From Olivibacter sitiensis DSM 17696 (lineage in GTDB: Bacteria > Bacteroidota > Bacteroidia > Sphingobacteriales > Sphingobacteriaceae), in contig NZ_ATZA01000033.1 in NCBI RefSeq assembly GCF_000427965.1, forward strand, positions 1 through 63,712: 63,712 nt of DNA. Direction: 5' to 3'. How positions within the stretch are numbered: the first letter of the stretch is position 1; each line of letters starts with the position of its first letter. The notes below the pieces were generated by a model. That model was not told the DNA's origin, searched no databases, and saw only the letters and a list, made by a program, of their open reading frames with translations. The position numbers and the translations under genes are program-made. This document shows positions 1-63,712 of this stretch, in pieces.

Positions 1-192
1 CATAGAATCACATCGGCTGAATATTCCGAACAGCATCGTCATGAGTTGTGTCCATGAATCAAAGGTCTTGTAATAGCGGTCAGACCGGTGCTTGCTCACA
101 AGCATCTCAAATTTGTTCCTTGGAATAAAACCTAATAATTGTTTGAAGATTGGCTGACCGACTAATTTCTTTTCTGTATTTTTATCACTCAT
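1..192 (-). mobile_element. IS4-family transposase, N-terminal part (DUF4372 type), cut by window edge
   Basis: The minus strand reads 64 codons from an ATG at 190-192 to the window edge without a stop. The peptide begins MSDKNTEKKLVGQPIFKQLL and continues through a P-R-N-K-F-E segment and a W-T-Q-L-M-T-M-L-F-G stretch ending in S-R-C-D-S-M. This is the pattern of the DUF4372 N-terminal domain that precedes the DDE domain in many IS4-family transposases of Bacteroidota. The catalytic DDE part lies outside the window, so whether the element is intact cannot be judged. The insertion-sequence end should lie between 193 and about 226, because the terminator of the neighbouring OmpA gene begins there. 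I could not recognise a terminal inverted repeat. Confidence 0.72.
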
Positions 193-226
193 ATTTTTAG
201 TTTGTCGTAAAACCAAAATATGAAAA

Positions 227-255
227 AAGGAGCTTGCCAGATATGGCAGCTCCTT
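227..255 (-). terminator. Rho-independent terminator of the OmpA-family gene
   Basis: An imperfect inverted repeat (AAGGAGCT-T-GCCA / GATA loop / TGGC-AGCTCCTT) lies 37 bases beyond the stop codon of the OmpA-family gene. Read on the minus strand the stem is followed directly by a run of six T residues, the classical intrinsic-terminator layout. It also separates that gene from the transposase on the same strand. Confidence 0.8.
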
Positions 256-291
256 AAATTATTTTTTGTCGGTCAGTAGTGATAGAGAATA

Positions 292-1605
292 TTAATACAA
301 GGTGAATTCCACGCGACGGTTTTGCTGACGACCTTCGGCAGTGGCGTTCGTGGCAATTGGTTGTGAAGGGCCGTATCCGGTAGCTTCTATGCGAGAAGCA
401 TTAGCTCCCTTGCTTACCAAGTATGCCTTTACGGCTTCCGCCCGTTCCTTGGACAAACGCATGTTTGTTTGCAAAGAGCCGGTGTTGTCCGTATGTCCTG
501 CCAGCTTCAAGCTAAAGTTCTTCTCTACAAGTAGGGCCGCAACTTTATCCAGGCTCGCATAAGAAGTTGGACGTATGGTAGCCTTTCCTAGGTCAAACTC
601 AAGGTTGTCGATGGCGTCCTTCACTACACGCCTGTCTTCCTCGGTAATTACTTTTTCTACCCTTTCGATTACCTTGGTTTCGTTTTTCATTTCAGGCAAC
701 GGACAACCAGAACCATCCACTTTCACGTCCTTAGGTGTATTGGGGCACTTGTCGAACCTGTTCGCTACGCCATCTCCGTCATCATCGTTGAGGTCGCTGT
801 TCAGCTGATCTACTTCTGCCTTTAAGGCATCGCGTTCTGCTTTCAACTGATCATACTTGGTAGAATAGTCGTTGATGAGCGTGGCAACGGGATTGGAATT
901 GCTCAAAGCTGGCTTGTTGCTGCTGCCAAGTGCAAATTCCAAACCGGCATGGGCATAGGAGAACACGTCGGTTCTATGGGCCGTACCAGTCCTTCCGTCA
1001 AAGCGTTGGTTGGCAAAGTTCACTTGATAGCCTAAATCGATATTGATACCTTTTCCTACTGCAAATTTCAGTCCTGCATCTACGGGAACAAACCATTTGG
1101 TTTTGGCATCAGCAGTAGACGAATTTCCGTTTTGTACGGTAGTAGTCTCGAAGTTCAACGCACCTACACCGATGGCGGCGTATGGTTTTACGAGACTATT
1201 GAAGAAGCGCCAGTTGGTATTGGCCAACGTAAACTCTCCCGACAAGGCGGCAGACCATGGGGTCTTAGCTTCAAACGAGGTGTTGGTCGAGTTGTCTATT
1301 CCGCCGACTTTGCCACCCATGTATTGGGCTTTCAGACCGAATGAAGGTGATATTTGCTTTTTAATGTAGGCACTGTAACCAACGTTATGCTCCAGTTCGT
1401 TGAAGCCATCTTGAAAAACACCCAATATGTTGGACTGGTTGAGCACACCTGCATTGATACCGATGGACCAAGTCCGATATTGGCTTTCAGGTCCAAGTGG
1501 CGTGGTGCCTTCAATGGATCCCGATTTGTCCACCTGTGCGAAAGCGGCACTTGTCAACAAAGCTGAAGAGATAAATAAGCCTGTTTTTTTTAAGTTAATG
1601 TTCAT
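292..1605 (-). CDS. OmpA-family outer-membrane protein with TSP3 calcium repeat
   Basis: The 437-residue product starts with a signal peptide (about residues 1-24, ending AAFAQ). An eight-strand-type porin domain follows (about 45-225), then a short coiled stretch (about 245-270), a thrombospondin type-3-like calcium repeat with the run DDDGDGVANRFDKCPNTP, and a C-terminal OmpA domain (about 330-437). The OmpA domain carries the peptidoglycan-binding signature GHTDNTGS...LSxxRAxAVxxYL...GYG and ends in RRVEFTLY. Proteins of this build anchor the outer membrane to the cell wall; the N-terminal barrel is inserted in the outer membrane. The gene is monocistronic, with a strong terminator just downstream. 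I did not find a convincing TAnnTTTG promoter upstream. Function by family is well supported; any specific partner is unknown. Confidence 0.93.
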   Translation of the reverse strand: MNINLKKTGLFISSALLTSAAFAQVDKSGSIEGTTPLGPESQYRTWSIGINAGVLNQSNILGVFQDGFNELEHNVGYSAYIKKQISPSFGLKAQYMGGKVGGIDNSTNTSFEAKTPWSAALSGEFTLANTNWRFFNSLVKPYAAIGVGALNFETTTVQNGNSSTADAKTKWFVPVDAGLKFAVGKGINIDLGYQVNFANQRFDGRTGTAHRTDVFSYAHAGLEFALGSSNKPALSNSNPVATLINDYSTKYDQLKAERDALKAEVDQLNSDLNDDDGDGVANRFDKCPNTPKDVKVDGSGCPLPEMKNETKVIERVEKVITEEDRRVVKDAIDNLEFDLGKATIRPTSYASLDKVAALLVEKNFSLKLAGHTDNTGSLQTNMRLSKERAEAVKAYLVSKGANASRIEATGYGPSQPIATNATAEGRQQNRRVEFTLY

Positions 1606-1965
1606 TCTATTTTCTATTTGTTAAGTGTTACAAATGTCCAATGGTCAATGTTCAGGCCAGTATTTTTAATAAAATTGTAAAATAGTGTAACTACTTGTAC
1701 AGTAAATAATTATTTTGACAAAAACTGACTTTTTTGTCGGATTGGTCGAATAATGCGTGCTGTACTAAAAAACAAACAGAGAGCCTGCTTGTAGCGTCAA
1801 ACTTCTTGCTGATGTTATTAATATGTGAACGTTTTTCTGTTCAGGTGGTGGTATTCCTGATTTTCTTCTGAGTACCAAAGTTGCGCAGGGGCATAGCCTA
1901 GGCAAAATTGATGAAGTACTTAAGCTTGGAATAGGAAACTTGTTTTGTTCATGTTACCCTATCAT
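1606..1965. other. Intergenic region without recognisable gene
   Basis: These 360 bases separate the OmpA-family gene from the LapA-like gene. They should contain the OmpA-family promoter on the minus strand, but no good TTG-N19-TAnnTTTG match is visible. A short degenerate direct repeat (ccaatggtcaatgttcagg, about 1638-1656) resembles the decayed repeats seen in other gaps of this window. Nothing else was recognised. Confidence 0.5.
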
Positions 1966-2274
1966 TTATAGGCGAATGTAATCCCGATCGTCGTCACTCA
2001 GGCCGTTTTCATCGTCCTCATCGTCTTGCTCTTCCGTGTCCTCCATGTCTATAAATCGTCTATCTTCATCAGATAGTTGCCGGCCGGCAGCTTTTCTTTT
2101 TGCCGCGATAAGTAGGCCAAAGAGCATTCCGAATGCCAAAGAGCCACCGATGACCAGTGACTTGGAAACAGACCGATTTCCCAAAAGCCAAAAAGACGCT
2201 TCTTCTCGGTTCTGCAGCAAGACAAGAATTGCAAATGTCGTTGCAATCAGTAAAACAATGGTTTTTATACGCAT
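1966..2274 (-). CDS. LapA-like two-TM membrane protein with acidic tail
   Basis: A 102-residue protein with a first hydrophobic helix at about residues 4-20, a short loop containing Q-N-R-E, and a second helix at about 39-58 followed by basic AAKRKAAGR. This is the layout of the LapA (DUF1049) family, small inner-membrane proteins tied to envelope assembly in proteobacteria. The cytoplasmic tail is strikingly acidic and carries the same nine-residue motif twice, LSDEDRRFI (67-75) and LSDDDRDYI (92-100), on either side of an Asp/Glu run. It starts 16 bases after the 945-residue peptidase/barrel gene and is probably cotranscribed with it. Membership of the LapA family is judged from topology rather than a search. 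Confidence 0.6.
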   Translation of the reverse strand: MRIKTIVLLIATTFAILVLLQNREEASFWLLGNRSVSKSLVIGGSLAFGMLFGLLIAAKRKAAGRQLSDEDRRFIDMEDTEEQDDEDDENGLSDDDRDYIRL

Positions 2275-2290
2275 ATGTGTTTGGTTATCG

Positions 2291-5128
2291 TCAATAAGTA
2301 TAACTCAATCCATAAGTGAACACTACGGGGCGGGCGCTGCTCTCATTCACATAGATCATGCGGCACGCCAAGTCAAAATTAGGCAAATAAAACCGTAATA
2401 AGTTCATGTCCGAGCGCAATTCCAGCCCGAAGGTACGTGGGCGGTAGTTATTGTTTCTGCCAAAATTTTCGAAGTCGCTGAAAAAGCCGGCCCGAAATCG
2501 CTTGATATAGGCCAAATTGCCGATGGCCCAATCTGGATAGAATAGAGGGAAACGGTAATTGGCCAATAGCGTATTGGTCACATGGGTAGCCTGGAGTTGG
2601 TCGTATCCGCTCACCATTGGTATCTCATTTCGATTGCTGAATCCTCCATCGCCATATTGATAGTTGAAACGTAGTTGCAATGAGTGGTTGTTGACAATGC
2701 CAGGGAAATAAAAGGTGCTTCGGGCACTGAGGTAGGAACCCGACTGATTGGGATGAAGTATCAGGGTACGGTGCACCAAGTTGATGTTCTGCCCCCATTT
2801 GGGAGCTATATCGCGCAAGCTTTGCCTGCTGTTGCGGTTTATATAGTATTGGAATACGAGTGGATATTGTTTAGTGTTCGAGTCATTAACCCTCAGGCTG
2901 TAACCATAGCGTTCCAAATAGGCAATACCGGCTACCCATGCCATGTTGTACACGGTATTGAGCCGGTTAAAGCGCAGCGGGATGGTAGTGCTGAGGGTCC
3001 ATTGGTTTTCCCTCCATCGTAATGGAATCCTTTCCCGATTGCTAGTCAGTGCACTGGTAAGTATGGCTCTGTTTTGGTATTCGAGGTTTATCTTGGGGTA
3101 ATAGCGTTGGAAACTGAGATGGACGAAATAATTGCTCCTACTGATATTGGGATCGTATTCAAAACCGATTCGCGTTTGCAGGGTATTCAGTAGATTGTCC
3201 GATAGTAGCTGAAGTCCGGGCTTGATGTCGCCAATGTCAGAAAAGTCATCGCCCACGGGCGAGACACTGTGAAAATTAAAAAGATGCTTCCAATCGCTGT
3301 AAGAGCGGCTCTGGAATACTTGGTCCGGCACGCTGTCCAAGGCTGTTGTCCCTGCGTTCTTAGGCCGTAATGGCCTGCTGTAGTCTATGAACAGGTCGTG
3401 TTTGGCAACCGCTGCTTTTTCAAATAGCTCCACCCGCTTGACTTGGCTGATAAGGTGGCCCTTTGCCTGATAATCGTTGAACAAAAGCCTGTCCTTCTCT
3501 GCATCGTAAAAAGGATTGGAAGCTCCAAAGGAAGAGAAAGTCACCTGGAGCGGTTGACCCATCGGGGCTTTTAGAAGATAGATGTTTTGTATCCCCGAAT
3601 AGTGCGCCTTAAAAACTATGCCCCATGGCGCGTACCTGGGGCGTTCTATTTCCTGGCGCTGCCAGGGAAGCAGAAAATACGAAGAGTCGGCTTTTAGATC
3701 GAATTCGATGAGGTTAGTGCCTTCTTTAGACCGCGCCAGGGCAATTATTTTCTTGCCGGTGGGGTGGAAGCTTGGCGTGGCCAAAACAACGCCTTGTGGG
3801 GCTTCTATTCGCGCCGTTTCTTTCCCGTTGTTCGAATTCAGTACGATTAGGGCATTTTTATTGTCCTCTGCCACCTCTATGGCTGCTATATAAGCATCAT
3901 CACCGCTCACCGCAGGGGAGAATAGGCGGCTCTTGCTAGTAAGCTGTTTGTGTCGTTTCTCTGTCAAATCATAGGTCATTATAACTTGATAATTACGCTT
4001 GTGAAAACGCTTGTCGTAGCGTACTTCGTGCCATGCAAGTAGGTGCTCGCCGAGGCTATAATGTGCATCGGTCTGTGGCCCCACTTTAGTGAGGGGAGTG
4101 ACCTCTCCGAGTGTGTCTATGGAAACAATGCTCGGTACACTATGGTAGCTCGTGAGCAAGGCAAATATAGAACCACTTTTACTCGTTTGTGGCAGTAAAT
4201 AATTCTCCACATCGGTGCCGCTATTCTGAGGTAGGTGTGAATAGGGGAGCGTAGTACTCGCGTCGTCCTGCAAACGCCACAAGCTGTCTAGTTCCTGGCG
4301 CGTGGCACTGTGCCAAGAGTCGGTAGTTTTTCCGGTCAGCTTTTTAATGGACCGACTAATATTGTATGGGCGAAATGGATTGCTTGCCGCGTGTTCTAAG
4401 ATCCCCTCGATACTTCCGTTTCCAAAGTCGCGCGCAAGCTTGGTGGTCATGAAATAACCAGATACATAGTAATTGGGAGTGATATCCTTGAACGAGCCGA
4501 AAATGTCCTTTTGGTAACTGTACTTTTTATTACTTAGTGTATTTGTTCTGTATGTCATCTCCCAAGATGGAAGCCTTCCACGGCCAGCATGACTTAGTAA
4601 GGTTTCATGCAAAACGGCATCACCTTCGTAGAACCAAGGAGGGAGGATGATGCCGAAAAAAGCAAGTCCCAATTGCTGGAGTAAAGGAGCTCTTGCATAA
4701 CTGGCCATGTTGTCAAATTGAACTACATGCCGCCATTCGTGGATGGCCAAGCCGTCTAGCCAATCCTGGTAGTCGTTGCTTTGGGGTGGGGTGCTTATGA
4801 ACTCCGAACGCCTTGGGGCAAGTTGTACAAAGCCGTTGGAAAAAAGATCAGCGCTCTGTAAGATGATGGAGATTTTGCGTGGCTTTTTGGAGTAGGAGAG
4901 GCCTACTTTGTCGATCATATGCATCAACGTATTGCTCAGACGCTGGGCCTCATTTTCCATTTCCTGCGCATAGATCAATTGAAAATTTTCCGTATTTATT
5001 TGCTTCCATTTTACACTAGGAGCATTTTGCTCACTGTCGAAAATTTGGGCAATACATGAATATGAACTAAATATTAATATATTAATAGCTATTGTTTTGA
5101 TTATCAGGTTGTGTATTTTAATTTTCAT
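2291..5128 (-). CDS. Gluzincin-like peptidase / TolB propeller / outer-membrane barrel protein
   Basis: The 945-residue product has an N-terminal signal sequence (about 1-28). A zinc-peptidase-like domain follows, with HEWRH at 130-134 and the downstream glutamate in WFYEGD (E168), the HExxH...E arrangement of peptidase-MA/gluzincin proteins. About residues 300-560 read like TolB-type beta-propeller blades (motifs such as LFSPAVSGDDAYIAA and NPFYDAEKDRLLFNDY). The last 300 residues are rich in alternating aromatic strands and end in SYTY, as expected for an outer-membrane barrel. It would place a peptidase-like domain at the outer membrane. Substrate unknown. It is followed after 16 bases by the LapA-like gene. 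The domain reading is mine from motifs; the peptidase fold is the firmest part, the barrel the least firm. Confidence 0.75.
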   Translation of the reverse strand: MKIKIHNLIIKTIAINILIFSSYSCIAQIFDSEQNAPSVKWKQINTENFQLIYAQEMENEAQRLSNTLMHMIDKVGLSYSKKPRKISIILQSADLFSNGFVQLAPRRSEFISTPPQSNDYQDWLDGLAIHEWRHVVQFDNMASYARAPLLQQLGLAFFGIILPPWFYEGDAVLHETLLSHAGRGRLPSWEMTYRTNTLSNKKYSYQKDIFGSFKDITPNYYVSGYFMTTKLARDFGNGSIEGILEHAASNPFRPYNISRSIKKLTGKTTDSWHSATRQELDSLWRLQDDASTTLPYSHLPQNSGTDVENYLLPQTSKSGSIFALLTSYHSVPSIVSIDTLGEVTPLTKVGPQTDAHYSLGEHLLAWHEVRYDKRFHKRNYQVIMTYDLTEKRHKQLTSKSRLFSPAVSGDDAYIAAIEVAEDNKNALIVLNSNNGKETARIEAPQGVVLATPSFHPTGKKIIALARSKEGTNLIEFDLKADSSYFLLPWQRQEIERPRYAPWGIVFKAHYSGIQNIYLLKAPMGQPLQVTFSSFGASNPFYDAEKDRLLFNDYQAKGHLISQVKRVELFEKAAVAKHDLFIDYSRPLRPKNAGTTALDSVPDQVFQSRSYSDWKHLFNFHSVSPVGDDFSDIGDIKPGLQLLSDNLLNTLQTRIGFEYDPNISRSNYFVHLSFQRYYPKINLEYQNRAILTSALTSNRERIPLRWRENQWTLSTTIPLRFNRLNTVYNMAWVAGIAYLERYGYSLRVNDSNTKQYPLVFQYYINRNSRQSLRDIAPKWGQNINLVHRTLILHPNQSGSYLSARSTFYFPGIVNNHSLQLRFNYQYGDGGFSNRNEIPMVSGYDQLQATHVTNTLLANYRFPLFYPDWAIGNLAYIKRFRAGFFSDFENFGRNNNYRPRTFGLELRSDMNLLRFYLPNFDLACRMIYVNESSARPVVFTYGLSYTY

Positions 5129-5732
5129 TGCTTATTATGGTGATAGCTAATTAATTTAGTAATTCATATTGACGTTTTTGATGTTTATTTCTATTGTTTG
5201 TTTATATATTTATATTTATAAATCTGATTTATATGTATTTATTATTTTTTGTTGAAAGCTTTTAATCTACTTTTTACATCGTAAAAATAACCAAAAATTA
5301 TTCATTTCGTTGATCTTTTACTGAATTTATTTCATGGCGGAAACATAACTATCTCAATACACTATCTGCTGCCTTTTCATGCCTTCGGAAAAAGACTTCG
5401 TTGACTTTAATTGCCCCACAGGTTGCAAGAATGGCTGGTGGGAAATGTCATGCACCTTTTCGACCGAAAGTCGTTTTTTACTGTTTTATTTAGTTTGGGA
5501 ATTTTGTTTATGGTGACGAGAAGGCAATACCGTTTTTGTATGCTGTTGCCGTTTTTTTAGGGTGCTGATATTGGTGTTTTTGTGTCGTTCGATGGTCAGA
5601 TGCTAAGGGGTGCTTTTCTTGCCTGCACAACTGCTGCTTGTTCTTTTAAAGACATGATGCCGGTATTGCTAGTTGTGACGCAACCGCTAGGTCGCATCTT
5701 AATGCCTACCACTATTTTGCCGATGGAGCTGT

Positions 5733-6175
5733 ATGTCCAGACAGGTTAATTTCATTTTCTTTCGTGTGTTGAAAATCTGTTTAGTTCATCACTTAGTGTA
5801 TTTTATTGGTTTTTTTAGTTTGTGTTTTACTGTTGTTTTTCTGGCTAAAGGAAAGAGAGATAATTCCATCTTGGAATCTACGAGGAGTGCCTACTTAAAT
5901 GTGGGTTTTTACTTTGTTAGATCAATTTGGTTTTAGTCCTATGGACTACGGCGATCATAGGTTGGAATGTTGCGCTTTTTCCTAGGGGGGATGTTGGTGG
6001 TTTTCATCGGACAGCACAGGTATGGTTTATGATGTTTTATCTTTTTGCCATGCTATTGGGCTGGCTTTTTATCCTGTTGCCGATTAGGATTTCATTGGCC
6101 CAATGGCGGGTTTCAATCTTTGGGAAATACGTCGGTTTCATAGTAGATATCTTGTTGGTTATTCAATCGAGATAA
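5733..6175 (+). pseudogene. Possible frameshifted small membrane protein gene
   Basis: Two overlapping open frames run in tandem. The first (5733-5936, 67 codons) is a hydrophobic peptide ending SAYLNVGFYFVRSIWF. The second (from about 5927 to 6175) continues LVLWTTAIIGWNVALFPRGD and has two more strongly hydrophobic segments. Joined by a one-base frame change near 5930 they would give a protein of roughly 145 residues with four membrane helices. I do not recognise a family. The alternative is that T-rich non-coding DNA simply yields hydrophobic frames, so this is a weak call. Confidence 0.22.
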
Positions 6176-6239
6176 TTATATGAAAATACACTAAGTGTCT
6201 TTTTTTTCTTGAGCCAAAAAGGCGCTTCCAGTATGCCGA

Positions 6240-6419
6240 ATGAGCATCGTTTTTCTTTTGTTTTTGGTTTATATTTTTCTCTTCGGAAGCAGCATTTTCG
6301 TTGAGGAAGATGGATCCAATTTGGTGGTAAATGGGCAAATGATGGAAGAAAATGAAACGTGTGAACAGGTTAAATTTTTTATTTTCGTGCGTTTTTCAAT
6401 GGCACACTGTGTTTGTTGA
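6240..6419 (+). CDS. Possible 59-residue secreted or membrane peptide
   Basis: An ATG frame of 59 codons starts MSIVFLLFLVYIFLFGSSIF, a signal- or anchor-like stretch, then becomes acidic (VEEDGSNLVVNG) and ends shortly before the PagL-like gene (17 bases). No family is recognised and no ribosome-binding site is visible. It may be a leader peptide or chance coding. Confidence 0.18.
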   Translation: MSIVFLLFLVYIFLFGSSIFVEEDGSNLVVNGQMMEENETCEQVKFFIFVRFSMAHCVC

Positions 6420-6436
6420 GCCCAACTTATTGACAT

Positions 6437-7600
6437 ATGCTTTTACGATACTATTTGTTCTTTCTATATTTCTTTTGCCTTCTACATATCCATGCTCAAG
6501 TCCACCCTCGGTTTTTGGTTGGCGACAGTATTGAGAGGCCCGTGCCTCGCAAATCGAGGCTGGTATTTCAGCTCGAACATGAGAGTGGCGGGGAGTTGAA
6601 ATTTGATGATAGGGCAAAGGTTTCTATGGCCGATTCGTATTACAACGCAATGAACTTTCGTATAGGTTGGCAGACTCAGTATAGCGATTCGGCCTCCCAT
6701 ATTTACCATGAGCTGTACAACTATCCCATATACGGCGTGGGTTTTTACAGCAGCACCTTTGGACTGGAACATGTGGGACATCCTTATGCCGTATATGGTT
6801 TTGTCTCGGTGCCCATCAGTCCCAAGGTGAACAGGAGATGGAATTTCAACTACCGCATAGCCTTGGGATTATCGAGTAGGTTCAATCCATATGACGCGGA
6901 AGAGAACCCGCTCAACCTGATTATCGGTACCCGAAACAATGTGTTCATTGATTTAGGGCTACAGGCTAGCTATATGCTTAGTAAACGTTTTCAGATAGGT
7001 TTGGGTACGGCGTTCCACCATTTTAGTAACGGGGCTCTGGTGCTGCCCAATACGGGGATCAACCTGTTGCCTTTGATGGCGTCTGTCACATACATTCCCA
7101 GCGATAAGCCTTTTGACTTTAGGAAGGATGAGGTACCGCCAATGTCACGCCTACATCAATTACATGTTCATTACGCTTTTGGGCTCAAACAAATCAGCCT
7201 GGAAAATGAAAAACAATACTTCAAATCGACCTTAGGCGTATTCTGGAGTGCCCATGCGGGTTATAAATGGCGCTTGGGGGCTGGGCTTGAAACTTTCTAC
7301 TCAGGAAGTGGGAGAGACGCCGAAGTAGCTGGAGATCGTGTAAATAAGTTTGGTTCTTTGTTCTCTTCGGGAGCGGCTTTCTACATAGATCATGTGCTCA
7401 CGCAACGCCTGTATATGAATGGAAATGCGGGATACTACCTGCATCGCAATCGATTCAACGGGGAAAGGACGCCGTACTATCTACGGATTGGAGTACGTTA
7501 TAAGGTCTATAAGGACTTTTATAGCGGCGTATCTATTAAGGCGCATGGTGGGAAAGCCGATTTCATAGAGTGGACCAATGGCTATGCTTTTAAGTGGTGA
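6437..7600 (+). CDS. PagL-like lipid A 3-O-deacylase (acyloxyacyl hydrolase family)
   Basis: A 387-residue protein with a signal peptide (about 1-20, ending HIHAQ) and a beta-barrel body. The segment FHHFSNGAL at about 193-201 matches the PagL active-site pattern His-x-Ser-Asn, giving H195 and S197 as the likely catalytic pair. PagL enzymes sit in the outer membrane and remove the 3-linked acyl chain of lipid A. The protein is longer than PagL proper (about 180 residues) because the C-terminal part adds more barrel-like sequence, as is usual in Bacteroidota members annotated acyloxyacyl hydrolase. It stands alone, convergent with the EamA gene 37 bases downstream. Family assignment is good; actual lipid A activity is inferred. 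Confidence 0.72.
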   Translation: MLLRYYLFFLYFFCLLHIHAQVHPRFLVGDSIERPVPRKSRLVFQLEHESGGELKFDDRAKVSMADSYYNAMNFRIGWQTQYSDSASHIYHELYNYPIYGVGFYSSTFGLEHVGHPYAVYGFVSVPISPKVNRRWNFNYRIALGLSSRFNPYDAEENPLNLIIGTRNNVFIDLGLQASYMLSKRFQIGLGTAFHHFSNGALVLPNTGINLLPLMASVTYIPSDKPFDFRKDEVPPMSRLHQLHVHYAFGLKQISLENEKQYFKSTLGVFWSAHAGYKWRLGAGLETFYSGSGRDAEVAGDRVNKFGSLFSSGAAFYIDHVLTQRLYMNGNAGYYLHRNRFNGERTPYYLRIGVRYKVYKDFYSGVSIKAHGGKADFIEWTNGYAFKW

Positions 7601-7637
7601 AGAGGTGTTAAGGCGGTAGCGTGCAGGGTGATCTTCC

Positions 7638-8522
7638 TCATACCTTTTCCGTCTTATATTTCCTTGCCTTTAAATATGGGTAAAAGAATACGGCCGCCAA
7701 TACAATACCTGCACCTATGTAAAATCCTAGACTCATTTCTTCTTTTTTTCCAAATATAATCCATGCCAAGACGATGCCATAAACGGGTTCTAGGTTTGTG
7801 GTAAGTGCTACCCGAAAGGCACTAAGCTCGCGCATCACTGCCACCCCGGCAACGTAGGCCACGGAGGTGCAAACCGTACCCAAAAGCAAGAGATAAAAAA
7901 AATCCATTAGCGTCATTTGCATGGATGACGCATCAAAACCACCTGTCATAAGAAGAAATAGTGAAAGCCATAGCCAAGCTCCAAGCATTTCATAAAAGCT
8001 AATGGTAGAGGCCTCGGTGGTTTTTACTAAGCGTGAATTCAAGATCGAAAAAAGGCTGCCCATCAACGCGGCACCCAATCCCGCCATGATGCCGGCAATA
8101 TACTGTGTCTCGAACTTGAAAATGAGGTAGATGCCTGATATGATGATTAAGCCGATAGAGAGGTCGAGCCTCGCTATTTTTTCCTTGGTAAACAGCGGTT
8201 CCAAAAGAGCCGTAAACAGGGTAAGCGAAGAAAGGCACACCAGCGTGACCGATACGGTTGACAATTTAATGGACCAAAAGAACAAAAACCAATGTAGTCC
8301 TACCAACCCGCCTACGAAAAGAAATTTGAATAGGTCATTTGCGTGTACAGATATGGATTTGCCACTAAACTTGAAATAAACGAACAATGAAAGGAAAGCG
8401 ATGAGAACACGGTACCATACTAGCTGTAGGGCAGAAATAGATATGAGCGATCCGAGGATACCTGTAAACCCCCAGACAACTACTGTGATATGCAGTATGA
8501 GCAGATTCTTGTTGATCTTCAT
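7638..8522 (-). CDS. EamA-family (DMT) transporter
   Basis: A 294-residue polytopic protein with ten predicted hydrophobic helices arranged as two EamA repeats (about 6-135 and 150-285). Typical features are LHWFLFFWSIKLSTVSVTLV in the first repeat and TNLEPVYGIVLAWIIFGKKE in the second, followed by a basic tail. Drug/metabolite transporters of this type export amino acids, nucleosides or other metabolites; the substrate cannot be read from sequence. It begins 19 bases after the LptF/LptG permease gene and is probably the last gene of a tgt-permease-eamA transcript. Confidence 0.9.
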   Translation of the reverse strand: MKINKNLLILHITVVVWGFTGILGSLISISALQLVWYRVLIAFLSLFVYFKFSGKSISVHANDLFKFLFVGGLVGLHWFLFFWSIKLSTVSVTLVCLSSLTLFTALLEPLFTKEKIARLDLSIGLIIISGIYLIFKFETQYIAGIMAGLGAALMGSLFSILNSRLVKTTEASTISFYEMLGAWLWLSLFLLMTGGFDASSMQMTLMDFFYLLLLGTVCTSVAYVAGVAVMRELSAFRVALTTNLEPVYGIVLAWIIFGKKEEMSLGFYIGAGIVLAAVFFYPYLKARKYKTEKV

Positions 8523-8541
8523 TGTCGAGATGTTGTCGGGT

Positions 8542-9618
8542 TTATTTAGGAGCCTTGAAATATAGGTATAGGCTGACAGCTAGAAATATCATATTTGGGA
8601 TGAACACAGCAATCAGCGGTGGCAGTCCTCCCTTGAGAGAGAACATGGTAGCAAACTGAATTAGAAGAATGTAAGTGAAACTCAGGGCAATACCTATACC
8701 CAGGCTGAGGCCTATGCCCCCGCGTACTTTTTTTGAGGAAAGAGCTACTCCCATGAGGGTAAGAATATACGCAGACAAAGGGGAGACGAATCTTTTGTAT
8801 TTCTCCAACTTCAGGTCAACCATTAAACCGGTTCCTCTGATTTCTTCTTTTCGTATACGTTCGTTCAATTCTGATGTGGTCATGGCCGTGTAGATATTGT
8901 TACGTACCTCGAAATCTACAGGACGCATGTCCAATGTGGTGTCTTTTTCGGTCCCCTTGGTCATGGTTTCCTTTAGCCCATCGATGGTGCGGATAGAATA
9001 GTCATGAATCTTCCATTTTGTCTGCGTCGAATCCCAGGTAATGCGTTGGGCTATAAGCTTTTGTTTCAATTCTTGTCCTTCAAACTCTTCTATGATGAAG
9101 TTGTAGCCCACCTTACGCTCATTATCGAAATTGTCTATATACACAAAGGTGCCCGGGCTGATTTGCATATGGGTAGACACCTTGTTTCCGCCAGCATCGG
9201 GCTTGATATACACGTTGTAAAAGCCGTTGTAGAGCTTGTTGGTACGAGGTATAATAAACAAGGTAAAAAGATAAGTGGTGAAGCAGATGATCGATGCCGA
9301 TATGAAGTAAGGACGGAGTAAACGCCTGAAACTCATTCCTCCACTCAATATGGGGACAATCTCTGTTTGATTGGCCATTTTGGCCGTAAAGAAAATGACA
9401 GCCACGAAGTTGATCAACGGGCTGAGCATGTTGAGGTAAAAAGGCACGAAACCGGCATAGTACTCAAATACGATTTTCTCCAGCGGCGCATGCCTTTTCA
9501 GGAAATCATCCAGACGCTCGGAAATGTCGAAAATGACGGCCACCACAGAAAATATCGCCATCGTGAACACGAAGGTCCCCAGGTACTTCTTGATGATATA
9601 TTTATCAATGATGTTCAT
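8542..9618 (-). CDS. LptF/LptG-family permease (YjgP/YjgQ), LPS export
   Basis: The protein starts MNIIDKYIIKKYLGTFVFT and has the family layout: three N-terminal membrane helices, a large periplasmic domain (about 120-270) and three C-terminal helices (SAYILTLMGVALSSKKVRGG onward). In the LptB2FG transporter two such proteins form the channel that pulls LPS out of the inner membrane. Bacteroidota genomes normally carry two such genes, and sequence alone does not say whether this is LptF or LptG. I chose the ATG at 9618 over an upstream TTG at 9642 because the family starts with the IIDKYII helix. It lies 89 bases downstream of tgt and 19 bases upstream of the EamA gene, on the same strand as both. 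Confidence 0.9.
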   Translation of the reverse strand: MNIIDKYIIKKYLGTFVFTMAIFSVVAVIFDISERLDDFLKRHAPLEKIVFEYYAGFVPFYLNMLSPLINFVAVIFFTAKMANQTEIVPILSGGMSFRRLLRPYFISASIICFTTYLFTLFIIPRTNKLYNGFYNVYIKPDAGGNKVSTHMQISPGTFVYIDNFDNERKVGYNFIIEEFEGQELKQKLIAQRITWDSTQTKWKIHDYSIRTIDGLKETMTKGTEKDTTLDMRPVDFEVRNNIYTAMTTSELNERIRKEEIRGTGLMVDLKLEKYKRFVSPLSAYILTLMGVALSSKKVRGGIGLSLGIGIALSFTYILLIQFATMFSLKGGLPPLIAVFIPNMIFLAVSLYLYFKAPK

Positions 9619-9707
9619 TTCTTTGTTAGTACCAAGTATCAAGACTGATTTTCCAGTTTGTCAGGATGCTTTAGTCTTTCAACTTTAGTCTCTATGCGCT
9701 GTCCAAG

Positions 9708-10838
9708 TTACAATCTTTCACCCAATTGCTTCACCATGCTGTTTTTCCATTCATAGAACGTGCCTTCCAAGATTTTGTTACGTGCCTCTTCCACCAGCCA
9801 CATATAGAAGCGAAGATTGTGCAGCGTAGCGATCTGTGCTCCCAGCAGTTCCTTCGAATGGATGAGGTGCCTTAGATAAGATTTGCTATAGAACAGGTCG
9901 GTTGCCAGGTCGCTATCGGCATCTATGGGCGAGAAATCATCTGCCCACTTCTTGTTCTTGATGTTGATAATCCCCTTGCGCGTGAACAACATGCCGTTCC
10001 GGGCATTTCTGGTAGGCATCACACAGTCGAACATGTCTATGCCCAAGGCAATATTTTCCAGTATATTGATAGGCGTGCCCACGCCCATTAGATAGCGTGG
10101 CTTATCTCTGGGTAAAATATTGTTCACTACTTCGGTCATGGCGTACATTTCCTCGGCCGGTTCGCCTACGGACAGACCACCGATGGCATTGCCGTCACGA
10201 CCATAGGAGGCAATTACCTCGGCCGATTTTTCCCTTAGGTCCTTGTACACCGATCCCTGTACGATAGGGAAGAGGCTTTGTTCATAGCCATACAGGGGCT
10301 CCGTATTGTCGAAACGTTCGCAGCAGCGCTGGAGCCAACGATGTGTCATGTCAATGGAATCTTTAGCATAGCGGTAGTCGCACGGGTAGGGCGTACATTC
10401 GTCAAATGCCATGATGATGTCCGCACCTATGATGCGTTGGGTATCCATTACATTTTCTGGCGTAAAGAGGTGTTTGGACCCATCGATATGCGAACGAAAG
10501 GTTACCCCCTCCTCCCTTATTTTCCTTACTTCCGTAAGGGAATAGACTTGGTAGCCGCCACTATCCGTGAGTATGGGCCTATCCCAGCTGTTGAATCGGT
10601 GCAGTCCACCAGCGCCGCGTATGGTATCCAATCCGGGGCGTAGGTACAGGTGATAGGTATTGCCCAATATGATTTGAGCTTTTATTTGCTCTTTCAGCTC
10701 GTGTTGGTGCACGCCTTTCACTGTTCCGGCAGTGCCCACAGGCATAAAGATGGGAGTCAGTATGTTGCCGTGGGCGGTTTCTAAGGTTCCCGCTCTGGCC
10801 TTTGAATGTATATCTGACGTTTGTAAGGTGAACTTCAT
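9708..10838 (-). CDS. tgt: Queuine/preQ1 tRNA-guanine transglycosylase
   Basis: A 376-residue Tgt. It exchanges guanine 34 of tRNA-Asp, -Asn, -His and -Tyr for the queuosine precursor. Visible signatures are TDSGGYQVYS with the acid D92, the FDEC segment, GGLSVGEP, and the catalytic nucleophile D271 in MFDCVMPTRNARNG. The usual CxCxxC...H zinc site is not present: the cysteine positions read D-S-D-L-A-T-D (about 308-314), while the histidine (LHNL, H340) is kept. From memory, other Bacteroidota Tgt proteins share this loss. It is the first gene of a probable tgt-lptFG-eamA transcript, with a TAnnTTTG element 45 bases upstream. Confidence 0.95.
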   Translation of the reverse strand: MKFTLQTSDIHSKARAGTLETAHGNILTPIFMPVGTAGTVKGVHQHELKEQIKAQIILGNTYHLYLRPGLDTIRGAGGLHRFNSWDRPILTDSGGYQVYSLTEVRKIREEGVTFRSHIDGSKHLFTPENVMDTQRIIGADIIMAFDECTPYPCDYRYAKDSIDMTHRWLQRCCERFDNTEPLYGYEQSLFPIVQGSVYKDLREKSAEVIASYGRDGNAIGGLSVGEPAEEMYAMTEVVNNILPRDKPRYLMGVGTPINILENIALGIDMFDCVMPTRNARNGMLFTRKGIINIKNKKWADDFSPIDADSDLATDLFYSKSYLRHLIHSKELLGAQIATLHNLRFYMWLVEEARNKILEGTFYEWKNSMVKQLGERL

Positions 10839-10882
10839 GGATTTTTTGCCATCAATAGCAATGGCTGCTGCATTTAAGGATG

Positions 10883-10890
10883 CAAACTTA
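10883..10890 (-). promoter_or_regulatory. Candidate -7 element (TAAGTTTG) for tgt
   Basis: On the minus strand the octamer TAAGTTTG matches the Bacteroidota -7 consensus TAnnTTTG exactly and lies 45 bases before the tgt start codon. No TTG is present at the expected -33 distance, so this is a partial match. Confidence 0.42.
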
Positions 10891-10901
10891 GGTAAAAAAA
10901 T

Positions 10902-10909
10902 TATCTTTG
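10902..10909 (+). promoter_or_regulatory. Candidate -7 element (TATCTTTG) for the GT2-rsmG transcript
   Basis: TATCTTTG on the plus strand is an exact TAnnTTTG match, 105 bases before the glycosyltransferase start. It sits 11 bases from the opposed tgt element, so the two promoters would be back to back. The -33 part is not recognisable. Confidence 0.38.
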
Positions 10910-11013
10910 CAGTTCCTTACCAGTACTTTTCAAACGGGGCCGTCCAAATCTTGTTTTTGGATACACTCATTGCAAAGGTTGGGTAGGAGAAAATTCAGAT
11001 TAAAGATTTTCTA

Positions 11014-12144
11014 GTGTCTCTACAAGTTCTCTATTTTGCCCTTTTGATAATCGCGCTACTAGGTCTCTTGGTGCAATTTTACTTTATATTTGGCCCTCAA
11101 GGTGCTGTAAAGCGCATTGCACCCCGGGAACCAGAGGAAGGCGTTAAGCTGCCTGCCATATCCGTTATTATCTGCGCTCGCAACGAAGTAAGCAACCTTA
11201 AGCTCCATTTAACGAAAATATTGGAGCAAGATTATCCGCTATTTGAGGTAGTGGTGGTGAACGACTGCTCTACGGACGATTCAAAGTGGGTGCTAAAGGA
11301 TTTTGAAGAAAGATATCCGCATCTTAAAATTGTGCATTTGGGCGAGAGCATCAAATTAAAGCATGGCAAGAAGTTTGCCGTCACCCTGGGCATCAAAGCT
11401 GCCCAGTACGATGATTTGGTCTTTACCGATGCCGATTGCTATCCTTCTTCCAACGAATGGTTGAGGTACATAGCTGCCAGCTTCGGTACGGACAAGGAAA
11501 TCGTCTTGGGCTACTCGCCTTACGTGCGTGAAAAGGGATGGCTGAACGCTTATATTCGCTATGAGACTTTTCTTACTGCTGTTAACTACCTTGGCTTTGC
11601 TTTGCGCGGTAATCCTTATATGGGTGTAGGAAGGAACTTGGCCTACAAAAAGGAACTTTTCTTTCGCAATAAGGGTTTTGGATCCCATATGCACGTGCTC
11701 TCTGGAGACGATGACCTTTTTGTCAACCAAAATGCCACAGCAGCCAATACGGCTGTGTGCTTAGACGAGGGGTCATTTATGTGGAGTGAGCCGAAACATA
11801 CCCTGAAGGAGTACCTAAGGCAAAAAAAGCGTCATTTTGGCGCTGGAAAATGGTATAAGGCAACAGATAAGAACATGTTGTCCGTCCAAGCGGGCAGTGG
11901 CTTCTTGTTTTATGTCTTTCTGTTCCTCGCTTTGTTTGTTCAATGGAACGGATGGCCTTTTGTGCTTGCTCTTTACTTGATACGGCTGCTAGGTTTGTAT
12001 ATCGGTTATACGGCATCGATGAAGAAGTTGACATTGGGCGACTTATTGGTCATTTTGCCTTTGCTGGATCTGCAGTATCAGTTGGGCAATCCATTGATTG
12101 CCGTTTGGACATGGCTGGGAAAGGAACAAGTAACATGGAGATAA
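11014..12144 (+). CDS. Membrane-bound family 2 glycosyltransferase
   Basis: A 376-residue protein with an N-terminal membrane helix (about 5-26), a GT-A domain (about 48-280) and two or three C-terminal helices (about 295-350). GT2 landmarks are SVIICARNE, VVVNDCSTDD, the metal-binding TDADC (D139, D141), SGDDDLFVNQ as acceptor-site acid, and QKKRHFGAGKW in the place of the QxxRW motif of processive enzymes. It probably adds a sugar from a nucleotide donor to a lipid or polymer at the inner membrane; donor and product are unknown. The start is a GTG; no ATG fits. rsmG follows after 13 bases. Confidence 0.88.
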   Translation: MSLQVLYFALLIIALLGLLVQFYFIFGPQGAVKRIAPREPEEGVKLPAISVIICARNEVSNLKLHLTKILEQDYPLFEVVVVNDCSTDDSKWVLKDFEERYPHLKIVHLGESIKLKHGKKFAVTLGIKAAQYDDLVFTDADCYPSSNEWLRYIAASFGTDKEIVLGYSPYVREKGWLNAYIRYETFLTAVNYLGFALRGNPYMGVGRNLAYKKELFFRNKGFGSHMHVLSGDDDLFVNQNATAANTAVCLDEGSFMWSEPKHTLKEYLRQKKRHFGAGKWYKATDKNMLSVQAGSGFLFYVFLFLALFVQWNGWPFVLALYLIRLLGLYIGYTASMKKLTLGDLLVILPLLDLQYQLGNPLIAVWTWLGKEQVTWR

Positions 12145-12157
12145 CGATACACGGATT

Positions 12158-12796
12158 ATGGAGAAGGAAATAGACGCTAGCCTTATATTTAAGTATTTTC
12201 CAAGATTGACTGCATTGCAAAAGGAGCGTATGGAGGCACTTTATGGCTTGTACGAGCACTGGAATGCACAGATCAATGTGGTTTCTCGAAAGGACATCGA
12301 TAGCTTGTATGAGCGGCATGTGCTGCATTCATTGGGCATTGCCAAATTTACGTCTTTTGTACCGGGCAGTACGATATTGGACGTGGGCACGGGCGGTGGT
12401 TTTCCGGGCATCCCTTTGGCCATCCTATTTCCGGAAGTGGAGTTCTATCTGGTAGATTCCATAGGAAAAAAGATCAAGGTGGTACAGGCGGTGGCCCGAG
12501 AGTTGGGATTGGACAATGTGGTGGCCCTGCACAGTCGGGCTGAGCAACTGGACGAGAAGTTTGACTTCGTGGTGTCTAGGGCCGTCACCCGGCTAAAGGA
12601 GTTTTATCCCTGGGTGCAAGGCAAATTCAAGAAAAAAGATGTCAACCCTATTCCTAACGGTATTTTATATCTCAAGGGCGGAGACCTGAAGGAGGAGATC
12701 AAGGAGTCCAGGCTGAAGGTGGAAAGCTATGCCTTGTCTGACTATTTTGAGGAGGAATTCTTCGAAACCAAGTATTTACTATATGTCCCTTGTTGA
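12158..12796 (+). CDS. rsmG: 16S rRNA (guanine-527-N7)-methyltransferase
   Basis: A 212-residue SAM-dependent methyltransferase. It shows the RsmG N-terminus (L-x-A-L-Q-K-E-R-M-E-A-L-Y-x-L-Y-E-H-W-N), the H-x-L-H-S-L segment, SAM motif I DVGTGGGFPGIPLAI, LVDSIGKKIKVV, and FDFVVSRAV. These identify the enzyme that makes m7G527 in 16S rRNA, whose loss in other bacteria gives low-level streptomycin resistance. It is coupled to the upstream glycosyltransferase (13 bases), and sotB starts 24 bases after it. Confidence 0.96.
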   Translation: MEKEIDASLIFKYFPRLTALQKERMEALYGLYEHWNAQINVVSRKDIDSLYERHVLHSLGIAKFTSFVPGSTILDVGTGGGFPGIPLAILFPEVEFYLVDSIGKKIKVVQAVARELGLDNVVALHSRAEQLDEKFDFVVSRAVTRLKEFYPWVQGKFKKKDVNPIPNGILYLKGGDLKEEIKESRLKVESYALSDYFEEEFFETKYLLYVPC

Positions 12797-12820
12797 TGCT
12801 GTTACCTAATACATATTGAC

Positions 12821-14032
12821 ATGGACTCTTCTAAAGACCAAACGGCGCAATTGCCTCAATCTCCTAAAAGCTGGCTTCCGGTCATTTGTTTGGCCTTTGC
12901 CGCATTTATTTTCAATACAGCGGAATTTATCCCCATTGGTCTTTTGACTAATATTGCCAAGGACTTCCATATGACCGAGTCGCGTGCAGGTATCATGATT
13001 ACGATCTATGCCTGGGCCGTGGCAGTACTTTCCTTGCCGCTTATCCTGGTTTTCGCCAGAATGGAAAGCCGTAAATTGTTGGGGGTAGTGTTTTTTCTTT
13101 TTGTAGCCAGTAATATAGGGTCTTATTTTTCTAATTCTTTCGCCTTGCTTATGGTTTCTCGGCTTGGGGTGGCTTGTGCCCATGCTGTTTTCTGGGCTAT
13201 TGCCTCACCACTAGCGGTACGAATAGCGCCTCCCGGCAAGCAATCCGCGGCATTGGGCATCATAGCTACGGGTACCTCATTGGCCATGATACTGGGGCTT
13301 CCCTTGGGGCGTACCATTGGTTTATATTTGGGCTGGCGCACCACTTTTTTGTCCATAGCCGTTATTGCGCTGCTCGTCATGATTGTATTGTTATGGGACT
13401 TGCCCAAGCTGCCAAGCAAAAACGCGAGCCCCCTACGAAGCCTTCCATCTTTGTTTCACAATAGGGCCTTGATTGAGGTTTACCTGCTCACGGCCATGGC
13501 CATTACCGGACATTTTTGTGCTTATAGCTACATCGAGCCCTTCTTGGCAAATATTGCCCGTTTTTCCGAACACCTGTCCACCTTTGTACTCTTGTTGTTT
13601 GGCCTTACCGGTATCTTTGGTAGTTTGCTGTTCTCTCGTTACAACGATGCACATCCTACCATGTTTACCTTTTTGCCCGTGGCGAGTATGTTTGTAGTAC
13701 TACTTTTGTTATACCCTCTGTCGTTCAATGTCTTCAGCCTGAATGCGCTGTGTATGGTATGGGGTATTTCTATCGCAATTTTCAACTTGGCCTTTCAGTA
13801 CAAGATTATACAGCTGGCACCGCAAAATACGGATGTTGCCATGGCCATTTACTCTGCCATTTATAATATTGGCATTGGTGGTGGCGCCTTTATCGGGGGA
13901 CTTGTAGGCACGCACTGGGGCTTGCAGGAAATCGGTTTTGTGGGTGGCGGCATCACCTTACTAGCGCTCGTGTATGGCTTATGGATACTCAAACCGCAGC
14001 TAACGCAGCTGTTGGATAAAAGGACTCTGTAA
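12821..14032 (+). CDS. sotB: MFS sugar-efflux transporter, SotB (YdeA) type
   Basis: A 403-residue, twelve-helix major facilitator protein. The sequence follows E. coli SotB closely through AAFIFNTAEFIPIGLL, GIMITIYAWAVAVLSLP, the LGLPLGRTIG segment, AYSYIEPFLANIA and TDVAMAIYSAIYNIGIGGGA. Members of this DHA1 branch export sugars such as arabinose or IPTG, or drugs such as chloramphenicol. The start ATG at 12821 leaves a 30-residue hydrophilic N-terminus. It is probably cotranscribed with rsmG. Assignment to the SotB branch is from recalled sequence similarity. Confidence 0.87.
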   Translation: MDSSKDQTAQLPQSPKSWLPVICLAFAAFIFNTAEFIPIGLLTNIAKDFHMTESRAGIMITIYAWAVAVLSLPLILVFARMESRKLLGVVFFLFVASNIGSYFSNSFALLMVSRLGVACAHAVFWAIASPLAVRIAPPGKQSAALGIIATGTSLAMILGLPLGRTIGLYLGWRTTFLSIAVIALLVMIVLLWDLPKLPSKNASPLRSLPSLFHNRALIEVYLLTAMAITGHFCAYSYIEPFLANIARFSEHLSTFVLLLFGLTGIFGSLLFSRYNDAHPTMFTFLPVASMFVVLLLLYPLSFNVFSLNALCMVWGISIAIFNLAFQYKIIQLAPQNTDVAMAIYSAIYNIGIGGGAFIGGLVGTHWGLQEIGFVGGGITLLALVYGLWILKPQLTQLLDKRTL

Positions 14033-14176
14033 CTGTAGACAAAATTAAGCATTTGATGAAGAAACTCAATTACGCCTTGAGCTTACGGTCAATCTGCTGT
14101 TAACCAGATAGTTGACGTTAAATCATTTGGCTTTTAAGTATTGTTGTTTGATAATCAAAGGAAAAACTACTTTGTT

Positions 14177-14206
14177 TTGCCCGTATATTTCAAATGTTTA
14201 TCTTTA
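14177..14206 (+). promoter_or_regulatory. Promoter of the SDR gene (TTG-N19-TATCTTTA)
   Basis: TTG at 14177-14179 and TATCTTTA at 14199-14206 are separated by exactly 19 bases; the second element matches TAnnTTTG at seven of eight positions. It supports the ATG at 14215 as the real start and implies a very short leader. Confidence 0.5.
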
Positions 14207-14214
14207 TATCCATC

Positions 14215-15003
14215 ATGAAAATAGACTTGACGGGCAAAAAAGCATTGGTAGGTGGAAGTTCCAAAGGCATCGGTGCCGCCTCCGCTCTACTGCTGGCACA
14301 AGCCGGTGCAGAGGTGACGCTTATGGCGAGAGATGAAGACCAATTACATGCGACATGTGCACAACTGGACCGTTCACATGAACAAAAGCATGGATTTATA
14401 GTGGCCGATTTTTCTTATCCGGACGACGTACTGGCCAAGGTGAAGGCCCATATGGACGAAAGGGGAGGCTTTGACCTCTTAATCAATAATACGGGCGGGC
14501 CCAAGCCTGCTCCGTTACTGGCGGATCGGCCCGAAAAATTGGAACTTGCTTTCAGGCAGCATATCTTGATGAGCCAGGAACTGGCTCAACTACTGGTGCC
14601 CTATATGAAGGCCAAATTCTTTGGTCGTATTATCAATATCATCTCTACCTCGGTGAAAGCTCCCATTCCGGGCTTGGGTACCAGCAACGTAATACGGGGT
14701 GCCATGGCCTCTTGGAGCAAGACCCTGGCCACAGAGTTGGCCTCCTATGGTATTACTGTCAACAATGTATTGCCTGGAAGTACAGATACGGATAGGATAC
14801 GTTCCATGGTGGCACAGCAGGCCGAGGAACAGGGTAAGAGCGAAGACGAAGTAAAGCAAGCAATGGAAGCACAAATTCCCATGGGTCGCTTTGCCCATGC
14901 GGAAGAAATTGCCGCTGCCGTGGTCTTCCTTGCCTCTTCCCAAGCTTCGTATATTACGGGCATCAACCTGCCAGTGGATGGTGGGAGGATGCCTTGTTTG
15001 TGA
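14215..15003 (+). CDS. SDR-family oxidoreductase, divergent active site (FabG-like)
   Basis: A Rossmann short-chain dehydrogenase of 262 residues. The cofactor motif is GGSSKGIG (13-20), followed by the NNTGG motif and a C-terminal G-x-x-L-P-V-D-G-G. Where the classical YxxxK catalytic pair belongs, the sequence reads S-N-V-I-R, so tyrosine is serine and lysine is arginine. The position fits the subgroup of BKR-like SDRs lacking the normal tetrad. It may therefore bind NAD(P) without normal dehydrogenase chemistry, or use another proton donor. An ATG 21 bases upstream (14194) is possible but sits before the predicted -7 element. Function in the cell is unknown. Confidence 0.85.
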   Translation: MKIDLTGKKALVGGSSKGIGAASALLLAQAGAEVTLMARDEDQLHATCAQLDRSHEQKHGFIVADFSYPDDVLAKVKAHMDERGGFDLLINNTGGPKPAPLLADRPEKLELAFRQHILMSQELAQLLVPYMKAKFFGRIINIISTSVKAPIPGLGTSNVIRGAMASWSKTLATELASYGITVNNVLPGSTDTDRIRSMVAQQAEEQGKSEDEVKQAMEAQIPMGRFAHAEEIAAAVVFLASSQASYITGINLPVDGGRMPCL

Positions 15004-15069
15004 GTTGTGAGTTGTGAGTTTTAAAGGGCAACAATTAACCATTGATCATTAACAATTAACCATTAAAAA
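15002..15069. repeat. Degenerate short tandem repeats upstream of dprA
   Basis: Three copies of GAGTTGT-like units (15002-15020) are followed by two copies of a CAATTAACCATT-type unit (about 15032-15064). They fill the gap between the SDR gene and dprA. Similar decayed repeats occur in other gaps of this window. Confidence 0.6.
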
Positions 15070-16173
15070 TTGAATCAGGTTTACCGATTGGCATTTCCGA
15101 AGATCAAAGGGATAGGGCCTGTATATGGCAGGCAAGTCCTTGACTTGTTTGATGATGATCTGGAGGCTTTTTTCTCGGCCAGCAAAAAGGAATTGTTGCA
15201 GATCCCGGGCATCACAGAGCACACGGTAAGCAGCATCAAGGATAAGCTGCTATTGGAGGAGGCGGAGAAGGAATTGGCTTTTGTAGAAAAGCACCAGATC
15301 CAAAGCCTGTTCTTTACAGATGTGGACTACCCCACGCGTTTGTTGCATTGCCCTGATGCACCGTTGTTGCTGTTCTATAAGGGCAGTGTTGCACTCAATC
15401 AACCGCGCGTTGTCAGTATAGTAGGTACGCGCAATGCCACAGCTTACGGGCAAGAGTTGTGTGCCGCTTTGGTGGCTGGCTTGAAGGAATACGGCGCCTT
15501 GGTGATAAGTGGCCTAGCCTACGGCATAGATAGCCATGCCCATCGTGCCTGCCTGCAATATGGCCTGCCCACAATAGGTGTGCTGGGACACGGGCTCGAC
15601 CGCATCTATCCCATGCAGCATAGGCGGCTAGCCATGGACATGCTGGACAATGGCGGCTTGCTTACGGAATATCGCTCCAATACCAATCCCGATAGACAAA
15701 ACTTTCCCGCGCGCAACAGGATCATAGCCGGACTGGCGGATGTGGTGGTGGTGGTTGAGGCGGCCCTGAAAGGGGGAGCGCTCATCACGGCAGAGATAGC
15801 CAATGGCTATAATCGAGACGTATGTGCCTTTCCGGGCAAGGTGGGTGATGCCTATTCAGCAGGGTGCAACCACCTGATCAAAACGCATAGGGCACACCTC
15901 ATCAGTGGGGTGAAAGACTTAGCGTATATCATGAACTGGGCGACTGCAGAGCACGTTCAGTCCGCTCACGGACAGCAATTGGCCATGCACCTTGATCTGA
16001 ACGATAAAGAAAAACCGATTTATCAGTTGATCCAGCAACAAGAAAAGATAAGTATAGATGAACTGTGCCTGCAATTGCAAGTGCCACAGAGCAAAATCTC
16101 CATTACCCTGCTGGAAATGGAGATGAAAGGCCTGCTGGTGGCATTGCCCGGCAAAATGTATCGGGTACCTTGA
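15070..16173 (+). CDS. dprA: DNA-processing protein DprA (Smf)
   Basis: A 367-residue DprA. An N-terminal helix-hairpin-helix/SAM-like part (about 1-75) with GIGPVYGRQVL and IPGITEHTVSSI is followed by the Rossmann DNA-binding core: SIVGTRNATAYG, SGLAYGIDSHAHRACL, FPARNRIIAGLADVVVVVEA. The last 60 residues form the winged-helix DprA_WH domain. DprA loads RecA on incoming single-stranded DNA in natural transformation. The start is a TTG at 15070 with no in-frame ATG nearby. It follows the SDR gene across a repeat-filled 66-base gap. Confidence 0.94.
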   Translation: MNQVYRLAFPKIKGIGPVYGRQVLDLFDDDLEAFFSASKKELLQIPGITEHTVSSIKDKLLLEEAEKELAFVEKHQIQSLFFTDVDYPTRLLHCPDAPLLLFYKGSVALNQPRVVSIVGTRNATAYGQELCAALVAGLKEYGALVISGLAYGIDSHAHRACLQYGLPTIGVLGHGLDRIYPMQHRRLAMDMLDNGGLLTEYRSNTNPDRQNFPARNRIIAGLADVVVVVEAALKGGALITAEIANGYNRDVCAFPGKVGDAYSAGCNHLIKTHRAHLISGVKDLAYIMNWATAEHVQSAHGQQLAMHLDLNDKEKPIYQLIQQQEKISIDELCLQLQVPQSKISITLLEMEMKGLLVALPGKMYRVP

Positions 16174-16211
16174 GGCAGGTGGAAATTAAATAATAGTCAA
16201 CACGACTTTCG

Positions 16212-16748
16212 TTATTTTATATATGACACCGTTTTGTGTAAGGTTAGTTTCTTCCCCGTGAGGACAAGCTCTCTCATTTCTGACGTATTTTCTATCTGCA
16301 CGATGAATTTTGGCCCAGCATAGCTTGCACGTATTTCAAATGCACGCAATATGTCGAAATCGGGATATTTTGATTGGACGGTCTTAATTGCTTCTTGATC
16401 AATCTTATTATATGGATAATAGGTGACGGTATGTTTCCACACCCCATGATTGTCATAAAGACTCATATGGTTTAGCCCTTTGGCCTCAAATCTCGCAATG
16501 ATTCCTGTTTCATAGACGAACCAATTTAAGGATGTATAATCACCGTGTCTTTTTTGGAAGTGTTTCCGTGCGGATGGATTCAGGCTCGTATTTCCCCGCA
16601 TATCGTAAATTTTGGCGACTTTGCCTTTTTCTTTCGGATCTGTATAGGCATAAAGGGGCTCGTCTTTTATTCCTTGTGCCGTAGCGGCTTTATAGCCGAC
16701 GAATACAGTCATGATCATAACTGCAATTCCGATTAAGCTCTTTTTCAT
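16212..16748 (-). CDS. Secreted PepSY-like / BLIP-like small protein
   Basis: With the start at 16748 the product is 178 residues and opens with a clean signal peptide (MKKSLIGIAVMIMTVFVGYK...ATAQG). A longer frame from 16838 would put 30 hydrophilic residues before it and is unlikely. The C-terminal half resembles the periplasmic PepSY-like (DUF2874) fold: a helix Q-E-A-I-K-T-V-Q-S-K-Y-P-D followed by strands (YAGPKFIVQIENT). It lies divergent to the LytS-type kinase gene, with 248 bases between. Family is tentative; function unknown. Confidence 0.62.
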   Translation of the reverse strand: MKKSLIGIAVMIMTVFVGYKAATAQGIKDEPLYAYTDPKEKGKVAKIYDMRGNTSLNPSARKHFQKRHGDYTSLNWFVYETGIIARFEAKGLNHMSLYDNHGVWKHTVTYYPYNKIDQEAIKTVQSKYPDFDILRAFEIRASYAGPKFIVQIENTSEMRELVLTGKKLTLHKTVSYIK

Positions 16749-16950
16749 ATTTTTTATTGATAAGTGATACCATCTGTTTTCAATCTTTTGGAAACTATAG
16801 TCGTCCCCTACGTTTCGCTTGCTGCAAATAAAGCCCAATGACTACTGGGAATGAAGTGATTTTCGACCATCTACGGTTTATTGGACGAAATAATGTCAAA
16901 GGCCGTTGAGGGTCATTTGTCGTGAATAAAAGGTTATTGGTCTAAAATTT

Positions 16951-16980
16951 CTGTATATAACTGATTGATTCCTAAATTTG
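16951..16980 (+). promoter_or_regulatory. Promoter of the LytS/LytTR operon (CTG-N19-TAAATTTG)
   Basis: TAAATTTG (16973-16980) is an exact -7 match 16 bases before the kinase ATG. CTG at 16951-16953, one base off the TTG consensus, stands 19 bases upstream. Confidence 0.5.
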
Positions 16981-16996
16981 TAAGCAAAAGCCAATT

Positions 16997-18052
16997 ATGA
17001 ATACCGACTCTACCTATAAATGTTTCAGTTCTCAATATTCATTTGTCGTTGCGTTCTGGTCGTTGTACTTCCTCTACGAATGGTTGACGCAAGCCTCTAT
17101 GAGCGACGAATATGCAAGATATCTGCTTTGGGCCAGCGTTATGGTGCCCATTACCATGCTTACCGGACTGCTCATCGTGCATCTTTATTTTAACAGGTTT
17201 TATATGAGGGGTAGGAAGGAACTGTTCTGGATATGTTTGGTATTGACCATACTCATTGCCTTGGTACTGAGGCGGTGGTTTTATTATGGCTATACCTATC
17301 CACGTTATTATCCCGAACTGTTGGTGCAACCTTTCTTTTATTTGCCCAAGATGATTATCGATATGGTCAATATGTGCCTTATCGTCGCACTTTATTCGCT
17401 GATTCACTTCTTTAGGGCCTATTTTGAACAACAAAAGCTTACCGAAAGCTTGCAAAAGGAAAACATCAGGTCGGAACTGGAGCTTTTGAAGATGCAGGTA
17501 CATCCGCACTTTATCTTCAACACGCTGAATAATATATACTCCTTCTCTATTCAGCAAAATCCAGCAACTCCAAGCCTCATACACGGCCTATCCACGTTCT
17601 TGGACTACAACCTCTATTCTTCCAAGCAACATACCGTGGCCTTGGAGACTGAATTGGAATATATCAAAAATTATATGGAACTGGAGAAGATTCGATGTGC
17701 CAACAGACTGGATATTTCCGTAAATACATTAACGCCTATTACTGGCTTTCATATCAGTCCAATGCTCATTTTGCCATTCATCGAAAATGCATTTAAGCAT
17801 GGCGTGGCAAAGGAGAAAAGCGCGTCTTGGATTCGGGTAGATGTTGCAGTAAGACAAGATAGGCTGAAGCTAACGATCGAAAACAGTTGCCCAACAGGGG
17901 CTAATACCACGGCTGATAAACGATCGGGTATAGGTCTCCAGAACGTAAAGCGACGCTTAGAGATACTCTACGACGGGTCGCATAAAATCGATTTCCTGAA
18001 AAGTGAGGGTGCTTTTTTGGTCATTCTAGAACTTCCAAATATAGTAGTATGA
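16997..18052 (+). CDS. LytS-family sensor histidine kinase
   Basis: A 351-residue kinase with four membrane helices (about 14-30, 44-65, 78-93, 117-137), a short coiled linker, the His_kinase domain with QVHPHFIFNTLNNIYSF (phospho-acceptor histidine of the PHF motif, H171), and a HATPase domain with LPFIENAFKHG and the glycine box GIGLQNVKRRLEILY. It autophosphorylates and passes phosphate to the LytTR regulator next to it. No extracytoplasmic sensing domain is visible, so it probably senses within or at the membrane. The stop overlaps the start of the next gene by four bases (ATGA). Confidence 0.93.
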   Translation: MNTDSTYKCFSSQYSFVVAFWSLYFLYEWLTQASMSDEYARYLLWASVMVPITMLTGLLIVHLYFNRFYMRGRKELFWICLVLTILIALVLRRWFYYGYTYPRYYPELLVQPFFYLPKMIIDMVNMCLIVALYSLIHFFRAYFEQQKLTESLQKENIRSELELLKMQVHPHFIFNTLNNIYSFSIQQNPATPSLIHGLSTFLDYNLYSSKQHTVALETELEYIKNYMELEKIRCANRLDISVNTLTPITGFHISPMLILPFIENAFKHGVAKEKSASWIRVDVAVRQDRLKLTIENSCPTGANTTADKRSGIGLQNVKRRLEILYDGSHKIDFLKSEGAFLVILELPNIVV

Positions 18053-18789
18053 ACGCGCAAAGCCTTATCAGATGTATCGCTATTGATGATGAACCACCTG
18101 CTCTGGAGCTGTTGGTATCCTATATTTCCAAAGTGCCTGCATTGGATCTACGCTATTATACGACCAATCCATTGGATGCGTTTGGCTATATTCAACAATA
18201 TCAGGTAGATCTATTGTTTATAGACATCCAAATGCCCCATTTAAATGGGCTCGAACTGCTGAGGTCGCTCGCCGTGAAGCCACAGATTATCGTCACCACA
18301 GCTTTCAGGGATTACGCGGCCGAGTGTTTCGATCTGGATACGCTTGACTTTCTGTTGAAACCCTATCGTTTTGACCGTTTTTTGCGAGCTATTTCCAAAT
18401 ATAGAAAATTCATGTCTCTCAATATTGATCTAGAAACTAGTAAAATAGAAGAGACAATACCCGATGCTCCATACATGTATTTCAATGTCAACAAAGAAAT
18501 GGTCAAGATTTTCTTGGCAGACATTATTTATATTGAAAGCATTAAGGACTACATCAGGATTGTCACTGAAAAAAAGACGATTATCACCTATCAGCGTATC
18601 GGTTATATGGAGCAAAAGCTTCCGGAAGCAGATTTTGTCAGGGCGCATAAATCCTATATAGTAAACTTGAACCGGATATCTTCCAAGCGAGGCAATAATA
18701 TTTCCTTGGGTAAGGTCACTATCCCAATAGGCAGGAACTACAAAAACAAATTGCACGAATTGTTCAGTAGAAAAATGGAAGAAATATAG
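18049..18789 (+). CDS. LytTR-family response regulator
   Basis: A 246-residue regulator. The receiver domain (about 7-120) has the acidic pair D13/D14, phospho-acceptor D59 in LFIDIQMPHLNG, the conserved T in VTTAF and K in LKPY. The LytTR DNA-binding domain follows (about 140-240), with FFN-like VNKEMVKI, IIYIESIKDYIRI and VRAHKSYIVNL. It overlaps the kinase gene by four bases, so the two are translationally coupled. Likely targets are neighbouring genes such as the DUF5686 protein just downstream; this is inference. Confidence 0.95.
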   Translation: MNAQSLIRCIAIDDEPPALELLVSYISKVPALDLRYYTTNPLDAFGYIQQYQVDLLFIDIQMPHLNGLELLRSLAVKPQIIVTTAFRDYAAECFDLDTLDFLLKPYRFDRFLRAISKYRKFMSLNIDLETSKIEETIPDAPYMYFNVNKEMVKIFLADIIYIESIKDYIRIVTEKKTIITYQRIGYMEQKLPEADFVRAHKSYIVNLNRISSKRGNNISLGKVTIPIGRNYKNKLHELFSRKMEEI

Positions 18790-18852
18790 CAAAGAGCTCT
18801 CTTTTGCCACATCCAGTATCATTATCTGTTTTATTTGTCTATTTTTATTGTC

Positions 18853-18860
18853 TAAATTTG
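18853..18860 (+). promoter_or_regulatory. Candidate -7 element (TAAATTTG) for the DUF5686 gene
   Basis: Exact TAnnTTTG match in the gap after the response-regulator gene, 105 bases before the ATG at 18966. A TTG stands 15 bases upstream, shorter than the usual spacing. Confidence 0.35.
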
Positions 18861-18965
18861 ATAAATCATTACCTATCTTGCTTCTTCATTGCTTAATGGG
18901 ATGTAAAGCGAAAAAATAGGTGGTGGGGAGGTGGTATCATTAGAGAATCATAGCTATTGAAAACG

Positions 18966-21518
18966 ATGTCGGTCCTTAAAAACAGAAAATTGCTTCGTTT
19001 CTCGTTTTTGGTGCTTATGGGTACAGCAATGGCTACATCCCTATCTTTTGCCCAGGTTAGAATTACGGGACGCGTGACCGATGCCATAACCGGAAAAGGC
19101 GTTTCTGCGGTGACGGTACGCATGCTGCATACCTCCATAGGTGCCGCTACGGACAGTGCAGGCTACTACGCGATATCGACCGGCGTTTCTACGGGCACGC
19201 TTCAGTTCACGGCATTGGGATTTAGGTCTGTTACTAAATCGTTGCCGGAAGGAAGCGTTGTAGAGGTCAACGTGCAACTGGAGCAAAATATAAACCAGCT
19301 TCATGAAGTGGAGATAGGGACTAAGCGCCCTATTCCTAAACACGATCGCTCGGCGGCCGAGCTTATACGTAAGGTGATAGGTCGCAAAAAGCAGAACAGG
19401 ATGTTGAGATTTGACGCTATCTCGTTTCAAACCTATGAAAAGCTGATGATCGCATTTGCGGATATTCCCCGGGTTTTGGCCAATAGTTCGCTCAGTAAGG
19501 GATACCGCTTTGCTCTGGAAAATGTAGATACCGTATCGGTTCCGGGCAGGGCCCTGGTTCCCGTTTACCTCGGGGAGTCTTTTGCGCTACATTTCAAGGG
19601 CCGGTTTCCCAAGATCAATCGGACGCTGGTCACAGCTGAACAAAAGACCAAGCTGGACGAACGTTATGTGAACAATGAAAACTTGAATACCTATTTTGAT
19701 TTTCTGAACAAGGAAGTGGATATCTATGACAACGATATACTGATTCTCGGTCGTCCATTTCTGAGCCCCATTGCCGAAAGCGCCTTGCTCTTTTACAACT
19801 ACTATGTGACCGATACTGTTGATGTAAACGGGGCAGGTTTTGTGGAGGTAACTTTCCTGCCTCGAAATGATAAAGACCGCCTGTTTTCGGGCAAGCTCCA
19901 CGTCTCTATGGATGGCAATTATGCTATTGGACAGGCCGATTTATCGGTAGATGACAAAGTCAACGTAAACTGGCTTAAGTCGATCCGTATTTTTCAGCGT
20001 TTTGGACAGCAGGAAGGAGCTTACCTGCCAGAATCGTGTGAAATTACGACCGTGATGAGTGTAGGGAAAGAAAAAGGAGGGGTAGTAGGGCAGCTGAATG
20101 TGATCTATAGCGACTACGATACGAAAGGGGACGTTCCCCCAGAACTGAAGTACAAAGCATATATGTCCTACGATGCAAAAAAGGATACCTTGAGCGAGGC
20201 AGAGTGGGCGAGACGACGGCCTATTCCCCTGTCTACGGCCGAGGCCAACACCTATTCCAATATAGATAGCCTGAGCAGCAGCCCATCCTTTATCCGTACC
20301 TTGCGGCTAGGCTACCTGGCCACTAAAGGATATTGGTACCAAGGACCAGTTGAATTTGGTCCTTTTGGGCGTATCGTCCACCACAATCAACAGGAAGGTA
20401 CGCGTATTCGTTTGGGTGGGCGCATTACGCCGGAGCTTTCCGATAAGTATTATTTGGAAGGATATATGGCCTATGGCTTTGGAGACAGGCAATTTAAGTA
20501 TTATGCTGGAGGTGCCTATACGCTGAACCGGCGCGAAGTGGGACGATATCCGAGTCATTACCTACAAGTATCCTTGCAGAAAGAAGTGAACCAACCTGGC
20601 GAGAAGCTCGGATTTAACCACAAGGACGAATTCTTGAGGTCGTTTCGTAGGGGCAACCAAGATTATTGGCTGTACAATACGGTATTCAACCTGGGCCATG
20701 TCGTCGAATTTGGCAACCATTGGATGCTGCAAACGCATTATAGCGCGCATAAGCAGCGGCCCGCCGGGAATATCCATTTCTTCTCTGCAGCCAACACAAA
20801 TGATACCTTGCGGGCGGTGAAGACCTCTGAATTGGGGGTTTTGCTGCGATGGGCTCCTTATGAGGAATTTTTTCAACAAAAGCTGGATAGGAAATACCTT
20901 ACCAACAAGCATCCCATCTTTACCTTCAGTTATAATATGGGGATTAAGGGTTTATTGGGAGGCGAATACAACTACCACGCCTTGCGCTTCAACGTTTCCA
21001 AGCGCTTTTGGCTGTCCCAGCTTGGATTGGCAGATGTAAACCTAGGTGCCGGTTATATATTCGGGGCTTTGCCTTTTCCACTGCTGGATATTCCAACGGC
21101 CAACCAGACTTACCTTACGGTGCCAGATGCCTTCGATCTGATGAACAGCATGGAATTTGTAAACGACCAATTTATCAAGATGACCGTCAGGTATCGCATG
21201 CTTGGATTTGTATTTAATAAGATTCCATTGTTGAGCCGTTTGAAATGGAGGGAAACTTCTCAGCTTAGCGTGCTTTATGGTGGCCTCCGCAATGAAAACC
21301 TGCCTGAGTATAATCCCGAAGTATTTCGTTTTCCGACCTATTCGAATAATGTACCGGCGACATTTGAGATGGGCAAAAAGCCCTATATGGAATGGAGCAT
21401 AGGTATTGAGAACATTTTTAAATTGTTGCGGATAGAGTATGTGCGTCGCTTGTCTTATCTTGATCATCCCAACATAGACGGGTCGGGCATTCGCTTTACT
21501 ATAAGAAGTGGTTTTTAA
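18966..21518 (+). CDS. DUF5686 / carboxypeptidase-regulatory-like outer-membrane protein
   Basis: An 850-residue protein with a signal peptide (about 1-29, ending LSFAQ), a carboxypeptidase-regulatory-like Ig domain (about 30-110; RITGRVTDAITGKGVSAVTV, DSAGYYAIS), and a long DUF5686 region. The latter ends in an aromatic, strand-rich part with the C-terminus IRFTIRSGF, as expected of an outer-membrane barrel. The family is widespread in Bacteroidota; its role is not settled. The ATG at 18966 is preferred to a TTG nine bases upstream. It lies directly downstream of the LytS/LytTR pair, hinting at regulation by it. A truncated paralogue occurs at 61894-63666: both end NIFKLLR...RRL.YLD.PN. Confidence 0.9.
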   Translation: MSVLKNRKLLRFSFLVLMGTAMATSLSFAQVRITGRVTDAITGKGVSAVTVRMLHTSIGAATDSAGYYAISTGVSTGTLQFTALGFRSVTKSLPEGSVVEVNVQLEQNINQLHEVEIGTKRPIPKHDRSAAELIRKVIGRKKQNRMLRFDAISFQTYEKLMIAFADIPRVLANSSLSKGYRFALENVDTVSVPGRALVPVYLGESFALHFKGRFPKINRTLVTAEQKTKLDERYVNNENLNTYFDFLNKEVDIYDNDILILGRPFLSPIAESALLFYNYYVTDTVDVNGAGFVEVTFLPRNDKDRLFSGKLHVSMDGNYAIGQADLSVDDKVNVNWLKSIRIFQRFGQQEGAYLPESCEITTVMSVGKEKGGVVGQLNVIYSDYDTKGDVPPELKYKAYMSYDAKKDTLSEAEWARRRPIPLSTAEANTYSNIDSLSSSPSFIRTLRLGYLATKGYWYQGPVEFGPFGRIVHHNQQEGTRIRLGGRITPELSDKYYLEGYMAYGFGDRQFKYYAGGAYTLNRREVGRYPSHYLQVSLQKEVNQPGEKLGFNHKDEFLRSFRRGNQDYWLYNTVFNLGHVVEFGNHWMLQTHYSAHKQRPAGNIHFFSAANTNDTLRAVKTSELGVLLRWAPYEEFFQQKLDRKYLTNKHPIFTFSYNMGIKGLLGGEYNYHALRFNVSKRFWLSQLGLADVNLGAGYIFGALPFPLLDIPTANQTYLTVPDAFDLMNSMEFVNDQFIKMTVRYRMLGFVFNKIPLLSRLKWRETSQLSVLYGGLRNENLPEYNPEVFRFPTYSNNVPATFEMGKKPYMEWSIGIENIFKLLRIEYVRRLSYLDHPNIDGSGIRFTIRSGF

Positions 21519-21588
21519 TTCTTCCGACGCCATTAAAATACCAAAAGTAGTTGTTACTTCCTTGCTTATTTACTATGGAAGGATTTAC

Positions 21589-21738
21589 TTACTTTGAATT
21601 CTTCAAAGTCCAGTACCGATAACCCAAAATGGCTTTTTCCGTCTTGGTTAGCTTTGCTGGGTCCTTGTGGATGAGGCTCGGCAGTATCTTATTGTTGAGG
21701 CTCACGATAGCCTTGAATATGTTTTTCTTGATTTTCAT
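21589..21738 (-). CDS. Small conserved basic protein (49 residues)
   Basis: This short gene begins with an ATG at 21736-21738 and ends with TAA at 21589-21591. The product starts MKIKKNIFKAIVSLNNKILP and ends TKTEKAILGYRYWTLKNSK. It matches, from memory, a family of roughly 50-residue basic proteins common in Bacteroidota (often KxxxKxxxxxLPSxxKxxLxxxxKxxxAIxGWRYYV), sometimes mislabelled as SsrA-binding protein. Eleven lysines make it strongly basic; no membrane helix or metal site is visible. It lies downstream of the GH92 gene beyond a strong terminator, so it probably has its own promoter. Function unknown. Confidence 0.7.
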   Translation of the reverse strand: MKIKKNIFKAIVSLNNKILPSLIHKDPAKLTKTEKAILGYRYWTLKNSK

Positions 21739-21777
21739 AATACGTGTTCTTAATTGCTATAGGGAAAAGAACAAGAG

Positions 21778-21823
21778 AAAAGGGGCCAATGTTTTCAATG
21801 CGTTGAAAACATTGGCCCCTTTT
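21778..21823 (-). terminator. Strong terminator after the GH92 gene
   Basis: A perfect 21-base inverted repeat (arms 21778-21798 and 21803-21823, loop TGCG) starts 19 bases after the GH92 stop codon. The arms begin AAAAGGGGCC and end GGCCCCTTTT, so the stem itself supplies T tracts on both strands. Confidence 0.85.
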
Positions 21824-21842
21824 ATGGGCGGACTTTTATTGT

Positions 21843-24122
21843 CTATTGCTGCGGAAAAGCAAAAGATGGGGGTAAAGCATCATCTTTTGCTCCCCAGTTT
21901 TTATTGGGATGCTTGCCCATCACAAATTCCAGTTTACCGCCCTTGCTGAGATCCTCATGGCTGATCCATGATTTGTTCCAGTCCTTCCCGTTCAATTTGG
22001 CCGACTGTATGAACTTGTTTTCCGGATCATACTCATGACATACAATCTCGAAGGTTTTGCCATTGCCCATATGAAGTTTGGCATTTTTGAACGTAGGACT
22101 GCCAATGACATACATAGGCAGACCCGGTGTCACGGGATACAGACCCAACTGGGAGAATACCACGAAAGCCGTCATGCCGCCTCCATCTTCATCGCCGGGT
22201 ATGCCCATGAGGTCGTTCCTGAACCACTGTTTCAATAGCGTGCGTATGCGTTTTTGCGTTCTCCAGGGTTGGCCGGCATAGTTGTACAAGTAGGGGATGT
22301 GCAAGCTCGGCTCGTTGGCCATGGAAAATTGACCTACATTGCCCGTATGATCACCAAATTGGTGGTAGAAGTCTGGTTTGCCCTTGCCCAATGGCGTGTC
22401 GTACATCTTTTCCAGCTCATCGACAAAAGATTGCTTGCCGCCCATCATTTTCACCAGGTCGGCAATGTTGTGCTGCACGTCCCAGCGGTATACCCAGCCA
22501 TTGTTTTCATCATAGGCTTCACGGGCACCGATACCGCTCGAATAGCGGTAGTCAAAGGGTTGGATGAAGTTGCCGTCCTTGTCCTTTGGGTGAAAGAACT
22601 TAGTTTCTTCGTTAAATACCTTATGGTAATTGAGGCTCCGATTCAGAAAGTAATTGTAATCGTCTGTTTTACCCAATTCCTTGGCTATCTGTGCCAGGCA
22701 CCATTCGTCATAGACCGTCCCCAGCGTAACTGCTATAGGTTGTCTTTTTTCCCATGAATGCACTTCAGGCACGGTTTCCTCGGCGCCTGGCGGCAAAGCC
22801 GGGAAATAGCCGTTTTCCTTGAAGAACTCGTCGAGCACCCCTGCTTTTTTACCAGACCACGGAGCCAGTGTTTTTTCCGTTATGCCCGCCTTACAGGCTT
22901 CATAGGCCTTCTCGAGGTCAAAACCTCTTAGCCCTTTGTTATAAGCATCTATAACGGTGGCCACGCCATGGTTGGAGTTCATGCGGCGGCTATCGCCATT
23001 GACTTCGGGAAATGTGGGCATCCAGAAGTGGTCCATTTGCTCGGCCATGCGGATGAAGGAGCTGATCATATGCGTTTCCATCTCCGGTTCCATGATGACA
23101 CGCAAGGGATGCGTGGCGCGATAAGTGTCCCAAATCCAGTCGTCCGTGTAGAACGGTATGCCATTGTCGTCATGCACTGTGCCGTCAAAAGCACTGAAAT
23201 ATTTTCCATCTTCGGAAATGCATATCATACGTTCGTAGGTGCGGTAGAGCGAGGTGTAAAAAACGGTCTTTTGATTATCGTCATCCCCATCGATGGCTAT
23301 TTTGCCAAGGGTCTGGTTCCAGGTATTTCTTCCTTGTTCGGCTATTTTGTCCAGTTCATAGTCCTTGATTTCCCTTTTCAGGTTCTTCTCTGCCTGTTGC
23401 TCGCTGATGAAACTGATGCCGTATCTCACCCTTAGTTTTTTTGTGTTTGGGGCAAATTGCAGCACGAGGGCGGCATCCTTGCCTTCCACAATGTTCGACT
23501 GGGTATTTATTGTTCCATTTTCCAATGCGCCACTTGCCGATGGCGTGGCCTCCGTTTCTACGTAGATGTATACCTTGGTATTGTTGCCTATACCCTGATA
23601 ACCGCTGATGCTATTGCCCTTTGCCTGAAGTTTACCGTCGCCTGAGCTTAAAAGTAGTATGGGAGCCTGCTCATCGGTGAATTGCAATTCATATATGGCC
23701 GATTGATGGGAAGGGGCATACCTCACGCCAATGCCGTAGTCGTCTAGGTCTACGCTATAATAATAGGGCTTGGCCACCTCATTGTCATAGCCATAAGCCA
23801 CGAAGGAGGGGAGTTGTTCCGCGGCGCCCTGATAAGGACTTAGCTTGAAAGCCGATTTTCCCCTATGGCTGGTCACTATAAGAGGCAGACCCTTCAGCTT
23901 GTTGCCCGTGAAATCATCCCGTTCTGGATACACGCGCAACATACTGTTGGGCAAGTGCACAGTAGGGTAGGTGGGAACCAATAAATGGCTGATGTTGCCA
24001 ATGTAGGAATTTACATAATCTACCGCTTCCTTCTTGCTTTGTCCATAACCCGATAAGTGAACCAATAGCGTGAAACTAATAAAGGCTAGGCCACGTAAAC
24101 AGATTTCTTTCGTTTTTTTCAT
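21843..24122 (-). CDS. GH92 family alpha-mannosidase-like glycoside hydrolase
   Basis: A 759-residue secreted enzyme with a signal peptide (about 1-27, ending SGYGQ). It shows the GH92 N-terminal beta-sandwich (VDYVNSYIGN, TYPTVHLPNSMLRVYPERDD) and the (alpha/alpha)6 catalytic domain with TDDWIWDTYRATHPL, WVYRWDVQHN and the calcium/catalytic loop GDEDGGGMTAF. GH92 enzymes are calcium-dependent exo-acting mannosidases, usually alpha-1,2, acting on yeast mannan or host N-glycans. No SusC/SusD pair or other glycan genes are adjacent, so it is not part of a typical utilisation locus. A candidate -7 element (TAGTTTTG on the minus strand, 24208-24215) lies upstream. Linkage preference cannot be read from sequence. 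Confidence 0.93.
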   Translation of the reverse strand: MKKTKEICLRGLAFISFTLLVHLSGYGQSKKEAVDYVNSYIGNISHLLVPTYPTVHLPNSMLRVYPERDDFTGNKLKGLPLIVTSHRGKSAFKLSPYQGAAEQLPSFVAYGYDNEVAKPYYYSVDLDDYGIGVRYAPSHQSAIYELQFTDEQAPILLLSSGDGKLQAKGNSISGYQGIGNNTKVYIYVETEATPSASGALENGTINTQSNIVEGKDAALVLQFAPNTKKLRVRYGISFISEQQAEKNLKREIKDYELDKIAEQGRNTWNQTLGKIAIDGDDDNQKTVFYTSLYRTYERMICISEDGKYFSAFDGTVHDDNGIPFYTDDWIWDTYRATHPLRVIMEPEMETHMISSFIRMAEQMDHFWMPTFPEVNGDSRRMNSNHGVATVIDAYNKGLRGFDLEKAYEACKAGITEKTLAPWSGKKAGVLDEFFKENGYFPALPPGAEETVPEVHSWEKRQPIAVTLGTVYDEWCLAQIAKELGKTDDYNYFLNRSLNYHKVFNEETKFFHPKDKDGNFIQPFDYRYSSGIGAREAYDENNGWVYRWDVQHNIADLVKMMGGKQSFVDELEKMYDTPLGKGKPDFYHQFGDHTGNVGQFSMANEPSLHIPYLYNYAGQPWRTQKRIRTLLKQWFRNDLMGIPGDEDGGGMTAFVVFSQLGLYPVTPGLPMYVIGSPTFKNAKLHMGNGKTFEIVCHEYDPENKFIQSAKLNGKDWNKSWISHEDLSKGGKLEFVMGKHPNKNWGAKDDALPPSFAFPQQ

Positions 24123-24584
24123 TCGAGTTTTTTCTGGTTTTGATCGTTCAATAATTTTAGATATAAATTGGTTTTATTTTATTTCCATGAAAAATAAAAC
24201 GTTTTAGCAAAACTAAATAAAAATATGGAAATAAAAGAGCTGGAAAATTGAACGAAGTGTTAATGGTTGGGCAATTTTTATTCTTACCAAAGCAGTTTTG
24301 TATAGATTGATTTTTTTGCAAAAATGGTTTATATGACTTTTAAAGACAGGTCCTTTTATGTAGTGTTGGGTTTGGTGTGGTCTTTTAGGTAGTCGGTATA
24401 CATCAAAAGCTGGGCTGAACAAAAATAGTCTCTTCATCTTGGGATTTCAGAAAACAATTCAATTTCAGCCATGTTGCTTGTGTAAGCTGATTATATTTCG
24501 TCTAGCCATATTTACCTTAGAGTAGGCGAAAATATACCATAAGGCGCACCATCTATTTTTCATACATCTATCTATAAAAACACC
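24123..24584. other. Divergent promoter region between GH92 and katE
   Basis: These 462 AT-rich bases separate two divergent genes. On the minus strand TAGTTTTG (24208-24215) matches the -7 consensus for the GH92 gene and sits inside a small palindrome (GTTTTAGCAAAAC). For katE the best candidate is TATATTTC near 24493 with a TTG 15 bases upstream, a poor fit. A 74-codon frame on the minus strand looks non-coding. Confidence 0.45.
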
Positions 24585-26732
24585 ATGACTAAGAAAAATT
24601 CACAGAAAAAAGGCAATAGCAAGGAGGACAAGCTATTGGCGCACACCGAGGACGGTAAGGATCAGTTCTTGACCACCAACCAGGGAGTGAGGGTCAACGA
24701 CAATCAAAACTCGCTGAAGGCTGGTGAAAGGGGGCCATCGCTGTTGGAGGATTTTATCCTCCGGGAGAAGATTACCCATTTTGACCATGAACGCATACCA
24801 GAGCGCATCGTACATGCGCGCGGTGCAGGGGCACATGGCGTATTTAAGCTATACGATTCGCTTTCCAAGTATACGAAGGCCGGTTTTCTGACGGATACCG
24901 CCAGGGAGACGTCGGTATTTGTACGGTTTTCTACTGTGGCGGGCTCGCGTGGGTCTACTGACCTAGCCAGGGATGTGCGCGGATTTGCCGTAAAGTTTTA
25001 TACAGACGAAGGGGTGTTCGACCTGGTAGGCAATAATATTCCTGTATTCTTTATTCAGGATGCAATGAAATTTCCAGATCTTATCCACGCCGTGAAACCC
25101 GAGCCGCACAACGAGATTCCCCAGGCGGCCTCTGCTCATGACACTTTTTGGGACTTTGTATCGCTCATGCCAGAGTCTGCCCATATGGTACTGTGGACCA
25201 TGTCTGACAGGGCCATCCCGCGCAGCTTTCGCATGATGGAGGGTTTTGGCGTGCATACCTTTAGGCTGGTGAACGAAGAAGGGAAAAGCACCTTCGTGAA
25301 GTTTCACTGGAAACCCTTGCTTGGCATGCATTCCGTGGCTTGGGACGAGGCTCAGAAAATATCTGGAAGGGATCCCGATTTTCACCGTCGCGACCTGTGG
25401 GAAGCCATTGAAAGCGGTGATTTTCCGGAATGGGAACTTGGCGTGCAATTGATAGACGAGGCCGATGAGCATAAATTTCCTTTCGATCTGCTAGACCCCA
25501 CCAAGATAGTCCCCGAAGAACTGGTGCCAGTACAAAAAGTAGGGAAGCTGACACTGAACCGAAATCCAGACAACTTCTTTGCCGAGACCGAGCAGGTGGC
25601 TTTCCATCCGGGACATGTGGTACCGGGCATCGATTTCACAAACGATCCATTGTTGCAAGGCCGGTTGTTCAGCTATACGGATACGCAGCTCAGTCGGCTT
25701 GGCAGCCCAAACTTTCACGAAATACCCATCAATAGATCCATTGCCCCGGTACATAATAACCAGCGAGATGGACATATGAGGCAAACGATCAATAAAGGAG
25801 TGACCAGCTACCAACCCAATAGCCTTGGCGGTGGTTGTCCCTATCAGGCAATGATTGCCGATGGTGGTTTTTCTTCCTATCCCGAGCGTATCGATGCCAA
25901 TAAGGTAAGGGATCGCAGCGAAAGTTTCAGTGATCACTTTAGTCAGGCCACCCTGTTTTACAACAGCCAATCGGCATACGAGCAGCAGCACATCATAGAG
26001 GCCTATAGTTTTGAGTTAAGCAAGGTCAACTACCCACATATCCGCAAGCGTGTACTGGGCTTGCTATCTGCCATAGACAAGAGTTTGGCGACAGCAGTGG
26101 CCTCTTACCTGGGTATGGAAGTGCCCGAAGAACTAGAAAAGCCAATAAACGAAGGTATTCCGGCCGATGCTGATAAATCAAAGTACGAGCCAAGACAGGT
26201 GAAGCAGAAATCGGCCACTTCACCTGCATTGAGCATGGCCAATACGATAAAAGATAGTATTGCCACGCGGAAGATCGCTTTTCTCCTAGCCAATGGAGCC
26301 GATGCAGATGAGCTGACTACTGTCAAAAAGGCATTGGAAGAGGCGGGTGCTGTAGTGGAAGTCATAGCACCCAGAATAGGCGACATTCCACTCAGTGAGG
26401 GGACGACAACAGCAAAGCATAGTTTCCTTACCGCCAGCTCTGTTTTGTTCGATGCGGTGTTTATTCCAGGGGGCAAGTCGAGTATAGAAAGCCTGAAAGC
26501 CGAACCCGACGCCCTGTTGTTTGTTAATGAGGCCTATAGGCATTGCAAGGCCATTGCCTTGAGCGGCGATGCTAAGGACTTTCTGTCTGCTACTTCATTG
26601 GCAAATGCCAAAGAAGATCCGGGACTTATCGTTCAGCAGAACGATTTGGGTACATTGGCAAAGCACTTTATCAAGGCCATTTCACAGCACCGTGTTTGGG
26701 AAAGGGAGACCAAGCGCAAGGTGCCAGCCTAA
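24585..26732 (+). CDS. katE: Large-subunit catalase HPII with C-terminal DJ-1/PfpI domain
   Basis: A 715-residue monofunctional haem catalase of the large-subunit clade. The core shows [14 protein letters not shown] with catalytic H77, the [17 protein letters not shown] segment with catalytic N150, and the haem-binding [13 protein letters not shown]. After a linker (about 520-560) comes a flavodoxin-like DJ-1/PfpI-type domain (about 565-700; [35 protein letters not shown]). The cysteine nucleophile of true PfpI enzymes is not at the expected place, as in E. coli HPII. It removes hydrogen peroxide in the cytoplasm. Monocistronic, with a terminator 28 bases past the stop. Confidence 0.96.
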
Positions 26733-26760
26733 GGTATATATCTTTAAAAACCAAATTAAA

Positions 26761-26792
26761 ACAGCGCATTGGAAGAACAATGCGCTGTTTTT
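26761..26792 (+). terminator. Rho-independent terminator of katE
   Basis: An 11-base stem ACAGCGCATTG / CAATGCGCTGT with a six-base loop is followed by a T run (to 26792), 28 bases after the katE stop. Confidence 0.85.
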
Positions 26793-26870
26793 GGAGATAA
26801 GAAATCCGTTCTTTGCGCCAAAGAATTTATAAAATTTTAACGCGGCTTTTTTTGCTATGTTTCAACGGGG

Positions 26871-28268
26871 TTATCCCAATACAAAAGTTTGCCCTTTCAT
26901 TGGGATTTCCACTCGGTAACCCTTTTCTTCGAGGTCGTTTTTTAGCGCTTCCATGCTTATGGGTTCGCCATGCACCAAAAATACGTTTTTGAGCTTATTG
27001 TTGTCTTGTTGCAGTACGTTATTGACCAGGTCATTATGGTCGCCATGTCCACTCAACGCATCGGTGCGCTGTATCTTGGCGAAGACCGAAAGATCGCGAT
27101 GACGTAGTTTCACGATGGGATCGCCACGTAGTAAGCGATTGCCCAAAGTTCCCGGCGCACAGTAACCTATGAAGAGGATGGTACAATAGTAATTCTGGAT
27201 ATTGTTATATAAGTGATCCTGTATACGTCCACCCTCCAGCATCCCTGCAGAGGAGATAATAATACAAGGCTCGTAATAATTGGAGATTTCCTGACTTTCC
27301 TGCAGGTCTTCCACATACCTCAGGTTATCGAAGCTGAATTGGTCGCCCTCCCGAGCATAAAATTCCTGGGCCTCTTGATTCAGTAGGGAATTGAATCTTC
27401 GGTAAACCTCGGTGGCGTAGTTGGCCAAAGGACTGTCTACAAAGATCTTGACCATGGGCAACAGCCCTTTACTGAAAATGCGATTGAGGCTATATACGAG
27501 GGCTTGTGTGCGACCAATACTGAAAGCTGGGATAATTAATTTTCCCCGTGTTTTGATACAGGTCTCCTCAATGGCCTTTAGCAAGACCTCTTCCAGATTT
27601 TGGTCGCTATGCCAACGTCCTCCGTAGGTCGATTCGCTGATAAGATAGTCGACCTGTGGAATAGGTTCGGGGTCTTGTAAGATTGGGTAGCCCTTACGGC
27701 CTATATCGCCCGTGAAGGCAATGCGTTTGGTCTTGCCCTCATCTTCTATTTCAAATACGACGGCTGCTGCGCCCAAAAGGTGCCCAACGGGAATAAATGT
27801 CACTTGGATACCGTCCTTTATATGAAACGGTTTTTTGAAAGCAATGGTCACAAAACGGTCCGCTGTTTCCATTACGTGCTTTTGGAGGTAGAGAGGAGGG
27901 TTGTGAAAGGTCACCGTACGGTTTTTTCGTTTTACCTTTCTTCTTTCCTTTCTCATAAAAATATTGACCGAGTCCAGCATAAGCAATTCGCCCAATCTTG
28001 CCGTAGGGGCTGTGCAAAGCACTTGTCCTGCAAAACCTTTCCGCACCAGTGTGGGGATATTGCCCGAATGATCGATATGGGCATGCGTCAACACAACGAG
28101 GTCGATATCGGTAGGGCTGAAGGGAAAATCCTCGTTTTTCAGCATATCATTGTTGCCATGCTCGTAGTCTAGGCCACAATCGACTAATATTTTATAGCCG
28201 TCTATTTCCAAGAGATGCATGCTGCCGGTAACCTGCTGAGCGGCACCCCATGTTGTCAATTTTATCAT
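26871..28268 (-). CDS. Beta-CASP metallo-beta-lactamase-fold RNase
   Basis: A 465-residue protein. The metallo-beta-lactamase core has THAHIDHSGN (H62, H64, D66, H67) and later FTGDIGRKG. The inserted beta-CASP domain has P-A-F-S-I-G-R-T-Q-A-L-V-Y and I-I-S-S-A-G-M-L-E-G-G. An RMMBL end follows with GHGDHNDL and NVFLVHGEP. This order matches bacterial homologues of CPSF-73/Ysh1 (RNA specificity domain). They act as endo- or 5'-exonucleases on RNA; the target here is unknown. It stands alone, 80 bases from the ABC transporter gene upstream on the same strand. Confidence 0.9.
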   Translation of the reverse strand: MIKLTTWGAAQQVTGSMHLLEIDGYKILVDCGLDYEHGNNDMLKNEDFPFSPTDIDLVVLTHAHIDHSGNIPTLVRKGFAGQVLCTAPTARLGELLMLDSVNIFMRKERRKVKRKNRTVTFHNPPLYLQKHVMETADRFVTIAFKKPFHIKDGIQVTFIPVGHLLGAAAVVFEIEDEGKTKRIAFTGDIGRKGYPILQDPEPIPQVDYLISESTYGGRWHSDQNLEEVLLKAIEETCIKTRGKLIIPAFSIGRTQALVYSLNRIFSKGLLPMVKIFVDSPLANYATEVYRRFNSLLNQEAQEFYAREGDQFSFDNLRYVEDLQESQEISNYYEPCIIISSAGMLEGGRIQDHLYNNIQNYYCTILFIGYCAPGTLGNRLLRGDPIVKLRHRDLSVFAKIQRTDALSGHGDHNDLVNNVLQQDNNKLKNVFLVHGEPISMEALKNDLEEKGYRVEIPMKGQTFVLG

Positions 28269-28348
28269 GGTATAATATCTTGGGCAGTAAACAAACTACT
28301 GCCATTAGCTGCAAAATAAGGAAATTTGGGGGGAATTAGAAATGTTCT

Positions 28349-30181
28349 TCACACGACTTTCTGCTCCTGTTGTAGGCCGCAAAGGTATCTGTAAAGGCCA
28401 TTCTCATTGAGTAGCAGTTCATTGTGCGTACCACATTCCACCACGCGTCCTGCATCTATGACAATGATTTTATCTGCTTCGCGTATGGTGGATAGCCTAT
28501 GTGCTATGATGATGGAGGTGCGGCCTTTCATGAGTGATTCCAGCGCCTGTTGCACCAGACGTTCGGACTCTGAATCGAGAGAGGAGGTAGCTTCGTCCAA
28601 GATCAGTATGGCGGGGTCTTTCAGAAGGGCCCTTGCTATGGCAATACGTTGGCGTTGGCCACCGGAGAGTTTGACGCCACGTTCACCTACCATGGTGTCA
28701 TAGCCTTCGGGAAAAGCCTCTATAAAATGATGGGCATTAGCTTTGCTTGCCGCTTCTATTATTTCTTCGTCTGAGGCACCCAGTTTGCCATAAGCGATAT
28801 TTTCTTTGATGGAACCACCAAATAGCAATACATCTTGCGGTACAATGGCCACTTGGTTGCGAATGTCAGTCAATTTAAAAGAGAGAGCTGGACGCTCGTC
28901 AAAATAGATCTGGCCTGCCGTCGGGTCGTAAAAGCGGAGTATTAAAGAGGCTAAAGTAGATTTTCCGGTGCCACTCGGGCCTACGATGGCCACTTTTTCT
29001 CCTGCATCTAGGTCAAAGGAGATATCTTGCAGCACGGGCACCTCTTTTCTCGAAGGATAGGAAAAACCGACATGTTCAAAGCGCAATTGGCCTGCAATGT
29101 GTTCTTTTACTTGATTATCTTCGGCCACGATGGATACATCTTCCCGTTTTTCTTCCAATATTTCAACGACACGCTCAGTAGCACCCACGGTTTTTTGTAC
29201 GGTGGCATAGAGCTCGGGGAAACTGCCCATAGAGCCCGCTACAAACAAGGAAGAGATGATATAGGTCGTAAGGCTGCCCACCGTTAGCTCGCCTGTTGCA
29301 ATGAGCGAAGCACCGTACCAGATGACGGCCACGACGGCACCAAATATGCAAAACAAAATAAAGCTGGCAAATAAGCCACGATAACTTGCTCCTTTTAAAG
29401 CCAGATTAACCACGGACTGTAAGGAATTGGCGTATCGTTTGGCCTCATAGGCCTCGTTGACAAAAGCCTTTACATTGCTAATGCCTTGCAAGGTCTCTTG
29501 AACAATGGTATTGGACTCGGCAAGTTTATCCTGTGCCTTTCGGCTTAGATTGCGGATAAAACGACCGAAAAAAGCCGCTACAACAACTACAACAGGCAAG
29601 ATGGCGAGATTGAGCATGGTGAGCTTAATGGACACGATAAACAAGAAACAGATACCACCAATAAGCAATATACCCTGCCTGATCATCTCGGCAAAGGTAG
29701 TGGTCATGGTATCCTGTATCTGACTCAAGTCAGACGATAATCGGCTATTTAATTCACCCACCCTGCGGTTGGCGAAAAAATCCATGGGTAGGGTGATGAG
29801 GTTAAAATAGGTGTCTTTGCGTATATCGGCCAAGGTGCGTTCGGCAACTTCTACGAATAGACGGATTCTGAAAAAGGAAATAAAAGATTGGAAGGCAAGT
29901 ATGCAAAAGGTGACGACTCCTATGGTCTTCATATCGCTTGGTATGACAGCAAGAGTCTGCTCGCCCTGTGCCGCATCCACCATGCTTCCCATGAGGGCCG
30001 GAAGAGCCAAAAGTGACAAACTGGAAAGTACGAGGAAAAGAAACCCAAAGAAGAACTTTAACCGGTAAGGTCTTAGATAAGTCAATAATTTACCAATGTT
30101 TTTGATTGATTTTTTGTTGATCTTCGCTTTCGGGAAATCATCTTGGGAACAATCACCGCTGTTTAATCTCGCTCTTGCCAT
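28349..30181 (-). CDS. ABC exporter, fused permease-ATPase (MsbA/BmrA type)
   Basis: A 610-residue half-transporter with six membrane helices (about 38-330) and an ATPase domain. The ATPase has Walker A GPSGTGKST, a Q-loop in AIVPQDVLLFGGSI, signature LSGGQRQRIAIARAL, Walker B ILILDEATSSLD and the H-loop IIAHRLST. The coupling-helix segment L-P-M-D-F-F-A-N-R-R-V-G-E-L is typical of this group. It should form a homodimer that exports a lipid, peptide or drug; in Bacteroidota such proteins are often annotated as MsbA-like. The promoter just upstream is near consensus. Confidence 0.93.
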   Translation of the reverse strand: MARARLNSGDCSQDDFPKAKINKKSIKNIGKLLTYLRPYRLKFFFGFLFLVLSSLSLLALPALMGSMVDAAQGEQTLAVIPSDMKTIGVVTFCILAFQSFISFFRIRLFVEVAERTLADIRKDTYFNLITLPMDFFANRRVGELNSRLSSDLSQIQDTMTTTFAEMIRQGILLIGGICFLFIVSIKLTMLNLAILPVVVVVAAFFGRFIRNLSRKAQDKLAESNTIVQETLQGISNVKAFVNEAYEAKRYANSLQSVVNLALKGASYRGLFASFILFCIFGAVVAVIWYGASLIATGELTVGSLTTYIISSLFVAGSMGSFPELYATVQKTVGATERVVEILEEKREDVSIVAEDNQVKEHIAGQLRFEHVGFSYPSRKEVPVLQDISFDLDAGEKVAIVGPSGTGKSTLASLILRFYDPTAGQIYFDERPALSFKLTDIRNQVAIVPQDVLLFGGSIKENIAYGKLGASDEEIIEAASKANAHHFIEAFPEGYDTMVGERGVKLSGGQRQRIAIARALLKDPAILILDEATSSLDSESERLVQQALESLMKGRTSIIIAHRLSTIREADKIIVIDAGRVVECGTHNELLLNENGLYRYLCGLQQEQKVV

Positions 30182-30205
30182 TAATCAAATGTCCTTAACA
30201 AAGGA

Positions 30206-30235
30206 CAAAAGTACTGACAATATCTCTCTTGCCAA
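30206..30235 (-). promoter_or_regulatory. Promoter of the ABC exporter (TTG-N19-TACTTTTG)
   Basis: On the minus strand TTG (30235-30233), 19 bases, then TACTTTTG (30213-30206) matches the Bacteroidota consensus fully. The ATG follows 24 bases later. Confidence 0.65.
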
Positions 30236-30336
30236 TCACTGCAACGTCATTTATTGGTTTTGAGATACCAGATGTGAGATATGAGACATCAGATAGGGGA
30301 CTAAATAACGAAATGCTTTAGACTTTCACGTCCAGC

Positions 30337-30879
30337 TCAATGGATGTCTTTGTTCTTGCTACTTGTTATTCTATATCTCATTAACAGTACAAGGAGTAAT
30401 AAACTTAGGGTACCCAAACCGACACACAGCAACAGGTAGATGCTGTTCTCGCTGCGTAGGGCATTGATCTCCGTTTGCCGGTCGTCATTGGCTTTTTGCA
30501 GTTTGCTGATGGTGTTGATGTAGCCGTTGATACGGTTGCCCGATAAGCTGACCTGCTCTTCTATGTTTTTTCTTTCGATATCCTTGAAGTCCAGCAGGGC
30601 CCGCGTCTCCTTAAAGATGAGTTCGTCGTTTTGTACAATCTGCTTCAATATATCTATCGAAGCTTGCATGTCTTTCTTGGTTTTCAGTCCAAAAATGCCT
30701 GTTTTTGCCTTTAGGCTCTTATCAAAATCGCCAAATCTACTGCTTCTTTCTTGCAGTAGCTGGTTTATTTTCTGTCGTTGTATATCATAGGCACTACTGT
30801 CGCGTTGGGCAAATACATTGCCAATACCACTGATGATGAGTACGAACGAGATAAAGACCTTTGCGATGAAATTGCCCAT
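30337..30879 (-). CDS. Hypothetical exported coiled-coil protein with C-terminal TM
   Basis: No family is recognised. The 180-residue product has a signal peptide (about 1-25, ending NVFAQ), a long charged helical region (about 30-145) with heptad-like spacing (Q-R-Q-K-I-N-Q-L-L-Q, IDILKQIVQNDELIFKETRALL, ISKLQKANDDRQTEINALR), then one membrane helix (about 148-168) and a basic tail RYRITSSKNKDIH. It would be a periplasmic coiled coil anchored by its C-terminus with a short cytoplasmic tail. It lies 47 bases downstream of the SAM-hydrolase-fold gene on the same strand and may share its transcript. Confidence 0.72.
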   Translation of the reverse strand: MGNFIAKVFISFVLIISGIGNVFAQRDSSAYDIQRQKINQLLQERSSRFGDFDKSLKAKTGIFGLKTKKDMQASIDILKQIVQNDELIFKETRALLDFKDIERKNIEEQVSLSGNRINGYINTISKLQKANDDRQTEINALRSENSIYLLLCVGLGTLSLLLLVLLMRYRITSSKNKDIH

Positions 30880-30926
30880 ATTTGTACTATTTAAAACTTA
30901 TAACGTACAACGTATAACTCACGATC

Positions 30927-31715
30927 CTAGTCTCGCTTATTAAAAAAAGTGACCAGTATAGTATCATTAAGCCCCATGCCTAGGAGCCCCGCGGCTTTGC
31001 CTCTGTTGAGGGCGATTTCAAGGTGATTGCTGATGCCGAATAGACATAGCTTTTCGCCATTCTCTACCTCATTGTAATGCCAGCTGAGATTTTTGATGGT
31101 CTCATTTCTCCTAAAAGCCAGTTCGAAATTACGACCTTTTTGCACTTTATTGAACAATTCCTTGCTAATGTTTGTGATGATGTTTTCGAACGAATCGATG
31201 TATATGACACTCCCGCGTATGGTGTTGTCGGTAATGGTTGGTTGCAATACATTCTTCAATACAATGTCATCGATGGGATCACCTATTTCGCCTAATTTGC
31301 CCCCTTGTGCCAAGTGGCTGGCCGCCTTAGCGAAAATATCTGTAAGAGGGAAGTGGAGGAATTTGAGATCCTGAACTATATTGAGCTCCACGATTTCATC
31401 GGGTTTGCACTCAAAGATGAGTGAAAATATGCCGCTATCGGCACCAACGAAATAATGGTTTTCATGCCTAATGGCCACATAACGCACATTTTCACTGAAT
31501 ACCGATTCTATACCAATAAGATGGACGGTCTCATCTGGGAAAAATCTATACGCATTTTTCAATACAAAAGCTGCCTGTTGTATGTTGAACGGCGCTATGT
31601 TGTGTGAGATGTCTATCAGCTGGGCATTGGGATATAGGCTGATGATGCTGCCCTTGAGGGCAGCCTGATAAAAATCCTTGTATCCCAAATCTGTTGTAAG
31701 CGTAATGATGCCCAT
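30927..31715 (-). CDS. SAM hydroxide adenosyltransferase (SAM hydrolase, DUF62)
   Basis: A 262-residue member of the family of chlorinase/fluorinase-like enzymes. Landmarks are ITLTTDLGYKDFY at the N-terminus, L-I-D-I-S-H, FVGADSGIFS, YIDSFENIITNI and GISNHLEIALNRGKAAGLLG near the C-terminus. Family members split S-adenosylmethionine with water to adenosine and methionine; a halide-using role is unlikely for a gene in this setting. A near-consensus promoter precedes it and the coiled-coil gene follows. Confidence 0.93.
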   Translation of the reverse strand: MGIITLTTDLGYKDFYQAALKGSIISLYPNAQLIDISHNIAPFNIQQAAFVLKNAYRFFPDETVHLIGIESVFSENVRYVAIRHENHYFVGADSGIFSLIFECKPDEIVELNIVQDLKFLHFPLTDIFAKAASHLAQGGKLGEIGDPIDDIVLKNVLQPTITDNTIRGSVIYIDSFENIITNISKELFNKVQKGRNFELAFRRNETIKNLSWHYNEVENGEKLCLFGISNHLEIALNRGKAAGLLGMGLNDTILVTFFNKRD

Positions 31716-32060
31716 ATGCAGTTTAAACCCCTCGTGTTGACACGATCAAATCCCAAAGGACAAACTTAGATAAATTGTCTTTCAGATGCAATTTACTTAG
31801 AAGCATAAGAGAGCAATTCGTCCGAAAGTCACTGACCACTTAAACTGGGTTGAAAATAGCCTGTTATAGCTACTTTTATTTGTGCCTTTATTTTAGTAAT
31901 CTTGCCTTTGTTTTGCTATGCAAACCTAGCACGAATTTTCAATATTTAGTATTTGGTCAATGCAAAATATCTGAATTCCTTGATACACAAAACGAAAATG
32001 GTAGGGCCTTGTTTGCTGGTCTGAGAAAAAATGAAAGAATAACAAATTATCCGTATAGAT
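31716..32060. other. Divergent promoter region between the SAM hydrolase and phoH
   Basis: These 345 bases hold the SAM-hydrolase promoter on the minus strand. For phoH on the plus strand the best candidate is TTG (31850-31852), 18 bases, TACTTTTA (31871-31878), seven of eight positions in the -7 box, which would give a leader of about 180 bases. No gene was recognised. Confidence 0.4.
31761..31791 (-). promoter_or_regulatory. Promoter of the SAM hydrolase gene (TTG-N20-TAAGTTTG)
   Basis: On the minus strand TTG (31791-31789), 20 bases, TAAGTTTG (31768-31761); both elements match the consensus. The ATG is 45 bases downstream. Confidence 0.6.
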
Positions 32061-33029
32061 TTGAACGAGTTACTAGTTAAATTGGAACAGGTAGATCCTG
32101 TGATGCTATGGGGAGCACAAAATGAACATTTTGAGCTTATCAAAAAATACTTCCCAAAATTGAAACTCGTAGCAAGAGGAAATGAGCTGAAGGTATTAGG
32201 CGAAATGGATGAAAGCCAATTGTTTAAGGAGAAGTTTAATAACATATTGCAGCATTTGGAAAGGTTTCATTCGTTGAGTAGCAATGATATAGAGCATATT
32301 CTTGATGCTAGTCCCGCTGTGAATCAAGGAGTGGCAAGCACCGTGGAGAAAGCTTCTACTTCGTTTGGTGGCGAGCCGATAGTCTATGGACCCAATGGTA
32401 TTGTGGTGCGGGCGCGTACGGCAAATCAGCGCAAGATGGTGGACAGCATTATCAAAAATGACGTATTGTTCGCTATTGGCCCGGCCGGTACGGGTAAGAC
32501 CTATACTGCTGTGGCACTTGCTGTGCGTGCTTTGCGCAATAGGGAGGTAAAACGGATTATCCTTACAAGGCCGGCAGTGGAAGCTGGCGAGAACTTAGGT
32601 TTTCTGCCAGGAGATTTAAAAGAAAAGGTAGATCCCTATCTGCGTCCGCTGTACGATGCCCTGGATGATATGATCCCGGTGGAGAAACTAAGGATGTACC
32701 TAGAGAATAGAACCATCGAGGTGGCTCCCTTGGCTTTTATGCGTGGGCGTACATTAGATAATTGTTTTGTGATACTAGACGAGGCGCAGAACGCTACCGA
32801 GATGCAGCTCAAGATGTTTCTCACACGTATGGGGCCTACCGCCAAATTTATCATCACCGGTGATATCACCCAGATAGACTTGCCCAAAAAACAGCAATCT
32901 GGCCTGCATAATGCCCTGAAGTTATTGGATCATATAGAAGGCATAGATATGATTTACCTTAGTGGCGCAGATGTGGTAAGGCATAAGCTGGTGAGACGTA
33001 TTTTGGAAGCTTACGGAGATATAGATTAA
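32061..33029 (+). CDS. PhoH-family ATPase
   Basis: A 322-residue PhoH/YbeZ-type protein. An N-terminal domain (about 1-105) is followed by a RecA-like ATPase with Walker A GPAGTGKT (140-147), A-R-T-A-N-Q before it, and Walker [11 protein letters not shown]. The family is implicated in RNA metabolism and ribosome maturation, often with YbeY. The start is a TTG at 32061; an in-frame TAA 21 bases upstream rules out a longer protein and no ATG fits. It is the first gene of a four-gene operon with purC, STAS and rnz. Confidence 0.92.
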
Positions 33030-33046
33030 TAAATAAAGGTTTTTTG

Positions 33047-33994
33047 ATGAACGTTATAAAAGAAACGCATTTCGAATTCCCTCGGCAAACCGCATTTTAC
33101 AAGGGAAAAGTGAGAGACGTATATACTATTGAAGATAAATTTTTGGCTATGGTGGTCACCGATCGCATCAGCGCGTTTGACGTAGTGCTGCCAAGAGCCA
33201 TACCTTACAAAGGGCAGGTGCTCAATCAGATTGCCGCACGTTTTTTGAAAGCTACGGAAGATATTTTACCCAATTGGGTTATCGACGTGCCAGATCCCAG
33301 TGTCACCATTGGGCGTATAGCAAGTCCATTTAAAGTAGAAATGGTGATAAGGGGATATCTCTCCGGACATGCTTGGCGCGAGTACGCGGCAGGAAAACGG
33401 GAGGTATGCGGAGAGAAGCTTCCAGATGGCTTAAAAGAAAACGATAAGCTGCCTCAGCCCATCATTACGCCTACCACAAAGGCCGCTGTGGGCCATGATG
33501 AAGATATCTCCAAAGCGCAGATCTTGAAGCAGGGCATAGTAAGTGAGGCGGATTATGAGCAACTGGAAGCATATACCAAGGCACTTTTTCAGCGCGGCAC
33601 CGAGCTTGCCAATAAGCAAGGGCTTATCTTGGTCGATACCAAATACGAGTTTGGAAAAATAGGCGATACGATTTATCTCATCGACGAAATCCATACACCA
33701 GATTCGAGCCGCTATTTTTATGCGGATGGCTATGCAGACTTGCAGGAGAAAGGACTGCCACAGCGGCAATTGTCTAAAGAGTTTGTGCGTAAATGGCTTA
33801 TGGAGAATGGATTTCAAGGTAAAGAAGGGCAGGCAATGCCGGGAATGTCCGATGAACTGGTGCTTTCTATCTCCGAGCGATATATTGAGCTATATGAACA
33901 CATAGTAGGAGAAAAGTTTGTGCGTCCGGATATAGGCAATATAATAGAGCGTGTGGAACAAAATATTCTACGAGCAATAGAGAAATTGAATTAA
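33047..33994 (+). CDS. purC: Phosphoribosylaminoimidazole-succinocarboxamide synthase
   Basis: A 315-residue SAICAR synthetase, the purine-pathway ligase that joins aspartate to CAIR using ATP. Signatures are [56 protein letters not shown] and [13 protein letters not shown]. It is of the long form (about 310 residues) rather than the 240-residue enterobacterial form. The ATG at 33047 is preferred to the TTG one codon earlier. It starts 17 bases after phoH. Confidence 0.97.
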
Positions 33995-34015
33995 AAAAAA
34001 GAAAGGGTTTGTGGT

Positions 34016-34396
34016 ATGAGATTTTCAATAGATAAACACGACCGCTATGTGGTATTGAAACCTCTGGAAACGATATTAGACGGTGAAAAGGCCCAACAAA
34101 TAAAGTCGGAGTTTATTTTGCTGAATACAGATGGGCAGCGAAATATCGTGCTGGACCTTTCTGAAATAGAACATGTGGACTCTTCCGGTTTGAGGTGTGC
34201 GCTAATGGCTCATCGCTTGTGCAAAGCGGCGGGAGGGGTTTTTGTCATGTGTTGCGCGAACGAGGAACTGAGGCGGCTCATCAGCCTGTCTCAATTGCAA
34301 GATGTACTAATGAACGTGCCCACTACGCAAGAAGCGGAGGATATTATTTTCATGGAAGAAATTGAGAAGGAGCTTCGCGGTTCCGTAGAGGAATAG
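34016..34396 (+). CDS. STAS-domain protein (anti-sigma-factor antagonist type)
   Basis: A 126-residue single-domain STAS protein. The signature is VLDLSEIEHVDSSGLRCAL, with the phosphorylatable serine of D-S-S-G (S57). Such proteins bind and release anti-sigma kinases by a phosphorylation switch. No partner kinase is encoded nearby, so its target is unknown. It lies between purC (21 bases) and rnz (10 bases), so it is probably cotranscribed. Confidence 0.9.
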   Translation: MRFSIDKHDRYVVLKPLETILDGEKAQQIKSEFILLNTDGQRNIVLDLSEIEHVDSSGLRCALMAHRLCKAAGGVFVMCCANEELRRLISLSQLQDVLMNVPTTQEAEDIIFMEEIEKELRGSVEE

Positions 34397-34406
34397 TTCT
34401 GACTGG

Positions 34407-35321
34407 ATGAAATTTGAGTTAACGATACTTGGGAGCAATTCCGCCACACCGGCGTTTGGGCGCAATCAAACAGCTCAGATACTCAACAGCAATGAGATTT
34501 TTTACCTGATAGATTGTGGGGAGGGGACGCAGCTGCAGCTACAGCGTTTCGGCCTGAAATCCAGTCGCATCAAATATGTGTTTATTTCCCATTTGCATGG
34601 TGATCATTACCTAGGCCTTGTAGGACTCATATCCTCCATGCACCTTAACGGACGCAAGGAGGCGCTCCATGTTTTTGGTCCTGAGCCTTTGCTGGAAATC
34701 ATACAGATTCAACTGCGCTTTTCTGAAACAATTTTGAGCTACCCCTTGCATTTTGAAGCTACAGACCCTTTGCAGGAAAGCTTGATATTGGAAAATGATG
34801 ACCTATATGTGTACAGTTTTCCTTTGCAGCATCGCATCCCATGTACGGGGTTTCGGTTTGTGGAGAAAAAGCGCTTGCCGCATATATTGAGGGAGCGTGT
34901 CGAAAAACTGGGGATTCCAAAAGTGTTCTATTCGAAAATAAAGCGTGGTATGGCATATACAGATCAAAACGGGCTGACCTATCCCGCCAGTGAGCTGACA
35001 GTACCTGCACCCATGCCCAAGTCATATGCTTTCTGCTCAGATACGGTGTGCTCTTGGAGTTACCTTGAATCCATACGGGGAGTAAATTTGCTTTATCACG
35101 AAGCTACTTTTCTGCAAGAGATGCAGGCAAGGGCCCTGGAAACCTATCACACCACCGCATTCCAGGCAGGCGAAGTAGCTTTGAAAGCAAATGTACAGTC
35201 CTTGCTCATCGGCCACTTTTCCTCCCGATACCGTGATTTGGATCCCTTGCTTGCAGAAAGCAAATCTGTTTTTGCTAATGTCAAGCTGGCCATAGAGGGA
35301 CAAACGTACGAGATTATGTAG
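34407..35321 (+). CDS. rnz: Ribonuclease Z
   Basis: A 304-residue tRNase Z. It shows the start ILGSNSATPAFGRNQTAQIL, the zinc motif SHLHGDHYLGL (H62, H64, D66, H67), the flexible-arm region, FCSDTVCSW, LLYHEATF and a C-terminal IGHFSSRY histidine. The enzyme trims 3' trailers of tRNA precursors. It follows the STAS gene by 10 bases and ends in a palindromic terminator that includes its stop codon. Confidence 0.96.
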   Translation: MKFELTILGSNSATPAFGRNQTAQILNSNEIFYLIDCGEGTQLQLQRFGLKSSRIKYVFISHLHGDHYLGLVGLISSMHLNGRKEALHVFGPEPLLEIIQIQLRFSETILSYPLHFEATDPLQESLILENDDLYVYSFPLQHRIPCTGFRFVEKKRLPHILRERVEKLGIPKVFYSKIKRGMAYTDQNGLTYPASELTVPAPMPKSYAFCSDTVCSWSYLESIRGVNLLYHEATFLQEMQARALETYHTTAFQAGEVALKANVQSLLIGHFSSRYRDLDPLLAESKSVFANVKLAIEGQTYEIM

Positions 35322-35345
35322 AGACGGATGATCATCCATCTCTAC
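35318..35345. terminator. Palindromic bidirectional terminator between rnz and the MlaD gene
   Basis: A 28-base near-perfect palindrome (arms GTAGAGACGG / CCATCTCTAC with GATGATCATC between) overlaps the rnz stop codon and lies 5 bases from the stop of the convergent MlaD-family gene. No T run follows, so its efficiency is uncertain. Confidence 0.55.
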
Positions 35346-35350
35346 GGTCA

Positions 35351-36295
35351 TTAATTATTCTTACGTCCAAAAATAGAGAAATGAACGTAGCGTCCTGGAT
35401 TTTCACGGAGATCTATCATCAAGCGGTCGAGATTTTTCGATGATTTGTTGAGGTTGTCATACAACTCTTCGTCATTGAGCAGAAGACCTAATGACCCCCT
35501 GCCTTCGTTGATGTTAGAAACAATGGCCTGCAGGTCGGCTACTGCCTGGTTGGCATTGTTGATGGTTTTCTCAAAATCGGCCCTTGCTACCTTGTCAGAT
35601 ACCTCTTCTAAGTTACTGAAGATAGCGTCTATCTTGGGTCCATTATTCTTGAAATGATTTGAAATCGACTCTGCATTGGCTAGTATAGTGCTAACCTTTG
35701 CCTTTTGAGTTCCCACCAATTCATCAAGTTGAGAGGTTGTGTTCTCCAAGGTGCTAAGCGAATTGGCAATGCTATGGATACTTCTGTTGAAATCTTTCCT
35801 GAAACCGGGATTTAATGTGCTGTGTATGTCATTTAATACAGAATCCAAGGTAGCAACCACTGCCTCGGCCTTCTTTTGTACCGGTTCCACTTGATCTAGG
35901 AAGTTCTGTTGGATATTGGCCCTAAGAGTATCCCCGTCTTGGGCATAGCTTTGGCTATTTCCCAATTCAAAAACAATGGCCTTGCCTCCCAGCAAGTCCG
36001 TACTGGCCAGCCTTGCCATGGTATTGGCAGGGATGGCATAATCGCCCTTGATTTTAAAAGTAGTGAGGATAGTACCATCGGGACGGAGCTTCATGCCGGC
36101 CACCCGGCCTATACTATAACCGTTGACCATCACAGGTTTTGAAACCGTAAGACCATCGACACGCGTATATACGGCATAAAATGTGTTCTCGCTGGAGAAT
36201 ACATCATTTCCCCTTAAGAAACTGTATCCTATTATAAGCACAGCTATGGCTATTGTTGCCATGATGCCTACCTTGGTTTCGTTAGATATTTTCAT
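35351..36295 (-). CDS. MlaD-family (MCE-domain) lipid-transport protein
   Basis: A 314-residue protein with one N-terminal membrane helix (about 8-27), an MCE/MlaD domain (about 35-115; Y-T-R-V-D-G-L, NGYSIGRVAGM, STDLLGGKAI), then a long helical stretch with repeated Asn/Asp-rich heptads (about 130-290). Such proteins are the periplasmic substrate-binding part of ABC systems that move phospholipids between membranes. The ATPase and permease are not in the window. The gene lies 53 bases downstream of the amidase gene. The ATG at 36295 is chosen over the TTG codon before it. Confidence 0.9.
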   Translation of the reverse strand: MKISNETKVGIMATIAIAVLIIGYSFLRGNDVFSSENTFYAVYTRVDGLTVSKPVMVNGYSIGRVAGMKLRPDGTILTTFKIKGDYAIPANTMARLASTDLLGGKAIVFELGNSQSYAQDGDTLRANIQQNFLDQVEPVQKKAEAVVATLDSVLNDIHSTLNPGFRKDFNRSIHSIANSLSTLENTTSQLDELVGTQKAKVSTILANAESISNHFKNNGPKIDAIFSNLEEVSDKVARADFEKTINNANQAVADLQAIVSNINEGRGSLGLLLNDEELYDNLNKSSKNLDRLMIDLRENPGRYVHFSIFGRKNN

Positions 36296-36348
36296 CAAGT
36301 AATGTTCAAATCAATTCTTCGGTTCAACAAGTAAAAGCTAACAATTGT

Positions 36349-37218
36349 TTAATTCTCCACTTGTTTTTTGTATGTTTTTATGGCATTGAGCAGATTGTTT
36401 GCAATTTCTTTCCTGCCAGACTCACTGTTCATGTAGCGTTCTTCCTCCGGGTTACTGATAAATCCGATTTCGGTGAGCACAGCGGGCATGCCTGCTGCTG
36501 CCAGTACCGCAAGACTCTGTTCTTTCACACCGCGGTTCGTCCTGTTGGATTTAGCGTACTCCCGTTGTACCAGATCGGCAAACTTAATACTTTGATCGCG
36601 ATAGGCATTTTTCATCAAGGATAGGATAAGAGCTCCTTCGGGATCATTGGGATCAAAGCCTTGGTAGTTTTCCTTATAGTTCTCCTCCAAGAGGATGGAG
36701 GCATTTTCACGCATGGCTACATCTTGTTCTCCAAGTCTGTTGAATCCAGACACAAAAGTCTCCGTTCCCGATGCCGATGTGTTTTGGGACTTTACAGTTT
36801 TATACACAGGGACCCGTTGTCCACGCTTGTTTTTGGTATACCCCGTTCTGACCCTTTTAGAAACTAAGGGCATCGAGTTACAGTGTATGGAAATAAATAA
36901 ATCAGCCTTGTTGCTATTGGCTATCCCAATACGTTCATATAATTCTATAAAGGTATCCGTGGTGCGGGTATAGATGACCTTGACATCTGGAAGTTCGCGT
37001 TTGATGGCGTTCCCCAGCTCTAAAGCCACCTGCAAGGCCACATCCTTTTCCTTACTGATCAGACCGTGTGTGGCGCCGTCTTTTCCTCCGTGACCCGCAT
37101 CTATCACCACGGTTTTGAAGCGATAAGGTGTCTGTGAAAAGCAGTCGTGTATGACTAAAATGTTAAAAAATATAAATAAACAATATAAGGAACAGATTTT
37201 AGTTATAGAAGTATTCAT
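36349..37218 (-). CDS. N-acetylmuramoyl-L-alanine amidase (Amidase_3)
   Basis: A 289-residue secreted zinc amidase with a signal peptide (about 1-29, ending CFSQ). Zinc and catalytic residues are seen in VVIDAGHGGKDGA (H43), SKEKDVAL (E57), ISIHCNS and LTEIGFISN. It cleaves the bond between muramic acid and the stem peptide and typically helps daughter-cell separation. A loop with TGYTKNKRGQRVPVYKT between strands is an insertion common in Bacteroidota members. It is divergent to lptD and upstream of the MlaD gene, a neighbourhood I recall as common in the phylum. Confidence 0.94.
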   Translation of the reverse strand: MNTSITKICSLYCLFIFFNILVIHDCFSQTPYRFKTVVIDAGHGGKDGATHGLISKEKDVALQVALELGNAIKRELPDVKVIYTRTTDTFIELYERIGIANSNKADLFISIHCNSMPLVSKRVRTGYTKNKRGQRVPVYKTVKSQNTSASGTETFVSGFNRLGEQDVAMRENASILLEENYKENYQGFDPNDPEGALILSLMKNAYRDQSIKFADLVQREYAKSNRTNRGVKEQSLAVLAAAGMPAVLTEIGFISNPEEERYMNSESGRKEIANNLLNAIKTYKKQVEN

Positions 37219-37279
37219 TAGTATCTTACGTGGTTAAAATAAAAAGCTTTTGTATTATAATGCTATAATTAAAAACTTA

Positions 37280-37309
37280 TTGTATGCTTTTTAAAAAGCC
37301 CTACTTTTG
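37280..37309 (+). promoter_or_regulatory. Promoter of lptD (TTG-N19-TACTTTTG)
   Basis: TTG (37280-37282), 19 bases, TACTTTTG (37302-37309): both elements and the spacing match the Bacteroidota housekeeping consensus. The start codon is 75 bases further. Confidence 0.68.
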
Positions 37310-37383
37310 GTGACGGTTTTTTCACTAATTTTGGGGCGCATAAAAAAACAATACAGATGCAAAAATAATATTCACAACTCAAT

Positions 37384-39999
37384 TTGAAGTCGCTTACTGT
37401 TTTTTTTAATTATATTTTATTTTTTTCTGTTTTTTTCTTCGCAAATGTCTCCATGGCGCAGCAACTCATTGTGGGCGACTCGGTAGATATTTTGAAGAAT
37501 AGGCAAGATACTGTCCCTCCTCCACGAAGGGCAGTGGCTAGAGATAGTACCTCTACTGGTATCACAGCGATGGTGCAGGCGATGGCCGACGATTCCAACA
37601 GGATGGATAAAAAGAACAACATAGCCTACTTCTACGGTAACGCCAAGGTGAAATACGAAAGTTTTGAGCTAACGGCAGATTATATTATGGTCGATTACGA
37701 CAAGAATTTGCTTTTTGCGAGTGGCCTTGTGGACCATAACGGAAAATATCGAGGCCGACCAATATTCAAGGACGGTGCAGAAGCCCCCATAAGTGTCGAT
37801 TCGGTATATTATAATTTCGAGTCGAGAAAAGGACGGACATTCAACGTCTTTACCGAGATGGATGGCTCGTCTATGCAAGCCGAAGAGGTGAAGCGAAACG
37901 AGTATGGCGAGCAGTCCATCAGACATGGATTCTATAGTACCTGCAACCTGCCGTATCCACATACGCACTTCGGCTTCCGAATCAGTAGGGCCATCGTGAC
38001 AGACAAATTGGTGGTAGCTGGTCCATCGTACATTGAGTTTGAAAACGTGCCGGTGCCTTTCCCGCAGTTGCCCTTCGGCTTTTTCCCCAAGACAAACAAA
38101 CGATCCTCCGGATTTTTGTTTCCTTCTTTCGGCGAAGATTATACACGTGGTTTTTTCGCAAGAGACGGAGGATGGTACTTTGCCATCAATGATTATTGGG
38201 ATACCGAGGTGCGAGGCACTTGGTATACAAAAGGCTCGTGGGAGGCCAATACGAGGGTGCGTTACAAAAAGAACTATAAATATGATGGTGGTTTCACCCT
38301 GCGATACGCCTCTACCAACAATGGTGTGGAAGGGTCGGCCAACTATACGACCAATAAGGACTTTAACATTACCTGGAACCATTCTCAACGACAAGAGGCC
38401 AACCCGGGGACTTCTTTCACGGCATCGGTCAATGTGGGTACGGGATCATACTTCCAGAATACGGCTGCCGGTGGGTCGTATAACTATGAGCAGATCTCGC
38501 GGAGGAACATGAATTCAAGTATTGCCTATGGCAAGGTGTTTGCCGATGGGAAACTCAATTTCACATCGAGTTTTAGCCATAGACAGGATATCAGCTCGGG
38601 TACCCTATATCTACAGTTACCTACTTTTGCCCTTAATGCTACCTCCTTTAATCCCTTTGATTCAAAGGATAGGGTAGGTGAGCAGAAGTGGTATCAGCGT
38701 ATCAATATGGGCTATAGTATGCAGGGATCCAATACCATTAATACGACCGAGAGCGAACTTTTTAAATCAGGATCATTACAGAAATTCCAAAACGGTATTC
38801 AGCAAAATATTCCGATCAATCTGTCACTGAACGTAATGCAATATTTTCAATTCAATACCAGTGTCAACTATACCGAAAGGTGGTATCTGCAATCGGTGCG
38901 CAGGTGGAGGGAAAACACGCCTGGTGGGTTTGAGATGAGAACAGATACGGTACGAGGCTTTAATAGGGCATATGACTATTCCATGTCGAGTGGTTTTTCC
39001 ACAAAAGTATACAGCATGGGCCAATTTAACAAAGGGAAAGTGGCAGCCATACGCCATGTGATCACCCCCTCTGTCAACCTCAACTACCGTCCAGATTTCT
39101 CGGATCCGAAGTATGGGTTTTATCGCAATTATATAGATGCTTCTGGTGTCGAACAAAAGTATTCTATCTTTGAGGGGGCAGTCTATGGTGGGCCAGGTGC
39201 TGGCAGATCTTTTGGCATAGGTTTTAGTGTAGATAATAATGTAGAGGCAAAAGTAAGAACGAAAAGTGACACGGCAAATGCCTTCAAGAAAATCCCCATT
39301 TTGCAGGGCTTGACTTTTTCGGGCAATTACAATATGGTGGCCGACTCTTTCAAGCTCTCTAATATTTCGATGTCTGGCCGTACTGCTCTCTTTGATCAAA
39401 AACTTGGACTCAACTTTAATGGTACATTCGACCCTTATAGCATAGACCCAGCTACGGGAAGGCGGGTGAATCGATTTGCTATCAAAGACGGAAGCCTTGC
39501 TCGACTGACCAATTTTGGGATCTCTACCAGCTTTAGCTTCAATCCAAAGGCAGCGCAAAGCAGAAACGACAATTTGAACGAGTTGGACCAGCAACGACCC
39601 AATATGACGCCCGAACAGCAGCAGGAGCTGAGCAGGATCAGTTCTGACCCCAACGCCTTTGTGGACTTCAATATCCCCTGGAACGTCGCTGCTTCATTCA
39701 ATTTTCAGTACAGCAAATCCGGGTTGAATGCCAACTATACGAGTACCATCAATATCAATGGAGATCTGAATGTCACTCCAAAATGGAAGGTACAATATAA
39801 TAGCGGTTATGACTTCATTCAGAAAAAGATTAGCCTAACACAGTTGAGCATATACCGTGATTTGCATTGTTGGGACATGTCGTTCAGCTGGATTCCATTT
39901 GGTATGTATAGGAGCTATACCTTCAATATAAAGGTGAAAGCTTCCATCTTGCAGGATTTGAAGCTCAACAAACGGAATGATTATTATAACAGTTTTTAA
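37384..39999 (+). CDS. lptD: LptD-type LPS-assembly outer-membrane protein
   Basis: An 871-residue protein with a signal peptide (about 1-25, ending VSMAQ), an OstA/LptA-like jellyroll (about 65-200; NNIAYFYGNAKVKYESFELTADYI) and a large barrel (about 215-871). The barrel includes the LptD-type segment P-F-P-Q-L-P-F-G-F-F-P and a strand-rich C-terminus. Bacteroidota versions differ from E. coli LptD and are usually annotated putative LPS assembly protein. It inserts LPS into the outer leaflet; the LptF/LptG permease of the same pathway is at 8542-9618. The start is a TTG at 37384 and a consensus promoter precedes it. Confidence 0.86.
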   Translation: MKSLTVFFNYILFFSVFFFANVSMAQQLIVGDSVDILKNRQDTVPPPRRAVARDSTSTGITAMVQAMADDSNRMDKKNNIAYFYGNAKVKYESFELTADYIMVDYDKNLLFASGLVDHNGKYRGRPIFKDGAEAPISVDSVYYNFESRKGRTFNVFTEMDGSSMQAEEVKRNEYGEQSIRHGFYSTCNLPYPHTHFGFRISRAIVTDKLVVAGPSYIEFENVPVPFPQLPFGFFPKTNKRSSGFLFPSFGEDYTRGFFARDGGWYFAINDYWDTEVRGTWYTKGSWEANTRVRYKKNYKYDGGFTLRYASTNNGVEGSANYTTNKDFNITWNHSQRQEANPGTSFTASVNVGTGSYFQNTAAGGSYNYEQISRRNMNSSIAYGKVFADGKLNFTSSFSHRQDISSGTLYLQLPTFALNATSFNPFDSKDRVGEQKWYQRINMGYSMQGSNTINTTESELFKSGSLQKFQNGIQQNIPINLSLNVMQYFQFNTSVNYTERWYLQSVRRWRENTPGGFEMRTDTVRGFNRAYDYSMSSGFSTKVYSMGQFNKGKVAAIRHVITPSVNLNYRPDFSDPKYGFYRNYIDASGVEQKYSIFEGAVYGGPGAGRSFGIGFSVDNNVEAKVRTKSDTANAFKKIPILQGLTFSGNYNMVADSFKLSNISMSGRTALFDQKLGLNFNGTFDPYSIDPATGRRVNRFAIKDGSLARLTNFGISTSFSFNPKAAQSRNDNLNELDQQRPNMTPEQQQELSRISSDPNAFVDFNIPWNVAASFNFQYSKSGLNANYTSTININGDLNVTPKWKVQYNSGYDFIQKKISLTQLSIYRDLHCWDMSFSWIPFGMYRSYTFNIKVKASILQDLKLNKRNDYYNSF

Positions 40000-40017
40000 G
40001 TTAATATCGTTTAGTGA

Positions 40018-40078
40018 TCCTTACACCTTAATCCCTGGACCTTAAACCTACCAGTCTCATATCTAAAATAAAAAATCC
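40018..40078. repeat. Degenerate AC-CTTAA-type intergenic repeat
   Basis: Between lptD and cinA the sequence carries imperfect repeats of ACCTTAA-like units (ttacaccttaatccctgg, accttaaacctacc) and runs of AAAAT. It resembles the decayed tandem repeats in other gaps here. Confidence 0.35.
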
Positions 40079-40082
40079 GACA

Positions 40083-41360
40083 ATGAACCTCGAAATCATC
40101 ACTATAGGAGACGAAATATTAATAGGTCAAATCGTAGATACCAATTCGGCTTGGATGGCTCAGCAACTGAACAATATAGGTATAGAGGTTGGACAAATTG
40201 TTTCTGTGGCCGACGCTGGAGAGGCTATCACAAAGGCATTGTCCGATGCCAAGGAAAGGGGAGTGCAAGTAGTTATTTGTACGGGTGGCCTTGGTCCTAC
40301 GAAGGATGATGTGACCAAGCAGACCCTGGCATCCTATTTTCAGTCGGATTTATATAGGGACGATCGAGTTTTGGCCCACGTGACCCAGTTTTTCGAACGT
40401 TTGAAAAGACCTATGCTCGAAAGTAACAAGAGGCAAGCAGATGTGTTGCGAAAGGCAGAGGTGCTATTCAACGCAGTTGGCACCGCTCCGGGGATGTTGG
40501 TGCGAGACGATCCTACTTATTACTTTTTCTTGCCCGGGGTTCCCATGGAGATGATGTACTTGATGACGAATGAAGTATTGCCCATGCTTGCCCATTTGCC
40601 AGGTATCCGACCAATTATTCACCAGACAATTTTGACCGCAGGTATTGGCGAGTCTTTTCTGGCCGAAAAGTTACGCCCATTGGAAGACCGGCTGCCTAGC
40701 CATATTCATTTGGCCTATTTGCCCAAATATGGGCAGGTACGCCTGCGACTCACTGCAAAAGGCGAGGATGAAATCAAGCTGCGCGATGAAATGGAAATTT
40801 ACCAAAAGCAGCTGCAGGCATTGGTGCAACCATATGTGGTTGGAGAAGGCGATGCCACGTTGGAGGAACACATCATTCGTCTGCTGGACGAAAACAAGCT
40901 GATGTTGAGTACCGCAGAAAGTTGTACCGGTGGATATGTGGCCCACCTCATTACAAAAATAGCAGGGAGCAGCTCTGTTTATCGGGGAGGAGTTGTGAGC
41001 TATAGCAATGAGTTGAAAATGGATGTACTGGGCGTTCCTTCGGAAGTACTGGACCAGTACGGTGCCGTAAGCCAAGAGACTGTCGTGGCCATGGCTACCG
41101 GTGCCAAACAACGCTTTGCTACCGACTATGCCGTGGCAACTACGGGTATTGCGGGGCCAGGAGGTGGTACCGAGGAAAAGCCAGTTGGTACGGTTTGGAT
41201 TGGTATTGCCGGCAAGCAGAAAGTGGTAACCAAAAAGCTGCAGTTGAGCAAAGTGCGGGAAACAAATATAGAACGGGCGTCCGCGCAGGCAATGCTCCAT
41301 TTATATTTGTTGCTCAAAGAAGAAATAGACCCATCAATGCCTGCGACAAAACAGCACTAA
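40083..41360 (+). CDS. cinA: CinA-family protein with NMN amidohydrolase domain
   Basis: A 425-residue two-domain CinA. The N-terminal MoCF/COG1058 domain (about 1-170; IITIGDEILIGQIVDTNSAW, TGGLGPTKDDVT, FLPGVPMEM) is followed by a linker and the C-terminal PncC domain (about 255-415; STAESCTGGYVAHLIT, GGVVSYSNELK, TTGIAGPGGGTEEKPVGTVW). PncC deamidates nicotinamide mononucleotide, and the N-terminal domain has ADP-ribose pyrophosphatase activity in other species. It stands alone on the plus strand. Confidence 0.96.
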   Translation: MNLEIITIGDEILIGQIVDTNSAWMAQQLNNIGIEVGQIVSVADAGEAITKALSDAKERGVQVVICTGGLGPTKDDVTKQTLASYFQSDLYRDDRVLAHVTQFFERLKRPMLESNKRQADVLRKAEVLFNAVGTAPGMLVRDDPTYYFFLPGVPMEMMYLMTNEVLPMLAHLPGIRPIIHQTILTAGIGESFLAEKLRPLEDRLPSHIHLAYLPKYGQVRLRLTAKGEDEIKLRDEMEIYQKQLQALVQPYVVGEGDATLEEHIIRLLDENKLMLSTAESCTGGYVAHLITKIAGSSSVYRGGVVSYSNELKMDVLGVPSEVLDQYGAVSQETVVAMATGAKQRFATDYAVATTGIAGPGGGTEEKPVGTVWIGIAGKQKVVTKKLQLSKVRETNIERASAQAMLHLYLLLKEEIDPSMPATKQH

Positions 41361-41708
41361 ATTAATTAAAGTATATTCTTCAAAAGAGTTTGTGATGACT
41401 CGTTTTTACGGCAACGATTCCTTTCGTTGCTTATGGGACATGCTGCGCTCATCAATCTGTTAAAAGACGCCTGTTCCCAGACTTCAACTTTAAATAACGA
41501 TGTGGAAAAAATAAAGTTTTGAGACTTAGTGGGATGTTGATAAATAGCCATAAGTGAATAACTTCTTTGCCCGCTTACTTTGCATAAAGTATCTATAATG
41601 GCTATGTTTGATCGGTTTTGAGCTCTTCTGCTTCTCATCTGCAGGGGGCATTTTGAGGAGATTTTACATGGGACCAGCTTTGCTGGTTTGTTTAATGCTT
41701 AAGGATAA
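41361..41708. other. Intergenic region between cinA and the E2 gene
   Basis: These 348 bases contain no recognisable gene. TTACTTTGC near 41575-41583 is one base off the -7 consensus and could be the E2 promoter. A small hairpin ACCAGC-TTT-GCTGGT followed by TTTGTTT lies at 41673-41693, just before the E2 start. Frames in both directions are short and without known motifs. Confidence 0.4.
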
Positions 41709-43082
41709 ATGAGTTATAATCTTTTGTTGCCTAGCATGGGCGAAAGTGTTTCTGAAGCTACCATTATTAAATGGTTGAAACAGCCAGGAGACCGAGTAGC
41801 TGTTGACGATATCATTGTAGAGATTGCCACAGATAAGGTGGACTCCGAGGTGCCTTCTCCTGTTTCCGGCGTCCTGTTAGAACAGCGATTTCAAGCAGAT
41901 CAAGTGGCCCAGGTGGGCGATGTAATCGCTATCATTCAAGAAGATGGGGAAGGCGAAGCTGAAGAGCAGGCAGTAGACAATGTTTCTTCAGAGCCATTGC
42001 CTATGGCTACGGAGACCGAGGGATCTTCGGAAACAATTCCAGGTCTCGACCAACTTCCAACCAATGACGATGTACAAGAAGTAAGCAGGGAAAGCACGGG
42101 CAGTTCGGATAGGTTTTATTCTCCCTTGGTAAAGACAATAGCCGAAAAGGAGGGCTTGAGTATGTCCGAATTGGACAATATAGAAGGATCTGGCTTGGAC
42201 GGAAGGGTGACCAAACAAGATGTATTGGCTTACGTAGAGGGCAAGAAAGGGAGTCCCGCTGCCCAAACAAGGCCAACGCCTATAGAACAAAGTCCTTCTT
42301 TCCAAAAGGACGCTTCCGATAGTGTTCCCGACAAATTGCACAGTGAAACTTATACCACGAGATCTATCAGTGGCGATGACGAAATTATCGTGATGGATAG
42401 GATGCGTAGGTTGATAGCGGATCATATGGTGAAAAGTGTGCAGACCTCACCACATGTATGTTCTTTTGTTGAAGCCGACGTTACCAATATCGTAGAGTGG
42501 CGCAACAAGGTAAAAGCTGCCTTTGAAAAAAGGGAAAACGAAAAGATTACTTTTACGCCTATTTTCATAGAAGCGATAGCGCGGGCTTTGAAGGCTTTCC
42601 CTATGATCAATATCTCCGTAGACGGAAACAATATTATTAAAAAGAAGCATATCAATATAGGGATGGCTACCGCACTTCCTAGCGGTAATTTAATAGTACC
42701 TGTTATAAAGAACGCGGATCAGCTGAATTTATTAGGTCTGGCAAAATCCGTTAATCACTTAGCCAAAAAAGCCAGAGGAAACAAACTTGATCCTAGTGAT
42801 GTGCAGGATGGTACGTTTACGCTTACGAATATAGGTTCGTTTGGAAATGTCATGGGCACTCCCATTATCAACCAACCTCAGGTGGCAATAATGGCCGTAG
42901 GTGCCATCAAGAAGAAGCCTGCGGTAATTGAAACGCCGCAAGGAGATCTTATTGGTGTTCGGCATATGATGTTTCTGTCCATGTCCTATGACCATCGCGT
43001 GGTAGATGGCGCCCTTGGGGGAATGTTTATTAGAAAGGTAGCCGACTATTTAGAAGCTTGGGACCCGAATCGGGAGATTTAA
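41709..43082 (+). CDS. Dihydrolipoamide acyltransferase (E2) of a 2-oxoacid dehydrogenase
   Basis: A 457-residue E2. The lipoyl domain (about 1-78) carries the lipoylated lysine in EIATDKVDSEV (K43). A flexible linker leads to a peripheral subunit-binding domain (about 135-175; SPLVKTIAEKEGLSMSELDN, GSGLDGRVTKQDVLAYV). The catalytic domain (about 220-457) ends with SYDHRVVDGALGG (H429, D433). It moves acyl groups from E1 to CoA in a pyruvate, 2-oxoglutarate or branched-chain complex. The lipoyl sequence and single lipoyl domain are compatible with a branched-chain complex, but E1 and E3 genes are not nearby, so the substrate is left open. Confidence 0.92.
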   Translation: MSYNLLLPSMGESVSEATIIKWLKQPGDRVAVDDIIVEIATDKVDSEVPSPVSGVLLEQRFQADQVAQVGDVIAIIQEDGEGEAEEQAVDNVSSEPLPMATETEGSSETIPGLDQLPTNDDVQEVSRESTGSSDRFYSPLVKTIAEKEGLSMSELDNIEGSGLDGRVTKQDVLAYVEGKKGSPAAQTRPTPIEQSPSFQKDASDSVPDKLHSETYTTRSISGDDEIIVMDRMRRLIADHMVKSVQTSPHVCSFVEADVTNIVEWRNKVKAAFEKRENEKITFTPIFIEAIARALKAFPMINISVDGNNIIKKKHINIGMATALPSGNLIVPVIKNADQLNLLGLAKSVNHLAKKARGNKLDPSDVQDGTFTLTNIGSFGNVMGTPIINQPQVAIMAVGAIKKKPAVIETPQGDLIGVRHMMFLSMSYDHRVVDGALGGMFIRKVADYLEAWDPNREI

Positions 43083-43123
43083 GCTCCTTGTTTTTCCTGG
43101 GCAGTATTTGCTGGTTTCCTAAG

Positions 43124-44476
43124 CTAGTTATTGGTTTTTCTTCTGTATCTGAAGAATAGCAATACAGATGAAAACATGAGCCCAATGGTGAGGCCGTACC
43201 AAATGCCAATAAGCCCCAACGATGTATATTTGCTAAGGATATAGGCCACTGGAATGCCAATGACCCAATAGCTGACAAATGCTATAAAAGTGGGCACGTT
43301 GACATCGCTAACGCCACGTAATATGCCTAGTCCAACAACCTGTGTCCCATCAAACAATTGGAAAATTCCCGCCAGTAACAAGAGTTGTGAAGCAATGGCC
43401 ACTACCGCTTTGTCTTGCGTAAATATGTGTGGTAAGAAATTGTTGAACAGGATGAAGACCAGTGCCGTAAAGCTCATGAATAGGATAATGATATGATAGC
43501 TGCTGGAAGCATACATTTTAAGTCTGTAGCTGTTTTTCTTGCCATAGCTGGTACCTACGCGGATGGTGGCCGCTGCCGCTACGCCGCTGGCCATCATATA
43601 GGTGGACGAAGCCAGCTGTATGGCCACTTGGTGTGCTGCCTGTGCCTCGGCACCAAAAGTACCGGCCAATATGGCTGCCGTAGCAAATGCTCCTATTTCA
43701 AATACATATTGCATAGCTACAGGAGCCCCTATTCTCAATAGCTTGATGGCCCGTCCGCTTTCGATGAACAGCCATGAAAAGCCCTGTATGTACTGCTTGA
43801 AGATAGGTGCCTTGAATAGGTAAATCCCCATAGCAAGGGACATCAATATACGGTCTATCAATGTTGCATAGCCCACGCCACGCACGCCCATGGGAGGGAT
43901 GCCAAACATCCCCTTGACGAAGACAATAGCCAGTATGATATTCAGTACATTGCCCCAAATGGTAATGTTCATGGCTTGTCTGGTGAAGCCGAGCCCTTCG
44001 GCAAATTGCTTGAAGGCACTGAAGATCATCAGGGGAAATATAGATAGACTCAGAATCAATAAATAGGGTTTCGCCTCTTTTACCACTGCTGGGCTCTGTC
44101 CCAAATGATCGATAACGGCCATGGAACCAAAATAGACCAAAAGAAACAAGGCGATTCCCGTAAGTGCGTTGATGGCTATGCTGTTGCTGAGCAGCTTGGC
44201 ACATTCAATATAATTCTTTCGGCCATTTTCCTGTGCCACTAAAGGGGTGATGCCATAGGCTATGCCAAGGCCTAGCACCAATACGATCATGAAAACACTA
44301 TGCACCAAGGAAACCGCTGCCAAGGGAATAGTACCGGCAAATTGTCCCACTACGATGCTATCTGCTGTTTGTACCAAGGTATGGCCAAGTTGGGAAATGA
44401 CGACAGGTGCAGCAACCACCAGGCTACTCCAATAGTAGGGCTTGTATTTGGCAAAAATGGTTTTCACAAATTCCAC
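43124..44476 (-). CDS. MATE-family efflux transporter (NorM-like)
   Basis: A 450-residue protein with twelve membrane helices in two MATE repeats. Family features are LVVAAPVVISQLGHTLVQTADSIVVGQFAG at the N-terminus, GIAYGITPLVAQENGR, and GTQVVGLGILRGVSDVNVPTFI near the end. MATE proteins exchange sodium or protons for cationic drugs or metabolites. The start appears to be a GTG. A -7 element (TACCTTTG on the minus strand, 44503-44496) lies 20 bases upstream, with a CTG at the -33 place. Confidence 0.93.
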   Translation of the reverse strand: MEFVKTIFAKYKPYYWSSLVVAAPVVISQLGHTLVQTADSIVVGQFAGTIPLAAVSLVHSVFMIVLVLGLGIAYGITPLVAQENGRKNYIECAKLLSNSIAINALTGIALFLLVYFGSMAVIDHLGQSPAVVKEAKPYLLILSLSIFPLMIFSAFKQFAEGLGFTRQAMNITIWGNVLNIILAIVFVKGMFGIPPMGVRGVGYATLIDRILMSLAMGIYLFKAPIFKQYIQGFSWLFIESGRAIKLLRIGAPVAMQYVFEIGAFATAAILAGTFGAEAQAAHQVAIQLASSTYMMASGVAAAATIRVGTSYGKKNSYRLKMYASSSYHIIILFMSFTALVFILFNNFLPHIFTQDKAVVAIASQLLLLAGIFQLFDGTQVVGLGILRGVSDVNVPTFIAFVSYWVIGIPVAYILSKYTSLGLIGIWYGLTIGLMFSSVLLFFRYRRKTNN

Positions 44477-44823
44477 TCAGTTTTATAGGAGCTGGCAAAG
44501 GTAGGGATTTTAGTTGATTGGGCAGGCAGCTCTTAGTTATTGGGTGTACGACAATTGCAGTAATTGACTGTTGTATTATATTGCCCAAAGCACACAATAG
44601 CTTTCGCTAGTTCAGCTAAGGTCTTCGTTTGTGGTTTTTTGGCACTTTGAGAAAAGAACGCTATGTCCAAAATGTAGGCAAAACGGATTTTTGTCGTCTT
44701 ATCCGCTTTATTGTCCACATCAATTGGATTTTGTTCCCAATATCAAATAGGCATCGAACAATACGGATAAAGATGAGTGGGCGTACACGGAAAGAAACGT
44801 TCGATATCTATGCCAGTTGGGTC
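44477..44823. other. Intergenic region between MATE and toxin genes
   Basis: These 347 bases hold the candidate MATE promoter (minus strand, -7 box 44496-44503). No gene is recognised; short frames on both strands lack motifs, and the plus-strand one runs antisense into the PIN-domain gene. Confidence 0.4.
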
Positions 44824-45192
44824 TTAAATCAATTTAATGTCAGGCATGAAACTGAAATCCTTGGTGTTGTAGGTATAAAGCGGAATTTGGTGAACGACAG
44901 CTGTAGCTCCGATGATAGGATCTGGTATTTGCAGGCCGTGACTTAGTCTGAATTTTTCTATCAGTTCTGTTGCAAGCCTAGACGTTGCAATATCGATTTC
45001 TACGACATCATAATACTTAATCTTCTTTTTCATCTGGGTCAATTCGGCCTTATTAGCCATCCCTTGATAAAGTTCCATGACAGTGATTACCGAAAGTACA
45101 ATTTGTTCTAAACCGATTTCCTGTAACTGGAGTATCGTTTCCTGTCGCCCGTTAAAGGCATAGATTAAAATATTTGTATCGCATAGAACCAT
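44824..45192 (-). CDS. PIN-domain toxin (VapC-like) of a type II toxin-antitoxin pair
   Basis: A 122-residue PIN-domain ribonuclease. The acidic metal ligands are seen at D5 (VLCDTNILIY), E40 (TVMELYQG), D91 (QIPDPIIGATAV) and D112 (TYNTKDF). Such toxins cleave tRNA or other RNA when not bound by antitoxin. It starts three bases after the 80-residue gene upstream, the usual antitoxin-toxin order. Confidence 0.88.
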   Translation of the reverse strand: MVLCDTNILIYAFNGRQETILQLQEIGLEQIVLSVITVMELYQGMANKAELTQMKKKIKYYDVVEIDIATSRLATELIEKFRLSHGLQIPDPIIGATAVVHQIPLYTYNTKDFSFMPDIKLI

Positions 45193-45195
45193 ATA

Positions 45196-45438
45196 TTATC
45201 CGATAGGTTGGTTCCGCTGCCAAGCGTCTTTACGAATACTCTCCAATGACCTCGGACTGCTTGCCCAAATGCCGAATAATCCTTGGGGGTCAATTTTTTT
45301 GTTTCCTTTGCTTAGAGGAATAGCAATGTCCAAATCACTAGGTGGTATGACTTTAACCGTGTTTATCTTAAATGCCTTAAATAGAGCAGACAATTTTTCC
45401 AGTTCGCTATTGCTATCTATTTCAATGGTTATTCTCAT
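45196..45438 (-). CDS. Predicted antitoxin partner of the PIN-domain toxin
   Basis: An 80-residue protein starting MRITIEIDSNSELEKLSALF. Its N-terminal part looks like a strand-helix dimerisation unit, and the C-terminal part (GLFGIWASSPRSLESIRKDA) has the toxin-wrapping W-x-x-x-R-S-L-E-x-I-R-x-x-A-W tail seen in several antitoxins. A DNA-binding motif is not obvious. The role is assigned from position: immediately upstream of a VapC-like gene, three-base gap. A strong Shine-Dalgarno (AGGAGGAGG on the minus strand, 45446-45454) and a full consensus promoter precede it. Confidence 0.75.
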   Translation of the reverse strand: MRITIEIDSNSELEKLSALFKAFKINTVKVIPPSDLDIAIPLSKGNKKIDPQGLFGIWASSPRSLESIRKDAWQRNQPIG

Positions 45439-45445
45439 GATAAAG

Positions 45446-45454
45446 CCTCCTCCT
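45446..45454 (-). promoter_or_regulatory. Strong Shine-Dalgarno before the antitoxin gene
   Basis: AGGAGGAGG on the minus strand lies seven bases before the ATG. Such sites are unusual in this phylum, where most genes in this window have none. Confidence 0.6.
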
Positions 45455-45481
45455 AATCTGATTCATTCAAACTAGAAATAA

Positions 45482-45511
45482 CAAATTTAACAATATTGAC
45501 CTTAAAAGCAA
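45482..45511 (-). promoter_or_regulatory. Promoter of the toxin-antitoxin operon (TTG-N19-TAAATTTG)
   Basis: On the minus strand TTG (45511-45509), 19 bases, TAAATTTG (45489-45482), a full match to the Bacteroidota consensus, 44 bases before the antitoxin ATG. Confidence 0.63.
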
Positions 45512-45663
45512 AGCAGTTAATGTCCCAATGGAACAAAGCCGATGAAACTTCTTTATACAATCTGATGCAAAGGCTGGTTTGGTATACCCTTAATAATCCA
45601 CCAAAATTCATCATCAAATAGCCACGTTATAGAATTCTAATCTTTATTTTGGATAAAAATTAA

Positions 45664-45671
45664 TAGCTTTG
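45664..45671 (+). promoter_or_regulatory. Candidate -7 element (TAGCTTTG) for tatA
   Basis: An exact TAnnTTTG match 57 bases before the tatA ATG. No TTG stands at the normal -33 distance. Confidence 0.33.
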
Positions 45672-45727
45672 AAGAATAAATGGGGCGCATATGCGTTCCA
45701 GATGAGAAGTAGTTAAGGAATGTCAAG

Positions 45728-46195
45728 ATGTTAGGCTCAATATTGTTGTTTTTGAATATAGGCACCCAGGAAATGATCCTGATCATAGGTGCAGCACTTT
45801 TATTGTTTGGGGGGAAGAAATTGCCCGAATTGGCCCGTGGACTCGGCAGGGGGATTCGCGAGTTTAAAGATGCTTCCGAATCGATCAAACAGGACATTAA
45901 TGACCAGATCAACAATTACGGCAAAGATTTGAAGGTAGACCTCGACGAACCACCAAAGAAACTGGAAAGTTACCATCCAAGTAATGAATTCCCAACACCC
46001 ACCGATCAGGATGCGGTGAAAACGGATGATGAGCACCTAAGTGAGGAGGGGACAGCTCCCGAAATAAAAGAAGATTTCAGTGATGGAGGATACCGCCAAC
46101 CCGATTACGATAGTGGACACGGTACTCCGAAAAATACCCAAAAGGAAGAACATCCCGTGCTGAAAGCCGCTAGGCAAAGCAACAATGAAGCATAA
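45728..46195 (+). CDS. tatA: Twin-arginine translocase subunit TatA/TatB type
   Basis: A 155-residue protein with one short N-terminal membrane helix (about 13-28, preceded by NIGTQEMILIIG), the hinge FGGKKLPELARGLGRGIREFK and an amphipathic helix. After residue 70 a long acidic, Pro/Ser-rich tail continues for some 80 residues; ordinary TatA is about 60-90 residues long. Together with TatC (not in the window) it carries folded proteins across the inner membrane. FG-x-x-KLPE favours TatA over TatB. Confidence 0.88.
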   Translation: MLGSILLFLNIGTQEMILIIGAALLLFGGKKLPELARGLGRGIREFKDASESIKQDINDQINNYGKDLKVDLDEPPKKLESYHPSNEFPTPTDQDAVKTDDEHLSEEGTAPEIKEDFSDGGYRQPDYDSGHGTPKNTQKEEHPVLKAARQSNNEA

Positions 46196-46339
46196 TTTAA
46201 TTCCTGCTATCCTGCATAACACAAAGTGTTTTTCAACAAACTTGCATAAGTGAGGTATTAGCAGCATTTTCGCATGCTAATTTTTTTGAAATTGAACATC
46301 GAACGCGAGAACGCTTGCGAGTAGAGTATTTGAATCGTT

Positions 46340-48598
46340 ATGCTAGAACATGAATTGAAGATTGCCCAGGAGTTGTCGGTAGGAGTAAAGCAGGTGAAGG
46401 CTACGGTTGCCCTGCTGGATGAAGGTGCTACCGTTCCGTTTATTTCCCGATATCGAAAAGAACTCACGGGAAGCTTGGACGAAGTGCAAGTGGCTGCCAT
46501 CCGTGATCGGATGACGCAATTGCGTGATTTGGACAAACGTCGGGAAGCCATATTGAAATCCTTGACGGAAATGGGCAAACTGACTCCAGAGCTGCAACAG
46601 AGAATAGAAGGGGCGGAGAGCATGACCGTGCTGGAAGACCTTTATCTACCCTATAAACCCAAAAGAAAAACCCGCGCCAGTGTAGCAAAGGAGAAAGGAC
46701 TGGAACCGCTGGCTAGCAAGTTATTGGCACAGGAGATAGGCGACATTGGCCTTTGGGCCGAAGCTTATTTGAACGGGGAGCTGGGGGTAAACACCATAGA
46801 CGAAGTCTTGGCAGGAGCAAGGGATATCATCGCCGAGCAAGTGGCCGAAGATGCAGAACTCCGAGCGAAGGTGAGAAAGGTTTTTGAGGAACAAGGTACT
46901 TTTGTGTCTCGCGTGGTATCGGGCAAAGAAGAAGAGGCCATCAAATATAAAGATTATTACGAGTGGAAAGAACCACTGAAATCTGCTGCTTCCCATCGTA
47001 TATTGGCCATGCGCAGAGGGGAAAAGGAGCAGTTGCTCTATCTCGACGTAGAGGTGCCGGATGACGATATCGTGTCGTTGATGGAACGCCAGTTCGTTAC
47101 GGCTGCCACGGCGGCTTCCGAGCAGGTGAAAATGGCCGTTCAGGACAGCTATAAGCGGTTGCTGAAATCGTCTATGGAGACGGAGGTACGCTTGTCCAGC
47201 AGGAAAAAAGCCGACGAAGAGGCCATAAGGGTATTTGCCGAAAATGCCAGGCAACTGTTGCTTGCTGCTCCCCTGGGCAGTAAACGAGTGATGGCTATCG
47301 ACCCGGGCTTCCGTACGGGATGCAAGGTGGTATGCCTCAATGAGCAAGGCGATTTGTTGGAAAATACCACGATCTACCCACATACGGGCGGTAGTAGGGT
47401 AGCAGAAGCCGAAAAAACCCTAAGGCATCTCGTACAGCAATACGATATTCAGTCCATAGCCATTGGCAACGGAACCGCAGGGCGCGAAACAGAGAGCTTT
47501 GTGCGTAAAATGCAACTTCCAGACGTTGTTATTGTGATGGTCAATGAAAGCGGAGCTTCCGTTTACTCGGCTTCCGAAGTGGCCAGGGATGAATTTCCTG
47601 ATTATGATGTCACCGTAAGGGGAGCCGTATCCATAGGCAGGAGACTGATGGACCCATTGGCCGAGCTGGTGAAGATAGATCCAAAATCTATCGGTGTGGG
47701 ACAGTACCAGCACGATGTGGACCAAAACAAGCTGCTGGAATCCCTTTCCAATACGGTGATCAGCTGCGTGAATGCCGTGGGTGTGGAGCTGAATACGGCT
47801 TCCAAGCAACTATTGTCCTATGTCTCCGGACTTGGGCCTGCCCTGGCAAATGCCATCGTGGAATATCGTAATCAGCATGGCGCCTTCAAAAAAAGGGCCG
47901 ATCTGAAAAAGGTACCCCGCCTGGGCGAAAAGGCCTTTGAGCAAGCAGCTGGTTTTCTCCGCATTAGAGGCGCCGAGCATCCTCTGGACGCCAGTGCCGT
48001 GCATCCCGAACGCTATCCATTGGTAGAACGTATGGCCGGAGATTTGGGAGTAGGGGTGGCTAGCTTGTTGAAAGAGGAAAAGCTAAGAAAACAGATTCCT
48101 TTGCAGTCTTATGTGAACGAGGAGGTAGGCCTTCCTACCTTGAATGATATTTTGGCCGAACTGGCCAAGCCGGGGCTAGATCCCAGAGAAAAGTTTGAAC
48201 AGTTTAGCTTCACGGAGGGGGTGAACAGTGTGAGTGACCTAAAAGTGGGGATGAAGCTGCCGGGTATCGTGACCAATATTACCAATTTCGGTGCCTTTGT
48301 GGATATTGGGGTGCATCAAGATGGTTTGGTGCATCTGAGCGAGCTGGCCAATCGTTTCGTCAAGGATGCCAACGATATCGTCAAGGTACACCAACCTGTG
48401 GAGGTAACCGTCATTGAAGTGGACGAAAAGCGCAACAGGATATCCCTAAGCATGAAGGAAAGCGTTGCACCAGCTGCCACCAATAAGAAAGAAAGGCATC
48501 AAAACCCTAGGCCAAACGACCGTAAGCCCCGCAACAATAAGTCTCAGGAAAATGATATGGCCCTGAAATTGGCTGCGCTGAAAAATAAGTTCGGTTAA
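46340..48598 (+). CDS. tex: Tex-family RNA-binding transcription accessory protein
   Basis: A 752-residue Tex protein. The N-terminal helical region has VPFISRYRKELTGSLDEVQV and L-Y-L-P-Y-K-P-K-R-K-T-R-A. It is followed by a YqgF-like domain (about 315-440; AIDPGFRTGCKVVCLNEQGD), a helix-hairpin-helix part (about 480-560; SYVSGLGPALANAIVEYR) and an S1 domain (about 632-705; VGMKLPGIVTNITNFGAFVDIG). The tail is basic and disordered. Tex binds nucleic acid and affects transcription and stress tolerance in other bacteria. Confidence 0.96.
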   Translation: MLEHELKIAQELSVGVKQVKATVALLDEGATVPFISRYRKELTGSLDEVQVAAIRDRMTQLRDLDKRREAILKSLTEMGKLTPELQQRIEGAESMTVLEDLYLPYKPKRKTRASVAKEKGLEPLASKLLAQEIGDIGLWAEAYLNGELGVNTIDEVLAGARDIIAEQVAEDAELRAKVRKVFEEQGTFVSRVVSGKEEEAIKYKDYYEWKEPLKSAASHRILAMRRGEKEQLLYLDVEVPDDDIVSLMERQFVTAATAASEQVKMAVQDSYKRLLKSSMETEVRLSSRKKADEEAIRVFAENARQLLLAAPLGSKRVMAIDPGFRTGCKVVCLNEQGDLLENTTIYPHTGGSRVAEAEKTLRHLVQQYDIQSIAIGNGTAGRETESFVRKMQLPDVVIVMVNESGASVYSASEVARDEFPDYDVTVRGAVSIGRRLMDPLAELVKIDPKSIGVGQYQHDVDQNKLLESLSNTVISCVNAVGVELNTASKQLLSYVSGLGPALANAIVEYRNQHGAFKKRADLKKVPRLGEKAFEQAAGFLRIRGAEHPLDASAVHPERYPLVERMAGDLGVGVASLLKEEKLRKQIPLQSYVNEEVGLPTLNDILAELAKPGLDPREKFEQFSFTEGVNSVSDLKVGMKLPGIVTNITNFGAFVDIGVHQDGLVHLSELANRFVKDANDIVKVHQPVEVTVIEVDEKRNRISLSMKESVAPAATNKKERHQNPRPNDRKPRNNKSQENDMALKLAALKNKFG

Positions 48599-48624
48599 GC
48601 TTGTTCTGTCTAAAATGGTATTAT

Positions 48625-48669
48625 AAAGTCAATACAAATGGGAATGGCTCTCCATTTGTATTGACTTTT
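48625..48669. terminator. Bidirectional terminator between tex and the AstE-like gene
   Basis: A perfect 17-base stem (arms 48625-48641 and 48652-48668, loop GAATGGCTCT) with T residues at 48666-48669 stands between two convergent genes, 26 bases past the tex stop. The A run on the other side lets it serve the minus strand too. Confidence 0.85.
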
Positions 48670-48704
48670 CTGGTTCTATATCTATCAAGATTTTATGGCA
48701 AAGC

Positions 48705-49751
48705 CTATTCATGGCCAATACAGAATAACGTTTCGTCACGGTTGATTGCTGGCGTACCTACTTTATACAATATTATGCCCGTTTCAGGTGATATAATGTC
48801 CGTCATTTTAGTTCCGAACAAATTAGTTATATATCCTATTGTTTGTCCCTTGGAAATAGTATCTCCACTCTTTGCATCGCTATAAAAAATGCCTTTTGTT
48901 GGCGCTCTGACATAGCTCTGTTTGTTTATCCATAGCTGTTTGGCAGGCGTGCTCGGGGAGGGGGATGCCGCATACATGTCCATCCTATGGAGCATGTTGT
49001 AGATGCCCTTTTTAATTTCCCGTACAGCCTCTGCCTGTACATTCCCCAGCTTGCCTGCTTCTATGCTAAGGGCCGTAATGCCTTGCTTAGCAGCCTGCTT
49101 AAAGGCATATTCAGCCTGCTGCAATGGGCTAAGATTGTAATCATAAACTACATTGTGTGCGAAGCCTGCCACTTGCGTGAGTTCGCGGGCCAGTTGGGTT
49201 TGTGCTGGCGTATCTTTGCGGTCATAATAGCATACAAAAGGCAATAGGTCTTCATTGGCGTCGCCACCATGGACGTCCAGAAAAACGTCGCAAGGAGGAA
49301 TGACCGCTCTGGTGATAAAATCTGCGAGTCGCTGGGTGATGCTTCCATTGGGGTCGCCTGGAAAAGCTCTGTTCAGGTTTTTTCCATCCTGTGGATTGAC
49401 AAAAACGGCCCTTCCAAAGAATCCTGGCGTATTGGCAACGGGTACGATGATAAGCGTGCCGCTCAATGGGTGGGGGTCAATTTCGGCAAGCAACTCTTGA
49501 ACCGCCACAATGGGTGGGTATTCAAAGCCATGTATCCCTGCCGTAATACCAAATGTAGGGCCCGCTTTTACGCCCTTTATAATGGTGATGGGCAATTCGA
49601 GCTCATTTTCCGAGTCGCTTATTTGGAATACCGTATCTTTTCTTGTGCCTTTTGGCAGATTGTTTACGTCCAGGAACATGCTTTGTGCCCCTGCTATATG
49701 GCAGAGACTCTGTAATATAATCGTGGAAAGTAATGCTATCACTATTTTCAT
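48705..49751 (-). CDS. Secreted succinylglutamate desuccinylase/aspartoacylase-family protein
   Basis: A 348-residue zinc hydrolase of the M14-like AstE/AspA family with a signal peptide (about 1-22, ending IAGAQ). Zinc ligands are seen in GIHGFEYPP (His and Glu) and in FLDVHGGD (His). N-L-N-R-A-F-P-G matches the substrate-binding motif, and the C-terminal region (about 265-345) is a small beta domain. Cytosolic relatives cut succinyl- or acetyl-amino acids; this one would act outside the cytoplasm, perhaps on N-acylated amino acids or peptides. It is convergent with tex and has no partner gene. Confidence 0.9.
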   Translation of the reverse strand: MKIVIALLSTIILQSLCHIAGAQSMFLDVNNLPKGTRKDTVFQISDSENELELPITIIKGVKAGPTFGITAGIHGFEYPPIVAVQELLAEIDPHPLSGTLIIVPVANTPGFFGRAVFVNPQDGKNLNRAFPGDPNGSITQRLADFITRAVIPPCDVFLDVHGGDANEDLLPFVCYYDRKDTPAQTQLARELTQVAGFAHNVVYDYNLSPLQQAEYAFKQAAKQGITALSIEAGKLGNVQAEAVREIKKGIYNMLHRMDMYAASPSPSTPAKQLWINKQSYVRAPTKGIFYSDAKSGDTISKGQTIGYITNLFGTKMTDIISPETGIILYKVGTPAINRDETLFCIGHE

Positions 49752-49960
49752 CTTGTGGATTTACTGATCGTTTGGAATATGCTCCTAATCTCGATAAATA
49801 TAGGCATGTTTTCTTGCTGACCACGTGAGCTTCGTTTGTGAAGCAATATTTTTCCTAGCCTAGATTGCATTCTTGATGTCATGATTTTCATTGTGTATGT
49901 GATTTATATTCTACAATTTGTTGTTATATATGACTTATATTCGTTTTTATTGTTAATAAT

Positions 49961-49989
49961 TTGTATTTAATTCTTTTTTATTAGATTTG
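49961..49989 (+). promoter_or_regulatory. Promoter of the lrp-eamA operon (TTG-N18-TAGATTTG)
   Basis: TTG (49961-49963), 18 bases, TAGATTTG (49982-49989). The -7 box ends four bases before an ATG at 49994, which favours the second ATG at 50015 as the true start. Confidence 0.5.
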
Positions 49990-50014
49990 TATCATGGATA
50001 TAATTAATGAAATT

Positions 50015-50476
50015 ATGCTTGATAAGATAGATTTAGAGATTCTCCGGCTGTTGCAGGAGAATGCTCGTATAAGCAATGCGGAACTGGCTCGTGAGCTGGG
50101 TATGGTGCCCTCTGGCATGCTAGAACGAGTAAAGAAGTTGGAGCAGAAAAACGTCATTCTGCATTATCATACACGTATCAACCCCGTTGCTCTTAATCAG
50201 AATATGCTGGCTTTTGTATTTTTGAAAGTCTCGCCGGCCAATGACTATAAAGTAACGGCTACTATACTTTCGGATGTCCCGGAAATACAGGAAATACACC
50301 AACTGGCGGGTGATGATTGTTATTTGCTGAAAATTCGTACTTATGATACCACTTCACTGATGCATATCATGCGGAATAGTATCAGCAAGCTGCCTCATAT
50401 CCTTAGTACCCGAACGACTATTGTCTTGGAAACGGTAAAGGAGCAACAACAAATGGTAATACCTCAAAATAAATAG
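50015..50476 (+). CDS. Lrp/AsnC-family transcriptional regulator
   Basis: A helix-turn-helix regulator opening MLDKIDLEILRLLQENARIS and followed by NAELARELGMVPSGMLERVKKLE, the AsnC-type DNA-binding domain. The RAM ligand-binding domain (about 60-140) ends KLPHILSTRTTIVLETVKE. The ATG at 50015 is chosen because the family starts with LDxxDxxIL and because the predicted promoter leaves almost no leader for the ATG at 49994. It ends two bases before the EamA gene, so it probably controls that exporter in response to an amino acid, as in LysG/LysE-like pairs; this is inference. Confidence 0.92.
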   Translation: MLDKIDLEILRLLQENARISNAELARELGMVPSGMLERVKKLEQKNVILHYHTRINPVALNQNMLAFVFLKVSPANDYKVTATILSDVPEIQEIHQLAGDDCYLLKIRTYDTTSLMHIMRNSISKLPHILSTRTTIVLETVKEQQQMVIPQNK

Positions 50477-50478
50477 CT

Positions 50479-51492
50479 ATGAATCTACCTGCTCATGGTC
50501 GTCCCAATTCAATGCTTGTTTTAGTTGCCTTTGCAATTATATATATTGTATGGGGGTCAACCTATTTCTTCATTAAGCTGGCACTGGAAAGCTTTCCGCC
50601 GTATATGTTGGCATTTTTACGTTTTGGTTTTGCAAGCCTGATGATGTTGGGATGGTGCTTAGTCAAAGGGGAGCGCTTATTTGAAGCAAGAAGTCTGATA
50701 AATGCTTTCATCATAGGTGTTTTATTGCTGTTCTGCGGAAACGGGGCGGTAGTGCTGGGTGAAAAGGTGCTGCCGAGCGCCGTAGTTGCGATACTCTGGT
50801 CGTCACAGCCTCTATCTTTCGTGGTGATGGACAGCAAGAACTGGCGTTCAAATTTCAAGAATAAATTGACCTTGGTTGGCTTAGTACTGGGGTTTTTGGG
50901 AGTACTGATGCTTTTCGGCGGGCAGTTAAGCTCAATATTTACGTCTGGCACCGCAGATTTTCATATGGGAGGAATGTTCTTGGTGATAGGTGGTACCATT
51001 GCCTTCTCGGCTGGCTCGCTATATGCCAAGCATCATCCCACGACTTTGGCTCCTGCCGCTAACATTACATGGCAGATGCTGGCGGCCAGTACGGTGTTCC
51101 TTGTTTACAGTATCTTCAATGGCGAGTTCGCGCTTGTGGAATGGAGGCAGGTTACGGGCCTTTCTTGGATGGCTATTTTCTATCTTGCCATATTTGGCTC
51201 CGTCATTGCCTTTAGCGCCTACGTGTGGCTATTAAGTGTACGACCTGTTACGCAGGTGAGTACATTTGCCTACGTCAATCCTGTGGTGGCCATTATCTTG
51301 GGAGCAGCATTTGCTGAGGAGCACATCTCTTTATTGCAATTTGGTGGATTGCTTATCATCCTTATCAGCGTTTTGTTTGTTAACCTATCTAAGTATAAGG
51401 GATGGCGATTTTTGCGCTACTTTCGCCCCAAACGAAGAAAAGACATTGAATCGAAGAGCTGCAAGATAGAAGCGGAGTGCAAAATTTGTTAG
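50479..51492 (+). CDS. EamA-family (DMT) transporter, RhaT/YdcZ-like
   Basis: A 337-residue ten-helix protein with two EamA repeats (about 11-145 and 160-300). Typical is AIIYIVWGSTYFFIKLALES at the start and V-R-P-V-T-Q-V-S-T-F-A-Y-V-N-P-V-V-A-I-I in the second repeat. The cytoplasmic tail is basic and unusually Cys/Lys-rich (KSCKIEAECKIC). Only two bases separate it from the Lrp-type gene; the two form an operon. The likely role is export of an amino acid or related metabolite sensed by the regulator. Confidence 0.91.
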   Translation: MNLPAHGRPNSMLVLVAFAIIYIVWGSTYFFIKLALESFPPYMLAFLRFGFASLMMLGWCLVKGERLFEARSLINAFIIGVLLLFCGNGAVVLGEKVLPSAVVAILWSSQPLSFVVMDSKNWRSNFKNKLTLVGLVLGFLGVLMLFGGQLSSIFTSGTADFHMGGMFLVIGGTIAFSAGSLYAKHHPTTLAPAANITWQMLAASTVFLVYSIFNGEFALVEWRQVTGLSWMAIFYLAIFGSVIAFSAYVWLLSVRPVTQVSTFAYVNPVVAIILGAAFAEEHISLLQFGGLLIILISVLFVNLSKYKGWRFLRYFRPKRRKDIESKSCKIEAECKIC

Positions 51493-51612
51493 ATAACAAT
51501 AAGGAATGACTGTCACAAAGTAGATAATTTCATCAAAGGCTAAAGATTCATCCGGTTAAACTATTGCATATGGCCTAATAATTGGTCTCTTACTTTTATG
51601 ATTTTTAATTTT

Positions 51613-51620
51613 TAATTTTG
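51613..51620 (+). promoter_or_regulatory. Candidate -7 element (TAATTTTG) for the MarR gene
   Basis: An exact TAnnTTTG match ending 22 bases before the ATG at 51643. The region around it is a run of ATTTTTAA units, so a chance match is possible. Confidence 0.33.
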
Positions 51621-51642
51621 GTTTTTGCTTAGGATAAGAACA

Positions 51643-52095
51643 ATGATGAAAATAGAAGAAGTCTTGAAGACAGATAAATTTGAGAACGACTACCACAAGG
51701 CAGTACTGAATATTGTCTATACAAGCAATTATGTAAATGGGCTACTGAAAGTGCCTTTGAGCAAGCAAAAAGTAACGCTACAGCAGTATAATATATTGCG
51801 TATATTAAGGGGGCAGTACCCCAGTCCAGCTACGGTGAATCTCATCAAAGAAAGGCTTTTGGACCATATGTCCGATGTATCCCGCATCATAGACCGCCTG
51901 GTAGAAAAGCAATTGGTATCTAGGAAGGTATGCCCCAGTGATAGGCGGGCAGTAGATATATGCATTACCGATAAGGGCTTAGCCTTATTGGAAAAGCTCG
52001 ACCCTTTAATGTCTGTCCATTCCGTTTTGGACAATAACCTGACAGATGAAGAATGCCTCCAACTCAATTATTTGCTGGACAAATTGAGGGGCTAG
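51643..52095 (+). CDS. MarR-family transcriptional regulator
   Basis: A 150-residue winged-helix protein. L-T-x-Q-Q-Y-N-I-L-R-I-L-R-type helix 2, the recognition region HMSDVSRIIDRLVEKQLVSR, and the wing VCPSDRRAVDICITDKG match MarR. The ATG at 51643 is preferred to an upstream TTG. Its stop codon overlaps the stop codon of the convergent ZIP gene (shared CTAG at 52092-52095). The regulated genes are unknown. Confidence 0.92.
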   Translation: MMKIEEVLKTDKFENDYHKAVLNIVYTSNYVNGLLKVPLSKQKVTLQQYNILRILRGQYPSPATVNLIKERLLDHMSDVSRIIDRLVEKQLVSRKVCPSDRRAVDICITDKGLALLEKLDPLMSVHSVLDNNLTDEECLQLNYLLDKLRG

Positions 52096-52820
52096 AAAGC
52101 CAAACTCAGTAGGGCGATTCCCATACCAATGAGAATAACTATCATCTTCTTACGATTGAAATGCTGGTGATTGGCAGAAGAAGATTCAAACAATATCGTG
52201 GTGGAGATATGCAGGAAAATACCCACTACTACGGCCATGATCCTATCATAGTATTGTTCGATTTGCCACAACTGGCTAGAACTGATAAAGAGGCTGAACA
52301 AGAAACCCAATGGCGACATCAGGACGAATATGGCCAGATACGTTACTATTTTGGCCTTGCTTAGTGCGGCCTGCATTAACAAGCTACAGAGAGCAAAGGC
52401 TGCTGGAATATGGTGCAAAGCAATGCCAAACAACAATTGACCCTGGCTGTCTTTTGCCAATGGCATGCCTTCCAGGAACGCATGGAGGCAAAGACTCACC
52501 ATCACCCCAATGGGAAATGCGGCCTCGTGATGGTGCTCGTGGGGATGCATATGGCCATGCTCCACTCCTTCAGAAAAACGTTCTAAAAACAACTGAAAAA
52601 GAAAACCTCCCAACACGTATATCCCTATGATGTGGGGATCGCTACTGCTGTGGTCATAGATATCCGGAATAAGATGGATAATAGTGATGGCAAACAGATA
52701 GGAGCCGCTGAATGAAAGTAAGAGCTTCAAGAGCTCGGTACTGTCCTTTCGAAACAAGAAAACACCTAGTCCCCCAACAAACGCAGAGGTAAATAATACC
52801 GCTATTGTCAGAAAAATCAT
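52092..52820 (-). CDS. ZIP-family metal transporter
   Basis: A 242-residue polytopic protein with about eight helices. A His-rich cytoplasmic loop (GHMHPHEHHHEA) precedes the metal-binding helix pair SLCLHAFLEGMPLA and GIALHHIPAAFAL, the core signature of ZIP zinc/iron importers. The start at 52820 overlaps the stop of the PAP2 gene upstream by four bases (ATGA), so translation is probably coupled; a longer frame to 52862 would lie inside that gene. Confidence 0.9.
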   Translation of the reverse strand: MIFLTIAVLFTSAFVGGLGVFLFRKDSTELLKLLLSFSGSYLFAITIIHLIPDIYDHSSSDPHIIGIYVLGGFLFQLFLERFSEGVEHGHMHPHEHHHEAAFPIGVMVSLCLHAFLEGMPLAKDSQGQLLFGIALHHIPAAFALCSLLMQAALSKAKIVTYLAIFVLMSPLGFLFSLFISSSQLWQIEQYYDRIMAVVVGIFLHISTTILFESSSANHQHFNRKKMIVILIGMGIALLSLAF

Positions 52821-53407
52821 CTTATGGTCTCCACTTGGTGTTTGGAAATACGCGGTTGCCATTTAATAAACAGCCTGGCCATCCAATAGCCTATAACGCT
52901 TCCAAGTAGGGCACCACATATAATATCAAACGGATAATGGACACCCACGTAGATTTGTGCAAGGCAGATAAGGCTTGCCCATGTATATGCCAAATAAGAA
53001 ATGTATTTCCATGATCGCCGGAAAACCATGCTCAGGAATACGGCAATGGCGAAGTGATTGCTGGCATGTGAGGAGGGCATACTATAACCTGCTCCGCAAC
53101 GCACTCTAGGTACTATTTCCTCCTGCAATGTAAGTTCATTACATGGCCGTACTCGTTTGAAAATGGGCTTTAATACAGATGCAGAAATGAAATCGGCAAG
53201 TCCTACGGTAACTATTAAGCAGAGTATCATGGCTGCCCCACGTAGCTTGAAATGACGTATAGTGAATATAATAATGAACAAATAGACAGGAGTCCAAGTG
53301 TACTTATTGCGTAAAATGGGCATTAGCCAGTCAAACACTAGGTTTGAAGCACCTTGGTTGATGGCCAAGAAAACTAACTCATCTAAATCTTTTAATTGCT
53401 CTATCAT
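52817..53407 (-). CDS. PAP2-family membrane phosphatase
   Basis: A 196-residue membrane protein with five to six helices. PAP2 motifs are K-P-I-F-K-R-V-R-P (motif 1), PSSHAS (motif 2) and A-Q-I-Y-V-G-V-H-Y-P-F-D (motif 3). In motif 3 the normal arginine (SRxxxxxHxxxD) is glutamine; the histidine and aspartate are kept. Family members remove phosphate from lipid phosphates such as undecaprenyl diphosphate or phosphatidate. It overlaps the ZIP gene by four bases. A -7 element TATATTTG lies at 53416-53423 on the minus strand. Confidence 0.9.
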   Translation of the reverse strand: MIEQLKDLDELVFLAINQGASNLVFDWLMPILRNKYTWTPVYLFIIIFTIRHFKLRGAAMILCLIVTVGLADFISASVLKPIFKRVRPCNELTLQEEIVPRVRCGAGYSMPSSHASNHFAIAVFLSMVFRRSWKYISYLAYTWASLICLAQIYVGVHYPFDIICGALLGSVIGYWMARLFIKWQPRISKHQVETIR

Positions 53408-53659
53408 TTTGTCGACAAATATAGTATCAGTTATAGGTCTGTCATGGATAATGCGTCCAAAGATACGTTTATTGGCCGAAATATTTCATTCGAAAAATAT
53501 TTGTTCCTTAACGGCCTCATGGAACCGCACATGAATAGGATGTTTTTTGCTTTTAGCAATTTCAACCAATCATTTGTGTTTTATTGAAAATTGGTCAAAC
53601 GTTTGCGGAGCTGTGCATTAACAGAAAATTTATACTTTTACCAACCAAAAGTATATAAG

Positions 53660-55045
53660 ATGACACTCATAAAAAGCATATCCGGAATACGGGGAACGAT
53701 AGGAGGAAAAATAGGAGAGGGGCTCAGCCCGTTAGATGTCGTGAAGTTTTCCGCTGCCTATGGGCACATTGTCACCGAAAGGACAGGCATAAAAAAAATT
53801 GTAGTGGGCAGAGATGCCCGTCTATCTGGTCCCATGATACTCCGTCTGGTAGTTTCTACCTTGCAGGCGCTGGGAATAGAGGTGGTCGATTTGGGGCTGT
53901 CTACTACGCCCACCGTGGAATTGGCGGTGCCCATGGAAAAGGCCGCTGGAGGGATCATCCTAACGGCAAGCCACAACCCGGCACAGTGGAATGCCTTGAA
54001 ATTGCTCAACGATACGGGTGAGTTCATCAGTGATGCAGATGGGAAAGCTGTACTGGCATTGGCCGAGGAGATGGATTTTGACTTTGCGGATATCCATGGT
54101 TTGGGGACATGGGTGGAGGATAATAGCTATCTGCAGAAACACATTGACGAGGTGCTGGACCTTGATACCGTTGATGCAGCAGCTATTGCTGCTGCGGATT
54201 TTTCCATTGTCGTAGACGCGGTCAATTCCAGTGGAGGAATATTTGTGCCCGCCCTATTGGAAGCATTGGGCGTAAACGTCATTCATAAGATTCATTGCGA
54301 ACCTACTGGCAACTTTCAGCACAATCCGGAGCCTTTGGCAGAAAACCTGACCGACTTGGCAAAGGCGGTTGTGGAGCAAGGGGCTTCTTTGGGCATTGCC
54401 GTAGATCCAGATGTAGATAGGTTGTGCTTCATGATGGAAAACGGAGAGCTCTTTGGAGAGGAATATACCTTAGTGGCAGTGGCAGACTATGTATTGGAAC
54501 AAACAGGTGGAGGCAACACGGTGTCCAACCTGTCATCGACAAGGGCATTGCGGGATGTGACCGAAAAGCATGGCGGGCAATATTTCGCTGCCGCAGTAGG
54601 AGAGGTAAATGTAGTAGCCAAGATGAAAGAGGTAAATGCCGTGATAGGGGGAGAAGGAAACGGAGGCGTTATCTATCCTGCCACACACTATGGACGAGAT
54701 GCCCTAGCCGGTATCGGCGTATTCCTGACACTTTTGGCAAAAAGGGGAGTTTCCATCTCTGAGCTAAAAAAAACTTACCCAGCTTATTTCATGTCCAAGA
54801 ACAAGATCAATCTGACGCCAACGTTGGATATCGATGGGCTTTTGAGCAAAATGGAAGAAAAATATGTCCACGTGCCGCATAGTAATATAGACGGATTGAA
54901 AATCGATTTTAAGGATTCGTGGGTGCACTTGAGGAAATCAAATACAGAGCCGATTATCAGGGTATATACCGAAGCAACCAGCCAAGAAAAAGCCGACGAT
55001 TTAGCCGAACGGATTATTTTGGAGATCAGGGCGATTATTGATTGA
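53660..55045 (+). CDS. glmM: Phosphoglucosamine mutase-family enzyme
   Basis: A 461-residue alpha-phosphohexomutase. It shows SISGIRGTIGG at the N-terminus, the phosphoserine loop LTASHNPAQWNALK, the metal-binding loop DPDVDRL, the sugar-binding GGEGNGGVIYP and the phosphate-binding KSNTEPIIRVYTE. It interconverts glucosamine 6- and 1-phosphate for UDP-GlcNAc, hence peptidoglycan and LPS. The ATG at 53660 is chosen because upstream codons are not family-like. GlmM rather than PgcA/ManB is favoured by family resemblance in Bacteroidota. Confidence 0.88.
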   Translation: MTLIKSISGIRGTIGGKIGEGLSPLDVVKFSAAYGHIVTERTGIKKIVVGRDARLSGPMILRLVVSTLQALGIEVVDLGLSTTPTVELAVPMEKAAGGIILTASHNPAQWNALKLLNDTGEFISDADGKAVLALAEEMDFDFADIHGLGTWVEDNSYLQKHIDEVLDLDTVDAAAIAAADFSIVVDAVNSSGGIFVPALLEALGVNVIHKIHCEPTGNFQHNPEPLAENLTDLAKAVVEQGASLGIAVDPDVDRLCFMMENGELFGEEYTLVAVADYVLEQTGGGNTVSNLSSTRALRDVTEKHGGQYFAAAVGEVNVVAKMKEVNAVIGGEGNGGVIYPATHYGRDALAGIGVFLTLLAKRGVSISELKKTYPAYFMSKNKINLTPTLDIDGLLSKMEEKYVHVPHSNIDGLKIDFKDSWVHLRKSNTEPIIRVYTEATSQEKADDLAERIILEIRAIID

Positions 55046-55085
55046 TTGGTCATTGGTTTATTATCGGGATGTAAAATATTATGCC

Positions 55086-55140
55086 CGTACCAAGCTTTAG
55101 TCTCTCAGCTTTGGTCTTTCGGCTTTATCTTTTTAATTTT
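55086..55140. repeat. Degenerate CTTTAGTCTCTC-type tandem repeat
   Basis: Three imperfect copies of a unit like AGCTTTAGTCTCTC (cAAGCTTTAGTCTCTCAG, CTTTGGTCTTTCGG, CTTTATC) precede the cysteine-desulfurase gene. A similar pair stands at about 9669-9693. Confidence 0.45.
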
Positions 55141-55158
55141 GTTTTTTTAATCGGAATC

Positions 55159-56295
55159 ATGCGAATATATCTAGATAATGCGGCCACTACGTCGATAGAT
55201 CCCACTGTCCTTGCCGAGATGGTACTAGTGATGCAAGAGCATTATGGAAATCCAAGCTCCATCCATGCGGATGGAAGAAAGGTACGAACCCTTGTTGAAC
55301 AGGCCCGTAAAAAAGTGGCGTCCCTTTTGAATGTATCTCCCGCGGAGATTTTCTTTACTTCTGGAGGCACTGAAGCAGATAATATGGCAATAAGGCGTGG
55401 TGTGCTTGACTATGGCATTACACATGCTATCAGCTCACCGTTAGAACATCATGCGGTTTTACATACCTTAGAAAAGCTCCAGGATGACGGGCATATCAAG
55501 CTGAGCTTGCTTGATGTAGATGATAAAGGCCATATAGATGTTGAGCAGCTAGAAGATTTGTTGAAGAATAATGATCGCACTTTTGTTTCGTTGATGCATG
55601 CCAATAATGAAGTAGGCACTTTGACGGATATTGCACTTATATCAGAAATTTGCAGGAAATATGATGCTATTTTCCATAGCGATACCGTACAGACAATGGG
55701 GCACTTTGTACATGATTTTAGCGCATTGAATGTTGCTTTTGCCACAGGTGCTGCCCATAAGTTCCATGGGCCTAAAGGTGTAGGATTTTTATATGTCAAT
55801 CATCAGTATAAGATCAACCCCCTTATCTACGGCGGTGCACAAGAGCGCAATATGCGTGGTGGTACGGAAAATGTGTACGGGATAGTGGGCTTGGCAAAGG
55901 CGCTTGAGCTCGCCTATGCCCATATGGATGAGCACAGGAAACATATTCAAGGGTTGAAAGACTATATGCGCCATGAGCTGCTTCAATCCATTCCGGGCAT
56001 CAGCATCAATGGGGAGCAAGATCCAGACCATAGTTTGTACACGGTTTTGAATGTCTCGTTTCCAGAGATGGAAATGGCGGATATGTTGCTGTTCAACTTG
56101 GATATAGCGGGGATTTCTGCCTCTGGAGGCAGCGCCTGTAGTTCCGGTTCAAACATAGGTTCGCATGTGCTGCATGCCATGGGGATAGATAAAAATAGAC
56201 CATCCGTACGTTTCTCGTTCAGTAGAAGCAATACAAAGGAAGAGATAGATGTGGTCGTCTCAAAATTGAAAGAGCTCTGCCTAGAGAAGGTCTGA
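55159..56295 (+). CDS. Cysteine desulfurase (NifS/IscS family)
   Basis: A 378-residue PLP enzyme. M-R-I-Y-L-D-N-A-A-T-T opens the protein; FTSGGTEADN, H-H-A-V, HSDTVQTMGHF, the PLP lysine in GAAHKFHGPKG, and the catalytic cysteine in SGGSACSSGS follow. It takes sulfur from cysteine for Fe-S clusters and thiolated tRNA. The start at 55159 is chosen because the 26 upstream codons of the frame fall in repeat-like DNA. It is not adjacent to iscU or sufBCD. Confidence 0.93.
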   Translation: MRIYLDNAATTSIDPTVLAEMVLVMQEHYGNPSSIHADGRKVRTLVEQARKKVASLLNVSPAEIFFTSGGTEADNMAIRRGVLDYGITHAISSPLEHHAVLHTLEKLQDDGHIKLSLLDVDDKGHIDVEQLEDLLKNNDRTFVSLMHANNEVGTLTDIALISEICRKYDAIFHSDTVQTMGHFVHDFSALNVAFATGAAHKFHGPKGVGFLYVNHQYKINPLIYGGAQERNMRGGTENVYGIVGLAKALELAYAHMDEHRKHIQGLKDYMRHELLQSIPGISINGEQDPDHSLYTVLNVSFPEMEMADMLLFNLDIAGISASGGSACSSGSNIGSHVLHAMGIDKNRPSVRFSFSRSNTKEEIDVVVSKLKELCLEKV

Positions 56296-56363
56296 TCCCA
56301 GCAAAGCAAACTTTTTGCCTTCAGAGATGTTGCTTAAGTACATCATCAATTGAAAAACATTAG

Positions 56364-56370
56364 AAGGAGG
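56364..56370 (+). promoter_or_regulatory. Strong Shine-Dalgarno before the 66-residue gene
   Basis: AAGGAGG, eight bases before the ATG at 56379, is a near-perfect anti-16S match and supports the small frame as a real gene. Confidence 0.65.
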
Positions 56371-56378
56371 GTAAAAAC

Positions 56379-56579
56379 ATGAGTGATCAAGTGAAATATG
56401 CGAAGGACGAAGCACAGAAAAAGGCGCTAAGTCCTGAGAATAAGAAAAAGGAAGAAGACAAAAAGAATGACGATCCGGCATTGATTCAGGATGTCATTGA
56501 TAGCAAGGACAGCTTTACGGAGCGCCCCCATAAAAGGACACATGTGCGTTCCGAAGATTCCACACCTGATACAATATAG
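56379..56579 (+). CDS. Small hydrophilic protein (66 residues)
   Basis: The product is unfolded-looking and rich in Lys, Asp and Glu (MSDQVKYAKDEAQKKALSPE...KKKEEDKKNDDP...PHKRTHVRSEDSTPDTI). No domain or family is recognised. A strong Shine-Dalgarno and a downstream terminator argue it is a real gene, expressed on its own or with the cysteine desulfurase gene 83 bases upstream. Possible roles are a stress-type or regulatory peptide, but nothing in the sequence decides this. Confidence 0.65.
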   Translation: MSDQVKYAKDEAQKKALSPENKKKEEDKKNDDPALIQDVIDSKDSFTERPHKRTHVRSEDSTPDTI

Positions 56580-56588
56580 ACTTTGTGT

Positions 56589-56636
56589 CAGTAAAAAAGG
56601 GTTGCTTTTCAAAAGAAAAGCAACCCTTTTTTACTG
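56589..56636. terminator. Strong bidirectional terminator
   Basis: A perfect 22-base stem (arms 56589-56610 and 56615-56636, loop AAAA) contains A and T runs at both ends. It stands 10 bases past the small gene and 57 bases beyond the accD stop on the other strand. Confidence 0.87.
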
Positions 56637-56692
56637 AGCTAGCATCCATGTACTCACTGGTAAGAAAAGGTTAGTCATTGATGATTTAATCA

Positions 56693-57535
56693 TTAACTAA
56701 CATGTTTAAGAAAAGTACTTATTTTATGTTTCATTTGTCTCCTATCTACGATAAAGTCCAAGAAGCCGTGTTCCAGTACAAATTCGGCCGTTTGAAAACC
56801 TTTAGGCAAATCCTTTTTAATCGTTTCCTTGATGACCCTTGGACCCGCAAAACCAATTAAGGAGCCAGGTTCACTGATGTTGATATCTCCCAGCATCGCA
56901 TAAGAAGCGGTGACTCCACCAGTGGTGGGATCCGTAAGGAGCGATACATAAGGCAATTTTGCTTCGCTAAGTAGGGCAAGCTTGGCCGATGTCTTGGCCA
57001 TTTGCATCAATGAGAATGCCGCTTCCATCATACGTGCGCCGCCAGATTTGGAAATAAGGAGAAAAGGAAGCTTATTTTTGATGCAGTAATCAATAGATCG
57101 AGCAATTTTCTCTCCTACCACAGAGCCCATGGACCCACCTATAAACGTAAAGTCCATACAGGCTATGACTAATTCTTTGCCTTCCATTTTACCATGCGCG
57201 CAACGGATAGCATCATTCAATCCAGTTTTGGCGTGGCTTTCTGCAATACGCTCGGGGTATGGTTTTGTATCTACGAAATGGAGCGGATCTCCAGAGGTAA
57301 GGTTAGCAAACAGTTCCGTGTATTCGTTTTCATCGAAAAGAATGGAAAAATAGGCTTCAGAACCAATCCGTATGTGGTAACCGCAGTATTGGCAGACATA
57401 TTTGCTTTCTATTTGTTCTGATTTCAATAGAGGTTTTTTGCAAGATGGGCATTTGTTCCATAGCCCATCAGGAGCCTCTTTTTTATTTTGTGTTTCCGTG
57501 CTGATACCGGCACGCTCTCGTTTAAACCAAGCCAT
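56693..57535 (-). CDS. accD: Acetyl-CoA carboxylase carboxyltransferase subunit beta
   Basis: A 280-residue AccD. The N-terminal zinc ribbon has four cysteines (C29, C32, C48, C51; CPSCKKP...CQYCGYH). The crotonase-type core shows [32 protein letters not shown] and [12 protein letters not shown]. With AccA it forms the carboxyltransferase that makes malonyl-CoA. TTACTTTGC just upstream on the minus strand (about 57558-57566) is one base off the -7 consensus. It has its own terminator. Confidence 0.96.
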
Positions 57536-57624
57536 TCACAATAATTTGTTGTCCGTGCAAAGTAACAAAAAATTGTCCATACCTGTAGTATATCCCCCAC
57601 AATAATGATGGCGGTGTTTGATGC

Positions 57625-58338
57625 CTAGTCTGTTTTGCCGTTACATTGACCAATATAGTTCGCAAGGTCTGCTAGATCATCAAGTTCTATGGTTGCCGGC
57701 GTGGTGACTGTTTCAGGCTCCCAGGGAGTCACGTTGAGCCAAGCGGTTTGGCAGCCTAGGGACATAGCCGGAGCCATATCCTTGGAATAGGAATCGCCGA
57801 CTACAATGCATTCATCGCCTTCTAGGCCCAATTGTGTCAGTCCCAGCGCAAATATCTCCGGATTGGGCTTACGAACCCCAGCCTTGGCCGACTCGACCAC
57901 TGCTAGAAAAAGATCCGATAGCTTAAATTCACGGAGTACTTCATCTATATTGCCATAGAAATTGGATACCAAAACGATCGGATACTGTTTGGAAAGGCTC
58001 TCCACGACGGGACCGGTTTTTCTGATGGTGTCCAGTACCAGCCTATAGCAATCTTCCACAATATGAAGGATCTTTCTCTTGTCTAGTTCTTGACCCTTTT
58101 GAATTAGAAAGGCAAATTGCTCTCGCACCTTGATGTAGAGCACATCAAAGAAATTATGGTGCTCTAGGACCAGCAGTTTTGTGGCCAAGGTCCTTTCCCC
58201 ATGTACGTAGGCCGTGTAGAACTGCTCCTTACTGACAGGTATTTCGTTTTTTTTGTACATGCTCCATAGTACATGTGCCCAATGAACACCATTGGTATCA
58301 ATGGTGCCGCCATAATCCATGATTATACCTTTAATCAT
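57625..58338 (-). CDS. HAD-superfamily protein with altered motif I
   Basis: A 237-residue HAD protein. Motif I reads DYGGT (D8), where phosphatases have DxDGT, so the second aspartate is glycine. Motif II (VLVSNF), a lysine (KAGVRKPNPEIF) and motif IV (GDSYSKDMAPA) are present. The cap domain (about 15-110) is helical. It may not be a phosphatase; the nucleophile D8 is kept. It is the last of five tightly spaced minus-strand genes and overlaps the flippase-like gene by eight bases. Confidence 0.85.
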   Translation of the reverse strand: MIKGIIMDYGGTIDTNGVHWAHVLWSMYKKNEIPVSKEQFYTAYVHGERTLATKLLVLEHHNFFDVLYIKVREQFAFLIQKGQELDKRKILHIVEDCYRLVLDTIRKTGPVVESLSKQYPIVLVSNFYGNIDEVLREFKLSDLFLAVVESAKAGVRKPNPEIFALGLTQLGLEGDECIVVGDSYSKDMAPAMSLGCQTAWLNVTPWEPETVTTPATIELDDLADLANYIGQCNGKTD

Positions 58339-59338
58339 ATGTTAAATCTTTATTTCTACGTTTCAAAGCAATAAGGAGAAGACCTATGCCTATCCATACC
58401 AATTCGCGGATACGAACTACAACTCCTATCAATAATCCCAAGGCGGACGTAAATCCCACACTTTTCAGGGCCAATGCCAACCCGCCTTCGCGCACACCTA
58501 GCTGCATGGGGAAGAAGAAGGCTGCATTAGCCAAAAGCGATGAACCGGAGCTGACCAGCAAGGCCTGCAATATGCTCATATCGGCAGACAAGGCATTGGC
58601 GGTGAAATAAATCTCGGCACAGCTCACGATGCGTGCAAAAAATTCCCACCACAGGGAAGCATAGAATTGCTTTTTCCTATCTCCATAGAATGCCCTAATT
58701 TGCTCATCTATATTATTTAACGTTTCGAAATGCTCCTCTTCAAATGCAGCCAGTTTTTTTCCCACCCAAGGAAGCCTCTTGAGGTATTTGAAGCTTTGAA
58801 GGGTAAATCCATTGCGATAAATAAGCACAAACCAATAGCATAATAGTAAACCAAGTAGGAATATAGCCACGAAGACTATGTGCATATAGGTGCTGAGGTC
58901 TACGATGGCTATCAAAAAGATAATGGAAACCAACCAGAATACGACATGGGAAAACATGTGCATCAGACTGTATAGCAATACAGATGAACTGGCTTTTTCG
59001 ATGCCCAGCTTAGGCTTCAATTCCATGATGCGATAGGGCTCGCCGCCTAAGGCAATAAACGGAGTGATGTAATTGATAATATAGCCTGTAATGGTAACGT
59101 AGAGAATACTTCCGAAAGGTAGTTTGGTACTAGGATCCTTAGGTTCGTGGATGACTTGATTAAAAGCAATGGCATTACAGATATATACCAATAGCCAACT
59201 CCCTATAATGACTACAAACCACCAACCTATCTGCTTGACGCTGCTGGAGATTGTGCCCCAGCCCAAACTGTGGGTCATATAACCCAACGTCAGTAGACCG
59301 ATGGCAAAAAAAAGTACTTTATACAGTTTTGCCTTCAT
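58331..59338 (-). CDS. LPG-synthase-TM / flippase-like membrane protein (UPF0104)
   Basis: A 335-residue protein with about eight membrane helices. The lysylphosphatidylglycerol synthase TM (AglD-like) family is indicated by N-Y-I-T-P-F-I-A-L-G-G-E-P-Y-R, FFPMQLGVREGGLALAL and the overall topology. No aminoacyl-transferase domain is fused, so the role is more likely lipid translocation or transport than aminoacylation. It overlaps the CDP-alcohol phosphatidyltransferase gene by 20 bases and the HAD gene by 8. Confidence 0.88.
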   Translation of the reverse strand: MKAKLYKVLFFAIGLLTLGYMTHSLGWGTISSSVKQIGWWFVVIIGSWLLVYICNAIAFNQVIHEPKDPSTKLPFGSILYVTITGYIINYITPFIALGGEPYRIMELKPKLGIEKASSSVLLYSLMHMFSHVVFWLVSIIFLIAIVDLSTYMHIVFVAIFLLGLLLCYWFVLIYRNGFTLQSFKYLKRLPWVGKKLAAFEEEHFETLNNIDEQIRAFYGDRKKQFYASLWWEFFARIVSCAEIYFTANALSADMSILQALLVSSGSSLLANAAFFFPMQLGVREGGLALALKSVGFTSALGLLIGVVVRIRELVWIGIGLLLIALKRRNKDLTYD

Positions 59339-60254
59339 GCGTAGCTTCAGTGTACCTTCCTTTTGTCAATGCCTCATAAAAATGACTGCTCACTTTTTCC
59401 TGCTCTCTGCACATGTAGATGAGTATGGGGTTCAACACCAATAGATCAAAAAAGAAATAAATCCATGCCTGATCGATGAATAGCCATAAAAATAGGAAGA
59501 TGACACGGGTATTGAATTGCACAATGTTTGTATATTTCATCAAGGGCCTGTTCATGACCCTGAAATCGGTGATCAGATCTTGTGGCAGGGTAGACTGGCC
59601 AAACACCGACTTTACTTTTGACAAAAATAACTGTAACTTGGGAGATAAGCGCTCCTGCAAGGCCGTATAGTTCATATAGCCTCGGGCCACAAATCTTTTA
59701 AATACCCCTTTGGTGTTCTTATAATCTTCGGCTAGGTCTGTGGTGTTATCCAGCTCGCTCCCTATCTTTCCCTTGATGAAGAACAAGTGTACATTTCGAT
59801 AGTAATCTGCCATGGCCGATTGGAACACATGCGATACACCTGCGGCTATGCCAAACAACCAGATCCAGGCACTCCAACCTTGATCCATACTTCTCAAGCA
59901 GATGGCAATGTGAATGGATGCAAACCAAAAATCCCCGGCAAACCCATCCAAGATACGGCCAAATCTACTTTTATTATCGGTAAGCCTGGCCAATTGCCCG
60001 TCGGCACTGTCTAGTGAGTTGGCAAATACCAGCAATAACATACCCAATACGTTCAGTGAAAGCGACTGGGGATAGAACAATACGCCTGCACCTATACCGA
60101 AAAATATGCTGATGATGGTGACCGCATTTGGCGTCAATCCCACTTTTTGGCAAAAGAGGGCAATACGATAACCTATGGGCCTATAAAAATAGATATCTAT
60201 CTTTTCTTCTGTATCGTTGGATTTGAAGGTTTGTTCTAGTGTCAGTTTAGGCAT
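59319..60254 (-). CDS. CDP-alcohol phosphatidyltransferase
   Basis: A 311-residue membrane enzyme. The CDP-OH-P motif begins D-S-A-D-G-Q-L-A-R (D82, D85, G86, A89, R90), with G99 and D103. The fourth aspartate, expected at 107, is glycine (F-A-G-D), and the next residue is aspartate, so the site is shifted by one. Members join an alcohol phosphate from a CDP carrier to a second alcohol to make a phosphodiester. A long C-terminal part (about 170-311) carries further helices. It lies between the ATP-grasp gene (overlap 8) and the flippase-like gene (overlap 20). Confidence 0.88.
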   Translation of the reverse strand: MPKLTLEQTFKSNDTEEKIDIYFYRPIGYRIALFCQKVGLTPNAVTIISIFFGIGAGVLFYPQSLSLNVLGMLLLVFANSLDSADGQLARLTDNKSRFGRILDGFAGDFWFASIHIAICLRSMDQGWSAWIWLFGIAAGVSHVFQSAMADYYRNVHLFFIKGKIGSELDNTTDLAEDYKNTKGVFKRFVARGYMNYTALQERLSPKLQLFLSKVKSVFGQSTLPQDLITDFRVMNRPLMKYTNIVQFNTRVIFLFLWLFIDQAWIYFFFDLLVLNPILIYMCREQEKVSSHFYEALTKGRYTEATHEGKTV

Positions 60255-61137
60255 TTTTTACTTCGTATTGGTCTTTAAGTAGGTTTGCAGTCAATATATG
60301 ATGTATACTTTGGGCAATATAGGGTGCTGCCTTTTCCCTGCAAGGGGCAAAGCTAGGCCAGTCATTCATGTCAATCAGCTTGAAGTCGCCGGAGGCATCT
60401 ACAATGGCATCGCCACCATATATGTGTACGCCTAGTACATCTGCGGCTCGTTCCGCCGTCTTTTGCAGTTTTGCCGCGTTGAACTGAAAATGGCTTGACG
60501 CTCCGTTGATCAGTTTATATTCCTGGAACTTTTGATGTTCGGCATCATAGGGGTAAAACCAATGAAAGAAATCCGTACCCTTTACACCATAGAATTTCAC
60601 CAGATCGCCCGGCAGATGTTCTGAAATGACCGCCCGCCCAATATTACGCCTATGAAATTCCTGCAACAGCTCTATGCCCTCCTGTTTGTGGGCTACAAAG
60701 GACACGTCTTCTTTATGTATAGCGTGGAAGTCTCCTCGCTTGATCCAATAACCTTTCGATTCCAATTGATCAAAAGCCTGTTCTTCATTTTGATCGGTCA
60801 CCACTGCGATGCTCTTGGGATGTGGAATGCCGTTCCTTGTCAGGTGCACCGTCATGTTTTCTCGGTAGCAGTTTTCTATTCCAAAAGCGGAATTGATGAC
60901 AGGTACGCCAGTACGTTCGATTTTTTGCAGATGCTGCAGCAGTTTCTTGCTCCTGGCCATGGTGATGATCGGCATGGCCTTTATGGGAGAAATCCTCAAA
61001 AAAGCATCTTCTTCATAATGATAGACTTGATGTCCCAACTTTTCAAGCGCACTAACGGTCAAAGAAAATACAGCCCTATCATTGCCAATATGATTTGGTG
61101 AGTACAGGTCTTTGCGTGGAATGGCAATTATTTCCAT
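60247..61137 (-). CDS. ATP-grasp family protein
   Basis: A 296-residue ATP-grasp protein. An N-terminal Rossmann-like part (about 1-95) precedes the ATP-binding halves; the metal-binding strand is AIVDASGDFKLIDMNDWPSF. It looks closest to RimK-like or inositol-phosphate-kinase-like members, but I cannot tell which. ATP-grasp enzymes ligate a carboxylate to an amine or phosphorylate alcohols; in this cluster either could decorate or activate the head group. It starts 7 bases after the nucleotidyltransferase gene and overlaps the next gene by 8. Confidence 0.82.
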   Translation of the reverse strand: MEIIAIPRKDLYSPNHIGNDRAVFSLTVSALEKLGHQVYHYEEDAFLRISPIKAMPIITMARSKKLLQHLQKIERTGVPVINSAFGIENCYRENMTVHLTRNGIPHPKSIAVVTDQNEEQAFDQLESKGYWIKRGDFHAIHKEDVSFVAHKQEGIELLQEFHRRNIGRAVISEHLPGDLVKFYGVKGTDFFHWFYPYDAEHQKFQEYKLINGASSHFQFNAAKLQKTAERAADVLGVHIYGGDAIVDASGDFKLIDMNDWPSFAPCREKAAPYIAQSIHHILTANLLKDQYEVKNA

Positions 61138-61144
61138 TATCTAC

Positions 61145-61876
61145 TTATATTTTATTTGCAATGGAAGCTCTGTTCAATTTGTTCAGAAATGCTTCGGCTA
61201 CTTTTATGTCCTTTACATGATCGATGTCTACGATTTGTGAAAAAGGATGGGCTTTTACGTGTAAGCCCTGTTCTAGTAATAAGCGCTGAAAGTTACGCAT
61301 TCTTTCCATTTTTTTGCTAATAGCGAGCTGTGCTGTGCTCAATGCCTTGCTTCTCAGGCAATAAATTCCTCCAGAAACATGTGCATAATAGGACTTGCTT
61401 TGATCGCTAAAGCCCAATATCTCCCTATTCGCATTGACACGGACATAGAGAGGCGACTCGTCATCTACAAAAGACGTCACGCCCATAAGGGCATCTACTG
61501 ATTTGTCGGATTGAAAATCCTCTATCAGGTTATGAAACTCCATTTCAGCAAAAACGGTATCCGTTGTGGTCAAACAAAGTTCGGTGATGTGCGGAAACGC
61601 GTCTAAAAGTTCACAAAGGCTATGTAGCGAGCTCACAGTGTCCTTCTTTACAATCTGGATCGGCGCGTGAACCTTCAGCTTTCGGAGCACTCTTTCCAGT
61701 TTGGGACTATGTTTGTTGATCACTACATAGATACTTTCAGCCCGCTCATCCATAAATATCCTCACCAGCCTTTCTATGAGGCTCTCCCCCTGCAAAGGAA
61801 CAAGGGGTTTGGGAAGCGTAAAGCCCTCCTTTGCGAGACGGCTGCCTTCGCCTGCAGCTATAATGCCAAATACCAT
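61145..61876 (-). CDS. Sugar- or polyol-phosphate nucleotidyltransferase
   Basis: A 243-residue NTP-transferase. The pyrophosphorylase signature is GIIAAGEGSRLAKEG...PKPLVPLQG; the metal-binding acid is in C-L-T-T-T-D-T-V-F. It resembles MobA/IPCT-like enzymes that make CDP- or other NDP-activated alcohols. The product would feed the CDP-alcohol phosphatidyltransferase two genes downstream. The gene starts 17 bases after the DUF5686 gene, at the head of the five-gene set. Confidence 0.87.
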   Translation of the reverse strand: MVFGIIAAGEGSRLAKEGFTLPKPLVPLQGESLIERLVRIFMDERAESIYVVINKHSPKLERVLRKLKVHAPIQIVKKDTVSSLHSLCELLDAFPHITELCLTTTDTVFAEMEFHNLIEDFQSDKSVDALMGVTSFVDDESPLYVRVNANREILGFSDQSKSYYAHVSGGIYCLRSKALSTAQLAISKKMERMRNFQRLLLEQGLHVKAHPFSQIVDIDHVKDIKVAEAFLNKLNRASIANKI

Positions 61877-61893
61877 TTTCTGTCTATAATCTG

Positions 61894-63666
61894 TTAAAAA
61901 TCAAATTTCACCCTAAAACGAACACCCCATTTCGGGCTATTGGGCAAGTCTAGGTAGTTAAGACGTCTCACAGCGTCCACGCGCAATAACTTGAAAATAT
62001 TGGCTACGCCCGCACTCGCTTCCATATAAGGTGTATTTCCTATCACATAGGAAATAGACTGGCCTTGGTTATTCGTCGGAAACAATAGATTGTTGCCGTT
62101 TATGTTTGGATTGTTCTTATCACTCAAACCACCATAGAGTGCCTTGAAACTGAATACTTCACGCCATTTCAACTTTCTAAACAACGGAATCTTATTGAAC
62201 AGAAAGCCGTTCATATAGTATTGTATATTTAGATTCACGTATTTATCACTTACAAATTCCATAAAATTCATCATATTATATGAATTTAGCTGGTAGGCAT
62301 AAGTTTGGTTGGCCCTAGGTAGAGACAATAGCGCAAAAGGAATTTCCTTGCCAAAAATATAGCCGCCATCTACCATCCAATCCACATAGCCAAACTGTGA
62401 AAGGTATGAACGTTTAGATATCGCTCCAGATAAGTGGTGATACTCGTGGTCTCCGTTGAACAAACCCTTTATGCCTGCTGCATATCGTAAGGTAAAGATA
62501 GGATATTTGTTTATAATGGGAATACGGTACAGCTTGCCTTGATAGAATTTTTCATTGGGCGCATAGCGCAATTCGAGACTGGCTTCCGAATTGTTGATAT
62601 AAGGAATGTTCTCTATACCTTCTGCAGTCTGCCGTTGAAAGGCAAGTACCCCCGCAGCCTGTTGTTGCCAGCGAGAGAAGCCTAACTGATAGGAGAAGTG
62701 GTTCTCAAACTCCTTGATGTACTCTACTTTGTATGTCTCGTTATAGAGCCATCTGTTGTTGTCCCCACGCTTGAAAGACAAGAGGAAGTTGTCTTCCTGT
62801 ACGAATTGCAACTCTTGTCCAGGGATTTTCGTGTCCTTTTGATAGCTGACTCGCATGTAGTGCAAAGGGAAGTGATAGACTGATTCGTTGTTGAACGAAT
62901 AGGTGCCACTAAGGAAATATTTCCACTTTTGATCCCTGAAACCATAAGCAGCATAGGTCTCCATGTAGAACCGTTTACTGAGATTGGGCGTAGTGCGTCC
63001 CCCTACACGAAGTCTGAAACCTTCTACCGGGTTGAAACTATAAAAAGTATTGACAGGACCTATTTCAAATTTGTCAAAGGACTTGTAGCCCGCCAATAGG
63101 AGCGTAGCAATGTCCATTGTCCGCCTGAAGGATGGAATGCGTTGCAGGGTGTCGATATTTTTGTATATGTCCGCCTCCAGGTTGTCCAAAGGGATGGGAC
63201 GCAGCTGGTCCCATGCAGCATCAGAATCGGCTATTTTCAGGTTCTTTTGCTCTAGCTTAGGGCCCTGATATGTGCTGTCTGGACGAGGCTGGTTAATGAG
63301 GTAGTCATTGATATCCGTCACCCGACGACCATAAAGGCCACTGCCATTTTTGCTGAGCGCAAATTCCATGTCCAGTGTGCTGTTCGACAAGCGATAACGG
63401 CCGTCTTCCGCCTTCTCAAAGGAAAGCGTTGCCTCCATATTGCGCAGGAAATTGAGGTTCACCGCTTCGTCCAGTGTCAGTACGGCCTTTTGCACGGCAT
63501 AGTTGCCATCTAGGGTAATATATATCTTACCTTGAAACAACATGTCGGCCCTATTGCGTGGTACGAAACTAAGTTCTACCAAATAGGGTTGTTGCGTTTT
63601 GATCGTGTCTGTAATATAAAATTTCACTACCAAACGGATAAACTTAAAAACAGGCAATAAACTCAC
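61894..63666 (-). pseudogene. 5'-truncated DUF5686 outer-membrane protein gene
   Basis: The open frame encodes up to 590 residues homologous to the second part of the DUF5686 protein at 18966-21518. The shared sequence begins at YITDT (the YVTDT segment of the paralogue, near its residue 275) and runs to a matching C-terminus (NIFKLLR...RRLNYLDLPN). The signal peptide, carboxypeptidase-like domain and first 270 residues are missing. Upstream of a GTG at 63664-63666 the frame is closed by a TAA and the sequence up to the window edge is AT-rich and unrelated. It may be a remnant after insertion or rearrangement, or the rest may lie outside the window behind an inserted element. It sits 17 bases before the nucleotidyltransferase gene. 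Confidence 0.72.
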
Positions 63667-63712
63667 TTAACTTACTGATTATCAGTAAATATTTTCATTA
63701 GATAAAAAAGCC
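63667..63712. other. Unrelated AT-rich sequence at the truncated end of the DUF5686 gene
   Basis: These 46 bases do not continue the DUF5686 reading frame; on the minus strand they read ATGAAAATATTTACTGATAA and meet a stop after eight codons (MKIFTDNQ). They could be the edge of an inserted element. Too little sequence is present to identify it. Confidence 0.35.

Follow-up and report, generated by a model that had tools for sequence, protein, structure and literature searches.

The stretch of DNA analyzed here (63,712 nt of Olivibacter sitiensis DSM 17696, contig NZ_ATZA01000033.1; hereafter the window) carries a compact row of five minus-strand genes, which probably makes an inositol phospholipid via a Kennedy-like route, most likely phosphoinositol (dihydro)ceramide. 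The same gene order recurs in loci of other genera, indicating that the row is more than a chance arrangement. A previous sequence-only reading had left the product open. This view is now superseded: in relatives, the cluster genes are bordered by genes for inositol-phosphate synthase (MIPS), serine palmitoyltransferase (SPT) and a PfkB kinase of the inositol type, so that the product can be named as an inositol lipid. In addition, the Olivibacter genome itself contains MIPS and SPT, and the combination of a nucleotidyltransferase (NTP), a CDP-alcohol phosphotransferase (CDP-OH) and a HAD hydrolase has been published as a predicted inositol-lipid cluster (PMC9246714).

The open reading frames, their order and their strand were all borne out, including the statement that the five genes overlap or lie at most 7 bases apart. 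HAD and LPG_synthase_TM (LPG_TM) overlap by 8 bases, LPG_TM and CDP-OH by 20, and CDP-OH and ATP-grasp by 8; 7 bases separate ATP-grasp from NTP, and 17 bases separate NTP from DUF5686. The gene identities also held, with HAD, LPG_synthase_TM, CDP-OH_P_transf, NTP_transferase and DUF5686 scoring above the Pfam cut-offs and ATP-grasp recognized by its predicted fold. Scans for sigma-70 promoters and terminators gave matches no better than shuffled-sequence level. A Bacteroidota-type promoter pattern, taken from general knowledge, matched eight times in the window against 2.3 expected, with no match on the minus strand within the cluster, a faint hint that the five genes might form one operon.

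Table 1 Features of the gene cluster and its upstream border in the window
Feature	Position	Strand	Basis
HAD-superfamily hydrolase, 237 aa	57625..58338	-	PF00702 55.1 bits; motif I DYGGT
LPG_synthase_TM membrane protein, 335 aa, possible flippase	58331..59338	-	PF03706 91.5 bits
CDP-alcohol phosphotransferase, 311 aa	59319..60254	-	PF01066 44.7 bits; signature DSADGQLAR..GRILDGFAGD
ATP-grasp enzyme, 296 aa; proposed inositol/inositol-phosphate kinase, or ligase	60247..61137	-	predicted ATP-grasp fold
Nucleotidyltransferase, 243 aa; proposed CTP:inositol-phosphate cytidylyltransferase	61145..61876	-	PF00483 43.4 bits, PF12804 43.4 bits
DUF5686 gene, 3' part, repeat-broken	61894..63624	-	PF18939 156.5 bits; aligned from homologue residue 286
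End of many-copy repeat, probable insertion sequence, at contig end	63624..63712	.	30 other matches in genome

The sequence-only reading had made its pathway idea depend on the five genes staying together in related genomes, and the same order was indeed found in other genera. At the 73 named loci that carry CDP-OH, NTP lies beside it in 72, ATP-grasp in 72, LPG_TM in 71 and HAD in 70. Five pairs of locus entries represent one and the same DNA (L014/L027, L015/L026, L016/L028, L018/L048 and L019/L065). For example, the genes of genome G152 follow the order MIPS-NTP-GRASP-CDPOH-LPGTM-HAD. The ATP-grasp gene is present in 8/395 genomes of the class and is tied to the cluster. Seven of 60 relatives contain the cluster; they belong to only three genera (5/7 to a single genus) and thus represent few independent events. 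Relatives also carry additional linked genes, namely SPT/GNAT/SDR, PfkB and DUF4833, and a paralogous CDP-OH gene adjoins a glycerol-3-phosphate cytidylyltransferase-like gene at one locus (L163). Matches of the PIPS query in 39 named loci were ascribed to the DUF4833 domain fused to the query and were not counted as PIPS.

MIPS lies directly upstream of the cluster genes in 30/73 loci and is found in 55/73 cluster genomes, comprising 29 with linked MIPS and 26 of the remaining 44, which the genome search covered. In the other 18 of these 44, PF01658 (MIPS) is absent; 17 of them have the PfkB kinase, and the contig of the eighteenth (L059) ends too early. This kinase, present at 37/73 loci, retains D11, N78, Q141 and R145 in all 37, the inositol-contact residues of TM0415 as placed on the alignment by eye, together with an ATP-type donor motif. 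According to PMC5931981, TM0415 may in truth act on another compound, as its Km for myo-inositol exceeds the archaeal enzyme's 40-fold. Two of the eight ATP-grasp genomes in the class sample are missing MIPS (G318 and G415), and G318 has PfkB. Among the 60 relatives, MIPS was detected in 11 and SPT over cut-off in 13, in each case including all seven cluster genomes. An SPT-like gene, assigned by its 70–80% identity to the SPT of L127 rather than by a family model for each, occurs in 40/73 loci, and in 39 of these 40 it is accompanied by GNAT and SDR homologues, which might be the ceramide N-acyltransferase and the ceramide reductase. No SPT was present within the examined flanks of the named Sphingobacterium/Olivibacter loci. 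In Olivibacter, SPT is located on contig C18, unlinked to the cluster and beside another CDP-OH gene, and the equally unlinked MIPS on contig C25 (PF01658, 86 bits) is divergent, with a mycothiol_INO1 score of 286.5 below the cut-off of 638.

Furthermore, the module and PIPS-type inositol-lipid genes trade places at the same chromosomal slot, as seen in family f1 (L127 vs L186), genus g57 (L189 vs L118; flank 75% identical) and family f57 (L188 vs L123; flank 65% identical). Homologues of the IPC-synthase and PgpA of L127 were found in 0/73 loci within the flanks searched, and IPC-synthase was not detected in L189. The proven PIPS-type cluster of B. thetaiotaomicron (BT_1522, 1523, 1525, 1526) shares with the module this slot, in the pairs compared, and the MIPS neighbour. 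The end product is probably the same, whereas the PIPS-type pathway runs through PIP-DAG (PIP synthase, PIP phosphatase, PI-DHC synthase).

An "alternative" inositol-lipid cluster of NTP, CDP-OH and HAD genes was predicted in Bacteroides vulgatus and Prevotella by Heaver 2022 (PMC9246714). There, it was proposed because B. vulgatus and P. veroralis make PI-DHC without PIPS-type genes, and moderate homology was noted in Sphingobacteria; ceramide phosphoinositol in Sphingobacterium spiritivorum is cited in the same article. P. copri is described to make DHC-PI (PMC10865984), and an inositol-lipid cluster variant in Prevotella is mentioned again in PMC12482443. Among the open-access PMC matches listed, none held an experimental test of the alternative cluster. 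Compared by published description, the window cluster fits this cluster, itself predicted only. The NTP, CDP-OH and HAD genes stand together in both, and the published neighbours, a lysylphosphatidylglycerol synthase and a carboxypeptidase-regulatory-like domain protein, fit LPG_TM and DUF5686 by name; the intact DUF5686 protein has such a domain. Judged from the locus tags (BVU_RS13095, 13105, 13115), a single further gene could stand in each of the two gaps, and ATP-grasp and LPG_TM would fill these. However, MIPS is adjacent in most, though not all, of the published cases, whereas in the window the position upstream of NTP is taken by the broken DUF5686 gene. ATP-grasp has 0 occurrences in the main text of Heaver 2022 but is encoded in the window cluster, and the relatives add the further linked genes named above. 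New are the ATP-grasp gene, constant in the cluster and missing from the published scheme, the linkage of the alternative cluster to SPT in one gene row in relatives, and the altered active-site motifs of all CDP-OH and HAD members read. This second bacterial route to inositol sphingolipids, proposed and unproven, is here extended to free-living Sphingobacteriaceae and Spirosomataceae.

In the pathway that we infer, inositol phosphate would be provided by MIPS, in Olivibacter by the unlinked enzyme on C25, or, in relatives, alternatively by phosphorylation of inositol by PfkB. NTP would then convert inositol phosphate and CTP to CDP-inositol, from which the CDP-OH membrane enzyme would transfer phosphoinositol to dihydroceramide or diacylglycerol. 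LPG_TM would carry the lipid across the inner membrane, and at the outer membrane an intact DUF5686 protein may handle it. The earlier outline, in which an alcohol phosphate is activated with CTP, coupled to a lipid and moved across the membrane, fits these findings, while the modifying role that it gave to ATP-grasp is tentative. ATP-grasp and HAD could act as a phosphate-on/phosphate-off pair, working on the inositol ring either ahead of the coupling step or following it. Starting from Ins(3)P, such a CDP-inositol route would predict a lipid link at 1D-3, not 1D-1.

By profile and fold, the CDP-OH protein (PF01066 cut-off, 22 bits) is closest to inositol-type enzymes. Its profile matches AF2299 in the PDB (E 5.8e-10), and Foldseek places AF2299 and PIPS first for its model; the first 16 rows all belong to the CDP-alcohol phosphotransferase superfamily with a probability of 1.00, at E values of 1.3e-3 at best and TM scores of 0.36–0.51. 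Enzymes of this superfamily carry the signature DxxDGxxAR...GxxxDxxxD. This signature is also quoted in PMC9246714. The fourth Asp is Gly in 79/79 rows from 74 distinct loci, and in 11 further rows it is Gly in nine, Ser in two and Asp in none; by comparison, it is kept in 4/4 PIPS rows and in three other CDP-OH proteins of the Olivibacter genome, of which the third was missed by the pattern and read directly. The score for the BT1523-type PIP synthase model NF052561 (28.7 bits) lies far below the cut-off of 350. A similar deviation was observed for HAD. Motif I of HAD phosphatases reads DxD, with an Asp at nucleophile+2. In DYGGT of the window protein, the acid at D+2 is replaced by Gly; this Gly is present in 23/23 sequences and 7/7 further rows, while D8, G10, G11, T12, S125, K157, D182 and D187 are invariant in the 23 sequences. 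With the fourth Asp and the D+2 acid missing, canonical chemistry is not to be assumed for either enzyme. LPG_TM is HpnL-like (105 bits, below the cut-off of 195.65). For NTP, the PDB matches cover several kinds of sugar nucleotidyltransferase, including LicC (1jyk) and IPCT (2xme), the best being non-inositol enzymes. Archaeal IPCT-DIPPS combines a cytidylyltransferase with a CDP-OH enzyme using CDP-inositol. This route is also named in PMC9246714. The window differs in having two separate genes, a lipid rather than a solute context and scores far below the cut-off of 580 for the bifunctional IPCT/DIPPS model NF041135 (NTP 33.1, CDP-OH 30.4 bits).

The ATP-grasp protein gave no Pfam match, and its fold was recognized from a model with a mean pLDDT of 88.5. 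It may be an inositol or inositol-phosphate kinase. Profile A1 yielded seven PDB rows at E<=1, six of them ITPK inositol phosphate kinases and one ArgX; with a broader profile, the 12 rows comprised six ITPKs, ArgX, one other ATP-grasp and four unrelated proteins (from E 0.78), with weak matches to ITPK 1z2n (E 0.00082) and, nearly equal, to ArgX (E 0.0011). The likeness to ITPKs includes one stretch at IDxNxxPS. PF05770 (ITPK) is the Pfam family matching most of the 24 members read (6/24 at E<=1, best 0.035, the window protein not among them), followed by ATPgrasp_ST (5/24, best 0.0079) and RimK (2/24), and since unrelated families score alike, these matches are at noise level. It is possible, though rather unlikely, that in the same inositol-lipid pathway ATP-grasp is instead a RimK/ArgX-like ligase adding an amino acid or similar to the head group. 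The fold agrees with RimK, ArgX and D-Ala ligases as well as, or better than, with ITPK: the top rows of Foldseek and VIA are D-Ala ligases, RimK, ArgX and LysX and do not separate kinase from ligase, RimK reaches a Z score of 21.7 vs 19.4 for ITPK1, and the three weak, RimK-like NCBIfam matches are all ligase families (RimK family TIGR00768, 30.9 bits vs a cut-off of 143.4). However, ITPKs prevail in profile A1, and among the genes of the module we noticed none for an amino-acid carrier. A profile–profile comparison revealed no relation between ATP-grasp and NTP (prob 1.2).

ITPK acts on Ins(3)P, as Desfougeres reportedly found in 2019 (a work cited in PMC8024741). We regard it as unlikely that an ITPK-type ATP-grasp kinase converts Ins(3)P made by MIPS to a bisphosphate, NTP makes CDP-inositol phosphate, the CDP-OH enzyme without the fourth Asp forms PIP-ceramide, and HAD strips the extra phosphate. 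If true, this would rebuild the PIP intermediate of the mycobacterial/BT route by different chemistry and put inositol-phosphate kinase chemistry into a bacterial lipid pathway.

A head group other than inositol, such as another polyol or sugar phosphate, appears improbable even for some hosts. The 18 searched genomes without MIPS and the paralogue at L163 would agree with it, and other lipid head groups are known in Sphingobacterium, but 17 of these 18 have PfkB with the kept inositol-contact residues and MIPS is linked in 30 loci. HAD hydrolases as a rule act on phosphomonoesters, and Pfam gives only HAD families and no membrane family in the HAD protein; both speak against a scheme, similarly doubtful, in which CDP-OH makes PI-DAG and HAD is then the PI-DHC synthase. 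This scheme was put forward in PMC9246714, which also describes a CDP-OH/HAD fusion in P. veroralis. A soluble phosphodiester, e.g. di-inositol phosphate made from CDP-inositol and inositol phosphate and then dephosphorylated as in hyperthermophiles, is very unlikely, since the weak IPCT/DIPPS scores and the HAD hydrolase are outweighed by SPT homologues in 40/73 loci, slot exchange with a lipid pathway and the LPG_TM membrane protein in 71/73 loci.

Returning to the upstream border of the putative inositol-lipid cluster, DUF5686 does lie 17 bases upstream as described before, but the gene is not intact. Its 3' part in the window starts at residue 286 of an 864-aa homologue (L122:7072-9663), and the remainder, up to residue 288, was found on contig C96 of the same genome. 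Both pieces run into repeat DNA, showing that the gene is broken: the last 89 bases of the window match 30 other places in the Olivibacter genome, and for the end of C96 there are 31 such places. A cut merely by the contig end was rejected, as the repeat occurs at both break points. The GTG at 63666 is not the DUF5686 start, since it lies inside the repeat with in-frame stops just before. Both break points show a 9-base direct repeat, a pattern as left by the jump of an insertion sequence, which the repeat probably is. Inserted upstream of the five genes, it may disturb expression of the cluster in Olivibacter.

Within the window (contig C37, bases 1-63712, of a 5.05 Mb genome in 110 contigs), five minus-strand genes form the compact cluster that the sequence-only reading had proposed, with overlaps of 8 to 20 bases or gaps of 7. 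The family names assigned there were also borne out: nucleotidyltransferase (NTP), ATP-grasp, CDP-alcohol phosphotransferase (CDP-OH), LPG_synthase_TM (LPG_TM) and HAD, the ATP-grasp call through weak NCBIfam hits together with a confident model. The next gene after HAD, at a distance of 89 bases, is accD. Scanning GTDB genomes with the CDP-OH protein yielded 73 named loci from Olivibacter, Sphingobacterium, Parapedobacter, Pedobacter, Dyadobacter, Runella, Larkinella, Rhabdobacter, Arachidicoccus and other genera, and the module genes follow the same order wherever they are present. NTP and ATP-grasp were found in 72/73 loci (the contig of L034 starts inside CDP-OH), LPG_TM in 71/73 (L059 is cut by the contig end; L093 is without this gene) and HAD in 70/73 (L058, L059 and L060 are cut). 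A close CDP-OH protein occurs in 7 of 60 relatives. The relatives include four other genomes of the window's genus, three of which match named Olivibacter loci without a difference over the 3.9 kb compared, placing the window's genome in Olivibacter or very near it.

Location of the five-gene module and of other features in the window, its genome and related loci
Feature	Location	Strand
Five-gene module	window 57625-61876	-
Second DUF5686 gene	window 19023-21509	+
Repeat end, left	window 1-284	
Repeat end, right	window 63624-63712	
Second, unlike CDP-OH protein (own-genome contig C18)	L184:6514-7254	
Divergent MIPS (own-genome contig C25)	L125:8526-9755	
CDP-OH paralogue before a DUF5686 gene	L164:6669-10263	
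S. multivorum NCTC11343 LPG_TM, in two pieces (frameshift or break)	L036:10881-11879	
Arachidicoccus ATP-grasp, in two pieces (frameshift or break)	L093:8811-9572	

The genomic position of the module was compared with that of the PIP synthase (PIPS) module. In family f1, locus L127 carries genes for serine palmitoyltransferase (SPT), GNAT, SDR, inositol-phosphate synthase (MIPS), PgpA, GtrA, DUF5686, PIPS (NF052561, over cut-off) and a homologue of PI-dihydroceramide synthase (NF052609, 312.8 bits, not reaching the cut-off of 480), and in L186 of the same family the five-gene module occupies the place of these PIPS-type genes. Similarly, in genus g57, genome G112 (L189) shows MIPS-PgpA-GtrA-PIPS followed by LPG_TM, and G152 (L118) shows MIPS-NTP-ATP-grasp-CDP-OH-LPG_TM-HAD; a shared histidine-kinase-like gene (75% identity over 397 aa) flanks both. 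The same swap is seen in family f57 between G185 and G394, next to a common gene (65% over 260 aa). In B. thetaiotaomicron the PIPS module is proven (PMC9246714); the five-gene module, sitting in its slot, would most likely do the same job. The module matches the prediction published by Heaver 2022 and is ordinary in that respect; what deserves attention is that its ATP-grasp gene is constant, that catalytic positions have changed, and that it is linked to sphingolipid genes, which makes the inositol-lipid reading testable.

This linkage is visible in Dyadobacter, Runella, Larkinella, Rhabdobacter and Parapedobacter, whose uncut loci show the row SPT, GNAT, SDR, (MIPS), DUF5686, NTP, ATP-grasp, CDP-OH, LPG_TM, HAD, PfkB and DUF4833, with MIPS included in Parapedobacter. 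Of the 73 loci, 40 have an SPT homologue, 37 have PfkB and 30 have MIPS upstream of the module; in both L127 and the window's genome, SPT scores above the cut-off of its family model, NF047600. MIPS occurs in 11 and SPT, above cut-off, in 13 of the 60 relatives, each including 7/7 cluster genomes (simple chance values 9e-7 and 4e-6, but with only three genera behind them; 0.002 for MIPS counted by genus). In a class sample of 395 genomes, ATP-grasp was found in 8, a strong CDP-OH match of the module family (E below 1e-80) in 9 and MIPS in 34. All eight ATP-grasp genomes lie within these nine, the ninth (G185) having only a paralogue of the group containing the L163 member. MIPS is present in six of the eight (chance 7e-6 if independent) and missing from G318 and G415. 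Neither MIPS nor SPT adjoins the module in five uncut loci (L026, L028, L050, L064 and L065); in each of these genomes MIPS lies elsewhere, unlinked. The window's genome encodes a divergent MIPS of 410 aa; by score, this type also occurs in O. jilunii, Pedobacter and many Dyadobacter genomes and is absent from the flanks of the 73 loci.

A PF01658 (MIPS) match is missing in 18 of the 44 named genomes searched. Their loci carry an SPT homologue in 18/18 cases and PfkB in 17/18, the contig of L059, a MAG, stopping before the PfkB position. The best PDB match of PfkB from L168 is TM0415 (E 4.5e-26), described in PMC5931981 as a pyrophosphate-using kinase producing myo-inositol monophosphate, its authors leaving undecided whether myo-inositol is the true acceptor. 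Its four inositol-contact residues are kept in 37/37 PfkB proteins, and in the donor motif Ala or Thr, then Cys, take the place of the two Arg of TM0415; Cys at this position is typical of ATP-using members (PMC5931981). Inositol salvage would explain the lack of MIPS.

The CDP-OH signature ends in DGxAG[DS], not DxxxD, in 79/79 rows. Further CDP-OH rows have Gly or Ser at the fourth-Asp position (11/11) and PIPS controls Asp (4/4); Asp is also kept by the three other CDP-OH proteins of the window's genome. In HAD, Gly stands at D+2 in 23/23. According to PMC9246714, the B. vulgatus CDP-OH enzyme was found by a pattern including the fourth Asp, which sits oddly with the Asp-less rows here. For ATP-grasp, profile comparison with the PDB gave ITPK kinases in 6/7 rows (E 0.004-0.024) and a broader profile gave ITPK (E 0.00082) and ArgX (0.0011); fold comparison leans to ligases, and Pfam hits are at noise level only. 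From context we prefer a kinase acting on inositol or inositol phosphate, a role about evenly balanced against all others together.

Several further CDP-OH proteins were observed. A paralogue group (L162, L163 and L166) is likewise without the fourth Asp; its L162 and L163 members adjoin an SDR gene, and that of L163 also a glycerol-3-phosphate cytidylyltransferase-like gene. Another paralogue, in L164, stands immediately before a DUF5686 gene and near genes for an Amino_oxidase-type flavoprotein and a GNAT homologue. The unlike protein of L184 (DSLDGRIAYY...GFSLDIIMD), also found in G002 (L185), is encoded near SPT, GNAT and GtrA and may make another sphingolipid head group.

A DUF5686 gene had been placed upstream of NTP; the 17-base spacing holds, but only the 3' part of the gene is present. 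Aligned to an 864-aa homologue, the window part begins at residue 286 and a part on contig C96 reaches residue 288, with a 9-base direct repeat at both break points. Past the break, the final 89 bases of the window have matches at 30 other places in the genome, mostly near contig ends, and the C96 end has them at 31 others. This is the pattern that an insertion sequence would leave. Relatives have an intact DUF5686 gene at the same position, and as the broken gene lies outside the five genes, the odds for the module reading are unchanged. Both window ends carry ends of a repeat with about 30 matches in the genome, many near contig ends, the right-end copy being the one that splits DUF5686. The second DUF5686 gene in the window shares 37% identity with residues 26-862 of the homologue used.
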